Of a stretch of 64,000 bases of DNA, positions 1 through 64,000 are shown one piece after another. Location of the stretch: contig NC_092673.1 in NCBI RefSeq assembly GCF_964355755.1, forward strand, positions 24,123,001-24,187,000, given 5' to 3'. The first letter of the stretch is position 1; each line of letters opens with the position of its first letter. A program made the position numbers and the translations under genes. This DNA is from Antedon mediterranea (Eukaryota > Echinodermata > Crinoidea > Comatulida > Antedonidae). The notes beneath the pieces were generated by a model. That model made no database searches. It was not told the origin of the DNA and was given only the letters and a program-made list of their open reading frames with translations.

Positions 1-2046
1 ACATTTCTATAGCACCCTTTTCATAAATAATCATGCTCAAAGGCGCTTTATAACACATTGTTAATCATCACGTATGGAAACATACTCCCATAATGCAGCT
101 CGTAATCAGTGCAAAGTTGTGTCTTGATCTAACTGGGTTCCCATTTTATACACCTGGGTGGAGAGAGGCAAACTTAAGTAAAGTGTCTTGCCTAAGGATA
201 CAAGCAATGTGGTAAGTTAGATTTGAATCACGATCTCACGATCAGTAGGCCGACGTGCAATACACTGCGTCACATACTCCCACAAATGTTTTGTTTTCTC
301 TTATAGGACAACTTAGTTTGGGCTAAACACTGTTTTGGGAGAAGCCAAGCAAATTCAGATGGAAATTAAAGGATGTTTTTTATGAAGATTTGAGTATGTT
401 GACAGCAATGGCAGTCAAGCAAGAACTTAGAAAAGCTCATCATTTTGGTATTATTAATTTTTTTAATAAAGTGTTATAATATAATTCACTTTTCACTTAA
501 TTAACATGTATAATTTGAATACATTGTTCCGACTAAGAATGTTCCACAGTAGTAGGCAATCCTGCAAAAACAGATATAATTTTTATTAATTATTTATCCT
601 CGCATTAAAACTTATGAAACAGAATTTATATATATTTTTCAAATATTGAATATTTATTTATATATATTTTGTTTCCCACTAGGAATAAAAGGAAATTTAA
701 TTCCGTTTTTAAATCATATTTTGTATGTCTTTATAAGACATAGTGGCCATTAAATAAATAATGTTACTGTATACTGTGACACTTAAATTTAACTAGTACT
801 GTACTAATTTTTATCAAGTATAAATTAATAATATTCTATGAATAATTTTTATAAAATTTACATATTATTCAAAAAGTTCTTTTCTTTTTATAAATGAGGA
901 AACTTATTTCCAATTTAATGTTGGAATTATTTTGATGATATTGCAGCTTTATTTCATTGTCTTTCAATGACTAAATATTTCGTTTTTTTTGTTTCCCGAA
1001 ACATTTGTTTTCCCATTTACAAATTAATGTGACCGTAATATTATTGTTGTTTATGAGAATGAAAAAGAGAATTTATATAATTTTTGCTTTTACAATTTGC
1101 TGTGTACAGTCGTAGTAATTTGCTATTGTGTTTGAACAAATTTCAGAATTCCAAAATATTATCTATCGTTATTATTGTTCTTTACTATTAGAACAAGATT
1201 ATTATTACTACCTGCCATTATTATTTTTCATTTGCAGTTTGCTGTGTAGTAGTTTTAAGAATATTTTAAACAAATTTATTCAAATTTTCTGTCAGTTGTG
1301 ACTAAATATATACAGTATGACAATGAAAAGGAGAATTCTATTATATTATATATGATTTTTCATCTACAATTTACTTTGTTTTTATTTTTTAATACACATT
1401 ACATAGGTTTCAATGTTATATTATAAGTATAATGAAGAGGTTTACAAATCACTTGATAATGTATTGTCAGGTCTAGTTATGTGAACATTATGTGTTTTTA
1501 TACATATTGAAAGATTATTAGGCCTAATTTTATATTAAAATGATATTGATTTTGAAAAAAAAAAATGTATTCAGAAGATGGAGATTATATCATAACAATG
1601 TTGCAGACTCGGAGACGTATCCTTCGTTGTGGTAAATGAAATATAAACTACATTTTGATATCAATTTTTGACGGACTAATAATCATGTTAAAAATAAATC
1701 CTGGATCCGCCCCTTAGACTTGTATGTACACAACATAGCTCAATGTGTAAAGTAATTTGTCTTCAGTGATCACAGAATGAAATAGTCATTTTAATATTAA
1801 GACGATCTGCAAGCATTTGTTTGCAGTATCACCAATATTAAAATTGTGTGAGTTAATGTTGCCATATTTAGAAGCTACGTTCACACTGAGGCCGGATAAA
1901 AAATCATGAAATATAGTGTATTTTTTAAGCAACTCTTCACACTAACACATTCTGGATACTGTTATTAGTTAAGTTCATATATACAAATATATTCATCTAT
2001 ATATTATAGTAGCACTCTATAGGGGTGTCTTGAAAAGTTATTTAAG
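1..2046. other. non-genic AT-rich sequence
   Basis: No exon with coding character, RNA gene or clear repeat boundary was seen on either strand. The sequence is AT-rich with scattered homopolymer runs and lies downstream of ASS1, which ends at 5044 on the minus strand. Confidence 0.5.
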
Positions 2047-2050
2047 CACC

Positions 2051-2167
2051 GCTCTGGCTACACTATCAAAGTGTAATGTGCCCAAATATGGTAGTGATAT
2101 GACATCATCATATGGGCACATCACATTTTTTTGTCACATAAAGTTTGATAATGTAGACAGAGCTTTA
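2051..2167. repeat. hairpin MITE, family A (copy 1)
   Basis: Imperfect palindromic element with ends of the type CTCTGTCTACACTATCAAA and the inner words GTGATGTGCCCAAATATGG and TTTTTTGTCACATAAAGTTT. The same unit recurs at least ten more times in this window. It is non-coding; the 62-codon reading frame across it is incidental. Confidence 0.8.
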
Positions 2168-2457
2168 GAATTGATGTTGTGGTGGTTGGTCCAAGTAGGT
2201 AAGAAATACACTAATTAATGGTGTTTAGAGTAAGTGTTCTATATTAACTTTTTCTTGGGATATTTCCATAATAATATTTGGTTGTTAGACAACATAAAAG
2301 GTATAAGGAAGTGTTGACGGTACATGAGATACCAATGTTAAGTGAATTATAACTCCAGTGATGGGAAATGAATTAATAAATATCAACAATAATATTTTTA
2401 CAACACATATTATCCATTCAAGCCTGTAGCCAGGTGTTCGTAGGTTTCAGATGCTAG

Positions 2458-2654
2458 CAGTGGCGTAATGCAGAGGCCTGAGTTACCTGGTTTAGGAAAC
2501 CGAATTGGCCCTCCAAGTTCCAGTGCAGGAGGCGTCTGGTAATTTTAGCCTCTTTTTTAGCATATTTTAATGCCTCTGGGTACTGCTCAGAGGCCCCCAT
2601 AAGTTCTGGGGCCCCTGGGTTTAGCCAGTGAGCGCTCATAGCCATCAGCCACTG
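2458..2654. mobile_element. hAT-like MITE, family D (copy 1)
   Basis: Terminal inverted repeats CAGTGGCGTAA and its complement near the right end (a few mismatches) bound a 197-bp non-coding element. It is flanked by a perfect 8-bp direct repeat GATGCTAG at 2450-2457 and 2655-2662. An 8-bp target duplication with CAG-starting ends is the pattern of non-autonomous hAT elements. Confidence 0.8.
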
Positions 2655-2662
2655 GATGCTAG

Positions 2663-4200
2663 TATATCGACTTCATAACCTATTCTTACCAAACAAGTGG
2701 GAAAATTTCATCTACACTGAGGACTAAAAGAACCTTTCTTTTAGTAGACACTGCCATCCTTTTCCTCCTAGTTCTTTGGCCTCCAGTCCCATATAGTTTT
2801 GGAGAAAAAGAACCCCTGTAACAATCCTGGCTATGGGCTTGCCATCTATAAGATATAAATAGAAACACATTTTGTTTACAGTAACTAAATCATTTGAAAA
2901 CATTTTACAAATGCAATTTATTATAATCATGATTGTGTAACTGTGCATTCTAAATTAGAGTATGTCAAATAGCACATTATTTTATAACACTGTTGTCTAG
3001 TATAGCTGGAACTAGTATAGCTGACAATTTAACATGCATTTTTCTATGAAAAATGTGCAGTTTAAAACTTTTTAATTTAAAAATTATGTGTTAAGTGTCT
3101 ACCATTTTTATAATAGCAAACAACATATGCATTTAAATTTTCTTTTAAAAATAGTACTATACTTTTAGGAATAAGATTTATTATGTAATAGATATTCATA
3201 TTTTCATCATGCATATTCATTGCCTCATTTCCCATCACTTTGTAACAGATCTATTTATGAGATCTTATGAGTATAGTTTGTAGAGTGAACTTTTATGATA
3301 TTCAACATTATTCAGATTCAGGGCTTGTCACATTGGTTGTTGAATCCATCTGAGGCAGTTGTCTCAGAATCTGTATTAAATATTTAATCAACACTTATTA
3401 TCTAAAACTCTTTAGAAGGTTAATCCCTTTTCCTTATATCATACATGTTATACAAACATAATGTGTTTAGGATTTGTAATTATTTTAATTCAATACCCTG
3501 ACCATTTGTAATGTAATTCTTCAATAAAACTGTTTGTTTGTGCCCTGAATTTGAATAATTGTTGAAAGGTGTTCATCATAAAATCTTTATAGAGACCACT
3601 TTTGATAAAAGGTTGTCATATATTTCCTGTTTATTGCTAAATTGTTGCAAGGGAAACTACTAAAGTATATAATAAAGTATGATTATCACTTAATACAAGG
3701 CAATGTTTTGTTTTATTATTCATTTATGTGTTTTTTGTTTATAACTGCCAGGAGGAACATTTGATACATCTGTTTCCTTTTAGGAATCTGGAAGATCACA
3801 AGATATGTATATAAATAAAGTAGGAAAGAATCTGATTTCAATATATGCAAAAAGAGTGAAATTACATTGAAAGCTATGAAGTGTAAAAACATTTTCACAT
3901 CTGCAAAATGTAACAACTTGTAACCAGGTTTGCATAGTGTGAAGACAATTTTGTGGGAAATCGCCTGGAAAACACCACAGATGAGAGGCCTGGTTTTGTT
4001 TCAATAAGTCCAGAGTTGTTACTGCACATGTGTATTGCCTTTGTATTAAACTGACCAATCATAGTATCAGTAATCAAGTAGCGTGCAACTATGCTTTCTC
4101 TCAAAACTTATAAAACGTTGGGAGGTCAAACTGGATTCACAACTAACAATTTATGCAGATATGAATATGAGTATAAGATTCATTGTGAATGGAAGAAAGT
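2663..4200. other. non-genic sequence
   Basis: No supported exon, RNA gene or repeat boundary. The minus-strand frames here lack splice context and protein-like composition. Confidence 0.45.
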
Positions 4201-4203
4201 GAA

Positions 4204-4292
4204 AGATTACATTGAATGCAGGAAAGAGTGAGATTATATGAAATGCAGGAAACAGTGAGATTATATGAAATGCAGGAAAAAGCAAGATTGCA
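4204..4292 (+). repeat. short tandem repeat, about 27-bp unit, 3 copies
   Basis: Three successive imperfect copies of a unit containing ATATGAAATGCAGGAAA followed by AGTGAGATT. Confidence 0.7.
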
Positions 4293-4319
4293 CTTCATAG
4301 CTCTGCTTTAATAGTAATC

Positions 4320-4462
4320 TTAAGCCTTGTCTACACTATCAAACTGTGTGACAAAAAAATATGATGTGTCCATATATGGACATGATGGTGTCATATCACT
4401 ACCATATTTAAGTGTATCACTACCATATTTGGGCTAGTTTGATAGTGTGGACAGAGCTTTAC
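4320..4462. repeat. hairpin MITE, family A (copy 2)
   Basis: Both ends are present (CCTTGTCTACACTATCAAAC at the left, complementary GTGTGGACAGAGCTTTA at the right), with the family's inner ATATGGACATGATG and repeated CACTACCATATTT words. Confidence 0.85.
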
Positions 4463-4538
4463 CCTTCCTCGATTAGTGTTTATGTAATCTTACTCTTTCT
4501 TGCCTTCACAATGTACTCTTCCTTCTTGTGTTCTTCCC

Positions 4539-4684
4539 TTAAGCTCTGTCTACACTATCAAACGTTATGTGACAAAAAAATGTGATGTGCTCATATATGG
4601 TGATGATGATTTCATATCACTACCATATTTGGGCATATCACTACCATATTTGGGCACATCACATTTAGTATAGACAGAGCTTTA
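4539..4684. repeat. hairpin MITE, family A (copy 3)
   Basis: Complete copy only about 75 bp from copy 2, with the palindromic ends TAAGCTCTGTCTACACTATC and GTATAGACAGAGCTTTA. Immediately downstream of the ASS1 3' end. Confidence 0.85.
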
Positions 4685-4751
4685 CTTCTTGTGTTGGTTC
4701 AAATAAGCCATTCAAATATGAATAAAACAAATATAGATGCATTGTTTCACA

Positions 4752-4757
4752 TTTATT
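4752..4757 (-). promoter_or_regulatory. candidate ASS1 poly(A) signal
   Basis: AATAAA on the minus strand, about 290 bases past the ASS1 stop codon. It is the first good hexamer in the expected orientation before the family A repeats begin. Sequence-only guess. Confidence 0.35.
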
Positions 4758-5043
4758 TGCACAAAACACCATAAATACATTGGTAAAGTAGGAAAATACA
4801 ATCTTTACTCCTCTTATACATGGTTTTTGAAAATACTCTTCAAACAATGATAGAAACGTGTTGGTTATAGGCGGATCCAGGGGGATGAATACTTCAATAA
4901 GTTGGCAAGTTTATAAATTACAACATTTGAAATAAACTAGTTGGTAACTAGTCTAACACTCAAAACATTTAACACCACAAAGTTCAAAATTAAATAAGCT
5001 TTCGTAAAAGCGAGTTTTTTTAGGAGTTTCTAACTGATGAATC

Positions 5044-8000
5044 TTAACTGCCATTGTTAGCGTTTGCCGTTATCTTGCTTCGCAGTCGTTGATGCTCTCG
5101 TAGTCTGTGGAAAAAATAATAAAAATAATTCAATACTGTCACGTATTCTATTTCGTTTTTAGATATGTACAGTAGTATATATCGTAAGGTTTGCATGGTG
5201 AAATAAATATGTTTAGGTAAAGTTTGTGGTACGTCCTGTGAAAAGAATTGTTGAGTTTCTTGATGTTTCCATCAATATACTTTGATTTGTCCTATATACC
5301 GCAAACTATATACAGTAGTATACAAATTAAATGACTGTTTATGAGTGTATTCACCTAATAATGTATTTTTCTGAATATTTTTATGAATGCATAAAAAATG
5401 GCCCTGTATGTGTTAGGCATAAAAAATCGGCCCTTCCGGAATGAGACTCACGCATTATGCATGAGAGTTGGCAGGTATACAACAGAATGATAAAATAAGC
5501 TTTTGGGTTCACACTAAGACAAAAAACTTCTTTTTTCAAAACACATGGTGTATCACACACAAAGTGCATTTTTCTTTTGTATTCAAACAAGTGTAATGTA
5601 TGTAACATATTATGTTGCTGTTGCTGAAGAAATAAATTATTATGTTGTATCACTGTACCTGAGAGCATTGACCTTGATAAACCCAAGTGCATCTGTTGGT
5701 TCGTAATCGCCTTTCACGTTCATACTGTAAACAAATACATTTATGAATTATAATTACACTTATAACGCATTGATACTAGAAGATGGAGAGCACACATACC
5801 GACTCTTCCATTTATCATACCACATTATTATTGCAGTTGCAAAATAGCGCATTGGTACGCGAGAAGATTAAGAAAATGTGTGTTTATACTTTCCTTTGTA
5901 AGATAGCGCATTATATACAAGATTTCATAATCAGCACTTCAAACACAAGTAAATTGACAATCATAATTTTATGACTTACCTCACTAACTCTTCATTGTAT
6001 AATGAATATGCAGATTCTCTGCCTCGGATGTAGATTTGACCTTTGTACACAGAAAGTATCACACGTCCTGCAACGAACTCTTGGCTTTTGTTGATACAGA
6101 ATCGCGAGAACTCGCATTCTGGACTGTACCAGTATCCACGGTAGACTTGCTCCGAGAACTGTATCGAGAGTCCTTGCTTCATACGCCGTACTTCCTTGAG
6201 TGGAAAAACAATAAAAAATAAATTAAGACGAGTCCAGATATTGGGATGAGTTACTGTATATACAACAAAGTCTCCCACTAGCGAACATATCCCTTGCCCC
6301 AAAGATTTTTAATAGAGAAATTATCTGCCTCAGAGTGGGTATCCTCACACCCACTCCAGGGTTGTTATCTGCCTCAATCCTCACACCCACTCCAGGGTTG
6401 TTATCTGCCTCAGAGTGGGTATCCTCACACCCACTCCAGGGTTGTTATCTGCCTCAGAGTGGGTATCCTCACACCCACTCCAGGGTTGTTATCTGCCTCA
6501 GAGTGGGTATCCTCACACCCACTCCAGGGTTGTTATCTGCCTCAGAGTGGGTATCCTCACACCCACTCCAGGGTTGTTATCTGCCTCAGAGTGGGTATCC
6601 TCACACCCACTCCAGGGTTGTTATCTGCCTCAGAGTGGGTATCCTCACACCCACTCCAGGGTTGTTTTCAAGTGTTTTAAAACCTTCTAAAGCTCAGTCT
6701 ACACTATCAAACTTTATGTGACAAAAAAATGTGATCTGTCCATATATGGACATGATGATGTAATATCATTGCCATATTTAAGCATATCAAACTAGTGTAG
6801 ACAAAGCTTAAGTACAAATTTTGATATATCTATACAATTACAGCATTCAATGTGATAATAATTTAAAAAAATATATAACTAAAGAACAAATGTAAATGTA
6901 TACCCGATCTAAAGTGAGATTCTCAATATCCAAGTGGGCTTGCATCAGTATAGCCATGGCTGGACATTCATAAATGCCTCGAGACTTCATACCAATGTAA
7001 CGATTCTCTACAATGTCAATACGACCTATACCATGTTGACCTCTGAAAATCATTACAGAAAAATTTTTTTTTTTCAAAAATTAGTAACAGCTCAGTTATT
7101 TTCCCTAACTTACCAAGCTGTACTGTAAATGTCACAAAGTACCGCTTTAGACCACATGTCACAGAGGGATGCTTTTTACGGAAATGTTAATGTAACTGTA
7201 AAATTCAAAGAGCCACGTGTCCGTGTGTGGACTGGTATCAGTAATATTTTCACTAAATAAGAATAGTGCGATTACCAATATATAATGGATACAGAACTAA
7301 AATTTATTCGGTGTTGTAAAAATGATATAAACATAGCATTACGCTCTATTTTACTGATAAAATATTTCTCTTAAACAAATCACGTCTTACCAAATAACTT
7401 AAGAATCTTCTGTTCTTCAATTTGCATTCAAAACACAGTATCGGAAGTATAGGGTTAAAAGGTCAAACTGGGCGACGCCATTTCACAGCATGGAGCAGTG
7501 CAGCAGTCAAAACTATTAATTCCTATAGAGGGCTCAGTCAATTACTCTATCCCCCTATAGTATTAGCAGATCCCCTCTATGATTTTGACTTTCTAATTTG
7601 ATGTGGGCGCGCTACTCCATGGCTCACAATGGCGCCACCCATTAGCTCTATTCTATCCTACAATGCCTTTCGCAATTCTTACTCGCTTTGGACAAACAGG
7701 AGATTCTTGTGTTATAAGTTCTTTGGTTTTACTTACCCAATGTCATTAAGGTATGAGTATAACTCAAGTGGGTCTGTCTTGGTAACACCATCAGCTGAAT
7801 TAGATACTTTAGTAGGTACACCTGTTGAGAAACAAATGCAAAAACTCTAGTACGATAATGATGACATTGGTACAGTTATACAGTATTGATTGCCTGGGAT
7901 TTTGAATTAAGATTTCATGGAAACCACTAACTAATCCAACATTCAAATTTATTCAAAATACAACAATCACTCCAAAGATCTTTGATCCAAAATTTGTAAA

Positions 8001-11000
8001 TCCCAAATTTAACCTTTATTTATAACAATTTTGTGTCGTCATCTGATAGTAGAGTACTTACCATTTTTAAATTCTATTTCAATTGTTGCTGGCTTTGCTG
8101 GTGCTTCTTTTGGGTCTGTTGTCATTTGATAAATATCATCTGGGGCGTAAGTCTGCAAAATTAAAAACAGAAAAATGTACAAAAACAAAACACCAAAAAT
8201 GTCATTATGAACAAAACTTGAAGAATCTTAGTTCGAAGGATATTAAAAAAATCCAAAATAAGCACTAAGAGTGGAGCTGAGCTTATTAAAGATGCTTGGC
8301 TGATCCTATAGTCAAATTTCAAGATTTGTTATGACTTTACTTTTATGCTCTGTCTACACTATCAAACTTTATGTAACAAAAAATGTGATGCGCCCATATA
8401 TGGACAGACTGTTATGTAGAGCATCTTGTGTGTATGATTGTACTGTGAATGGATTGTCACCTGTATTTGTTCGTTGACAGTTTGAAATGCCTAAATAAAA
8501 TAATATAATAATAATTAATCAATCTAACCATAGGGTCTTCCAGTATCCCTGACTCGTAGCTAATGTGCATCAGATTGCCATCCATGCTCCATGGCTGTTT
8601 GGGTGTGACTGGTAGAGGAATGCCTTTCTTCTTTGCAAACTCAAAGAGATCGTTTCGACCTTGGAAGCGATTGTAGAATTCAGGTATTTTCCATGGAGCA
8701 ATGATCTATTGACAAATTAAAAATTAAAATGGTAATTTTTTTATGACACTTAGGCACCAGCAGCAAAAGGAGGAGGACCTTGGTTTTTATAAGTAATTTG
8801 TCATGAGTTCATTCATGGTTCATTTTTGAAAACATGCAGTATCTCAATAGGTTCTACTTTCAACACAGCATATATCCAAGACAATGTGAATACTGGAAGC
8901 AATGTTTCATTTATTCCCATTCGAAATTATATTAATCAGAATGTTTAAATCCTTAAATTATTGAAATATCATACCATACTTTATATGTCATATAAATAAT
9001 AATAATATTATAAACCAATATATAAATAATACCATATTAACTTCAAATACCATTGATTTTTATTCAAATTTTTGAAATATACAATATAAAACTAAATTTT
9101 ATTATACAAATAATTTTTATGAGCTGAATGGTGAGAATATTTCATGAGTTGAAAAAATGACTGCTCTATTTTGTTGGATGCTTTAGGCAATGTTTAGTTT
9201 TTGTTTTAAATTTTTATAGTTAAAATGATGACTACCGTACATAAACTGGGAACATGCATGATTTACACCTTAATTTCTGGTATATGCAGTTATATGGGTT
9301 TTTGTAAAGAATTTGGTAGTTTTTTAAGTTCATGGATTAGTTCCCTTTGGTTTTCCACCTTGAGAACTCCAAAACAATGCACTCTTTGGGTGATTTCTTT
9401 GTTTCCTCTACATAACTAGTGGTCCCAGACTAAGGTGCCACAGGCATTATTCCTGCTAAGTTCACCATAGGTTACCTTCAAGTTGTATTGATTGAACCAG
9501 GGAAACCTGCATGCAATAATTAGTTTAAGCAGGGAGTTGTAAACCCCCTGGTTTAAGTATGTCTCAAATTAGGTTTAATTTAATTAAAAACAGTAATTTT
9601 AAATGAAGGTATCAGGTATTTTTAGCAGCAACAATTTCTGTATGTTTTTCTAATCAGTAGTACAATAATTTTGTAATGAATTTTTAAATAATGATTTTAT
9701 TGGTAGAAATTGTAATTTTATTTTCAATCTTATAATTTATCTTAATACTTGTTTTTGTACAAATACTACAATTCAGCAATTTTATTGACATTGTTTATCT
9801 ATTGCTTAGTATGATGTCATGTGTGTGTAATTGTTTGTTTGTCTCAATCATTACCTCAACTTCAGGGTACATAGCATAGCAAGCCAGTTCAAATCTGATC
9901 TGATCATTTCCCTGTGAATAAATATAAACATGTTTTTTAATTGTTTTTCAAACATAAACGTAAAAAAATTGAAAGAGCAAATTGACCATTTATGGGTCTA
10001 TAAGTAGTAGAGTAGTGAGACTACAGTAGAATCCATTTGGCATACCCCTATTAATACTTTCCTGTGAAGGGAATAAGAGGGAACACTGCAGACAACCCCT
10101 TTCAGAGACACTCTATAAAGGAAGGTGTACCCTTAATAAAGGTTCTACTGTCAATTAGTTATGGGAACATACAGTAGTTGTGGAGAAAAAGATCTTGATC
10201 AAGAAAGAATCTATACATAATACTATTTGGTACTCTAATATTATATAACGGCAGACACTGTGAGTGAGTACAATTATTGGATGAAAATTAGATTAGGTTG
10301 GTCTGTTAATATTTCAAGTTCAAGTTCAAAAAACATTTATTTGTTCCACAATGGCATTATACAGTATAATATATAGGTGTGTACATTATTTAAATGAAAA
10401 CATGGTAATAAGCCATTATTAGTATCATCCAAATGTTTTACACTATTATATATATATATATTATATATGATTTTTATGCTGGGTATTAAAACCAAATTAA
10501 AGAAAGGAAATTATAAAAAGGAAATAATATAATAATAATAATATAACTAGAATTTAATTCGTCACTTTGACGAATTATAGGTGATAATTTTTATCATTTT
10601 ACTGAATTTTTTTTTACGTGCACGTACGTTAACATACGATCGTAAAATGTTGATGTATGCCATCCTATAATACGCTTATAGTGCTGAGTTGTGCCTATTA
10701 TATGCCATATACAATATGTACAGTATATAATGTATATCTCTATGTGTAGCATAGGTGAAATTACGGGACACACATCATGTTCTAATTTTTTGGTATGATG
10801 GAATTATCAAAATAAACTCGAAGATGACAATTTCGAAAGATAATGAATTGAGAAAATAAATATAAGAATTTGAAGAGAATCTGGCACGTAGAAGCGCTGT
10901 GCGCGCTCTTTGAATTTTGTATAACTTTGACGAAAAAGATGAAACAACTACTTTTAAACTTCAACTGGCCATATGTTAACGTCACAACATCTGATAGGCT

Positions 11001-14000
11001 TGATTTTTATATGAATTCATATCTACATTTCATCAGCTTTCATAATAAATAATAATCATCAAGGTAACCTTCAATTCTGAAGAGCTGTAAGATATTCAAA
11101 TTTACGGCGAAGGTGAAATTACACGACCTACGTTATTCAAATTTTTACGCATGATGACGTCATAAAAATAAAAATAGTGGCAAATCATGAGAAAGTCAAA
11201 TTAATTGAGCAATCACACACTAAAATTTGAGCGAAAATCGGGCACAAAATAACAGAGATGCGTTCTAGTGAATGTGATAAAATATGATGAAAGAGAAAAA
11301 AAAACTTAATTTTAAATTCAAGTGGCCATTTGATGATGTCACAACATTTTGTACGTAAAATGTGTACATGAATTCATATCTACAACTCAATGGCTTCCAG
11401 AATAAGTTAAAAAAATTGGGGGTCATCGTGCATTCTGAAGAATTATTTTCATTTTAAAAATGCCTTATTTTTCACCATTTTCAGCACTTTGATGCAATTA
11501 ATGTGCGCATTTTGTCATTTTAAACCTGTCCGTATAGCGTTATTTTAAGTCGGAACGGACTCAAATTTGGTGAATGTACTAAGGATGGTGAGTAGAAGGC
11601 GATTTGTACAAAAAAATCATATTTTTTACGCTTTTTAAGTTATCGCGCGCGCAAAAACATGTTTTTGCGCAGTAATTTTTGGAAACATGCAAATGGCCTA
11701 ATTCATGCTCTAAATTGATTAAAACTTAATTTGGAGCTTTTTAAATTTTTAACGCTCGATTTTACGTGCATGGCCTTAAAACGCGTAAAATATTTTTACC
11801 CTTGACCTGAAGTTTAAGTGTAGTGAATTTCATTAATATGTGATAATAAATTATGGAGATCATTGATAATGTGATTTCACAAAATGGCGTATAAATGACC
11901 TCACGGTTGAGTGATCATGCTGAAAAGCTTATTAGGATTAAGTTGCAGTATTTGAAAGATATTGTGAAATTTTTGTGATTATTGACATTTAACTTTTTGA
12001 GATAATTGACACAAAAAATCTGTACAGAAAGAAATAAAGAAGAAGAATAATAAAGATTTTATACAATAACAATAGGTGATCATTTTATTCTAAATGATCA
12101 CCTAATAAATATTTAAAACCCAATGTTACCTTTCCTGTTGCACCATGGGATATATAAGCTGCATCAGACTCTTTGGCGACTTGTATCATGCCCTTTGCAA
12201 TACATGGCCTAGCGAGGGCGGTACCTAATAAATAACGATCTTCATATATTGCATTTGCTTGCACAGCCGGCCAGATGTTCTCGGTCACAAAATCTTTACG
12301 CAAATCGAGGCAAACAAACTAAATGAAATATAAATATTTATAGAAGTCATTATGGTTTAATTAATAGAATAAATATCAATATGTCACTATGAATTCATTT
12401 CAGTATTCAAGTAACACGTTCAAGTTGGACTTTTATTTTATTTGCAGTAATTCCTAAAGTGAACAAAATATAATCAATTGTAGTGTCGCATTTGGTGCGC
12501 TCTGTAGTTTATTTGTTAGTATATAATAAATCCAAGAAGTAGGAACACTTAATACAAAATTATATTTTATTGTTATCATTTTTTTTTAATTTGACACACA
12601 TTCTGACTACACAAACTGTCCAAACCTACTGGTGAATCTCCAAATACTTTGAGCATACTGTACTACAAACAATTAATAGGGATTTACTGCATGATTTGCT
12701 CTGTGAAATGATCAACTGATTTACTTTTTTCACTCAAAATACCAGAAAAATATTTTTCTGTTATGGTCCAAAAGTTGTGATTAGTGGTATAATTGATATT
12801 TACTGTATAGGGCAATTTACACAGACGAGCGGTAATAGTGATAATAATGTTCGTTCGTAGGCCATCTATTCGATCATGTATAGAGGCCTCTGGCCCAATT
12901 ACAGTATAATTGAAAATTATAATACGGTACAGTTGTCTTAAGTTATAATACACTTTGTCTTTCTTCAGAAGAATCATGAATATATTTTTATATATATATT
13001 TTTATTATTTAATATAGAATCTATGTTATCCCTTATGACCATTGACACACACACCGCAAAGAGGACGGGCAAGCGGTTTCCGCTCAGGATAGATACAGAT
13101 TCTACATGGGACAAGTTACTCGGTTTTCTGCTTACCGTTGCCACTCGTCTGTGTAAATTGGCCTTAACTGGTTTAGAGAAGGTTTTCTTAAGTTTGTGCT
13201 GGGTTTGTAAAGTTTAGAAATACCCATTCTTATATTGAATGAAGTTTTAAAGTAGAACACTGAATTGTAAAGAAATTCAATGATGATAAAGAAACAAATT
13301 TCTCTCTGTTATTTTAACTAATACCAAATCATATTTTATTTTTATTTTATTCAATCGAAACCAACAGCGATAATTACCGCCAATAACAGGTTTGATACAA
13401 ACAAAGCCAGGATTGTTTAAAGCACCTTGATTGGTCCTAACATTGATCAAGGGCTTCGCTCGTCCAGTACCAACCTTCACCGAGGAAAGGCAGATACTAG
13501 ATGCAGGGGCTGCCATAAGAGTCAGCAATGCTGATTTCAAATGCCTAACGGGACCCCAGCTCCATATACAGCACCCGATATTCCCAGATGGTCTCCCATC
13601 CAAGCTCTAACCAGGCCCAACATCGCTTAACTTCGGTGATCTGACGAGAACCGGTATTTCAACGGTGGTAAAGCCGTATAGTCAACGGTGGTAAAGCCGT
13701 ATTGTTGCGTCTCTTTAGTTGTTGTCCACACTCAATCCTATTAAACTATCTTGTTTGACACCCACTCACCATTTCAATTCAAACAAATTAATTTATTAAA
13801 TTCATGCCTAGCTTACCCAGATTAAACGTAAATAAAAAAAAACAACAAACCAATGATGAGGTATGTGGGAATGGTCCAAATGTTGGGTTTTATATTTTTC
13901 AAGTTTGGTCAATCAAAAAAACTTCAAAAATAACTATTTTTTAGAAAATTTTACCTTTCTACTTTCTAAATGAATACAGACTGTTACAAAAAAATATGTT

Positions 14001-17000
14001 AATATGCGCACTGACAGATTCATAAGGAGCATCCAATCAACTAGACGATTTCGGTTTAATGCTTTTAAAAAGAACAACATTGTGTGTCATATTGACTTAC
14101 TGTATGTTTCCATACGTGTTTCATCCAAAAATAGTATTATTATTATTATTATTAACATTGGATGATAATAAAAAAAATTGTGCAAAAATTGAATATCGTA
14201 ACATTTTTAATACACTTTTAGATTACAACACTGAACTGCTCTGGCACAACACAAAGTTTGTGTTTGTTTGGTTTTTTTTTTTACCACCATGGCCATAGTT
14301 TATAATACAAGATCCTTCAACAACAAATAAAATATTGACCCACTAGCATGTTTTGTTTGCATACATTATGTTTTTATGAGTGTTGTTAAAGAAAGATGAA
14401 GAAAAACACAAACAATTAGATTATAGATTTTAGTGTACGCCTCTACTGAAAGCAGTTTTCATAAAAAATGTAATTATTGGAATCTGAAATATCATCTGCG
14501 ATGAACACTGCACAAGACATTGAAAATAATTAGTACAAAAAACAACAATTGAGTTTAAATCCAAACATTAGGTGTAGTATTAGTACAACTGAGAGAGCAT
14601 AAATGATGATAGTGGAGTTGTGGCTTGGTGGTTATGATGCTTGGTGGTTATGATGCTTTGCTACCAATATAAGAGTCCTGGGTTCAAGTCATGTCAGTTT
14701 CAGGACAACAAAATGAGAAATTATATCTTCACTCCCCAAAAATACTGTTTATTTACAGCATCTTGTGTACATATGTTTGTCGTGTGAACATGATTAATTT
14801 CTAAATATACAGTATAAAAACCAAATTATCCCACTCGTTTATAAACATTTTCAAATAGCGCTTTACACTTATTTTACGATTGTTCTTTCCAATACCGAAG
14901 TTTCAGAACTATCCCATTTTCATTATTATCACCAAGTCAGATAGCATCTAAAAATGTATGTTGAACAACAGTAGACAAGTCACGGTATCTACTAATGGGT
15001 TGCTGTTTGTTGTCAGTTTAATTATCATTTCTGCGTTTCAATAAATGTCAACATTTATTAGGACTTTACAAATTATGAATGCGAACCTCAATCTCAGAGG
15101 TCCGATTCATTAATATGTGCATGAACAAATCCATCACTTTCAATAACTGTCGTTTAGTTGCCATAGCAACATTATAGGTAAATATCTTAAAGTGGCTTTC
15201 AAAGTACAGACCATAAAAATAATAGGTCGATGTGGGCATATTAAAAAACATCCTGATTTCGCTCATTTGATTGGCTGATGAAATATAGCTAGAAGACAAG
15301 TCTAGTATAAAAAACGCATACATTTCAAAGTACTATGTGTTTGATTGATGGTTTGTTTGAGATAGCTTTAAGAAGATGCGCTTTATATCTCTAGACCAGA
15401 TCACTAGCCAGGCATTCATAGCTCTAGACCAGATCACTAGCCAGGCGTTTATAGCTCTAGACCAGATCACTAGCCAGTTGTTTATAGCTCTAGACCAGAT
15501 CACTATCCAGGCGTTCATACTGTAGCTCTAGACCAGATCACTAGCCAGGCGTTTATAGCTCTAGACCAGATCACTAGCCAGGCGTTTATAGCTCTAGACC
15601 AGATCACTAGCCAGTTGTTTATTGCTCTAGACCAGATCACTACCCAGGCGTTTATAGCTCTAGACCAGATCACTAGACATGCGTTTATAGCTCTAAAGAC
15701 CAGATAACTAGCCAAGCGTTCATAGCTCTAGACCAGATCACTAGACAGGCGTTTATATCTCTAGACCAGATCACTAGTCAGGCGTTTATAGCTCTAGACC
15801 AGATCACTAGAAAAGGCATTCATAGCTCTAGACCAGATCACTAGCAAAGCGTTCATAGCTCTAGACCAGATCACTAGCCAGGTGTTTATAGCTCTAGACC
15901 AGATCACTAGCCAGTCGTTTATAGCTCTAGACCAGATCACTAGACAGGCATTTAATAGCTCTATACCAGATCACTAGCCAGGCGTTCATAGCTCTAGACC
16001 AGATCACTAGCCAGTCGTTTATAGCTCTAGACCCGATCACTAGACAGGTATTTAATAGCTCTATACCAGATCACTAGCCAGGCGTTCATAGCTCTAGACC
16101 AGATCACTAACCAGTCGTTTATAGCTCTAGACCCGATCACTAGACAGGTATTTAATAGCTCTAGACCAGATCACTAGCCAGTCGTTTATAGCTCTACACA
16201 AGATTACTAGTCAGATGTTTATAGCTCTAGACCAGATCACTAGACAGGTGTTTAATAACTCTAGACCAGATCACTAGCCAGGCATTTAATAGCTCTAGAC
16301 CAGATCACTAGCCAGGCATTCATAGCTCTAGACCAGATCACTAGCCAGGCATTTAATAACTCTAGACCAGATCACTAGCCAGGCATTTAATAGTTCTAGA
16401 CTAGATCACTAGCCAGGCATTTAATAACTCTAGACCAGATCACTAGACAGGCATTTAATAGTTCTAGACCAGATCACTAGCCAGGCATTCATAGCTCTAG
16501 ACCAGATCACTAGCCAGGCATTTAACAACTCTAGACCAGATCACTAGCCAGGCGTTTAATAACTCTAGACCAGATCACTAGCCAGGCATTTAATAGTTCT
16601 AGACTAGATCACTAGCCAGGCATTTAATAACTCTAGACCAGATCACTAGCCAGGCATTTAATAACTCTAGACCAGATCACTAGCCAGGCATTTAATAACT
16701 CTAGACCAGATCACTAGCCAGGCATTTAATAACTCTAGACCATATCACTAGCCAGGCATTTAATAACTCTAGACCAGATCACTAGCCAGGCATTTAATAG
16801 TTCTAGACTAGGGTCGTGTTCGTACGGTGGTTAAAATAAGCGCTTAATTTCACCCATGCCTCGGGTTATAAATTGAGCGTTGTTCGTACTTGAAATATTT
16901 AACCGCTTAAATGCTTAATCGACGAATCACAAACCGGAAATTACGTTTTAAGGTCAGTTGTCTTTACAACCTACGACCCCATTTTCGCACGCTAGTTTCG

Positions 17001-20000
17001 TGTTGTATATTTTTTACTCGCGATCTTTCTTTACAATAACAATTACTTGCTACCTTTTACACTGCTTATCCTTGCGACAAACCTTATGCCTCTTAACGCC
17101 GATAATCCTGCCGAAATATGCCTTCTCCTGACAACCATTATTTTACTCATTGACGAAGAATTTGAGCCCAATGTTACACGACGGAAACACCACCGACCAG
17201 CGGCTCCCCGACCAGCTAGGCCTACTAAGCGGTCTACACCAACAAGGACAGCACCAGCTGACGATCGCTCTCGAAGCGTGTATGGAAGAGCTTCGTAGGA
17301 TAAATGACGGGCCTAGGCAGCGAACGTTTGTCAAAATTTGACACATTGCCTCTATCGGAGATTTATTATCCTCGAAGGCCGAGTATAATTGGATTATCGC
17401 TGAAATAACCTGCAAATTTGGTGAACATTTTACCTCGAATTTTTTGTAGCCTGAGGCAAAAGTTAATTGGATCACGCGAACGGAAATCGGGAATAAGCTG
17501 GTATTTTCAACCCCTACGAACAGGCCCTTAATCACTAGCCAGGCATTTAATAACTCTAGACCAGATCACTAGACAGGCATTTAATAGTTCTAGACCAGAT
17601 CACTAGCCAGGCATTCATAGCTCTAGACCAGATCACTAGACAGGTATTTAATAGCTCTAGACCAGATCACTAGCCAGGCATTAATAGCTCTAGAGCAGAT
17701 CACTAGACAGGCATTTAATAGTTCTAGACTAGATCACTATCCAGTCGTTTATAGCTCTAGACCAGATCACTAGCCAGGCATTTATAGCTCTAGAGCAGAT
17801 CACTAGACAGGTATTTAATAGCTCTAGACCAGATCACTAGCCAGGCATTAATAGCTCTAGAGCAGATCACTAGACAGGTATTTAATAGTTCTAGACTAGA
17901 TCACTATCCAGTCGTTTATAGCTCTAGACCACATCACTAGCCAGGCATTCATAGCTCTAGACCAGATCACTAGCCAGGCGTTTATAGCGCTAGACCAGAT
18001 CACTAGACAGGTATTTAATAGCTCTAGACCAGATCACTAGCCAGGCATTAATAGCTCTAGAGCAGATCACTAGACAGGCATTTAATAGTTCTGGACTAGA
18101 TCACTATCCAGTCATTGATAGCTCTAGACCAGGATCACTAGCCAGGCATTTATAGCTCTAGACCAGATCACTAGCCAGGCATTTATAGCTCTAGATCACA
18201 GAGCTAAAATACAATTATCAATGAAAGTGGTGGCATTTTATTAAAAGGTTAAAATTGAAAACGTACAGTATAATGTATTTTTATCTATATAAAACCCATT
18301 TTTGTCAAGGCAAATTTTGAAAATTGCAATATGAAGGGAGAAAAGTACACAGCGCTTTATCATTAACATTTTTAGACCCTTGGTTTCTCCTATTTCAAAA
18401 TGGATTTATCAGTTTCACTGTTTGTATTATTTAAAAAAAAGATTCAATGAGTTGACTAAAAAACAAGCTAATTTCAATTATTTATAGATACCAGAAATGA
18501 TCTCATAAGAAAATAATCAAACAAATGATGCTTTAATGACTCTATTTACTCCAGATACTAATGGGTCCATTTTGTGTGTCAAATACATACATGTATTTCT
18601 ATCATCACATATAGTTATACCTGCCTTAATGGTGCATAATGTGAATCCTTGATTACTATTGATTGAAGCTAGATGGGGCCACTGTAATCATTGACTTCGT
18701 AAATGGTGGGAACCTTTTATTAGCAGTTCGCCGGATGTGAAATAAGATCTTCATGTACGTCACACTCTTATTGGTTCTAGTATAGCATGTCGGATTTAAT
18801 TGTAAATTAATTAGACATGCATCCAATGTGTATGATTCAAAGTAAATGAATGAAATATAGACAGTACTATAGAACCCCCGGGGGGTTCACTTGTATATAA
18901 ACCAAACGGGGGGGTGCAGCAGCCACTTCAAGACATGAGGCACTTGCGCTACCTGTTTTACTGAAAAATACTACGAACTTGAACTACCATTTACCAAAAT
19001 CCAGTGTTCTCTAAAAAGACGGCAGAAACAAGGCCACGCCAGAGAGGGGGCAAAATTTATACTGGTTCCCAGCATGATCTGATCATGAAAAAATCACGAA
19101 CGTGTTTTGAAAGTTTATCGCGCATCCGCGGGGTGCATGACGACGACAATGATCAAGAGTGGTCACAGTTGAATGATTTTGTCCTAGGCTGGATGTTTCG
19201 TGTTCTTCTGCTGATGCGAAAAACTCTAGGCCTATTCAAAGGTATTTAGCGATGGGCTTATAGCATCCAGTATGCTAAAATACCTGCAAAATTTGGCGAT
19301 AAATCGTGACATTTTGACACGGGTAGGCGGGCTAGGGACTTAAACTACTAATTTCACCCTGTCATTTACCACACTTGTGCTACCAACTCTTCATATTTTC
19401 CCACACTTGTGCTACCAGGCCCTCGAAAATATACCCGTAAATGTGGCACCTCCCCGTATGGAAATATTTAAGAGTGACCCCCCCGGGATAGAACCCCACT
19501 TTGGAACTCCCCTATTCAGGGAAGACTATATTCTGGGATAGTCATAATTTACAACTCCCTGGTCCTTTTAGGGAACACTTTATTGGGTCATGTTCTACTG
19601 TATTCAACCTGGCCCAATTTTGTTGGTTTTCAGTCAGTTCCCAATAATAAAAAATATAGGAAGATTCATTGGACATTATTTTGTTTTAAGGAGATGTTAC
19701 TGTTGTTACATAGTTACAGCCCAACATTTAAAAGATGAAAATAAGACTTAAGAGGTTTCAGAACATCTAAAACTGAATTATATTTATAAAAAAATTGCAA
19801 ACAAGATAATCATCAAATGTTTTCTCATTATCTCTCAAATTTGCATCCTCTCTGTAATGTCTGAAATAAGATCACTCATAGAAAGCACTTAAATTTTTCA
19901 ATACACAAAGATAGCAGTAGTACCTCCACAGAATATAGTATTACAATGCACTGTGACTACTATTGATTTCTACTTCCAAAATGGGTGCCAAAATCAATGT

Positions 20001-23000
20001 TCAGTGAATCGCTAAACTGTGAAATACCAATATATTGTATTATATAATACCATGTGTGTGCATTCAATGATACCATTCACAGTTTTTAAAGTGTAAATAG
20101 GAGCTAAATAATAAGATAAACAATCATTTAAATGTTAATGTATACACTATTTGTAACCTTGACAGTAGAAAAATAATGAACTGCTAGACAGTATTGTTAA
20201 ACACTATAAACAGTTTGAGCTATTGAACGAACAAAATACAGGTAACAATAGCTCATTAAATTGTTAATGTACAGTATGTATATATTTAAAGCATTTGGTC
20301 TTTCAGAAAGTATGAATTTTAGCCAACCTATGTCAACTATGCCTCATCGTAAAGGGTCTTTAATTATTTCTACCACACCATTTCCCCTATTTTATTTATT
20401 GCCATTTCTACCCTTCTATTTTCTACATCCTTGATAAAGGATCCTAAATAAAATATGTTACGACTCAAGTGTAGGCTTTTTCCAGACATAATAAAGAAAA
20501 GAGCTCTGTATTTTTTTTGTCCACTTGTTAAACAAACAGATACCACTTCACAATATGTTGGCTTGTAAATGTTTAACCTTTTCAGTTTTTGTAACTGTAT
20601 TACTTTAGGTTAATACTGAACTTATTTGAAGTACTCTCATTACAACTGCCATATGCTGAACCTTTATGCTACATACTTACCTATTTTAAAGAATGTTTAT
20701 GAGAATGGGAATACAATTTTCATATGAATTGACCGGACATAGCTTGGTTTCATCAAATAAAAAAAAAACGTCAGGCTTTCAACTTTTGAACATCGCACAT
20801 GAATTCCCAAAAAGTTATTCTAAAATTATTTAAATTTAAAGGCAATGTTTTCTTCTTATAATTTCTATTTAAGAAAAAACTAAACTGTACTTATTTTTTA
20901 TTTAATTTTTTTTTTTTTTTTCTCAATCTCTCTTCTCAATAGTTAGCTTGTCTATTTTTAGGTCTTCTCCCCTCAATCTTTTTTTATTGTTGAATTGAAC
21001 TATTATTTTGTAAACCAATTATTGAATTATTTTGTTAAAGTAATCTGGGGTCACTATCATACAAACCTCCTAGTTTTCTGAGACCCTAATTCAACAAGTT
21101 TTTGAATCATTGTACATACTATTATTATTTTATTTGTGATTTGATGTATACATATTTTTTGTATTTGAGGTCTGGCATATTTTGTCTTACCTTTTTTGCG
21201 CCAAGTTTAATGGCTTTTTCTTCCGCTGCTTTGAAGTCATCGTCTTGACCTACATTTGCCTGTAATCATTAAATATTTCACAACTAAAAGTTTGCAATTA
21301 GATAAGAATCCAAATTAGTAAAATAACTGAAAACATGGCAATGCTATGGAATGGATCTCAATGGAAATATAAATAAAACAAGCAATAATCAAAATGATGC
21401 AAATAACTTTTAAGCTGGGTTTATATCGACATGGAATGCAACTTATCTCAATTAAACTCAACTGAAATGAACAAGTAAAGTGCAACAGCGCTTTTGCCAT
21501 ATTTCGAGCTGATTTTGGCTAGTCGTGGTATGCTCAAAGCAATATGTAGTTATTTATGAACCAGTCTTCCATGTCAGGGCCGTAGCCAGGGGGTAGTCAA
21601 GGGGGGGTTCGGACACTAAATATTTGGGTCAACCCCCCCCCCCTGGGGGTGGGGCCTGATGCGAAGCGAATTTTGTTAAATGACACCCCTAGATGGCCGG
21701 AAAAGACACTCTCGTGCAGCATGCTACCAATGAGCAAAAAGATCGTACTTTTTTCCTCCTTCTCAAACACGTCGATAATTTAAAGGACGATAACTATTTG
21801 TTGCCGTATGTTAGATGCGCGTGCTCTGTGCGGAACCGCCGATTGTTTGATCATTTACTCCGTATTTTGTTTTGCGTTCAAGTTCAATGCGAACGTACAT
21901 CTAGGAGCAGCCCCGAAAAAAGCACACTGGTTGAAGGCAAATGCTATTTGCTAGCTCTATCTATAATATTTATTTACAGCAATTTGTTGAGGAATATAAA
22001 TAGAAATAGAAAAAAATAATCGGATGCCATAATGTGAACTACAGTACATGATACCATAGATATTATAGTGTAATATATTAATATTCACTATAATCTTCTA
22101 TGATACATTATACTTCATAGTAACACATAAATACTGATGTACGTCGGAAGGCTATATACTTTATGCATGCTGCCTGACTGCCAGTGATCTAAACAATTAT
22201 AGGTACGCAGTTGTCTGGCGGTGTCCTTTGTACGAATCGTCCGTGCCCCAGTTCGCTATGAGACGCGTCAATATCATGTTACATGCAGGGACCAAACATT
22301 TATTTTTCAGGTTAAAATCGGCAATTCATTTGCAGCTTTTAGAAATTTACAGACATGTATCGCTAGTTGACGCTCATACAGAGAAGAAGGTTCACGAACA
22401 AGTTTACGAATTTTTCAATTTACAAACAACTTTTTGTACTGTGGGGCACGTATTTGGAGGATTTTTGGAGATGAGGGTGAGGTATTGGGCATGTCGGGGA
22501 TGGGGGTTCGCAGTCGGTTAAGGGGGGTTCGCTGTAAAGGGGGGGTTCGCCCGAACCATAAAAACCCCCCCTGGCTACGGGCCTGCATGTCAACATTTTA
22601 AAACCACCCACCCAACAAAATTTATTTTAAAACACTTACTTATTTATTCAAATTGTACATTTTTAACTATTTCCAAAACCAAAGCATTTTCCCCGACTTG
22701 AAATCACTGAATTGGATTCACATACATTCCCATAACTTTCCCCAATTGATTGCACAAAGGAGGCTTATTCACTTTTTTTTTAGTTGAATAGGTATAAGAG
22801 TTAAATACAAAAGATTACCTGCTTCTTTTGTAATACTGTATTTTTTTAATACAGTTGTGTGTGTATTAAAAATTAGCAAAAACAGTTGAAAAAATGCATA
22901 CTTTTATTATAATTGTTATGATTATAAATTAAATTCTCATTATTCCCGACAATGGTTTTTTTTGTATTATTATAATCTGCTATTATATTATAATGAATTA

Positions 23001-24242
23001 CCAGAGGCAATGTGTTAGCTATTGCACCTGTTATAAGGAGACAGATAACATTCCATACGTTTTTCTATGTTAATAAATTTTGCATTCATAATGTACTGAA
23101 ATATGCAGTCATTTTATCATTGGCTTGGTTTAGTCACCATGCGAGTATGTATTGTACTACCCTATTCTACAGTTCTAAATCTGTCTACACTATTCAATTC
23201 AATTCAATTTCTTTATTGCTGCAAATGCCATCAAGGGCTAATATCCGCTTAAACACACTTCATCATAGAAACATAATTATACATATTTACATTTAAATTA
23301 TAGTCATTACTACTGTAGTAGTTATTATAATTTTAGATTGAAGTTTATTATGTGACAAAAAAAGTGTGACATGCCAAAATTTGATAGTGAGTTGCCCAAA
23401 AATGGAAGTGATATGACATCATCATGTCCATATATGGGAACATAACATAAGTTTGATAGTGTACAAAAAGCTTAAGGGTGGTTTGTGCTGTATTCTGAAA
23501 TATTTAATAATAAACATTTATATTTTTTTTAAATTACAGTTAACACATTAAGTTATAAAAAATGAAAATAAATGTAAATGTAAAATCAATTGTTAAATTT
23601 AAAAATGATATAGCTCTGAGTTTGAAACATATTTATAATTTTTATTTACACTTTTTATAATCCTGTAGCAATTTCATAAAAAAATATGTGGAGAAAATAT
23701 CCCTTAAAATGTCTGGCTATGGATTTACTATGTAATCTTAATTTCCTGGTTAGCAGCGCTTGTAAAATAGTAGACCAGACATAAAAAGTTGTGTATTTTA
23801 AGATTATATTGCATACGGGAAAACTAAAAAATTCATCATCAAAGTGCTTCCAGCTTCCAGCGATCCAGATAAACACTTATGTTTTTTTTTTAAATTAGTA
23901 AATAATTATTTTAGAATTAAAACAATTTTTTTTTATAATTTGGTTTTATTGCAATTACTTTTATTTCTTGTGAATATTTGTAGACACCAACACACCTCCA
24001 AAATGATTGGTGGACAAAATAATCAGACACCAAATTAAAATATTTATTATAGGCCTAGTGTAAATATTATAAATATATAAAAAATAAAATAAAAAATAGT
24101 AAATTACCATGTAACAGACAACATCATAGCTCTGTTCCAGAAGCCAGACCAATATACAGGACGTATCAAGGCCACCACTGTAGGCTAGAACCACGGTACG
24201 GTTACCATCTGCACGCGATTTCTTTGAGTTTGGTTCAGCCAT
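5044..24242 (-). CDS. ASS1: argininosuccinate synthase, complete, 11 coding exons
   Basis: Condenses citrulline and aspartate with ATP to argininosuccinate (urea cycle and arginine synthesis; normally cytosolic, homotetrameric). Coding exons in transcript order, all minus: 24242-24108, 21259-21191, 12318-12130, 9911-9855, 8705-8529, 8152-8062, 7821-7737, 7042-6904, 6194-5980, 5724-5659, 5104-5044. They total 1,284 nt, giving 427 residues plus TAA; human ASS1 has 412. All introns are GT-AG and all phases fit. The N-type ATP PP-loop AYSGGLDTS is at residues 20-28. The second family signature [13 protein letters not shown] starts at residue 127 and is cut by an intron after [34 protein letters not shown] and YNEELVSMNV are conserved. 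The N-terminus is about 7 residues longer than the mammalian protein and the C-terminus ends in NNGS. The ATG at 24242 is the only one giving the PP-loop at the usual distance. The first two introns are large (2.8 and 8.9 kb) and repeat-filled. The first non-coding exon was not located. Confidence 0.97.
6329..6666 (+). repeat. 44-bp minisatellite, about 8 copies
   Basis: Nearly identical tandem copies of a 44-bp unit (AGAGTGGGTATCCTCACACC followed by CACTCCAGGGTTGTTATCTGCCTC), with one shortened copy near the left. Each unit contains the inverted pair GAGTGGGT / ACCCACTC around TATCCTCAC, so each can fold. It sits in the ASS1 intron between coding exons 8 and 9. It is very homogeneous, so recently expanded. 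Reading frames of 91-128 codons here are repeats, not genes. Confidence 0.95.
6689..6811. repeat. hairpin MITE, family A (copy 4)
   Basis: Ends TAAAGCTCAGTCTACACTAT and GTGTAGACAAAGCTTA, directly after the 44-bp minisatellite and inside the same ASS1 intron. Confidence 0.8.
7452..7660. repeat. palindromic MITE-like element
   Basis: Inverted arms: GGCGACGCCATT...GCATGGAGCAGTGC near 7470-7500 pairs with the complement of GCGCGCTACTCCATGG...AATGGCGCCACC near 7610-7640. The loop holds a second imperfect inverted pair (CCTATAGAGGG / CCCCCTATAG). It lies in the ASS1 intron after coding exon 7. Confidence 0.6.
8345..8406. repeat. hairpin MITE, family A (copy 5, left half only)
   Basis: Left arm TGCTCTGTCTACACTATCAA continues to the central ATATATGGACA and then stops; the right arm is missing. 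In the ASS1 intron between coding exons 5 and 6. Confidence 0.7.
10022..10151. repeat. MITE, family E (copy 1)
   Basis: Ends TACAGTAGAATCC and GGTTCTACTGT are inverted repeats around a 130-bp non-coding body. Related ends occur at 18861, 38467, 51338 and 59852. Confidence 0.65.
10753..11470 (+). repeat. diverged tandem duplication, about 358-bp period
   Basis: The word GGTGAAATTAC at 10753 and 11111 opens two diverged copies. Both later carry a TGGCCAT...TGTCACAAC segment, then ATGAATTCATATCTACA and a CATTCTGAAGA-like segment. Non-coding; part of a larger AT-rich element reaching the hairpin at 12073. In the ASS1 intron between coding exons 3 and 4. Confidence 0.65.
12073..12104. repeat. perfect 13-bp-arm hairpin 26 bp from ASS1 exon 3 donor
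   Basis: TAGGTGATCATTT pairs perfectly with AAATGATCACCTA across a 6-base loop. It could be the 3' hairpin of a Helitron-like element, since CCTAAT follows, but the Helitron call is speculative. Confidence 0.6.
12809..13164. mobile_element. terminal-inverted-repeat element, non-autonomous
   Basis: GGGCAATTTACACAGACGAG at the left end is matched by CTCGTCTGTGTAAATTGGCC at the right end (about 20 bp, one or two mismatches). The 355-bp body has no transposase. It lies in the ASS1 second coding intron. Confidence 0.7.
13562..13679 (-). repeat. 5S rRNA-derived sequence (5S-type SINE head or 5S pseudogene)
   Basis: The minus strand reads like 5S rRNA for about 118 nt: CCGGTTCTCGTCAGATCACC, GAAGTTAAGCGATGTTGGGC, CTGGTTAGAGCTTGGATGGG, AGACCATCTGGGAATA and GGGTGCTGTA in the right order and spacing. 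This includes the internal A-box and C-box of the type 1 pol III promoter. Substitutions throughout, and no T-run terminator after GCTGTA, argue against a functional gene. About 20 bp of its 5' end is duplicated at 13684-13701. A non-5S body (about 13380-13560) follows downstream, as in SINE3-class elements. Confidence 0.75.
14610..14815 (+). repeat. tRNA-derived SINE-like repeat
   Basis: An A-box-like TGGCTTGGTGGTTA (with a local duplication GCTTGGTGGTTATGAT) and a B-box-like GGGTTCAAGTC are about 50 bp apart. A body ending in CAGCATCTTGTGTACAT follows; a similar tail is seen near 8420. The cloverleaf is degenerate. Confidence 0.45.
15380..16810 (+). repeat. 33-bp minisatellite, left block (about 43 copies)
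   Basis: Tandem copies of a unit around AGCTCTAGACCAGATCACTA plus GCCAGGCGTTTAT, with 32-35-bp period and point variants (GCGTTTAT, GCATTTAATA, TCGTTTAT). Higher-order blocks of two to four variant units repeat toward the right. It lies in the 8.9-kb ASS1 intron. Minus-strand frames with a repeated [10 protein letters not shown] peptide are by-products. Confidence 0.97.
16811..17527. mobile_element. Harbinger-like non-autonomous insertion in the minisatellite
   Basis: A 717-bp segment unrelated to the satellite interrupts it cleanly. Left end GGGTCGTGTTCGTACGG and complemented right end GGGCCTGTTCGTAGGGG are imperfect inverted repeats starting GGG. The flanks carry CTA (16808-16810) and TTA (17528-17530), compatible with the 3-bp TWA target duplication of PIF/Harbinger. 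A plus-strand frame reads [10 protein letters not shown] followed by an Arg/Pro-rich stretch, weakly like the N-terminus of Harbinger transposases. There is no DDE domain, so this is a deletion derivative. Confidence 0.6.
17528..18197 (+). repeat. 33-bp minisatellite, right block (about 20 copies)
   Basis: Continues the array after the insertion with the same CTAGACCAGATCACTAG core. A block GCATTAATAGCTCTAGAGCA / GACAGGTATTTAATAG / TATCCAGTCGTTTATAG recurs several times, showing higher-order duplication. Confidence 0.95.
18861..19602. repeat. family E MITE interrupted by another element
   Basis: Left ACAGTACTATAGAACC and right GGTCATGTTCTACTGTA are family E ends, separated by the 611-bp element at 18877-19487. 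The remaining body (GGGAAGACTATATTCTGGGA and TTTTAGGGAACAC) resembles family E sequence. Confidence 0.5.
18877..19487. mobile_element. terminal-inverted-repeat element with 8-bp target duplication
   Basis: Left CCCGGGGGGTTCACT and complemented right CCCGGGGGGGTCACT are inverted repeats; ACGGGGNGGTG follows in both arms. The flanking direct repeat ATAGAACC is at 18869-18876 and 19488-19495. An 81-codon frame (19004-19249) has no recognisable domain. Size and ends suggest a non-autonomous hAT-like element. Confidence 0.65.
21575..22585. mobile_element. 1.0-kb non-autonomous DNA transposon
   Basis: Terminal inverted repeats CAGGGCCGTAGCCAGGGGG and complemented CAGGCCCGTAGCCAGGGGG, with direct repeat CATGT on both sides. 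Runs of G/C flank the ends internally. Two plus-strand frames of 108 codons (21693-22019) and 97 codons (22228-22521) have no recognised domain and are probably transposase remnants or chance. In the first ASS1 intron. Confidence 0.7.
23174..23475. repeat. hairpin MITE, family A (copy 6), interrupted
   Basis: Left arm CTAAATCTGTCTACACTAT stops at 23194. Family A resumes near 23338 with GAAGTTTATTATGTGACAAA and runs to AAGCTTAAG at 23475. The interior is occupied by the insertion at 23195-23337. Confidence 0.7.
23195..23337. mobile_element. retroelement 3'-tail insertion inside family A copy
   Basis: Begins with (ATTCA)n and TTCTTTATTGCTGCAAATGC, read as the complement of an AATAAAG-bearing LINE or SINE 3' tail with a short TTGAA repeat. 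It interrupts the older MITE. Family not determined. Confidence 0.4.
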
Positions 24243-25752
24243 TTTCAGTAACTGGGCCTATAATGCGGAATACTAAATCCATAACTATATGCTGTAATCT
24301 AATATTGTTATTGTATACAAAGTATATGCTTCCCCAAATTTAGGCAAAATATTCACACACAGGATTCATTCTCACTATCAATCAGTATATATAAAAATCA
24401 CACTTCTCTGTTTCCAATAAATTCTATACCCTAACTGTCCCATGGGACTAATACAACATTATACTCTTTTATCATTTTTGTTTGTTTACCTTGTTATTGA
24501 TACAACACATTGACAAGATTTGTGTTTATTAATGTGTCTCTATTATATAATTATTAATAGACCCCTCATCAGTGTACAGTAGGGCCTATTCATTGTTGTT
24601 GTATCCAGGGAGGATGATGATGCAATACCAATCAATAGCCTACATTCTACAATACATGCATCCAATGCTTTATTGCATCATGCGACATTGTTTATGTATG
24701 AGATTTAACAACGAATTAGTTATTTGTGTGTATTACAATGAATGAACAATTCTAATATGTATGATATTGAACACGCATCATGATCTACAATAACCCCACC
24801 ACAGACAGGTATCAACAAATACACCGGCCGGCTAATGTGTAAACATATCATACAGGCCGGATGCAAAAAAACAACACACAAGAAAACTACTCAAGCAGAA
24901 CGAGTATTTCTCTAAGCCTAGGCAACAACCGCGAAAGAGTGGATCAAAAAAGCATTTAAATTCTGGGTCTGCACACATAAAAACCAAGTAAATGTTAGAG
25001 GATTACTTAATTACACTCTTGTGCAAGTACAAATGCTACATATATGCACTGTTATTACCTAATTATTATTTTATTTAAATGTATACTACTCACTTCGTTT
25101 ACTCTACAACGTACACTGCATGCACACACGGAGTCTTGAGAATGAATGAATGAAAAAAAAAAAGAAAACAAAACGCACGCTGGCTGTGTGTGTGTATTCG
25201 ATCGTCTATTTCCGGCATAACCGGCGCTGTTGTACTTAAAGCCAATCAGGAAAGGGTATGGCCTCCAAAATCCTTGAATTGGTTATGTCATTTAATAAAA
25301 AGTTTTCAAATTTAAAGTTGATTATTATTATCATTTTCAAGTTATTATGGAGGGAAAAAGAATTTCTCTGACAAAACACAGTTACGCAATCTTTTTTTTC
25401 TGTTTTCAACGACCACGTTGGCGCATTATTATTCAGTAGTACTCTCGACGTAATTTTATAAATGTTAGCGTCCACTTCTCTCTCAATGTCTGTCCCTTCC
25501 CCAACCAGCCTACTTAGATTGTTAATGAGATACTATACTGTAAACCTACCTACCTTTATTCCTTTAGAGGAAAATGTTCGCACAGACATGGAATTGTCTC
25601 GCTTTAGTATATAGAATATCACACAACTTACAAAAACACATAACACACATTTGGACAGTACTAAAATATACATAATATATTATTTTTAAAACACCGATTA
25701 GTATTTCTATAATACACGCAGCATTCTCTGATTTAAAAAAATTAATGATGCT
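24243..25752. other. ASS1 upstream spacer
   Basis: Should contain the ASS1 promoter and any non-coding first exon. A minus-strand acceptor (ATTATAG at about 24260) just before the start codon would allow a spliced 5' UTR. A GC-richer patch with a CCGGCATAACCGGCG motif near 25210-25230 is a possible promoter. No TATA box in a convincing position was recognised. Confidence 0.3.
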
Positions 25753-26001
25753 TCAAATGTAATTTTCCACGGGTAAAAATGTTTTATATTCACTTAGTAC
25801 TTCATCTACACTAATATTGCACAACCACACCGGTACTGGTGTCATCCATTGTTGAGATTGTCGTAGTATGGTTGGCATTGTTTCTCGTCTGAACAGGGCT
25901 CTATATTGTCGTCCATTCGTAGATATCCTCATGCATGGTATGGATTGCATTGCTTCTTCAAGGTTGGCATTGTTAAAATTTCTTAAATTCGACGGATCCT
26001 C
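25753..26001 (-). CDS. orphan 82-codon candidate terminal exon (possible alternative ABCC C-terminus)
   Basis: Starts right after a minus-strand acceptor (TTCTGCATTAG, whose TAG also closes the upstream frame), is open in phase 0 for 82 codons, and stops at TGA. The translation is charged and protein-like (EDPSNLRNFNNANLEEAM at its start, VPVWLCNISVDEVLSEYKTF near its end). It has no family I recognise. It lies 147 bp past the ABCC stop on the same strand. The last ABCC exon contains a strong internal donor (CTG|GTGAGA, phase 0) that could splice to it in frame. It could also be chance or a TE exon. Confidence 0.35.
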   Translation of the reverse strand, partial: EDPSNLRNFNNANLEEAMQSIPCMRISTNGRQYRALFRRETMPTILRQSQQWMTPVPVWLCNISVDEVLSEYKTFLPVENYI

Positions 26002-26126
26002 CTAATGCAGAAGAATTGATCCAAATAGTCTATTCTATATTATATTCTATCCATGATCCACAAAATACACGTAAATGAAAAGGGGCAATGAAGCCACCGA
26101 TGACAAGGTGACAAGGTCTTTCCTTG

Positions 26127-26132
26127 TTTAAT
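26127..26132 (-). promoter_or_regulatory. candidate ABCC poly(A) signal (ATTAAA)
   Basis: ATTAAA variant on the minus strand, 16 bases after the stop. This would give a very short 3' UTR. No AATAAA lies closer; sequence-only guess. Confidence 0.2.
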
Positions 26133-26147
26133 TTTTTTTCGATATAA

Positions 26148-29100
26148 TTATCTTCGTTCTGCATGAAACGCTGTTGCAATACCAAGAAGACGTTTTCGTT
26201 CAAAGGTATTTGATTCCTTTAGAAGTTTTCTCACCAGAGAAGACCGGTTTTGCAGCAAAGTATAAGCCGTATCAAACTCGACAAGTTCGCCGTCATCAAT
26301 AACCTATAAGAATTAAACATGATTAGCCATAGCCTTGAGAAAAAAAAAATACAAAAATGTGTGCGTCTGCAATGCATTATTAAAAAGAAATCGACAATAT
26401 CAATCGGCCGCCTTTCCTGCCGCGTCATTTTTGTAAATCGAAATGTCGCCCTCTATATCGTCACACAATTTGTGCACAAACGGTGGTGACCTACCGCACC
26501 ACAAGCCAGATACATTACGTCGAATAACTAATTCAACCAGAATCTCAGAATGCTCCGAAATGCAAATAGGCTAAGTGTCTTTTTAAATTTAGGCTTATGA
26601 TTTCATCTTGATTTATCGTAACAAAATGCAGCGTCACTTACCATTACCCTATCAGAATCCATAATATTGTTGAGTCTGTTTGTGATTGTAAACACTGTAC
26701 AGTATTTAAAGTGACTTCGAATCGTGGTTTGTATCAATGAAGTTATACTATAAAAATAAATCAGCGTTTAACAAAATTGTCACCATTATCTTTATACGCT
26801 ATTTTCGGTGTAGATGTGTCTTTGTTTAAATTGACCAGTTACAAAAGAATTATAGCGTATTATCACAAGCAATAACACAGAGAAGATGACAACTGTAATG
26901 ACACCATGATGAAGGGCCGCGTACTCTAACGTGGTTCATACGCGCGACCTGAAAGAACTACAGGGGAGCGTTAGTAAAATACTACGGTACAAATTTATCT
27001 TTAATTACTTATTATTATACAAGATTCCCAATCTTACTCGATAAGTAATTAACAGTATTAATTTACAATATAGATTAATATTTTAGTTACTGAATTTATT
27101 TGAAATACTTACATCTGGTCGTCGCTTTTTATCGGTTCCTCTACAATAAGAATTTTATTGCGTCGAAGAATAGCTCTTGCAAGGTAGATCAACTGACGCT
27201 GTCCGACACTAAACTGGTTTCCTCCATCTCCTACCGTCATGTCCAGCTTCCCCATGCACTCTCTTACAAACCAGTCTAATCGAACCTGAAAATAATATTA
27301 CACAAACCTATATTAAATAGGCTTGGGCACCTGTCTTCGTTTGGAAGGGTTTACTTAACTAAATTAGTCAGTCTTCAATTGCTATAATTTAAGACAAACT
27401 TAACAACTTTCTGCCTCGTCATTTTTCTTGTTAAGCGTATTACGGCTAAATTTTCATGAAGACGGTTGTAGCATAGCAACCAAAACGTCAAGACCTCCTC
27501 AACCATACTGATATTTCCTTTTAATAACACATTACAACTCTATTACTACTATTATAATATGCGCTGTATTAGTATTATTATTATATTTAAAGCAATAAGT
27601 TTGTATAAGTTTACTGGGAAGAATATATGAGCTGAAATATTGACTGTTATATTCGGTGAGGTTGAGCCTAGTTGAATTTCTTTGGAATCCTGCAAGTGAC
27701 AAGAAACTTGTTTTCTTCTTTTACATGATCCTCAATAATGTCTTAATTATATATATGCTATTGTTATTTTGCCATTAATGAAATCAATAAATGTTCTTGA
27801 AACTGAATCAGTCAATATTTCAACAATTTTCAAATAATTTCAAAAAGGCAATAATTCTATCTTACCCTTTTCAAAGCTTCCCATAACGCAAAGTCGTTGT
27901 ATTCTCCAAATGGGTCTATATTAACACGTAGTGATGTTGAAAACAACACTGGATCCTGGAATAAAACAATTTTAATTTTAACCATTCAGCCAAGTTTTTC
28001 TTTTTTAAGAAAAAAAAAGTGTTTTACAGACAATTAAATTGCCACGGCCCAAAGTCGGTAATTCACGGCTTCACATAGACATCATCGTGAATTCACTAAA
28101 AATCAAAGCAAAACAAAAATGTACGAAGGCCTATTTCTTACCTTTGGGACAATTGATATCTTTTTTCTAAGGTTATAAAGACCAAGAGCACTGATGCTGA
28201 CACCATCGATCAATATGTTTCCTGTAGGCTCCGCAAGGCGGAAGAGAGCCGTTGCTATTGAGCTCTTACCAGCACCTCTTCTACCCAATACTCCAATCTT
28301 TAAGATAAAAAGTAAGTGTAACTTATTGTTTTGAAATATAGAATAGTTAATTATATTTATTGTCATACATTCATTGTCAGGTACATCCCTAACGCCCAAA
28401 TCAGACAGCGTCGTACGACGGGGCCCGACGAGTGGTCTCGTCGGGAGAAAATTAAATATGCTTAATGTTCTTCCGACGACGACCTAAAAACTACACCCGA
28501 CGCTATCTCAAGATGTCTCGTCTCGTCGAGATTCAACTCAGACAGTACCGACGAGTCAAGACGTTCCGTCGGGCCTCGTCGTACGATGCTGTCTGAGTTG
28601 GCCTTTAGACCCAAGGCTCAAGAAACCCATATTCTTTTACGGACAGTGGCCAAGACAATGATATGGCTGTATAGACACGCTATAGTTCATCTTATGGTTT
28701 CATTGTTGGTACTTAAAACAATTTACATACTAAATTATTTGAGTTTTTATAACAGTTTTTGACAAGATTTTTTATAATATGCAACAGTCTTACCTTTTCA
28801 CGGTGTTCTATATTAAAACTCATGTTCTTTAAAACGATAGGACTTTCAGCCGAATATGACAGAAAGACATTACTGAAGGTTATGTTGCCTTCTTCAGGCC
28901 ATGATGCCGGTGGTTTCGTATATTTATTGAATCGTGGCGCTTCGGGAAATAAGTGCGTGTAGTCTGTAACTCGTATTACCGATTTCATCTATCAAAACAA
29001 AACGTATTTACTTTTTTTACAACGCACTTACATGTTTAAAGCACAAAGTGCCAACTTTACTATTGGTCAGATGTTTGCTCTACTCTGATGTAATCTGTAC

Positions 29101-32100
29101 TTCATGCTAAGAGCATTGACGCAACGTTACTCCGCAGTAGTTACAAACAATTACAAACTATACTATTGCAATTGAAGATTATTTCAGAAATTAGATAATG
29201 TTTATCTATATAAGTGTTTTACATTATATTTCCTTACTTTCTGTAATTTATTATTGTTTTGTCACATTAATATAAAATGCATATCAATACTTACCAGTTT
29301 TTCAGTATCGTTTATACCGAAAACACTTTTCTGTATTAGTTGCGACAACAGTAGTACACGGCCTACAACAATTCCAACTAAACCAACACTTAATCCTAAA
29401 ATAACAAGAAAACTGAAAGGTAAGAACTATACTATGGAAGTTAGGCCTATTATTTGTTATTTTGTTTTCTTCCAATTTCGGTCTACCATTTCTACGTTCA
29501 AATTACGTCATGTTAATTCATTATGCGCATGCGGAAATATTGGGACGCGTGTCTTCGCTCCTCACCCCGACACAGGTTTGTTGGTTTCTAGGTCCAGGGG
29601 CGGATTGCAATATAAAGACTTAGAAACCAACAAACCTATGCCGGGGTGAGGAGCGAATCGAAAGCTCCCTAAAGCTTGTTTCCTACTAGGACGTAACGAA
29701 ACGTAAGCGCGACGCAAGCAATTTAACCAATCATAAGCGATGGATTATCAGAATTTTCGCTTGTGATTGGTCAACTGGCTTGCGTTGCGCTTACGTCCTT
29801 GCGTTGCGTCCTAGTGGGAACCAAGCTTAATGTAATTAATTTGTTTTAAATCAAGTTTGAATTTTCTTACCACTTTTACCGATGAGACTAGCGAATAAAA
29901 TGCATACTATAAATACTTGTACAATACAGTAGTAACTGACAGACAATAACCTCTGTGACGCTTGATTGGCAATCCATGCCTCATTTAGGCTATCTTGAGC
30001 GTCATAGAATGATTCCAAGAAAGCATCGCGCGCTTGATGAGAGCGAATGGTGGTCAAACCACGTATTGCCTTGTCAACATGTTCATCAACAGGCAGTTTC
30101 ACTGAAAGAAACAAAAAATAAAAGCTGACTTTTTTTTTTATTATATCACAAGCGAAAGTAATACTAATAATGAGTAATACTCATGTAATACAATACGTAC
30201 ACATTTCTTCCAAATTTTGAATTTCGATTCTAGGTTTGGCAGTCTTGTTTCTTACGTACAAAATTAAAGCAAATAGTGGCACAGCAATGAATAGTAAGTA
30301 CCAGCTCATAATCATATTGACTACAACAATGCCGCACGTTAAAACCATCACTTGGATTGAACCCAACATGGTCGTGGGTAGTTCGTCTTCCATAGTACGC
30401 ATGTCTTCGTTGAATCGGCGTAAAATACAATCTACAACAGTAGCAAAAGAGTTAATAATGAAACGACGGTTATTTTTTAAACCTTTTGAATATTCCTGTT
30501 TAATGAACATTTCTATCGAGGGATAACACGGCCAATTTCCCGTAAAACGAACAAGGGATTTATGTGGTTCAACTCTACGGCACGTGGGCCCGAAAAGTAA
30601 TTTAATACACATAAGCCATGTGAACTCGTTAAGCATAAAACACAGCAATACTGGGGACACTCATCTTCATTATCAGATCGTATTAAACATTTTAAAAGAT
30701 TGTATTGAAAATATAAGTGCTTCTATTGAAGAAAATTAAGCTATGGAGACAATTTTATTACAATACCCATATAACATGTCAGCACCCGATAATTACTATC
30801 ATATATTCAAACTTTGAAAATCACAATGGTATATCGTGCAAACCAAATGTCATTACCTCCGCCAAGGAGGTTATGTTTTCACCCCTGTATGTTTGTGTGT
30901 GTGTGTTTGTGTGTGTGTTTGTGTGAGTGTGGGTGTGGGTGGATGTGTGTGTGTGTGTGAGTGTGTGTGTGGATGTGTGTTTGTGTGTGTGTCTGTGAAC
31001 AGCCTGGAGGCCACAGTTTTTATCCGATTCTAACAAAATTTGGACACAATGATCTATGCCCAAAAAGCTCGGACGAGTTCGAATTTGAGGGGAAAGGTCA
31101 TAGGTCAAGGTCACAACTAACAAAAAAACTATTTTACTGCCTAGAGACCACAGTTTTGATCTGATTCTCACCAAACTTAGCCACAATGATCAATGACACA
31201 TCATATAATTGTGGTTACATTTTGAAGGGTCGGGGTCAAAGATCAAGGTCCACCAAAAAAAAAAAAAAAAATTAAAAAAAAAAAAAAAAAACCCTCAGTG
31301 GGACTTGAACCAGCGATCTCAACTGTGAGAGGCTGGATACATAACCATTACACCACACTGTCATCCACAACTTTGTAGTGTGCAGTTAACATATTTACAC
31401 TTAGAACTAATAAAAAAAAATGTAAAAAAAAATATTCAGGGGGCATTTTATGTAGGGGAATTTTACAGTAGGCGGAGGTTTGTACTCTCGGAGTACCCTC
31501 TAGTTATTAATAAACTTACCCAGTGGTGTACTGTTGAAGAAGAGCATGGCAGTTTGAATGACTTGGTTGAACACGGTTTCATGAAGCCGTTTGCATGCGT
31601 TTAACGTGATGAGAAAAAATAGAACGCCATACAGAATTGTCGTGAATGAACAGGCCCCGATAAAAATGATAAATACTAAAGTAGAATCAGCGTTGTTAAG
31701 TTCAACGTAATCAAAAGGGTCAAGGAACTATGGAAGAAATAGAATAAATTGTTAATACTGATCTGCGAAATACGCATGTCTTCTGGTTCCCGTTGGAATT
31801 AACCTTATCTACACATAGGCATCTAGAGGCAGAGGTAACATGTAATAAAGTACATAATACACATAGACTTGTATCTCACTGACTTGCGTTAGTCAGTTAT
31901 TGTGTGTCTAGTAACGGCTGAATGATCAAAATAATACATTCACGTTATACCTTTTCTAAACATAGGCATCTAGAGGTAACATGTAATAAAGTACATAATA
32001 CACATAGACTTGTATTTCTCAGACTTGCATTAGTCAGTTATGGTGTGTCTAGTGACAGCTGAATGATTGGTTGAACGATGCCATTTCATTACATTTAGTT

Positions 32101-35100
32101 GTGAGTCTTGACACAACACATCGTGAATATTGCTTACCCTAAATTCGTTACAAGTTGTGTCGTTAAAATGATGTCTGTAACATTGCTCTAAATTTGCCCA
32201 ATGAGCAATCCAGAAGTCCGCCATAAAATACATCACCTGTGTAATAAGATAATACAATTTAAAAAAAATTTACTTAAAGTAACGTTATTTTTTAACATTT
32301 TTCTAAATAAAGTAAACTTTTTATTAGTAGAAATATCATTTTATCATCGCATTGAATTTTAGTGAAAATAAACTAATTAAATATTCATAAGAGAAATATA
32401 AAGAAATGCATATACAAATAAAGATTAGGTTTTACTTCTTTTAAACCTAACTAAAGTTTAAGTTGAAGTCACTACAAGTGTTTGCCATGCGATATTGGAC
32501 AAGTGGAGCAATATCTGTCCTTTTGTTAAAGTTTGATGTACTTTTTTGACGGCTAGAATATGTGTGAGAATGATGGTACAATTAAGATCGGCCAGGCTCA
32601 AGTCTTATTAAACCGAGTTGAGGTAGGCCTACTTCACAGAACCCAAGTAGGCGCATCATTCCTATGTAAGATGTTCGATATGTTGTGTAAAAATGTGATG
32701 TGCCCAAATATGGTGGTGATATGCTCAAATATGGTAGTGATATAACATCATCATGTCCTTATTAGGCACATCACACTTTTGTTATCACATAAACTTTGAT
32801 AATGTAGAGCTTTAGACAATGGACTCCATTATTAAACCAAAGTTTATACAAACGAAGTAGCTTTGCGTCAGGAATAGGAGCTAAGTAAATGATCACATTT
32901 TTTTTCTCGATGTTGTAGGGCAAACATCTGACCAATCACAAACGTACCTGTGTTATCAATATGCAAATGACCAAAACAGTAAGTCCGTAGTTATTGCTTC
33001 CTGCGCAGAAATAGTCTGCGTAGTGCTTGTTGTTAATCTTTTGCTCAGATTCGACACTTTTGGAATCAATAAGCTATTGTATTGAAAAAGAAATGTAGAG
33101 AATTATACACAACACGATCTTATTTTCAACATTTTGTTCAGTAATATAGAATTGGTGCTATTGCCGACTTCTTTACATTTACAAAATGTTTATTAGAAAT
33201 AATTGTGATTTACCGATGTATTTTCATTCGCATCTATTTGAATATTTGCCATGCCACTGTATTTAACATGTGGAGTAGAGTCTGCCTCTTCTTCCTAAAT
33301 TTAGAAAAAAAAGATACATTATTAATCCATCTAGAACATTATCCAGTTGGGCATGGTTGGTAGAGGTGTTGGCTATACATTAGTTATAATGTTTTAGGTT
33401 TGTCTCTATATGTTTTTGATTTGTTTGGGGGCGGGGATGGGGGAGGTTAGTTGCTTGGTTTATTTATGAGCCAAATGATTGTTTGTTGATAGTTGGTTGC
33501 TTGGTTGATTTGTGAGTCACATGATTGTTTGTTTGTTGTTGCTTGGTTAATTTTTTTTGCTCGAGTTTTGCTTAGGTATGTATCTTTGTTTTCACATTTG
33601 TCAGTTTGTTTCGGATAATACACTTTATAAACACTCACAGACTCTGCATTTGAATACACGGTGTCAATATCGCTAAACGATGAGATGAACGATTGAATAA
33701 TCCTGACGTCATAGTAGCCACCAATTATTTCTACTTTCCCCTGTAAGTGATAATGATACACTTCATATATTCTTATATTTCACAATACATGGAGTCTGAA
33801 CTTTAATCACTTGGTTATTAATGTGTAGAATAATAATTAATAAAGGCGCTTGTATTAGATGTTAAAAAGATGCGTTTTAAGTTATTTAAAAAAAATAGCA
33901 ATAGATGTTGATTTAGTAATTGTTATGTCGAGGCAAAGAATTCCAAAGAGGAAAAGCAGAGAATATAAAAGACCTTTCTCCATAGGGCCTGGTGTTTATT
34001 CTAGGAAAACCAGTAGGTTTTGATCAGCCGAACGAAGACAAGCAAGAGGAATGTAGGGAAGAAGATCAAGAAGATATTAAGTAGGTTGTTTAAGAAGTAG
34101 CGCTTTAAAAGTTACCTTGGTGTAATTCTATAAGTTACATAGGCCTACCTGTTTTAAAACAAGTATTCTATCCACTTCTCGCATGAATGAAGGACGAGAT
34201 GTCGTCATGATCCGTGTTTTCTTTTTAAGATATCCCATTATACCACTGTAAAAATAACATTAAAATAATTATAAGACTACTAAAGCTTGGTTTCCACCAG
34301 GACGCAAACGCAAGGATGTAGACGCAACGTAAGTGATTTGACCAATAACAAGCGACGGATTATTCGAACTGTCGCTTGTCATTGGTCATCAACACGCTTG
34401 CGTTGCCTTTACGTCCTTGCGTTGCGTCCTAGTGGGAATCAAGCTTTATTGAGAGAAGTAAATACAATCAAGTAATTGACAAACTATCATATTATTATGA
34501 GAACGTATCATGGCAGTAGATTGTTAATAGAAGAGTAGGGTAAGGGCCTAACATTGTGCTAGGCCTAATCTAATGTTCTCTCTTTTGCAGTGTATTTTTC
34601 AAAATTGAGCCGGGTGGAAGTATTTTGCATCTTAAAATCGTGATAATAAAAAAATAATAAATTAAAAATAATAGCACATTTATACAATAGATGTATAGCG
34701 TAATGGACGATGGTGATTATTTTTACTTCTACTCCGAAGTAATTGTATAATAATAATAAATAATAATACGTAATAAAAAATGTATTGATGTTTTGTTCAA
34801 ATCTAGTGTAGTTATACTGTAACACCAAAAAATCCTTAAGGAAAGAAACCTAAAATCCAATCTTACTTTTCAAATATATATCTAGAAGTGGTTGAATCCA
34901 TGTATGTAAATGGATCATCAAGTAGGTAAATATCAGCATCTTTGTAGAGTGCTCTTGCTAGGTTAATCTTTGCTTCTTGATCGATTGCCAGTCGCAATTT
35001 GCTCGTCATAGATAAATCTTTTTCAGGGAGGCTGTTGATGAACTTGAAAAAAAAAATCGATATTGCTGCGGTTAATGTACATGTTAATAGTTCGGGGCTC

Positions 35101-35638
35101 AACAAAGTGTCCTTTTTATATAGAGGTTTCTCCTGAATAGAGGTTAACCGTAGTGTTGAGGCATATTGGCCTTTGTTTGGGACAGTGACGAATTATAAGT
35201 TAACTAACTTACTACAGCCTTCACAAGTGATAGGCCTCATGCCTGACACTATATTACATAATTTGCATACTATGAAAAATTATGTCACATGTGGAGATAC
35301 AGTATATTATGTATACTGTACATATGGTGAATTAGTAGAAAAAAGTAGACCAAAAATATCTCTAAATTTAACATACCTTTGTAAGCAACACCGTTTCTAT
35401 TACTTTAAAGTATCGACATTCATCGTATTGTTTTCCGAACAAAATGTTTTGTCGAATTGTCCCCGGAAAAATCGATGGTTTTTGTGAGACATACGCAATG
35501 GTACCTTGAATCTTTATGTTGCCTGTAATGATGGGTATCTCTTGCAATAGAGCCATAAGGAACGCTGTCTGTACCGAATAAATATAGAGAATATCATAAT
35601 ATTATGTTTCATGATCTTAAAGGGTAAATAGACCAAGG

Positions 35639-35676
<38 letters not shown>

Positions 35677-38600
35677 CTAGCTCGCCGTCTATTCGATATT
35701 CATCCGCAATGGTACCTTGGATGGGTGTTTCTTGTAATAGAGCCATATGGAACGCTGTCTGTACCGAATAGAAGTAGAGAATACTATTAAGTTGCATATT
35801 CTTAAAGGGTAAATAGACAAAGGCTAATAATATAACTAGCTCGCCGTCGATATTCATCCGACAGTTTAAGAAACAAGAAGGTAAAACAAGACCCGGAGAG
35901 CATTAACCAATACAGTTCAATCAAACTACAGTACCTTCATAAGAATAAATGACAACAAAAGTGTGATGTGCCCAAATATGGTGGTGATATGCCCAAACAT
36001 GGTAATGATATGACATCTTCATGTTCATATATGGGCACACAAAGTTTGATAGTGTAGACAGAGCTTAGGAATTAATTATCTTCGGTCAAACGAAGGCACT
36101 CTACTCACGTACAATATTAGTTTCTTTCTAAAATGTACGTTAGTTGTTTATTTTGTTGATAAACTACCTAAATACTTACCTTTCCTGAACCACTCGCTCC
36201 AACCACGCCCAATATATCCCCAGAACATATATCAATCGCTACATTTTCTAAAGCAAAGTCATCTGAATTCTGTAGACGTCAATGTATTATGTTTTATTAG
36301 GTATAAATATATATTGGATCGTATTACGTCATTAGTATATATATAATGAACTTTATTTTAAAATAAGTAATATAAAGGGTGGTAGCACTATTTATGGTCC
36401 TAACAATAGCATAATAAATCACTTCAATAAGGAGCCTTTCGATTTGTTTTGGTCGTCGTAGACCTACTGTATATAATCCGCTAATATGTTTATCGACAAA
36501 ACGAGCCAGGAAGCATGCACACATGCACACAATTAAATAACATGATGCATGGAGGTATAAAAATATTTTTATACCTCCATGCATGACGTAACTAGGTCCT
36601 AGCTCGTCGCAAATCGCTTCCATTGTTATAGTCGCATAAGTAGTGTAATAACTATAATAGATCATTGGCTTCCTAATGAAACAATTGGGAATTACATATG
36701 TCCCTTTACCTCCCATTTGCATCCTAGCTCATTCACAACGATTCGTGGCTCTTCCTTCGATTCCTTTGAGTACGAATATCGAGTACTGTCTTCTGATAAA
36801 TGCTCCTTGTCATCGAGTAGCATAAATTCCTGACAATAAACAAATAATATCAAATATTATATGGATATAATGGATAGATAATTTCAAAGCTCTCCTCTGC
36901 CGAAGGTCTCTTCGGGTCGACGCTCAATTTTCTATCCAAGACAGAGGCTCAGATGGACCAGTACATCCACTGGGATAACCCCCCGCCCCTTTTTTCCTGA
37001 AAGTGCACACTATCCGGTAGTCTGGATTCCAGACGGAGGTTTGTTGTCTAAATATTATTTTAAAAAAAATATTTTTGCACATATGACGTTTCATACATAT
37101 ACTACTTGAGCTTGGATACTCCAGATATTTCCAGACAAAAATCGAAACGTTGGCTGGTGGACTAACATAAAAAAAGACAATAAATACAGACTTGGAGCAA
37201 GTCTAACTTTCCGGATGTGTTCTACGTAACTTCCAGTTTTAAGTACTTGTTCGAGAAGTCTGTTCTCGTACCACAGTTGAGGATGGCATTGGAACTGTAA
37301 AACACTATAACATATTTAATATCTTGTTATAAATGAGGACCATCGTCTAAATGAAATGTTTGTTTTTATAATGTCAACCGTTGATATTCGTACGAACACA
37401 AAATTACATTAAGACACATTAACTGCCAGAGCGTGTGATGTCAAAACAGTGAGTCGGCGTCGGACGAATATCCACGGCGAAAATGAACTTACCTCTATTT
37501 TATCACATCCTAGAATGCATTCATTATAGAGGTATATCGCTTTTGGAAAATACTCCAACACCGTTGGGCGAATAATATACGATAAACTAAAAATGACAAA
37601 TACATGTGAGATCATGTAACGTTCCGCTGTTACAAAGTAGATAGTCAGGTGAACAACTTCCAAAAGTCGATGTCCAAAGAACGTGATCACCATGGCAATG
37701 AACTTAAATATTGCAGAGAGCAGAACAGCAGACAATTCAGATCTAAAAATTGTAGAGAAGTTCATTTAGACAACCAACAACCATTTAAAAGATGCAAATT
37801 AAAGCAATTTCAGGGTACGGTTTTTACCTATGTTAAGTGAATATAGTGTATTTTCCTATTTAGGGTTTTGCGATTAGGCCTAGGCCTACCTCATTTTCCA
37901 AATTGAGGTAAGATCATTGATCAAATTACATTTTATAGCTTTGATCGTCTGAGAATAGTTCGGGTTTGAATCCAATATTTTAACTACCCCAGTACAAACA
38001 TCAAGGAGGATGCGTATTGCGGTACAAAGTGCAGATTACAATGATAGAATAGATCACTCTTTGGACGTAAGGCGTGAATTGACCAATCACAAGCAACAAT
38101 TCGGATAATACATCGCTTGTGATTGGTTAAATTATCTGCGTTGCGCTTACCTCCTAGTGGGAGCCTAGCTTAATGTAGACAAGGTGTTCACTATACTTAC
38201 TCGCGAATCTTTTTGATTATTTCAGAAAAACTTCTTTCTAATACAGACATTTTGATCACACGCATTGATGTAAATGCTTCAGATAATATTGATAATCGAT
38301 ATTTTCTTATTCTTGCAGCCCTTTCTCTAATCAAATGAAATATACAGGTAACAATAAACAATGTTTAGTTCTACAAATTATGAAACTTATAAATAATTAC
38401 ATTTTATGTTTAAATACGGTAATAAATTGGTACTGCCCTAGGCCCATTGCTATGTGGATTAGTATATAGTAGAACCCATATTAAGTGGACATCCTCAGGA
38501 CGAAAAAGTGTCCCTGAATAAGGGATCACAAAAGAGGGACTGTGCAGTAGTTATAGTAGGCCTAGTTAAAATACAGTACAGAACACGGAAATAAAAAAGC

Positions 38601-41600
38601 TAATTCGGGCCTACAGTAAATAAGGTGGCTTAAATTATTAGATGATAAAAAAACCAACCTGTAAATAATATGCATTTTCCTTTGAAGAGTTTGAAGAGGT
38701 AAGAATATTATAAGAACTATACCAAAGCCAAGTAGCGTATACCCCCATGACAATCCAACGTAGTAGATTAAAATAAAAATTGACACAATACAGTTAATTG
38801 GAGCAAGCCACAGATACGGAAATACCGTTGATATCTAGAAGAAAAAAATAAAGTTTATCACTTTTTAAATTAAACATTCCCGATTCTTATAAGTTTCAAA
38901 TTTATCATTAAAAATATACCATTGTGGAAAGTACATTTTTTTTATTATGGATAACTTGCTGAAATGCAATACAGGTTGTTTAGTGGTTTTGTCATGTATT
39001 ATGTGGGCCTATCACTTGAAACGGTTTAGGCTTAGCCTATACTTTGAAAACATACCTTATTGAACTTTTCCGTTTCATCAACAAGGGCGGAGTTCTTCAA
39101 AATAGTTGAGTTGCTTAACTTTAGAATCTTAAGAAAAACGAATACAATTTACGGTTTATTAGTTTTATTATTGGTTCTGAAGATACATTATCTGCAGCGT
39201 ATTAACTGTAGCTTTATGTTTTATCATGACTTCGAGAACTTGTGGTTCAAAACTGTTCTGTTTATACCCTTCATATAAAGATTTAACTAAAATTCAGGTA
39301 ACTGGTTTCTTCGCCTTAAAAAAAACATGTGTATAGGCCTAATTACAATAATATTGTTGTAGGTTGTTGCAACCGACAAGAGCCAATATAAAATGTAGGC
39401 CTACTGGGTCAAAGTGGCCCATTAATTTTTGAATTTGTCCCCTCCAAACTCAATAGTGTCCATACGTTTAGAATTATTTAAATAGCAGAAATACTTTTAA
39501 AATAAAATAATAAAATGAGTTGTGGCATCACCTTTTTGTAAATTAGCGATCTACACGCTACTTGAATTTTCCTTCCAAAAAGTCGATTGTAAAATACGAA
39601 CGGTTCACGTATTACGTCTGGTACCATGATAGATGTGGCTAGAAAAGCTAAATGCAATAAGGAGGTTCCAGCTGTAGGCGTTTCACCATGCTCAAATAAA
39701 TACACAAACATGGAAAACAATATCGGTTGGCACAGTGTAACCATTTCCTACAATTAAAAAGACAAATAGTAATTTCAGGTGAAATAACGATGGTGAGACC
39801 AGTGGCGTAAGGCAGAGGCCTGAGGCCCCTGGTTTAGGAAGCCCTCCAAGTTCCAACGCTGGAAGCCTCGGGCGTTTTTAGCCTTTTCGGCATATTTTAG
39901 TCCCTAATGCCTATTTTTTCGTAAGAGGTGAATATAAATCTATAGATAGGCCTACGTGATATTTCCATACTATTTAGATAAGGAATGAACAATTATTATA
40001 ATGCACTGGACCATAATGCTATGTGTGGCCAGTAAGTAAGCTTAAAGAATTTATTTAGGATCCATACGAAATGTATTTACAGTTTATAGGATGTCTCTTT
40101 CATGCAAAATACGAAGTTCAAGACTAAAACCATTGATTTAACAATTTTAGTTAGTTTGATGTAAAGACTTCACCAGCATCACAACACCGTGACTCTCATC
40201 GAGTTAGAACATAAATAACTTTCCACTAAAAACTATCGACTGCGGTTATTGATAGAAACTGCAAAAATGTGCAGAAATTGGAAAATTATACTAACCATAA
40301 AAACTCCAAGTACATTAAACCACAGCAATTGAGGAAAGAACGCATGGAATATAGACCGGCGTAGACTGGGGCGTGTTCCTCTGTCCTTTGCCTTCTCTTG
40401 CTCATTATCCCATTCGCTTTATAAACGATTGTAGAAAATTGGATTTACATTATTAGTTGTAGAAGATGCAGTGTCATAATGGCTGTGAGCCTTTACTGGC
40501 TAAACCTAAGGGCTCCGGAGCTTATGGGGGCCCCTGAGCAGTGCCCAGATGAAAAACAGGCAATCAAATATGTCGAAAAAGGCTAAAAACCCGAGGCCTT
40601 CGGCGTTGGATCCTAAACCAGGGGCCTCAGGCCTCTGCGTTACGCCACTGAAGATTAGTAGTAGTGGTTTATGACTAGCTGGGTTACGTATGTCGTATTC
40701 GTCCTTTCTGCAAATAACAACTCTTTGCATGCTTTTTTCATTAGGTTTACTATGATACCCTTTGTCTTAATCAGTGTCAAGATGATTTCTGCCTCTAAGG
40801 TAAGGATTTGGAGTTATGCTTTACGGTTAGGCCGATTTGACCCAAAGAATAAACAATCTGAAATGTGAATATACCTTTCTAATTCGTGTACAAGACATTC
40901 CGACGATACGTCTGATGGAACATTGTCCAGGTGATCCTGTGTCAATGTTTCATTAGATCCAGTTAGAAACAAGTGTAAACACCATCTTCACAAGAGCAGA
41001 CAACACAAAGTCACGTGAAATTAATGTCATGTATGAAATTAATAAAAGAGGAAAAATAAAAGTGGGTAAATCATACAAAAAAAATGCAATGCTCCTTGTG
41101 TGTGTTTTTTATGGTGAACAAACTATTAGATAACATTATACAGTTGCATGCATTCTGACTTGTGTAGGACAGGTGTAGTATTTCAATAACAATGGATATG
41201 GGACTATTATATATAATAGTTTTATCCTCGGAATTTTTAAAGGTTTTGATAAAATGTATGTGTATAATTCCAGATTTATTCTATTATTTGATATAACAAC
41301 AGCGAAGTTCCAGTTTAACAATCAACTTAAAAAAAGCTATTTATGGGGTACTTCATTAAAGCGTGTAATGAAAATAGGCCTAAGTATGGCTTAAGCGCTT
41401 GAAGACGAAATAAATTTATATCGTGTCCTATTAACCCCTCTCCTCGGCCCACAAATCTCTTTCTGCCTTTAAATACCGACAAAGGTAACATTTGTACTAA
41501 ATATTCATCTGGATTGTAATGTTCTATATTTCAAAGGTAGCTTTTGATTTTACGTTATACCTTAGCCTTAGCTCATTTACAATACTTCTTCTTCTTCTTC

Positions 41601-41940
41601 CCTAGACTCCTGGTCAAGGGCATTTATTTGTACAGCACATAGACCAGCGGCCCGAAGTACATGTAGGCCTATATATTATTTACAAAAATTGATTGATACT
41701 GAAAAATTTCCTAGAATTAAAAGGGCTGTATAAATAGTGTTTGATAGGCCTTTCAAACAAGGGAGTGTGAAGGAATGGTTAATGTAGGTTTAATTGACTA
41801 CTATTAATCTAGTATGATTATTGTTGTTTCACACGCACGTCCTGACCCCACCCACCTTTACCTACTTACCCAAAAGTTATTTTCAGCAAAGCGTTTGCTT
41901 TCTCTAGTCGGCTTGGCTTTAACGTCAAATTACATTCCAT
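26148..41940 (-). CDS. ABC transporter subfamily C (ABCC4/MRP4-like), complete, 27 coding exons, degenerate NBDs
   Basis: Membrane transporter of the short ABCC type (TMD1-NBD1-TMD2-NBD2, no TMD0). Exons, minus: 41940-41870, 40985-40875, 40416-40296, 39747-39532, 39127-39056, 38834-38659, 38326-38201, 37742-37493, 36829-36710, 36269-36180, 35568-35377, 35042-34867, 34245-34149, 33740-33639, 33294-33214, 33073-32948, 32236-32138, 31727-31520, 30431-30201, 30101-29871, 29395-29295, 28988-28794, 28297-28142, 27955-27866, 27285-27113, 26747-26642, 26303-26148. Total 3,873 nt, 1,290 residues plus TAA (human ABCC4 1,325); all GT-AG, phases consistent. Start: first ATG after an in-frame stop. NBD1: Walker A GASGSGK (445-451), Q-loop [12 protein letters not shown], Walker B IYLLDDP; signature LSGGQ is LAIDQ (533-537) and the H-loop His is Ser590. 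NBD2: Walker [10 protein letters not shown] (1069-1077), intact FSVGQRQ; Q-loop Gln is Lys1116, Walker B Asp is Glu1195 (Glu1196 kept), H-loop His is Asn1227. The reading frame is unbroken, so not an obvious pseudogene. Substrate unknown. Confidence 0.93.
28394..28603. mobile_element. palindromic MITE in ABCC intron
   Basis: Left arm GCCCAAATCAGACAGCGTCG TACGACGGGGCCCGACGA matches the complement of the right arm ending GATGCTGTCTGAGTTGGCC (about 35 bp, few mismatches). The GC-rich interior carries further CGTCGGG words. Lies between NBD2 exons 22 and 23. Confidence 0.8.
29553..29657. repeat. long inverted repeat (hairpin)
   Basis: TTCGCTCCTCACCCCGACAC then AGGTTTGTTGGTTTCTA pairs with TAGAAACCAACAAACCT then ATGCCGGGGTGAGGAGCGAA. 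The arms are about 40 bp around a 25-bp loop. In the ABCC intron between exons 20 and 21, directly beside the family B copy. Confidence 0.8.
29670..29830. repeat. hairpin MITE, family B (copy 1)
   Basis: TAAAGCTTGTTTCCTACTAG GACG at the left and CGTCCTAGTGGGAACCAAGC TTAA at the right form a near-palindrome. Inner words are ACCAATCATAAGCG and CGCTTGTGATTGGTCAA. Related copies occur at 34281, 38055, 48897 and 57970. Confidence 0.85.
30852..31505. repeat. composite repeat with (TG)n tract and tRNA-Glu-like segment
   Basis: Opens with ATTACCTCCGCCAAGGAGG TTATG, then a 110-bp TG-rich microsatellite. Two diverged copies of a GGCCACAGTTTTTATCCGAT / GACCACAGTTTTGATCTGAT segment of about 125 bp follow. 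Next are poly(A) runs, a minus-strand tRNA-Glu-like stretch (about 31367-31290; A-box TGGTGTAATGGTTA, loop CTCTCAC, B-box GGTTCAAGTCC) with a broken anticodon stem, and the end GGCGGAGGTTTGTACTCTCG. In the ABCC intron between exons 18 and 19. Confidence 0.6.
32679..32815. repeat. hairpin MITE, family A (copy 7)
   Basis: Family words AATGTGATGTGCCCAAATATGG, ATATAACATCATCATGTCC and CACATAAACTTTGATAATGT with AGAGCTTTA at the right. The left end is eroded. In an ABCC intron. Confidence 0.75.
34281..34448. repeat. hairpin MITE, family B (copy 2)
   Basis: Complete: TAAAGCTTGGTTTCCACCAG and complementary CCTAGTGGGAATCAAGCTTTA, with the central CGCTTGTCATTGGTCA palindrome. In the ABCC intron just upstream of exon 13. 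Confidence 0.85.
35493..35866 (-). repeat. tandem duplication of the 5' part of ABCC exon 11 with its intron flank
   Basis: Two adjacent copies, 35493-35705 and 35706-35866. Each contains the acceptor and start of the NBD1 exon (TAF-MALLQE, then QGTIA) plus the flanking GTACCGAATA, CTTAAAGGGTAAATAGAC and AACTAGCTCGCCGTC. The transcript-proximal copy (35706-35866) keeps the acceptor and reads [19 protein letters not shown]. It then runs into unrelated sequence, having lost the Q-loop half and eight internal codons, so it is a dead partial exon. The functional copy is exon 11, 35568-35377. Confidence 0.8.
35641..35674 (+). repeat. (TA)n microsatellite
   Basis: About 17 TA dinucleotides between the two exon 11 copies. 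Confidence 0.95.
35950..36067. repeat. hairpin MITE, family A (copy 8)
   Basis: GTGTGATGTGCCCAAATATGG, ATATGACATCTTCATGTTC and AAGTTTGATAGTGTAGACAG AGCTTA. The left terminus is truncated. In the ABCC intron between exons 10 and 11. Confidence 0.75.
36545..36584. repeat. perfect 40-bp palindrome
   Basis: ATGCATGGAGGTATAAAAAT followed directly by its exact reverse complement, no loop. It sits between weaker inverted flanks (ACGAGCCAGG / CCTAGCTCGT), so it may be the centre of a MITE. In the ABCC intron between exons 9 and 10. Confidence 0.9.
36925..36990 (-). repeat. SINE fragment
   Basis: The minus strand contains GGGGGGTTATCCCAGTGGAT GTACTGGTCCA, similar to the GGGGGTTACCCCGGTGAACTGG segment of the SINE at 53764-54117. 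Confidence 0.35.
37017..37205. mobile_element. hAT-like MITE, family C (copy 1)
   Basis: TAGTCTGGATTCCAGACGGAG at the left and CAGACTTGGAGCAAGTCTA at the right. The flanks ACTATCCG and ACTTTCCG match at 7 of 8 bases. Inner words CATATGACGTTTCATACATA and TACTACTTGAGCTTGGATAC are shared with the other copies. In the ABCC intron between exons 8 and 9. Confidence 0.8.
38055..38173. repeat. hairpin MITE, family B (copy 3, left end lost)
   Basis: ACCAATCACAAGC...CGCTTGTGATTGGTTAAA...GCGTTGCGCTTACCTCCTAG TGGGAGCCTAGCTTAA. The left TAAAGCTTGG end is missing. Confidence 0.7.
38467..38550. repeat. MITE, family E (copy 2)
   Basis: TAGTAGAACCCATATTAAGTGGACATCC at the left, AAAAAGTGTCCCTGAATAAGGG in the middle. 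The right end (GTGCAGTAG) is decayed. Confidence 0.5.
39800..39910. mobile_element. hAT-like MITE, family D (copy 2, truncated)
   Basis: CAGTGGCGTAAGGCAGAGGCCTGAG start, CCCTCCAAGTTCCAACGCTGG body. Lost after TATTTTAGTCCCTAATGCC. Confidence 0.7.
40469..40650. mobile_element. hAT-like MITE, family D (copy 3)
   Basis: CAGTGTCATAATGGCTGTGAG at the left and GGCCTCTGCGTTACGCCACTG at the right, in the opposite orientation to copy 1. No clean target duplication remains. Between ABCC exons 2 and 3. Confidence 0.75.
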
Positions 41941-42460
41941 ACTGCGGCTTACAGGAGTGTCACGTCGAAGACATTACTAGATGTCCCTAATGTGTTTTGC
42001 ATATATCAATTATTTTGCACATAAATCTGTAACAATAAAAATGCACCGTTAAATAAAATATAAAGTATTCTAAACACTCATCGTATAGTTATATAATAGT
42101 TTTTTTCTTATAATAGGCTTACCATAGTTTTCTGTTCTTGTTGAAATTGTTGAGGTAGACAACTGAAATACCAATACTAAATAAAATGACACAATTACAA
42201 GTGTAATCAAGCGATAAGTTTAACTGTACTGTATATCATGCAAACTATAATAGCAATTGCTTGGAGTAGATTATATTTAAAAGCCTACCATGGTTCTTCT
42301 TTTGTTGCGTGCTGTATTTTTAAACAAAAGTCAAAAGTTGCCCAGTGGACCGATACAGTAAAATCATTGATGCGGTCACTTTAATTGTAAGAAAAATAGT
42401 TTAAGTCTCTATTTTTAGTTGAGGGCGTACTGTTCGACCATCACATATATAAATATATAT
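41941..42460. other. ABCC upstream sequence
   Basis: Should hold the ABCC 5' UTR and promoter. An in-frame stop occurs shortly upstream of the start codon. No TATA box or clear first exon was identified. Confidence 0.3.
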
Positions 42461-42705
42461 AAAATAGAAATAAGTGACTGAATTTTAATATCCTTTCGTA
42501 TTTTAATACACTTTGCTCAATTGAACCCTATTTGGAGCCAGGGGAGCACAGTGATATAAAATAGAAATAAGTCACTGAATTTTAATATCTTTTCGTATGT
42601 TAATACACTGTGCTCAAGTGGACCCAACTTGGAGCCAGTGGAGCACAGTGATAAAAAATAGAAATAAGTGACTGAATTTTAATATCTTTTCGTATTAAAG
42701 CATAT
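42461..42705 (+). repeat. 97-bp tandem repeat, left array (about 2.5 copies)
   Basis: AAAATAGAAATAAGTGACTG recurs at 42461, 42558 and 42655. Each copy contains TTTTAATATCTTTTCGTAT, CACTGTGCTCAAGTGGACCC and GGAGCCAGTGGAGCACAGTG. The same unit in reverse orientation forms the array at 45570-45843. Confidence 0.85.
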
Positions 42706-42779
42706 TTGAATACCTACCGGTATGGTACCATACATGTTCGACAATACAGTGTCACATATCTCTATTAAAAAAAAAACAA

Positions 42780-42862
42780 TATTTAAAAAAAAAGATCCGT
42801 CGAGGTTCGAACCCCAGCCGATAGCACTCAAAACTGAGCATTACCCGTTACGCCACCAAGTT
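42780..42862 (-). repeat. degenerate tRNA-like sequence
   Basis: The minus strand shows TGGTGGCGTAACGGGTAATG (A-box-like) and GGGGTTCGAACCTC (B-box) about 35 bp apart, with a weak anticodon arm. A second B-box stretch (GGGGTTCGAACCTCTACGG) lies at about 44498-44514 in a similar poly(A)/ACAATATT context. These are probably pieces of one repeat. Confidence 0.4.
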
Positions 42863-42957
42863 CATGACTAAAAAGCTGATAATAGTCTATTTATACGTGT
42901 ATTACGTAATTGATCATTACGTCATAAATATCCTATTAACCTTGCTAAAACCAAAAT

Positions 42958-43030
42958 GATCAGTTAGCTCAGTCGTCTGAGCGTCGTGTTAACAACACGT
43001 ATGTCGTGGGTTCGATTCCCACGCTGGTCG
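42958..43030 (+). tRNA. tRNA-Val(AAC)-like cloverleaf, probably a SINE head
   Basis: A full 73-nt cloverleaf can be folded. Acceptor stem GATCAGT / GCTGGTC (all seven pairs, two G-U), D-arm GCTC-GAGC, anticodon stem TCGTG/CACGT (one T-T mismatch at the base), loop TTAACAA with anticodon AAC at 42991-42993, variable ATGTC, T-arm GTGGG-TTCGATT-CCCAC. No T-run follows; transcribed-repeat-like sequence continues, so a SINE head is more likely than a cellular gene. Confidence 0.5.
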
Positions 43031-43215
43031 GTGGAATAGAGTTAAGGCTATGCGAGCCACTGTGTTTGGGGTTCACAGATAATACGTCCCCCTTTCCACC
43101 ACACATCATGAGGCGACAACATCAATGCATCTGGTGATGTGGTGGAAACGACCCCAAAAGGCTGTGGCAGGGCCTTAGTCCTGAGGCAGGGAGAGCACAT
43201 TTACCATCTTTTTTC
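42958..43215 (+). repeat. tRNA-derived SINE
   Basis: The tRNA-like head is followed by a non-tRNA body (CACCACACATCATGAGGCGA, ATCTGGTGATGTGGTGG hairpin, CCTTAGTCCTGAGGCAGGGA) ending in a short T-rich tail near 43215. Confidence 0.5.
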
Positions 43216-43254
43216 TTTGGCTCTCGCAAACTGCTTTGGTGGTTTAAATTTTAT

Positions 43255-45560
43255 GTTTAGCGCCCTCAATTTATTTTAATGTAAAAAAAAGAGAATTAAT
43301 TCTCTTCGTTGCATGTTTAGAAGAGAATTAATTTTATCTCATCGTAGTTAGGTATGCCGTGAGTTTGTTATGCAAATGAGTGTGCACATGTGCTGTGGGA
43401 AAGATGGTATTGTTAGTCATTCGTGATCAACACACAACACTGTTCAATTTTTATTTTGTTAATCTTTTACATTAGAATTGTAATTCTACCATTACACATT
43501 ATAGTGTACTTTTAAAAATCCGTTTCATGCAAGATATTGTATTGTAGGCCTACTAATATGTTGTGAATAAAAGTTTATGGTAGAATAAATAAATAAATAT
43601 GTTTTAAGCAGATCTTAGAAATTGAAGCTTAATTATGAAGTCCAGTTTTTTAAAACCCAACCGTAAATTCGCATCTGGATAGTTGAAATTTAACATTATA
43701 ATTATCAAAGGTGATATGATAAATCAATTGTTTTCTAAATCATAGAAATATTAAAATTAGTAAGTAGGCTTTTGTGTGCTAGCTCTGTTTGTATTTCATA
43801 ATTTTGTTTTGTTGAATTACCGTCACGGCCGCGTGCATTGCATGTCTCACACTTGGGAAACAATCACCGTTGTATGACTGGTCCTGAAGACTTTTATATT
43901 TCGTTTCATAATTTCCGGGGACTCAGCTTTCATTCTTAGCTCTGCCCTAACCATGGTGACTTAATATTTAATTTCATATTTCAATATATATTTTGTTTCA
44001 AAATACTATAGGTGTCATTTCTGGGGACCTTGTAGCTATTTTAAACAGTTTGGTAAGCCCTGCGTTGTTATGCAAATGAGTTTGTGCAGGTGTAATGGGG
44101 AAGATGGTATTGTTAGTCCTACGCGGTGAACACGCCACAAAATTAAATTTAAAAGTTAAATTTTGATTTTGTTAATCTTAATTAGAAATTTAAATCATGT
44201 AAAGATACAATTTTCCGGGCGGGAATCTAGAAACTCCCCTCCTTTAGTTTACAAAAGTAATCTTGAAAAGAACCCCATGTGGAAAAGAAGCTTATCCGTT
44301 GAAAAGAAGCCACCGTACCCAAGAGTACTAAAAAATGAGGAACATTCGGGGTTTTATGGTGTCTATTTAATGGAAAAATGAATGCCATACACTTGTGTTT
44401 ATGATTTAAGGTCCACTTGCCTAGGTCTGACATTTTCAACCCTCCAAATATCTCTCTTTCAACAAAAAAAAACAATATTCATAAACAAAAATATCCGTAG
44501 AGGTTCGAACCCCTAGCGAAATGTTCAATTCTGTATAGTAGTTGGAGTGTATGGCCGCACCGTCCCAGAATAAACATGTTTTAAACAGATAGTCTCCGAT
44601 GGTTTTTGTATGGGGTTAATGGAGAGTGAAATAAGATCAAATATAGAAAATTTGCCAAGATGCCGATTTCCAGATCAATTTCGAAGCTAATTCCGCTAGA
44701 CTATAGGCATATACGAAGTCGAGTTTTTAAAGTAGAAAACCCCACCTAAAATGTTGAATCTGGATAGTTGAAATTTTAACATTATCATAATTATCATAGG
44801 TGACTATGTATAATAAGTATAAGTAAGTGCATTTCTGGGCTCTATTTTCATTGCTCTGCCTTAACCATGGATGGGCTAGTAGAGACTTAATATTTAATTT
44901 TATATTTCAATGAATAGGTGCACTTTCCGGGGACAAGGTCATATACTGTCCTGGTGAGTCTTATTTAGTTTGTTTCATTCAAATCATGTAACGCCATTTT
45001 TTCGGGCGGGAACCTACTGTATACAGCTCTTTTTTTCAAAATAGTCTTTGCTCAGCCCCAAGCATGGTGGGGTACTGAAGATTCTTATGCATGAAAACAT
45101 AATAGATGTCTTTTTCGGGTACCTTGTAGCTCTATTTTAAACAGTTTGGTATGTGCGTGCGTTGTTATGCAAATGAGTCTGTGCAGGGGTATTATGGTAA
45201 AGATGGTATGTTAGTCATTCGCGATCAACACGCCAGACTGTTAAATTTTGATGCTGTTAATTATTTACATTAGAAGATTTTTCAAATCATGTAAATAAAA
45301 TATTTTCGGTGCGGGAAGTTAGCAGTTCCCCTCGTTTAGTTTGCAAAAGTAATCTCGAAAAGAACTCCATGTGGAAAAGAAACCCACCCAAGAATATTAT
45401 AAATGAAGAGGTACATAGGCTTCTATTCGAGGTTTTATGGCAGTCTATTTAATGGAAAATAATGCCATGCAACTTTGTTGTTCCACTTGACATTTACAAT
45501 CCTCAAAATATCTCTCTTTCAAAATAAAAGAAAAACAATATTCATTATTTTCCATTAAAA
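43255..45560 (+). repeat. two to three diverged tandem copies of a roughly 1-kb unit
   Basis: Shared ordered blocks: TTGTTATGCAAATGAG...GAAGATGGTAT...TTAGTCATTCG...GATCAACACGCCA at about 43370, 44065 and 45160; ACAAAAGTAATCT.GAAAAGAAC.CCATGTGGAAAAGAA at 44252 and 45341; TCTGGATAGTTGAAATTTAA at 43674 and 44758; CTTAATATTTAATTT.ATATTTCAAT at 43961 and 44887. No coding frame. Lies between the inverted 97-bp arrays. Confidence 0.65.
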
Positions 45561-45569
45561 AAAATTCAC

Positions 45570-45843
45570 TGGCGCCAAATTGGGTCCACTTGAGCACAGT
45601 GTATTAACATACTAAACGATTGAAACTTGAGTGACTTTATTTCTATTTTATATCACTGCTCCCCTGGTACCAAATTGTGTCCACTTGAGCACAGTGTTTT
45701 ATACGAAAAGATATTAAAATTTAGTGACTTTATTTCTATTTTATATCACTGTGATCCACTGGGGCAAAATTGGGTCCACTTGAGCACAGTGTATTAACAT
45801 ACGAAAAGATAAATTTAGTAACTTTATTTCTATTTTATTTTTT
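45570..45843 (-). repeat. about 95-bp tandem repeat, right array (about 3 copies, inverted)
   Basis: GTCCACTTGAGCACAGTGT recurs at about 45584, 45679 and 45774. It is the reverse complement of the left array unit, with AGTGACTTTATTTCTATTTT ATATCACTG between. Confidence 0.85.
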
Positions 45844-45859
45844 TTTATTAAACCTTATT

Positions 45860-46600
45860 TTGTGAGGGTGACCCTAAACAGCATATGCAGACAGTCAAAA
45901 ACATATATGAAAAAACGGATGAACTATGTTCAAAAATATAAAAATATATAATATAATATGTACTTAAATACAAAAATATAGCCTACAATACTATACAAAA
46001 CGTTGAGTTTTTTTCTTTTGGGATTAAATATATTTTTAGAGCAGACTTAAAATTATTTATTGTTACCGCATTTCTTAGTTTGGTGGGTAGCAAATTTAGG
46101 TATGTTAGTGCTCTATAGATGAAGCTGTTCTTAAAAGTTTCAGTTTTAGGGAAAGGGACGACACTTCGGGTACATCGATGATTTGGAATTCTGGCAAGAC
46201 GCAGGGCAAGGTATTCCGGAGCAAGACCATTTGCAGACCTGTAGGCAAGGCAGCCCAGTTGTAGATGCATCATGCGATTGTATTGTAGGACTGTATGAAG
46301 ATTTAAGGTGTTGTAAATGTTAGTTCATGGTGTGAGAGGATGAGCTTTAAGGATAATGCGAAGTGCTCTATTTTGAATGGTCTGTATTCGGTCAATATTC
46401 AATCTGATTCCCCAAACACTACATCAATAGTAAATGTGTGGGAGGATTATAGTTTTATAGAGGAGTATGGATGTGTGTTTATTAATGAAATGACCAAACA
46501 CGCGATAAGATGGAGATGGACAAGCTCAGTTTGGAACGGAGTTTATTTACATGAAAAGAAAAAGATAAATTTGAATCAATGTGAATGCCAAGATGTTTCT
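45860..46600 (-). mobile_element. 5'-truncated non-LTR retrotransposon (LINE) fragment
   Basis: The minus strand encodes the end of a LINE reverse-transcriptase ORF: INKHTSILLYKTIILPHIYY, CSVWGIRLN...RIQTIQNRALRIILKA, then LGCLAYRSANGLAPEYL, FIYRALTYLNLLPTKLRN and FKSALKIYLIP. This resembles the C-terminus of CR1/L2/Jockey-type ORF2. Two in-frame stops (after PHIYY and after HPLTP) show it is dead. The last open piece is 45983-46273. It sits between copies of the 97-bp repeat. Confidence 0.75.
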
Positions 46601-46629
46601 GTTTGTCAGTTTGTGATATGGGTATATAC

Positions 46630-46715
46630 AAAACGATATTAAAAGTAGTGCATTTTATTTCTATTTGATATCACTGTGCTACCTTGGTGCTAAATTGAGT
46701 CCACTTGAGCAGTAC
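46630..46715 (-). repeat. 97-bp repeat unit, detached copy
   Basis: AAACGATATTAAAAGTAGTG, TTTATTTCTATTTGATATCACTGTGCT and GAGTCCACTTGAGCA belong to the right array, separated from it by the LINE fragment. Confidence 0.7.
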
Positions 46716-47178
46716 CGTGGTACTATTTCTATTATTGAAGTTAATAAAGGCATAAATGGCGCTCCTTTGAGAAGTAGAGAATGCTCCAGTCGTCAGAATG
46801 ACGCTCTGAATATACCTCCATGAGAGACTAGAACGTTTGTATTGTATTAGGTAGAGAAATTAAACTTTTGATCTCAACACGAAATGTTTGTAATAGTTTT
46901 TTGTATCAGTGTTTGAGCATAATTTGGAAAAGACGATTCTAACTATAATACACAAGATAATAATATAATAATAATACACAAAGAAGACATTACACCTGTT
47001 TGGTTTGTTGTGCATGTAATTATAACAAATAATGAAATCATTCAGCCAACGTGCTAATTCCATAGCAAGCAATAATAACACATTCCCAATGGGACTGTAA
47101 AGTTACCACATCAGTAGAATAGGGTTACCGCACCTGGGAGTATGTACATAATGCGCTTGCATGCATCATTGTGAACTG

Positions 47179-47274
47179 TATATAAATCGACCTATAGGTT
47201 TAGATGCATTCTACCTCCACAACATGTGAGCAGTTTATTCTGAACTGACTGTAAGCAGCTTCCTCAAATCTACG
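47179..47274 (+). promoter_or_regulatory. candidate promoter and non-coding first exon
   Basis: TATATAAA at 47179-47186, a plausible start about 30 bp downstream (near 47210), then a short ORF-less exon ending in CTACG|GTGAGT at 47274, a strong donor. Transcription would run toward the receptor gene at 58.2 kb. It could be a distal alternative first exon or belong to an unknown non-coding RNA. Confidence 0.35.
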
Positions 47275-47721
47275 GTGAGTACCAGTACTTAAGTGTTTGT
47301 TTTTTTAAATTATTGAATAAGAGCGATATTGAGTTTAGACAATTAACAATATAGGCCTGCACGGCTATAGACATGTTTATGATTGCTCACATGAACGTAA
47401 CATAATACGGATGTGTAGACCTGGTGGTACAGATACAGTAGTAGCCACATAGAGATACGTTCGCAACATGCATCCTGATGACGAAAAACTGTGAATTTTC
47501 AATATTACGATCCAAATTCATAAGTGCTGTCGTATTTGTTACCTTAGACAAGTTAAATCGGGATTAGTTTCTTGTATAGAGACTATATAAAATAAATGAG
47601 CGGGTATTATACTTAGTCAACATCGGCGAAAGTTTGAAGTTCACGCGCTCCTCCTCGGAAAAGATACAGTGAACACATCTAGCTCATGCGCACTTTAATG
47701 AACCTAGTACATCTTTCGAGA

Positions 47722-47770
47722 CGAGTAAGGGGTTACCCCGGTGTACTAGTACCTCACAGCCACTGATCAT
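47722..47770 (+). repeat. SINE fragment
   Basis: GAGTAAGGGGTTACCCCGGTGTACTAGTAC matches the body of the SINE at 53764-54117, opposite strand. Confidence 0.4.
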
Positions 47771-48496
47771 AACTGGGACCTCTGGTAGACCAGTCTTTGA
47801 CTGAGGAGGTCGGTACAAATAATTATAAACAATATGATAATTGAAAACGATGTGATGTCGTTTTTTAAAGTTGTTCATAATAGCAAATCGTAATAACCAA
47901 AATATCGTTTTCGTCATCGATCATCTTTAATATTATTTAATGTAATGACTGGATGCTCTTATGACATCTGTAAATTTAATTTAATGGTGAGCTATAATAC
48001 CGTAATACATTACCTTTTTACGTGACTATCTAATTATCAAAAAAATAGGATGTTAAAATACTATGCTAAATTAAAAGTAGAGTTGTTTTACAATAATCCG
48101 AATATTTTTAAATGTATACTTTTAACGTATTAACGGACCTTCATGGTTTTATTAACACATGATGTATATTACTTTGATACACTTATGGGGATCCGATATA
48201 TATTCTGTAATGCTATAATGACCACATGCGATGATTGACCTATTTATCAAAGTCAATGACAAATTAGTGTTAATCAATACGTATGACTGATATTGTCTGG
48301 TTTATTAAAGAAAATGATTTGAGTTCCAGAAATAAATTTATTAAATATTATATATAATTTCAATACCGAACTATTAATTTTAAAACATTATTATTTCTTA
48401 TACTGAATTAATCCAGTTCTACTTCTAGCCTACTTTGCACTGTATTGATCACAACAAAGATTCGAACCAAAGCCTTTAACATGACACTGTGTAATA

Positions 48497-48652
48497 TAAA
48501 GCCTTGTTTACACTATCAAACTTTCTGTGACGAAAAATGGGATGGACATGATGATGTCATATCACTACCATATTTGGGCATATCACTACCATTATTTGGG
48601 CACATCACAGTTTGTTTTGTCAAACTAGTTTGATAGTGTAGACAGAGCTTTA
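48497..48652. repeat. hairpin MITE, family A (copy 9)
   Basis: Complete: TAAAGCCTTGTTTACACTATC and GATAGTGTAGACAGAGCTTTA, with a doubled CACTACCAT.ATTTGGGCA centre. Confidence 0.85.
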
Positions 48653-48722
48653 GTCTGTACTTATTAATGAATGCGAAATGCATCAGTCGATTAATGTTTG
48701 AGTGTGTACCATACCTAATACA

Positions 48723-48850
48723 CTAGTCTGGGCTCCAGATGGAGTTTTGTCTTAATATTAGTAAAAGGATAAATATCTTTGCACATATGGCGTTTCATAC
48801 GTGTGGAATAACATAAAAAAGACAATAAATACAGACTTGGAGCAAGTCTA
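48723..48850. mobile_element. hAT-like MITE, family C (copy 2, internal deletion)
   Basis: CTAGTCTGGGCTCCAGATGG to CAGACTTGGAGCAAGTCTA, 128 bp. Flanks CTAATACA and TTAATACA (7 of 8 match). Confidence 0.8.
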
Positions 48851-48896
48851 TTAATACATGTATGATAGTGCAACTTGAATACAATATTTTATCAGC

Positions 48897-50053
48897 TAAA
48901 GCTTGGTTCCCACTAGAACGTAACGCAAGGACGTAAACGCAACGTAAGCGTGTTGACCAATGACAATCGAAGTTATAGACAGTTAGCAATCACAAGCGAA
49001 TAAGCCATCGCTTGTGATTGGTCAATTCACTAGCGTTGCGTTACGTCCTTGCGTTGCGTCGCTAGTGAGAACCTAGTCTGGGTTCCAGACGGAGTTTTGT
49101 CTTAATATTAGTTAAAAGATAAATATTTTGGCACAGATGGCGTTTCATACGTATACTACTTGATTTTGGATACTCCGTCTGGGGAAACACGCACAAGTCA
49201 CGTGGTTTGACACCAAGAATTCTTGGTGCATACGATTATCCGGTTGACTAGTTTCAGCTGCATGCGATTGGCTACTCACTCGTACAATGTGTAAATATTC
49301 ATATTTCAGAATTTCAAAGACTCAACAACTAAGATGATGCGCATGCGCTATGTTACGTTTAGACAATGTGTACTTGGGTACATTATGAAAGTTCTGAAGG
49401 CTAGAAATTATTTTATATGCCTAGTAGTCTGGTAAACATTTGATGGGATCTTTGAAACATGAAAACTCGTCTTGATATATGATAGGCTAGCTTCTCCGCA
49501 AATCAAACATTGAATGGATCATTTATTACGCGGAGATAATTTTGATTTAATTCCCACCGAGACCCTGTCCTGTTCTGTGTGGTGGTGTAGCCCTGTTGTG
49601 TGCCGGTGGTATGGATATGTATGTAGGCCTACTTCATTGGCGTTTTATTTGGCAGGTCATACGTGCGAGTTGAGTAGGACCTACGAAAGAGGCCTAGCCA
49701 AGGACTAAACAATTAATAAACAAAACAACTTGGCATTACTATTTTATATTTCAACAGTCTCGATCGTACATTAAGCACTGGTAGGCCTACGTACTCGATC
49801 TCTTTCATTTTGAAACAAAATGATCATTGGTTGATTCGAAATCCATATTTACATACCGCCCGCCCCATATAGCCAAATACGGTATGATAACCTACGTCAT
49901 TCTTATCGTATGTTTGCGGTCTGCAAATCGATTTCTATACGTGTTTCACAAGTCTGTATTTTCAGACAAAAATCCCGGTCGAAATAAAAACAAATAAATA
50001 AAAAAAAAAGATAATACAGACTTGGGGCAAGTCTAGTGAGAACCACGCTTTAC
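48897..50053. repeat. hairpin MITE, family B (copy 4), split by a family C insertion
   Basis: TAAAGCTTGGTTCCCACTAG start, both GTGATTGG palindrome arms, and GCGTTGCGTCGCTAGTGAGAAC. The terminal CACGCTTTA is found only at 50044-50052, after a 963-bp insertion. Confidence 0.8.
49073..50035. mobile_element. long hAT-like element, family C (copy 3, 963 bp)
   Basis: Ends CTAGTCTGGGTTCCAGACGG and ACAGACTTGGGGCAAGTCTA with a perfect 8-bp duplication GTGAGAAC at 49065-49072 and 50036-50043. It is much longer than the other copies. The extra interior (about 49200-49930) has no transposase frame, so it is either a longer subfamily or holds a further insertion. Confidence 0.85.
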
Positions 50054-52234
50054 AGGGAGACTAATGTTCCCTCTTACCTTCCATTTTATATCTTTATCTT
50101 TACATTTAAGTATTTTAGTCATTTATGTAAATCTAAAATTGAACCACTAAAACCATAAGAAACGCGTGCGCAAGAAATACCGATATCGTTGTCTCATAAA
50201 TAAAAGTAATTAAAACTCAATCAATGTGGAAAGAGCTAGGCCTAATTATCAAACTAATTGGAAAGACTGTGCTATATAAATATTGAAATACATTCAGCCA
50301 CATGCATTCACAATATTTAGAAAACAATTTAAAAAGTAATTAAAAGCCGATCGGAAAAAGCTAATTGATAAACTAATTAAAAAGACCGTGTTTTGAATTT
50401 TAAACATATTAGTCATCGTAAATTCGGCTTTATTGGCTTTATATATAGGATTACGCCTCAGTATAGATAAGATGACAATTCGCCTATTATACCCACACGT
50501 GTTCATACAACAGCCGCCTCTAACATATTTCTATGCCATCATTAACGAAATTGTTAATGTTATGATTCAAAATTTCAACTCATGGGTTAAAAGCAAGTTC
50601 AAATTGTGTCATCAGATGATTGGAACCATAAATTACATTTGAACATATCGTTTAGAAATATATCTATATATCTACTAGCATGCGATTGGCGAACGAAATA
50701 ATCAAACGTTGGCTAAATTCAATTACTGATTATTAATTATTTCCAGCCTATCGAGATACATGGTTGCACACATATCTGTTGATATAGGCTAAATTTGAAC
50801 ACTGTGGTTAAAACAAGACTATTTTGGTACGTTGTAGAAACTTCTTATGACAAATCAGAGTCTTATGATAAGGTGAGTTTAGGAAATTCAACAGACACAT
50901 GAAAAGTGGTAAGTTAGCTATCTATTAGGTATTTGCTAAAATATCATAACTTTCTTTTCATCTTTCAAGTAAAATGTAATAATAATCCTTAAAAAACACG
51001 TCCCGATTTGAATGTGTAATATGTTTTGTATCAAAATACAAGTTTGAAACTTGGAAATTTATAAAATCTGGACTATAAAATGGTCTTCATACCCAAATGA
51101 AGATTCTCTGTTTTCTGCCTCCGTTAGAACACAAATAGGTTAATAATATTGGGGCCGGTACTTGTAATAGAATAGACTTAACGTTTAAATTTGAATTGGT
51201 ATACATATCATTAATTTATTGTTTAAATGTAAATAGGATCACCCCAGGTCGAGTTAAGCTTACACTGAGCATTGCAGGGAACATAAAATGATGACTGAGA
51301 TAAAGATGTAGAAAAGCAAGAACTAAAAATGTTTTGTACAGTAGAAAACCTCCTTTGGGAATACTATTTCTATTCAGGAGACACGTGATTGTATGGGTCC
51401 CAACCGGGTCTCCTTAACAGGGGTTCAACTGATTCAATTTCCCACAACCGTATTACAATTATGAGGTTTTCGACCTGCTAAACCTAAGTGTTGATTATAG
51501 ATTAATCTAAAAGTTTTGAGATTTGTTTTATGTTTTAATAATCCCGGATTTACCTATATGTTAAAAAAAAACTTTATTGGTCATTGTGTTTAAAACCTAC
51601 TAATCGAATGAATGACCGATTTATCTTAATTGGTAACATACAGAATGTATCATCCAAATTATAAGTTGATATTCTATAGTAATGATCGTCTCCGAATAAC
51701 CTTTATAAAAAAAACACCAACAAGTAGTTAACATAAATAAACAATGAATTAAGGTAGATTTAGACCTAAAGGATTGAGACATTTATTTTCTAAGTTATAA
51801 TTACTATTTTTACTGAAATTACATCCTGAATTCATACGGTATACAGAGTTTTAGCGAGTTACGTGCGAAATAAGCATAAAACGGCATCATGGAATAATTG
51901 TATTTTTTGTTGGCCTTGTGCAATAGGCTAAACATTTAAAATTGATGTAATCATACTGTATACAAATATTGAATCGTTTCTTTCACAATTAAAGATTGTT
52001 ATTCTTTCAATTCATCTTTAATTTATCACGAATCATGTCAATCAACTATATTGAAATGTATTGAAATATATCAAGTAAAAATGAATGATTTTCTGAAAAA
52101 CGTGAGAGAACATAAATTATTATCTATATCTATCATTTCTTAGAAAAGCTGAATTAGTAATGATTTACATAAACGGTACACCGTAATTTAAAGGAGAAAC
52201 AGTGTAGTCCTTTCTGTAAATGTAACCGTTCATT
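50054..52234. other. non-genic sequence
   Basis: No supported exon or RNA gene. It includes one family E remnant (51338-51431). Confidence 0.4.
51338..51431. repeat. MITE, family E (copy 3)
   Basis: TACAGTAGAAAACCTCCTTT at the left and AACAGGGGTTCAACTG at the right. Confidence 0.5.
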
Positions 52235-52365
52235 TAGACTTGCCCCAAGTCTGTAGTTATTTTGAGTCGTTTCGATGTTTACAAGCTCAAGTAGTACACG
52301 TATGAAAAGCCATATGCGCTAAAATATTTATCTTTTAACTGATATTAAGTCAAAACTACTACCGT
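52235..52365. mobile_element. hAT-like MITE, family C (copy 4, right end lost)
   Basis: TAGACTTGCCCCAAGTCTGTAG, then CAAGCTCAAGTAGTACACGTATGAAA and ATTTATCTTTTAACTGATATTAAGTC. Confidence 0.75.
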
Positions 52366-53589
52366 ATATTATGCCTCCTTAAGCGAGACAGTGTTTTATT
52401 TTCGGAGAAAGCGAATAACTTTATCAGAATTACTGTACGATTCAAAGTTTAATTTTGTTCATCTTTAGGCCTATTCGTTATATGTTTTGTGAGACAATAC
52501 ATCTTTATTTAATTAATTAAAGCCACAATGTTTAATTGAGATTCAATCCACTGAGCCACAAAGACTACGATTCTAGCAATAAAGACAACAAGGGCAGGTT
52601 CCAAAAAAGGCGGCATATTCGCATTGAGCACTACCGTATTTCACTTGAACATTACTGAACACTCATGGTCCATCGATTGGGGGAAGCAATTAGCCTGCCA
52701 ATGCGTCGGGAATGTTTAATCCTCAATGGGATAATGTATACGATTCTAACTATTTAGAACACAAATTTCACCCCAGGCGTTGGTATTACCTCTAATTATT
52801 ATATTAAATTTCAATTTAGTAGTCGATAAATTAAGGTGTTTCTAGTAATTATTAACATAACCATATTTACAGCTCACTGAGGAAAGTAAACGTGAACGAA
52901 CGTATAGCCCAAGGTTGTAATGTATATCAAAACTATATATCATATTAAATATTAGTTATGATAGCTTTATAATAATGCATTGACCTCCGTATGCAAATTT
53001 GAACTCGTATTATTTGTCTTACTGAAGGGGACTAACCATAATATTAATTTAGACATAATTAATATAGTCTCTCCTTAAAAAACTAACTGTAAGTGTAAGG
53101 TTATACAGCAACACAGGGTAGTAGAGTAAAGCGTATAGCCCTACACAAAAAAAATGTAAAACTGTCACTTAGGCTAATTGTTATATTATTAGTTTCTTGT
53201 CATTCTCAGAACTCGTGAAAAGGGGAAATCTTGGAGGAGAACCAAAGACTTTTACAAACAATTGTTATATTATAGGCCTGCGATTGCTTTTAGAGTGTAT
53301 TTTTGGCAATTTCCCAAAGGGCAGGCCTCTTCTCACACGAATACCTGTGCAGGGTTACAATTCTCCGCTCAATAAAAGTTGTAGGCCTAGAAAATTATAT
53401 TAAGCCAATGAGACCGCTGAACGAATTCTCTCTGGTTATGTCCGGATTTCCCCTTTCCCTATAATTCATATTATAAGATATCCGGTATACTTTAAATTAA
53501 CTCTCTCAATTTGATATATAAGATAGATAAACGTTACCAAATGTTAACAGAATGATTCAGCCTGTTTTATCTAGCATTCCGGTCTAAAT

Positions 53590-53626
53590 TGCCTGAGAGA
53601 GCATCATCTTCCAACACACACTCTCG
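53590..53626 (+). promoter_or_regulatory. candidate donor-ended exon upstream of receptor
   Basis: CACACTCTCG|GTAAGC gives a good donor at 53626. A second weak candidate for a receptor 5' UTR exon; no TATA box seen. Confidence 0.2.
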
Positions 53627-53763
53627 GTAAGCCACTCTTTCTATTCAAGTTTTATTATTACTGTAGCGATAATTCAATGCCTACGAAAACTATATTATGA
53701 GGTGTAATAATAATACGAATAACTTTTACGCATTAGCGCCCATGTTAATTTAATTCTTGGGTT

Positions 53764-54117
53764 ATAAATTTATTTATTTATTTATTTATTGTATGTCTTT
53801 GGGCAATGTGGCCAAGGATTACCAATAGTGAATTAATCACTGTCCTATCAGATAGGTGGTAATCCCCCTGATACAGGGGCTATTGTGTGAACCAGTTCAC
53901 CGGGGTAACCCCCTACTCTTTTTCGAATAATGAACTGGGTTTCTTTAAAGTACACACAGGTTATAACTGTGTACGGTTTATAGTCCTTATCCGAGAAGAC
54001 TTGTTCCACCACCAGAACTAGGAGCGAGTCGGCCTCGAACCCTTGCCGATGTTGTTGTTGGCTCTTTAGGTACGGTAAACGGCGCCCCTGCCTTAACCGC
54101 TCGGCCATATGACTCAC
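53764..54117 (-). repeat. tRNA-Leu/Ser-type SINE with (AATA)n tail
   Basis: The minus strand begins GAGTCATATGGCCGAGCGGTTAAGGC, a class II tRNA D-arm and A-box, with B-box GGGTTCGAGGC about 55 bp on. The body contains TCTTCTCGGATAAGGACTAT AAACCG, GGGGGTTACCCCGGTGAACTGG and TGTATCAGGGGGATTACC. It ends in (ATAAATA)n at 53764-53785. Reading frames of 67-89 codons here are not genes. Confidence 0.8.
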
Positions 54118-54625
54118 TCATAAAGAAATATGAATTTTCTTCTTTGTACTTTGCTCTGCTCAGTGGTATGGTATTCCAATGCATTCCCATTATGACACAC
54201 CATAGGTATTATACCTCCATGGACACGCCGAGAGGAATACCGATTTATTCCTATTAACCCCATACCAGACATTGGTCGAAATTAAAGCATTCTTATCTGA
54301 CATATGAACATTGATTTCCGCAATTAAGAACCAGTATTGGTCCGTTTAAATTAAAGCATATACTTATGTGACATATAGGCCTAATAGCATTTCTGATTTC
54401 CTCCATTAATAACCAAGTATGCCTGTATCAAATAACTTTGTCTATACGCGTGATTGAACAAGAATTAGACTGTCTTCATTGATAACGACTATTGAATTTA
54501 ACATTTCGAGAGTGCACTACACTAGGAGCACTCTTTATAAGGGCACTTTCGACTCGCATTAAAATATCAAGTAAAACATTAAAACATTACAAGACTTAGA
54601 ATATAAGAGACAAATATTTCAGCAG

Positions 54626-54843
54626 TTAAACGTCCGGTTTCGCTGCGTCTGTTTGTCCGTCAGGCTCTAACGTTTTCGACATCCAAACTTTCTCTTTGGT
54701 GGTGGTGTGCACATCAACCGAAACGACATCATACTGTAGGCCTACCTCTGGAGTGGGCATCAAAAATACGGGATCTTCAGTTTCCCGAATGTTATTGACT
54801 TGTAGACATGTCATTCCATGAGCACCACAGTTTCTGACATGTC
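54626..54843 (-). CDS. candidate orphan terminal exon, unknown product
   Basis: Minus-strand frame open from an upstream stop through a possible acceptor (CATGTCAG at about 54840) to TAA at 54626. The translation RNCGAHGMTCLQVNN then EDPVFLMPTPEVGLQYDVVS and VDVHTTTKEKVWMSK is protein-like and not repetitive. No family recognised. It could be a decayed gene fragment or chance; no partner exon was found. Confidence 0.25.
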
Positions 54844-55905
54844 GTGTTTAGGATAGAAATCCCGGTTCCGTATGATGTGTGTGGATGTCGTATTGAGAAT
54901 AAATTAATGCAGAACCTCGGCGCCCGTTGGTAGATCTGGTTGATGTGTTGAGGTAAATCACAGTAATTTGGACACTTTTACAGTTTCTTCTTCTAGTCAG
55001 ATTACATTGGGTATTTAATTAATGTTTAAATCTGATAATATTATTGCAAATTAAAGGTAAACTTCATTCACCTTGAGAATAAAGACATTAGTCTATCTAT
55101 AAAGTCATTATTTTAAATATCATTGGATGAAAAATATAACCTAAACAACCATTTGCCATCAGTATGCTCAATATATCAAAGTTATCCTTAATTGTATTCT
55201 TTTCATCGTCAAAATTGCTTATGTTTATAACGAGCTATTAACACCTGCTTGTGAGCGATAAGATCGTTATTATATTAATGATGTTGTCATTAAATAATTA
55301 ATACGGGTTAACTTCATAAAGTCTGTATTTACAGAGAAAAAAGCAAAAATAATAATTGTGATAAACCATATTATTATTCTAAAAACAAAATAAACACTTT
55401 CCATCTTTCTGACTTAAACAATAAATTGTCTTCTCCTGACGCATCCGTAACGCAATCAAGGGAGAACCTCCTGATATGTAAATTAGCATTACATACCAAC
55501 GCACGCCACCACCAATCTTTCTTTCTTTCATTAATTTATTTGGCATCTCAATACATAACATCGATTGATATAATATACATTATAGCGCCATAAAACTTTC
55601 GATATGTGACATACCTGTATATTTTAATATGTTTTTAAAAACACAAAATAAAAATGAATAATATAATATTGGCGCATTTAAAAAGCAACCTTTAAATTCA
55701 TAATTTGTTTTTGTTTTGTTTTCAAAGCAAATATTGAACATACTTTAGCATTAAAATTGTATAAAACTGAATTATGACTTTTTTATTCTACACAAACAGT
55801 AAAATGCATGCTGGGATTAGATGTACAACCCCGGTGTAACAGCCAATGATCTCTTGCACAATAAAACATCTCCTCCAATATACTGCAGATTGGATGATGT
55901 CACTG

Positions 55906-56091
55906 TATATATAACTGTAGTTAGCTTTTCATCGTATTAGTCCGCCCATCAGCTAATCTTAGACAGAGAGACATTTCGTGATGATCTTCTTTTCGTTAAG
56001 TGACGTTCTGTTTCCATAGGCACAGCAGCTGTGAACATTGTCTAAGCGACGTAACGAATTTCTACCAGATCTGGCAAACTGGTGAAGTCAG
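55906..56091 (+). promoter_or_regulatory. probable receptor promoter and non-coding exon 1
   Basis: TATATATAA at 55906-55914, a plausible start near 55940, and a short exon ending in GTCAG|GTAATA at 56091. The receptor coding exon has a good acceptor at 58173, giving a 2.1-kb 5' UTR intron. Inference from sequence signals only. Confidence 0.45.
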
Positions 56092-56343
56092 GTAATACTA
56101 AAGATATTTCTGTTTATTTTTAATTAATCTTGGTATAATTACTTTTTCTCACGTTCGTCTTATCTACATATAATAACTAATTTATTTTTAATCAAAATGC
56201 TATAACGTAATGTTTAATCAAGGAAAGGTCATATGAGAAATTGCCATGGTCTAAAAGCATGTGACCAAATAGATGTGGTTCTATAATCCAATTCTAGGCC
56301 TACCTAATTTTTAAAAGCGTTCGATAAAAAAGTATGGGCAGTA

Positions 56344-56490
56344 CTAGACTTGCTCCAAGTCTGTAGTTATTTCGAGGCTTTTCGATGTTTTTCTGAAATA
56401 CAAGCTCAAGTAGTATACGTATGAAACGCCATATGTGCGATAATATTGATCTTTTTACTAATATTAAGTCAAAACTCCGTCTGGAACCAA
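56344..56490. mobile_element. hAT-like MITE, family C (copy 5)
   Basis: CTAGACTTGCTCCAAGTCTGTAG to AAAACTCCGTCTGGAACC. Lies inside the proposed receptor 5' UTR intron. Confidence 0.8.
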
Positions 56491-56979
56491 GGCCAGGACA
56501 ATACGTGGCTATCTAAAACATATTACAAAGTAGAACGTTGACTCATATTTATTCATTTTTATTTATTATTTAACGCTAATAATAGAATCGATAAAATTTA
56601 ATACGTATATATTCAAATAATAATAGTACAAGAATTTTAAAATGTTAAAATTAAAATGACAATTATGAAATGCATAAAGAAAGATCGTTAAAATGGTAAG
56701 GTATCCGTAAATGTTTACGAGTTAGTAGGGGAAAGGGTTATGTTAATATATTAAGCTTTTCAATTCTCAGTGCTGTATATCGTATACATACGAACTTATT
56801 TTGCCAGTATCTTATAATGTTAATTTCCTGGTCAAATTGTTTATCTTTTTATTGTATGATTTGTATATGGATGTACTATCCGATTAATAGGCACATTCCT
56901 ATGTATTGTCCTATCCTATCCTATTGTATCACATGTAGTGCCTGTATGATGGAAAGGTCAGTTTAAAGTTTGTTTGAAT

Positions 56980-57100
56980 GAATGTGCCCAATATGGTAGT
57001 TATATGCCCAAACATGGTAGTGTTATAACATCATCATGTCCATATATGGACACATCACATTTTTTTGTCACATACAGTTTGATAGTGTAGACAGAGCTTT
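56980..57100. repeat. hairpin MITE, family A (copy 10)
   Basis: AATGTGCCCAATATGGTAGT to GTTTGATAGTGTAGACAGAG CTTT; the left end is eroded. In the receptor 5' UTR intron. Confidence 0.8.
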
Positions 57101-57721
57101 GGGTTGGCTTTAGGCCTATGACACGGGTGTCACATTGTGAGGAATCAAGGAATTTTGGATTAATTTAGACACATACATACATTTGACATTAAATCGATCA
57201 CCTGTTATAAAATACTGTCTTTATATTAAGCTAGTAATTAAGAAAGATCACTTTACACAAGAACATTACACTAACTGATAGATTTAATGACGTGATTTAC
57301 CTAAATTTAAAAATGCGTACAACGTGCGTAGTACGTTTGAATTAGCATGGTTATCGAGTTTCGTAAATGATGAACGGATTGATATATTTCAGGTTTTTGA
57401 CATTAAATCGAACACTACAGTAGTTAAAAAATACTGTCTTTAAACTAAGCTAGAAAAATTTTAGAATTAAATGTTCTGACGTTCATAAACAATTTTATTC
57501 ACAAATACTTGTTGTGATATTTGATAAATCATATAGTGTGAACAAATGGTCACATATATATAATAATAATTAATTTTTGGAAAGTCAATATTTTTCCAAT
57601 TTTTTGACACATTTCTAGTGCTATAACTATGCTTTAGGCATCCACCGTAAAACGCCTACAGAATAGACAATTTAAAATAAATATCTAATTAACAATTTGT
57701 TATTTGTTATCTATATTACTT

Positions 57722-57849
57722 TGACAAAAAATTATGGTAGTAATAATATGCTTAAATATGGTAGTGATATTATACCATCATGTCCATATATGGGCACATC
57801 ACATGTTTTTGTCACATCAAGTTTGATAGTGTAGAGACAGAGCTTTATT
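57722..57849. repeat. hairpin MITE, family A (copy 11)
   Basis: TGACAAAAAATTATGGTAGT to AGTTTGATAGTGTAGAGACA GAGCTTTA; the left end is eroded. Confidence 0.75.
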
Positions 57850-57969
57850 ATATGACAATTTTTGGTCACAAAAGCGGAAGCTACCCCACTTATTGAATTA
57901 ATTTTCTGCAACAGAGTGACATTCAGCATCAATCTTTACTCCAGAAAATTATTAAAAATGAAAACCTTT

Positions 57970-58046
57970 CTTGTCCCTTGTGATTGGTCGACTAATTCGT
58001 CATGTCCACGTCATTGCGTTGCGTCCGAGTGGGAACAAGCTTTATT
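57970..58046. repeat. hairpin MITE, family B (copy 5, right half)
   Basis: CCCTTGTGATTGGTCGACTA to GTCCGAGTGGGAACAAGCTTTA, about 130 bp before the receptor acceptor. Confidence 0.75.
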
Positions 58047-58173
58047 TACCACTACGGTACAAGTTGCTTGTTTGGCCGCCTTGATAAGGGAGTAGGCCTA
58101 TGAGACAAAAAACCTTGTAAAGCCTCTTTGATCTTTCAATATGTAACGACATTCTGTTATCTTCGTCTTTCAG

Positions 58174-58255
58174 GTTTCAAATCGGAAACGAGTCATCATC
58201 CACATAGTTACTTACTGTCAGCATATTCAACGTATCCCCGACGACAGCTTGCATC
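58174..58255 (+). other. receptor 5' UTR, part of coding exon
   Basis: Follows a pyrimidine-rich acceptor (ATCTTCGTCTTTCAG) ending at 58173 and leads to the ATG at 58256. Confidence 0.5.
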
Positions 58256-59419
58256 ATGAATGAAAGCGTCACCAACGAGAACGCACAAATACACGCCGTC
58301 CTAAAATCTATGACGTACACAACTGGAGATGAGCTACTATTGACAGTTGTTATACCAATATTGTTTATCATCGGTGTAGTTGGAAACGTGTTCGTAATTG
58401 TCGTTTTCATACGTTTCAAATCCATGCGAACGGCGCCTTATGTGTACCTATTTACACTTGCCGTTGTAGATTTAATGTTCCTGCTGATAGTTGCGCCTGT
58501 CCAATGGATCATGTACTTATCAAGTCCTATACGTGAAGACTTTTCAGGATTGGGTGACGTTACCTGTAAATTCTATCTCGTCATTCAAGATTTTTGTGTA
58601 CTTTTTTCTACCGTGATTATTGTTTGTGTGACGATTGAACGTTACATGGCAATATGTCACCCAATGTCATTAGATAGGTCAAAGGTGTCAAAAAGGTCAA
58701 GTATAACATGTATTGTCGCTAGTATTGCAATCCTGATTTATAAAATCCCGGTATTGAGTTTAGCAACATTAGCCGAGTACCCCGTACTAGCGAACATGGA
58801 TGAAAACATCACCTCGCAGTACGACGATTTTCCGGACTATGTTCAAGTGTGTTTATACTGCAATGGATTCAAGTCACCCGCAACGTGTAATAGATTCAAC
58901 AAATCCTTATATTTCGATTTGATACTTAATGTGATAGTTTTACCGTGTGTTTCTACACTGTATATCCGTATACTTTATGTACTTTGTAGTCGCGAAAATA
59001 TTTCGGACACCGGCGGGTCATCCGCACATCTGAAACAAATGAAGGTCCAAAGTGCGTGTATGATCGTCTTAGTGGTACTCGTATTCATCATTTGTACGAT
59101 TCCTTTCCGAGTATTTTCATTTTTTTATAACCTATATGCTAACAAACATTCAAGGCCGATTGTTGACGAGGCTACACTAAGTTTGATAATTTATATTAAC
59201 AGGACTTTGGTATTTCTGAATTCAGCAGTAAACCCGATAATCTATCATATTGTTAGTAGTAAGTATAGGAGCGCTTTTAAGAAAGGCTTATTGTTCAAAA
59301 GAGCAGGTAGATCGCTGACTAAGTCTAAGATGACAAGAGAAACGACACTTTCAAGTAAAGGGCGGCAAACTATTCGAGGCGAAGAACATAACAGACGACT
59401 AATGAGTTCTATACATTGA
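58256..59419 (+). CDS. rhodopsin-family (class A) G-protein-coupled receptor, probably neuropeptide-type
   Basis: Seven-helix plasma-membrane receptor of 387 residues in one uninterrupted exon, stop TGA. Landmarks: GVVGN with Asn44 (TM1), LAVVD with Asp72 (TM2), Cys104 at the top of TM3, IERYMAICHP with an ERY version of DRY at 128-130, Pro230 in TM5, FIICTIPF with Pro283 in TM6 (the usual CWxP Trp is Thr), and NPIIY at 326-330 (TM7). TM4 lacks the conserved Trp. The N-terminus is short (about 28 residues) without signal peptide, with an NES glycosylation site at residue 2. The second extracellular loop holds three cysteines, one presumably bonded to Cys104. The basic, Ser/Thr-rich tail (345-387) suits arrestin or kinase regulation. 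Overall form is like invertebrate FMRFamide-receptor-like or TRH-receptor-like peptide receptors. The ligand cannot be told. The ATG is the first in the exon and gives a normal TM1 position. Confidence 0.95.
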   Translation: MNESVTNENAQIHAVLKSMTYTTGDELLLTVVIPILFIIGVVGNVFVIVVFIRFKSMRTAPYVYLFTLAVVDLMFLLIVAPVQWIMYLSSPIREDFSGLGDVTCKFYLVIQDFCVLFSTVIIVCVTIERYMAICHPMSLDRSKVSKRSSITCIVASIAILIYKIPVLSLATLAEYPVLANMDENITSQYDDFPDYVQVCLYCNGFKSPATCNRFNKSLYFDLILNVIVLPCVSTLYIRILYVLCSRENISDTGGSSAHLKQMKVQSACMIVLVVLVFIICTIPFRVFSFFYNLYANKHSRPIVDEATLSLIIYINRTLVFLNSAVNPIIYHIVSSKYRSAFKKGLLFKRAGRSLTKSKMTRETTLSSKGRQTIRGEEHNRRLMSSIH

Positions 59420-59699
59420 TAATTAATTTTAAAAACATGTATATAGTACAGTGAAGAATTATAACTGAAATTGTTATTTATTAAAACTATTTGTCCGATA
59501 GTAATGAAAGTGTGACATAATTTTATATTTACTGTTTTTGTGAGAGTGACAATCTTGGTGATAAGACAAGCTTATATTATAACGGTGATAATGGTGTTGA
59601 CTTTATTTATAAAGGATAACTTTGGCATAGGTTCTAGACCGTATTTCTAATTAGTTGGCGCACTTGGAGTTTAATACGTATAGTACCTGTGCCCGAAAA

Positions 59700-59771
59700 G
59701 TATATTTCTCGACAAAAGTCGAAACATCGATTTGTGAACTAACATAAAAAAAACAGACTTGGGGAAAGACT
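59700..59771. mobile_element. hAT-like MITE, family C (copy 6, partial)
   Basis: GACAAAAGTCGAAACATCGA to AACAGACTTGGGGAAAGACTAG; only the right third remains. Confidence 0.6.
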
Positions 59772-59851
59772 AGTATAACTTATATATATTAGATTCAGCA
59801 CCTATGGGCCTATACATTAGATATCCGTTTTCCGTGAATGTCTTAACTACA

Positions 59852-59925
59852 TGATAGAGCCCCTGTTTTAAGGGGACACCTCGAAAGCAAAAAGTGTCCC
59901 TAAAGAGAAAGGAGTACTACTGTAA
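59852..59925. repeat. MITE, family E (copy 4)
   Basis: TAGAGCCCCTGTTTTAAGGG GACACC, AAAAAGTGTCCCTAAAGAG, right end TACTACTGTA. Confidence 0.5.
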
Positions 59926-60034
59926 TAATTATATAAAAACTATACCATAAAATGTGCATTGTGTCCATATTATTTATACTGTATATAAATTATTCTGACA
60001 TTGGTGTAATGATAAACAACGTCAACCTTTTTAA

Positions 60035-60063
60035 ATTTTATTTTATTTTATTTTATTTTATTC
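60035..60063 (+). repeat. (TTTTA)n microsatellite
   Basis: About five and a half TTTTA units followed by a unique sequence. Confidence 0.9.
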
Positions 60064-60488
60064 AATTTCCAGGTAACATACAAAAATCATAAACAAGGTA
60101 CGGCATCATTCAACAAAACAGAACAAAAGTACTATCAGCACCTGCGGGTAACCAAAAGTGGATCAGTTCAAAAGAACTGCACTGTCGAGTGGCTTTCCCA
60201 ACTAATAGTACGAAAAACGCAATAGACATAAAAACACTCAATTGTTACCAGTAATTCGCAATATCCATCAGCACAATTTAATTATGAATAATTCGTTTTA
60301 GGCCTAATTAAATATTAAATTATTATTATTGATTTCTGAATTAGCAGTACGTGAAAATCACTTTAATTATGAATAAAGCTTAGAATAATTGTTGGCCAGC
60401 ATACATTCATTTAAAAGAACAATGAAGGTTTTTAAGTACATTGACATTGACGTCAAAGAATGGTGTGAAAGACACAAGTGACTGGATT

Positions 60489-60852
60489 CAGTGGCGTAAT
60501 GGCTATGAGCGCTCACTGTAGCTAAACCCAGGGGGCCCGGATCTTATGGGGCCCCTGAGCACAGGCATTAAAATATGTCAAAAAAGGCTAAAAACACCCG
60601 AGGCCTTCATACTAGACTTGCCCCAAGTCTGTATTGTTTTTTATTTTTATTTATTTGTTTTTATTTCGACTGCGATTTTTGTCTGAAAATACAAGTAATA
60701 CACGTATGAAACGTCATATGTGCAAAAATATTTATATTTTTACTAATATTAAGAAAAAACTCCGTCTGGAGCCCAGACTACCTTCATACCAGCGTTGGAG
60801 GGCCATTTGGGGTTTCTAAGCCAGGAGCCGCGGCCTCTGCGTTACGCCACTG
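60489..60852. mobile_element. hAT-like MITE, family D (copy 4) carrying a nested family C element
   Basis: CAGTGGCGTAATGGCTATGAG at the left and CTGCGTTACGCCACTG at the right. Perfect 8-bp duplication ACTGGATT at 60481-60488 and 60853-60860. Interrupted at 60612-60780. Confidence 0.9.
60612..60780. mobile_element. hAT-like MITE, family C (copy 7), nested
   Basis: CTAGACTTGCCCCAAGTCTG to CTCCGTCTGGAGCCCAGACTA, 169 bp. Perfect 8-bp duplication CCTTCATA at 60604-60611 and 60781-60788 made from the interrupted family D copy. Confidence 0.9.
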
Positions 60853-60860
60853 ACTGGATT

Positions 60861-62188
60861 GTTAATTAGTCTTGTTAATTGTAATACAGTTTGTAATTAA
60901 AGCGTACCGTACATAACCGTTTGTTTATATCAGGGGAATATGAAACACACTTTCTTGATTTATTGTAATTATTGTTTAAAGTTAATTTTAAATTAATCAG
61001 CAAACTCGCTTAATTTTTTAACGACGTAACCTTTAAAATGAAAAATAATCAATTAAAATGCTAAACTGTCTTAAATCTAAATTGTACTTAGAATATGCAC
61101 TGACGATATTGATTGAACTTTTGAGAATGTGTGTTCTTGACAAAATAAGTAATATATAAAAACGAGTAAGAACACCAGCCCCTACTGATTTATCTTATTT
61201 AGTAAATGATATTTAATGGGTTTCCTGTCACGATAATGGTAAATGTCACATAAAGACATTTGACGGTTATTTATGTAAATTAATTGAAACTTATTTTATT
61301 TCACTTTTGGTTGCTTGCCGTGCAAGACATCATCTGCTGAAACATAACATGTACTTTCGTTCAAAGTTTCAAATTATATGTTATTGAAAAAAAAATGTTC
61401 CTAATTTGTTATCATTCTATAGGCCTAGATATATTGATATTTTACCGTATTTTTCTGTAGCTTAGCGTCTATTTTTAGTTAAGATGTTTACATTACAAAC
61501 AGGATCATTTTGCAAACCAGATGTACCATCGTATTTCTGAATTCAGTTATTCTGTTAAATATGTTTTGAATAAATGGATCTATTGAGGGCGCTTATTTAT
61601 CGGATTCATTTGACTTAATTTGCATAATATGCACATCCAGGTGTCAGACCACTGCATTTCAGCTTTTGCTACCGTTGCAGCGGGTTTGTCGTTTCTGGAC
61701 TGTAAGCTCACTTGTAATGGATATGTTGCTTGTCGGTGATGCATATGGTAAACACATTTTCAAGTTGTCTCCCTGTATAACTCCTCAAAGTAAGTAATTA
61801 TAATTAATCAATATTGATTAACAGGCTTTTATTTGAAATCCTATCTAATGAATTGCATAATACCATACATTATATTTCCGCATGTTGCAAGGTATTATAT
61901 TATATGATAGCATTTTGTTCAAATATGAGCTTTTCTATTTTAGTATAAAGTTCACGATATTATTTTTCTTCCATCTGCAATGTAAATTTTTCTGAACAAA
62001 ACTCAAATTGATTACCCGATTCTCAGTGCTGTATCTCCAAAACACTACAACATGTGCGCAGTATCTTAGGAATATTTGGTAATACAGCACGATATATGTG
62101 TATCACATGTTGCCTGTTTGTAAAGTTCGGATAAGGGTTAGGCGTTTGTCCCGTGTACACTCATTATAGTGCAAGTTAAAAAACTTAA
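60861..62188. other. non-genic sequence
   Basis: No exon, RNA gene or bounded repeat was recognised on either strand. Confidence 0.4.
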
Positions 62189-62545
62189 GGCCCATTTACA
62201 CTAGGGCGATAACGATCGACGATAAATAAATAAACATACATTTTTCTTGCATAAAACAAAAGAAATTACAGTTTTCGTTCTAGAACTATAAGATAATACT
62301 TTATGCTGTATTTGATAAAAAAATATTTTTTTAATCAAATGATGTCTTGATCAATAAAAACAATAAAATCGTTCTTACTAATCATGACGTCATTTAATTG
62401 GACGTGTGGAAATATTATTTTCATCAAAAGCAGCTTAGATGATAATCCTGTAGTTTTAGGAGGAAATCTGTTTAAAATTCTTTTGTTTTAGGACGAAAAA
62501 TGCATATTTATCTTGTTATCGTCGATCGTTATCGCCCTTGCACTT
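62189..62545. mobile_element. terminal-inverted-repeat element
   Basis: GGGCGATAACGATCGACGAT AA near the left end is matched by TTATCGTCGATCGTTATCGC CC at the right (about 22 bp perfect). The non-coding AT-rich interior is 280 bp. The leading GGCCCATTTACACTAG resembles the end of the element at 12809. Confidence 0.75.
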
Positions 62546-64000
62546 TTCGAAAAGTCTGTCTTCGCTCTTCGATTTACAAAATCAATCAACACATAATATA
62601 ATTCACATAACTTCTTTAATTTAAAACATAATTATACAAATAAGAATTCAAGTGTGCTCTAAAATAAAGTTACACGTATGGTTTGTGAATACATAAAACG
62701 CTATACAAAAATATATGTATAATATATCCGACCTTCACGTCGAATTCTAGTACATAATAATGAATACAGTAACATATTACATTAAAAATTAGCACTTACG
62801 TAAAAATAATATTAAATAGGCCTAATGTAATACTTATATTTGGAACATTTGCAGTATACTTATAATAATTACGTCATTATCTGATAAATGATTTTCAACG
62901 TTCGATCACGTATTTAATTGTACTGCTATTGCATTAGGCTAACGTGAATTTTTCGTAATTTATGGCGCAATTATGTACGCAGAGCAGCACGCGCTAATTC
63001 AATGGAAAAAGTTTAGTTCATTATTTTTGGTATAGGCCTTGGATAAATATACTAATTTGGAAAATAAGCGTATCCGTGCTGTGTCATTACGATGTATTAT
63101 ACTTAACTTGAATAGTGGCCTTTCAACATAATTACGTTTTTCAATAACATTAGAAGATGTAAATTGATACATTTCATATAGATGTAGGCCTATTGATGTT
63201 TATTTTACGCAAATGCCAATGTGATTATAATAGACGCTCTTCGCTGCTCCTATATCCAAACAACTTACCCGTCAACGGGGGTCATATACTAAATTGAATA
63301 ATTATACATTTTTTTAAAAAATATACTTGCATTACATCATAATTCTATTTTCGTGCCTGCCGAGAAATACTAATTTAAAATTGCATATTATACATTATCA
63401 ACCTACATACTTAAATAATTACACAAAAAGTAATCAGAATGTGTGAGATATTCTAAGAAACGTCTACAAAAGGTATAATTAGACACAGATTTGTAACAAC
63501 GCTCGTGTACAAAAGACGGGCCTTAATATCAGCTCTTAAACGCACACATTCATTGAATAGGCCTACAGTTAGAACCTTAAAAGGGACACTTTCGGGACTC
63601 AAAAGTTCCATTTAATATGTTTGTCTCCTTCTGTAGTTGGCCGTAGTGTTAACACATATATTTGTCACTCACATTTACACAGAAAGAAAGTAATTTCGAT
63701 GCAAGTGATCGATAAGTTACTAATAACAAATTACTATTAATAATATTCAACCACTTACTATTATTGGAAAAGCAAGCTTTCGTTAATAATATTTAACCTT
63801 GAGCATACATTGTGAATTTTGTTTAAACTTTAGTCAGAACTTAACTTGGTAAATGTCTAACTTACTAAATTAAGAATGAAATTCAACAAGCCAAAACCGA
63901 TTGAAATTGAATTAGGCCTATTAGTAATAGCTGGTTTATTGCTGGTTGTTATTATAAATAATATTATATTTTTTAAATAATTACCATCGCCAGTAATACC
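62546..64000. other. non-genic sequence
   Basis: AT-rich with several TAGGCCTA words; no supported gene or repeat boundary to the window end. Confidence 0.4.

Follow-up and report, generated by a model that had tools for sequence, protein, structure and literature searches.

Can an ABC transporter gene be kept by selection after the machinery for ATP-driven pumping has gone? The question is raised by a gene, here called W, that lies on the minus strand at 26148..41940 of the 64,000-nucleotide stretch of Antedon mediterranea DNA analysed here (the window). The first-pass annotation described it as a full-length ABCC gene that looks maintained, with residues of the normal ATP-hydrolysis site replaced. 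We re-examined its exon structure, relatives, ATP sites and rate of evolution.

Gene model, family and sister copy

An independent rebuild, running from 41940 down to 26148, returned the same structure as first proposed, namely 27 in-frame exons with consensus splice sites, all 26 introns being GT-AG. The predicted product has 1,290 residues with a single terminal stop and no internal one, and the 27 exons carry neither frameshifts nor damaged splice sites. The best PDB match of W is MRP4 (754 bits, alignment over residues 7-1279), with MRP1 as runner-up (502 bits) among the ABCC members with a solved structure that were compared. When W was split into two halves, the Pfam domains ABC_membrane (35.3 and 83.8 bits) and ABC_tran (56.2 and 75.5 bits) both scored above the curated cut-offs in each half. 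The architecture predicted from the sequence is thus TMD-NBD-TMD-NBD, that of an ABCC4-type full transporter; domain order, length and the Pfam domains of both halves are as in ABCC4/MRP4 (PDB 8sx7, 8bjf and others), and identity to human ABCC4 is 33.9%.

The same genome encodes a canonical ABCC4-type paralog, P1, at C4:24206242-24225862, 41 kb from W and on the opposite strand. In the P1 model the end of exon 5 was taken from a human-guided alignment, which gave a better donor and the full family length, and the remainder was W-guided. In two trees W and P1 are sisters (support 100/100) and form a branch of their own, midpoint rooting having been used for drawing only. The W branch measures 1.19 and 1.18 changes per column in the two trees against 0.19 and 0.21 for P1, which is about six times shorter. 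The tree tool flagged W, as a long branch, as of unsure place. Five other paralogs (C5a, C5b, C5c, C1a and C1b) were included in the comparisons, the last being a more distant ABCC member (39.9% identity to human ABCC4) that served as outgroup. Before alignment, unreliable N-terminal stretches were trimmed from C1a (380 residues) and C5c (190 residues). The models of C1a and C1b contain two frameshifts and one, respectively, and those of C5a, C5b and C1a end before NBD2 is complete.

The unusual motifs of W do not appear to stem from its exon model. Mis-splicing was rejected, as every W intron has a P1 counterpart of the same phase (26/26), 24 of them at the same alignment column and two within 1 and 3 columns; P1 has one additional intron. 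The first-pass annotation had allowed that transcripts using other exons might restore LSGGQ, His and Gln, and the genomic search found no such exon. Of the 27 exons in the model, tblastn against positions 20001-46000 of the window recovered 25 with P1, 22 with human ABCC4, 19 with C5a and 17 with C5c; no extra exon was detected outside the model (best match E 0.83), and the one canonical motif string among the non-exon matches was at chance level (E 41). When the gene body was scanned in its three minus frames, none of SGGQ, TH(Q/R/G), DEA, PQD/E or AHR turned up in introns; the sole intronic motif string was ISHGK at 32495, directly followed by stops. Alternative exons restoring the canonical motifs were therefore rejected as well.

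ATP sites and intracellular loops

Composite site 2, built from the Walker motifs of NBD2 and the signature of NBD1, is normally the hydrolytic one. All the substitutions named by the first-pass annotation are present in the rebuilt gene (minus strand throughout), and the dismantling of this site is borne out, with four elements gone. The NBD1 signature reads LAIDQ (residues 533-537; 34977..34991) where P1 and the five other paralogs have LSGGQ. The NBD2 Q-loop Gln, found in P1, the five other paralogs and human ABCC4, is Lys1116 (28142..28144, the last codon of exon 23). The NBD2 Walker B Asp is Glu1195 (27139..27141), with Asp in P1, C5a, C5c, C1b and the human protein, the C5b and C1a models ending before that position. 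Finally, the NBD2 H-loop His is Asn1227 (26678..26680), with His in P1, C5c, C1b and human, the models of C5a, C5b and C1a stopping short of it. The catalytic Glu1196 of NBD2 is retained. P1 keeps LSGGQ, VTHQ, IIPQ, LDEATANVD and VAHR together with the intracellular-loop motifs, and P1 and the five other paralogs retain all motifs within reach of their models.

Site 1 is less affected. Among signature, Q-loop, Walker B and H-loop, it loses only the NBD1 H-loop His, which is Ser590 in W (34197..34199) and His in P1, C5a, C5b, C1a, C5c, C1b and human ABCC4. The NBD2 signature FSVGQ (1171-1175; 27199..27213), which faces this site, is intact, as are the NBD1 Walker B and Q-loop; the site has the ABCC Asp (LLDDP) instead of Glu. 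The Walker A motifs of both NBDs conform to the consensus, in line with the first-pass annotation, which called them intact. In the NBD1 motif GASGSGK (445-451; 36180..36200), after which exon 11 opens with the codon for Thr452, three of the seven family-invariant positions differ (V447S, S452T and S453A). In the NBD2 motif GRRGAGKS (1069-1076; 28262..28285) one of nine does (T1071R, at the place of CFTR Thr1246).

Further changes came to light beyond those first listed. The D-loops of both NBDs are altered, and so is the Arg-Thr pair across site 2, where W has Lys540 and Arg1071. These residues align with CFTR Arg555 and Thr1246, described as bonded to each other across site 2 when the channel is open (PMC5626490). 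No complete catalytic site, with Walker A, Walker B with Glu, Q-loop, H-loop and the opposite signature, is left in W. The earlier statement that site 2 was hit hardest holds for the catalytic residues (signature, Q-loop, Walker B and H-loop against the H-loop only), but over all motif positions the two sites do not differ significantly (9/27 versus 4/19, and 11/27 versus 4/14, p = 0.51).

Single changes need not be fatal, since MRP1 with Asn at the NBD2 H-loop is described as transporting like the wild type (PMC7756269). The replacement of S-G-G by A-I-D in the signature is a heavier hit than the H-loop Asn. Asp536 of LAIDQ aligns with CFTR Gly551, and the G551D channel is reported to barely respond to ATP (PMC9304199).

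We then compared the 56 NBD motif positions showing no variation among human ABCC4 and the five other paralogs with the other invariant NBD positions. W differs at 21/56 motif positions and P1 at one; at the other positions the numbers are 33/123 and 17/123. The comparison that we rely on, 21:1 versus 33:17, gives p = 0.008 (Fisher), and by this measure the ATP-site motifs of W have lost protection relative to P1. Within W alone, an excess of motif changes varies with the definition of motif positions: in NBD2 it amounts to 8/22 versus 4/48 (p = 0.007) under a first definition and 10/31 versus 13/74 (p = 0.12) under a second, which for NBD1 gives 11/25 versus 20/49 (p = 0.81).

The alignments show losses in three intracellular loops as well, at sites that we take to be coupling helices 1, 2 and 3. 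In the first loop, exon 5 (39056..39127; family motif GQ.VNLLSND) is six residues shorter than in human ABCC4, C5a, CFTR and C1b. The second has Ser-Val-Leu (283-285; 38239..38247) for the family-invariant Tyr-Ala-Trp, and the third DCILR for GRILN (812-816; 30418..30431, the first base of codon 812 being located in exon 18). The loss of these invariant residues argues against any ATP-driven cycle, not just against fast turnover. ABCC4 itself is described as having one degenerate and one consensus site (PMC10910009); W differs from it in the dismantled consensus site 2 and the lost loop residues.

With its ATP-burning site taken apart, W is probably not an ordinary pump. The changes in its signature, Q-loop, Walker B Asp, H-loop, D-loop and Arg-Thr pair would leave site 2 unable to close or to hydrolyse ATP efficiently. 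Site 1, where FSVGQ of NBD2 meets the Walker A, Q-loop and Walker B of NBD1, could still hold one ATP. As the intracellular loops are altered too, coordinated cycling of NBDs and membrane domains is not expected. Most likely, W would be a static or slowly changing membrane protein acting as a regulator, receptor or passive pathway, and not as a pump.

Slow hydrolysis may nevertheless persist, as Glu1196 and both Walker A motifs remain, and W might then still pump slowly through residual activity of site 2 or site 1. Such a slow transporter would accord with the intact FSVGQ, NBD1 Walker B and Q-loop and with the tolerance of MRP1 for the H-loop Asn (PMC7756269). It would also fit NBD2 being the slowest-evolving domain of W, at 0.041 in the codon model versus 0.031 in P1, regional fits being unstable with free branch lengths owing to saturation. 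We nevertheless consider it unlikely, given the joint alteration of the signature (S-G-G to A-I-D), the Q-loop (Gln to Lys), both D-loops, the Arg-Thr pair and the intracellular-loop residues.

Selection since the duplication

The first-pass annotation considered that the gene looks maintained, and that a dN/dS near 1 across the gene would indicate a pseudogene. We fitted a codon model to 1,206 codons of W, P1, C5a and C5c. An omega of 1 on the W branch was rejected both with free branch lengths (2dlnL 27.2) and with equal time on the two sister branches (2dlnL 204.6), which, together with the absence of lesions, upholds the view of a maintained gene. The estimate of 0.095 at the optimum becomes 0.226 when t is set to 1.5. 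With synonymous change almost saturated (4-fold mismatch 0.635 of 208 sites), these values depend on the model and on assuming equal time for the sister branches. On this model, the net selection acting on W across the whole branch since the duplication has been purifying.

Neutral simulations started from P1 (200 runs) had accumulated at least 28 stops once the seven catalytic residues were lost, whereas W has none; most of the catalytic losses thus probably arose under a protected frame. A neutral pseudogene is rejected by these simulations, the intact frame and the rejection of omega = 1.

Selection could also have ended recently, leaving a copy that is intact but dying. In line with such decay, omega of W is about 2.6 times that of P1 with equal time on the sister branches, an excess weakly supported with free branch lengths (2dlnL 4.9), and 132 of the 315 invariant columns are changed in W versus 65 in P1, in all domains. 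We hold recent decay to be improbable, as the 27 exons are free of lesions, omega = 1 is rejected over the whole branch, and in no simulation did the seven losses come with fewer than 28 stops.

We favour as somewhat the more probable account, on the sequence data at hand, that W is a duplicated ABCC4-type gene, sister of P1, kept by purifying selection after losing its pumping machinery, and that its product is a static or slow membrane protein. A DNA duplication of an ABCC4-type gene would have given W and its canonical sister, and selection would have retained W after the loss of the ATP-driven machinery.

Comparison with other ABCC proteins that do not pump

The human ABCC proteins that have left pumping are CFTR and the sulfonylurea receptors. 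If our account is right, W represents an independent route out of pumping, through site 2. It would be a natural experiment revealing which components of an exporter can go while selection holds the rest. It would also contradict the pattern of full-length human ABC proteins, in which the degenerate site is described as always being NBS1 (PMC7756269). In degenerate-site exporters such as MRP1, TAP, BSEP and Pdr5, it is NBS1 in the full-length human proteins, whereas in W it is NBS2; NBS1 of Pdr5 resembles NBS2 of W in having several motif losses in one composite site, as described in PMC7756269. A more specific version, which we put forward tentatively, is an inverted asymmetry in which site 2 and the loops coupling TMDs to NBDs have been lost and site 1 is conserved under selection, making W a permanently ATP-clamped, non-cycling regulator, receptor or leak.

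CFTR (ABCC7) has, as predicted for W, moved away from active transport, and in NBD1 the two share the H-loop Ser and the D-loop pattern PF.Y.D. A CFTR-like channel, with a pore gated by ATP at site 1 or opening without ATP, would be in line with NBD1, where W agrees with CFTR at 6 of the 15 sites that set both apart from ABCC4s, some of the D-loop and the H-loop Ser included (2.5 expected, p = 0.008, in a post hoc test). Convergence of the whole protein was rejected, with 13/75 sites shared and 9.5 expected (p = 0.10), and NBD2 gives 3/13 (p = 0.25). Descent from CFTR was likewise rejected, as the tree that groups W with P1 (100/100) leaves CFTR outside. The short linker of W (residues 600-685) has no R[RK].[ST] site of the kind expected in an R domain, which in CFTR lies between NBD1 and TMD2 and carries PKA sites. 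CFTR keeps the intracellular-loop motifs that W lost; it retains LSGGQ in NBD1 and has lost the NBD2 signature, the reverse of W, and its site 2 is described as still hydrolytic (PMC5626490). We consider a channel of this kind improbable.

For the static or slow membrane protein that we favour, the sulfonylurea receptors ABCC8 and ABCC9 offer a possible model of action, as full ABCC proteins described as regulating potassium channels without transport (PMC7756269). The resemblance would be one of mode, their scores against W being 364-368 bits, about half of the 754 of MRP4. W and P1, at 44.7% identity and with nearly colinear exons, would lend themselves to chimeras that could show which of the losses abolish pumping and what purpose the surviving ATP site serves.

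Structure and paralogs of the altered ABCC4-type gene

The exons of the ABCC4-type gene, called W here, were assembled from the six-frame reading and the raw sequence of the window, which spans C4:24123001-24187000. The coding region runs from 41940 to 26148 on the minus strand, and the 27 exons proposed in the first-pass annotation do join in frame to 1,290 residues, with GT-AG borders at 26/26 introns and a single terminal stop. The best PDB match of the protein is MRP4/ABCC4 (754 bits, aligned over residues 7-1279), followed by MRP1 (502 bits). Each half harbours ABC_membrane and ABC_tran Pfam domains above the curated cut-offs. A crude hydropathy scan detected 14 segments, mostly in places similar to those of the 13 segments found in both human ABCC4 and P1, the sister paralog of W.

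We searched the genome (354 Mb, 18 contigs) with W and P1 as queries and modelled paralogs with a purpose-written spliced protein-to-DNA aligner. Six ABCC genes besides W were modelled; more ABCC-like places were found beyond these, and the counts are lower bounds because only the best candidates were scored. P1 is located at C4:24206242-24225862 on the plus strand, with a gene model of 1,304 residues. The paralogs C5a, C5b, C1a and C5c share 49-53% identity with human ABCC4, and C1b, at 39.9%, served as an outgroup. All six are canonical at every motif that their models reach. Two recent ABCC4-like duplications were also observed: C5a and C5b are adjacent and 92.5% identical (C5:21016001-21056000), and C1a and C5c are 94.1% identical on separate contigs (C1:8900001-8920000 and C5:1700001-1720000).

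W groups with P1 as its sister at 100/100 support, whether CFTR is included or left out of the tree, with branch lengths of 1.19 versus 0.19 changes per column; the tree tool flags W as a long branch. All 26 introns of W have a same-phase counterpart in P1, 24 at the same column and the other two offset by 1 and 3 columns, and P1 has one intron more. These common places and phases indicate that the copy is a product of DNA duplication, and they back the exon joins at the altered motifs of W.

The two genes diverge in orientation, with start codons 41 kb apart. Between them, a single 403-residue open frame at 58208-59419 on the plus strand codes for a rhodopsin-family GPCR (Pfam 7tm_1, E 2.3e-31). 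ARAGORN predicts a tRNA-Val (aac) at 42957-43031 on the plus strand, which could be either a genuine tRNA or a repeat resembling one. A tandem repeat at 6227-6721 contains three overlapping open frames of more than 120 residues each. Within the introns of W, the stretches at about 29680-29830, 34280-34470 and 37990-38170 have translations that look alike by eye (LTNHKR..IIR..ACDWS), and are probably copies of one dispersed repeat.

Changed and retained residues

The residues reported to depart from consensus, namely LAIDQ at positions 533-537 for the NBD1 signature, Ser590, Lys1116, Glu1195 and Asn1227, are all present in the assembled protein, as are the consensus Walker A motifs (GASGSGKT and GRRGAGKS) and the intact NBD2 signature FSVGQ. 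In NBD2, the Q-loop Gln, the Walker B Asp, the D-loop and the H-loop His are replaced, and the catalytic glutamate, Glu1196, is retained. Both D-loops are altered (SAVD to TYMD and ANVD to KSDD) with their final Asp kept. Lys540 and Arg1071 occupy the positions of CFTR Arg555 and Thr1246, an Arg and a Thr that are invariant in the family compared; according to passages of PMC5626490, these two CFTR residues are bonded across site 2, composed of the NBD2 Walker motifs and the NBD1 signature, in open channels.

Family-invariant residues are also lost in the intracellular loops. The first loop, in exon 5, is six residues short at GQ.VNLLSND, YAW is replaced by SVL at residues 283-285, and GRILN by DCILR at residues 812-816. 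We take these three loops to be those bearing coupling helices 1-3.

To quantify the losses, we used 315 columns that do not vary among human ABCC4 and the paralogs C5a, C5b, C1a, C5c and C1b, with three or more of four groups represented; the boundaries of the ATP motifs were set by this analysis. W has changed at 132 of these columns and P1 at 65. The ATP motifs account for 21/56 positions in W versus 1/56 in P1, compared with 33/123 versus 17/123 at other NBD positions (p = 0.008 against the motifs) and 78/136 versus 47/136 in the TMDs (p = 0.001). When W is considered by itself, one of the two definitions applied shows no clear excess of change at the motifs relative to the remaining invariant positions. 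As for the earlier claim that site 2 is hit hardest, it stands for the catalytic residues, the H-loop His being the sole one missing from site 1, but not for the motif positions, which are not significantly worse at site 2 (9/27 vs 4/19; p = 0.51 in a second count). Both the within-W comparison and these counts weaken the case for motif-specific loss.

Of the 27 exons, tblastn searches of window 20001-46000 recovered 25 with P1, 22 with human ABCC4, 19 with C5a and 17 with C5c. Outside the modelled exons, these four queries gave no match below E 0.83 and no credible canonical motif copy. A motif scan of the gene body returned one intronic string, ISHGK, at chance level and followed by stops. 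In intron 10, next to a TA repeat, the beginning of exon 11 occurs again in truncated form (35700-35760, minus strand); this fragment is not long enough to stand in for the exon.

Selection on W

Third codon positions are mismatched between W and P1 in 62% of cases, first positions in 43% and second positions in 28%. The view that the gene is maintained is borne out by a codon model of 1,206 codons of W, P1, C5a and C5c, which rejects a dN/dS (omega) of 1 on the W branch both with free branch lengths (2dlnL 27.2) and with W and P1 given equal time (2dlnL 204.6). Under equal time, omega is 0.095 for W and 0.037 for P1 at the optimum, and 0.226 and 0.087 at t = 1.5; these absolute values are soft because synonymous change is near saturation, and their ratio, about 2.6, is more stable. 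If branch lengths are left free, the model only weakly rejects one shared omega for the two genes (2dlnL 4.9). By domain, at common t, omega for W is 0.109 in TMD1, 0.103 in NBD1, 0.128 in TMD2 and 0.041 in NBD2. The last value is close to that of P1 (0.031), so NBD2 is constrained almost as strongly as in P1 despite the NBD2 replacements listed above.

In 200 neutral simulations starting from the P1 coding sequence, with substitutions only, all seven catalytic residues had gone after a median of 1.09 substitutions per site (minimum 0.15), by which point at least 28 stop codons (median 70) had accumulated, versus none in W. Given this difference, the catalytic losses most probably occurred under selection on the reading frame.

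Potential mode of action and likeness to CFTR

Passages of PMC7756269 state that in full-length human ABC proteins the degenerate site is always site 1, where ATP remains bound, that MRP1 with Asn at the NBD2 H-loop retains transport, and that changing its NBD1 H-loop His has little effect. For CFTR, passages of PMC9304199 describe the channel with G551D, a mutation of the second glycine in the NBD1 signature LSGGQ, as almost unresponsive to ATP. Asp536 of W is at the position of Gly551, and the preceding Ser and Gly are replaced by Ala and Ile, which argues that site 2 is very likely dead or nearly so. W may then bind ATP at site 1, formed by the NBD1 Walker motifs and the NBD2 signature, without cycling, and might act as a channel, receptor, regulator or slow pump. 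Among the matches listed in searches of an open-access library, there was no report of a W-like ABCC protein.

CFTR, which is no pump, keeps GQ, CWE and GILNRF in its intracellular loops, whereas W has lost these loop motifs. The likeness of W to CFTR is unremarkable over the whole protein (13/75 doubly changed sites, p = 0.10) and in NBD2 (3/13, p = 0.25). In NBD1, W has the CFTR residue at 6/15 doubly changed sites, with 2.5 expected (p = 0.008, post hoc), including some of PF.Y.D and the H-loop Ser, and this post hoc likeness can be considered a lead.
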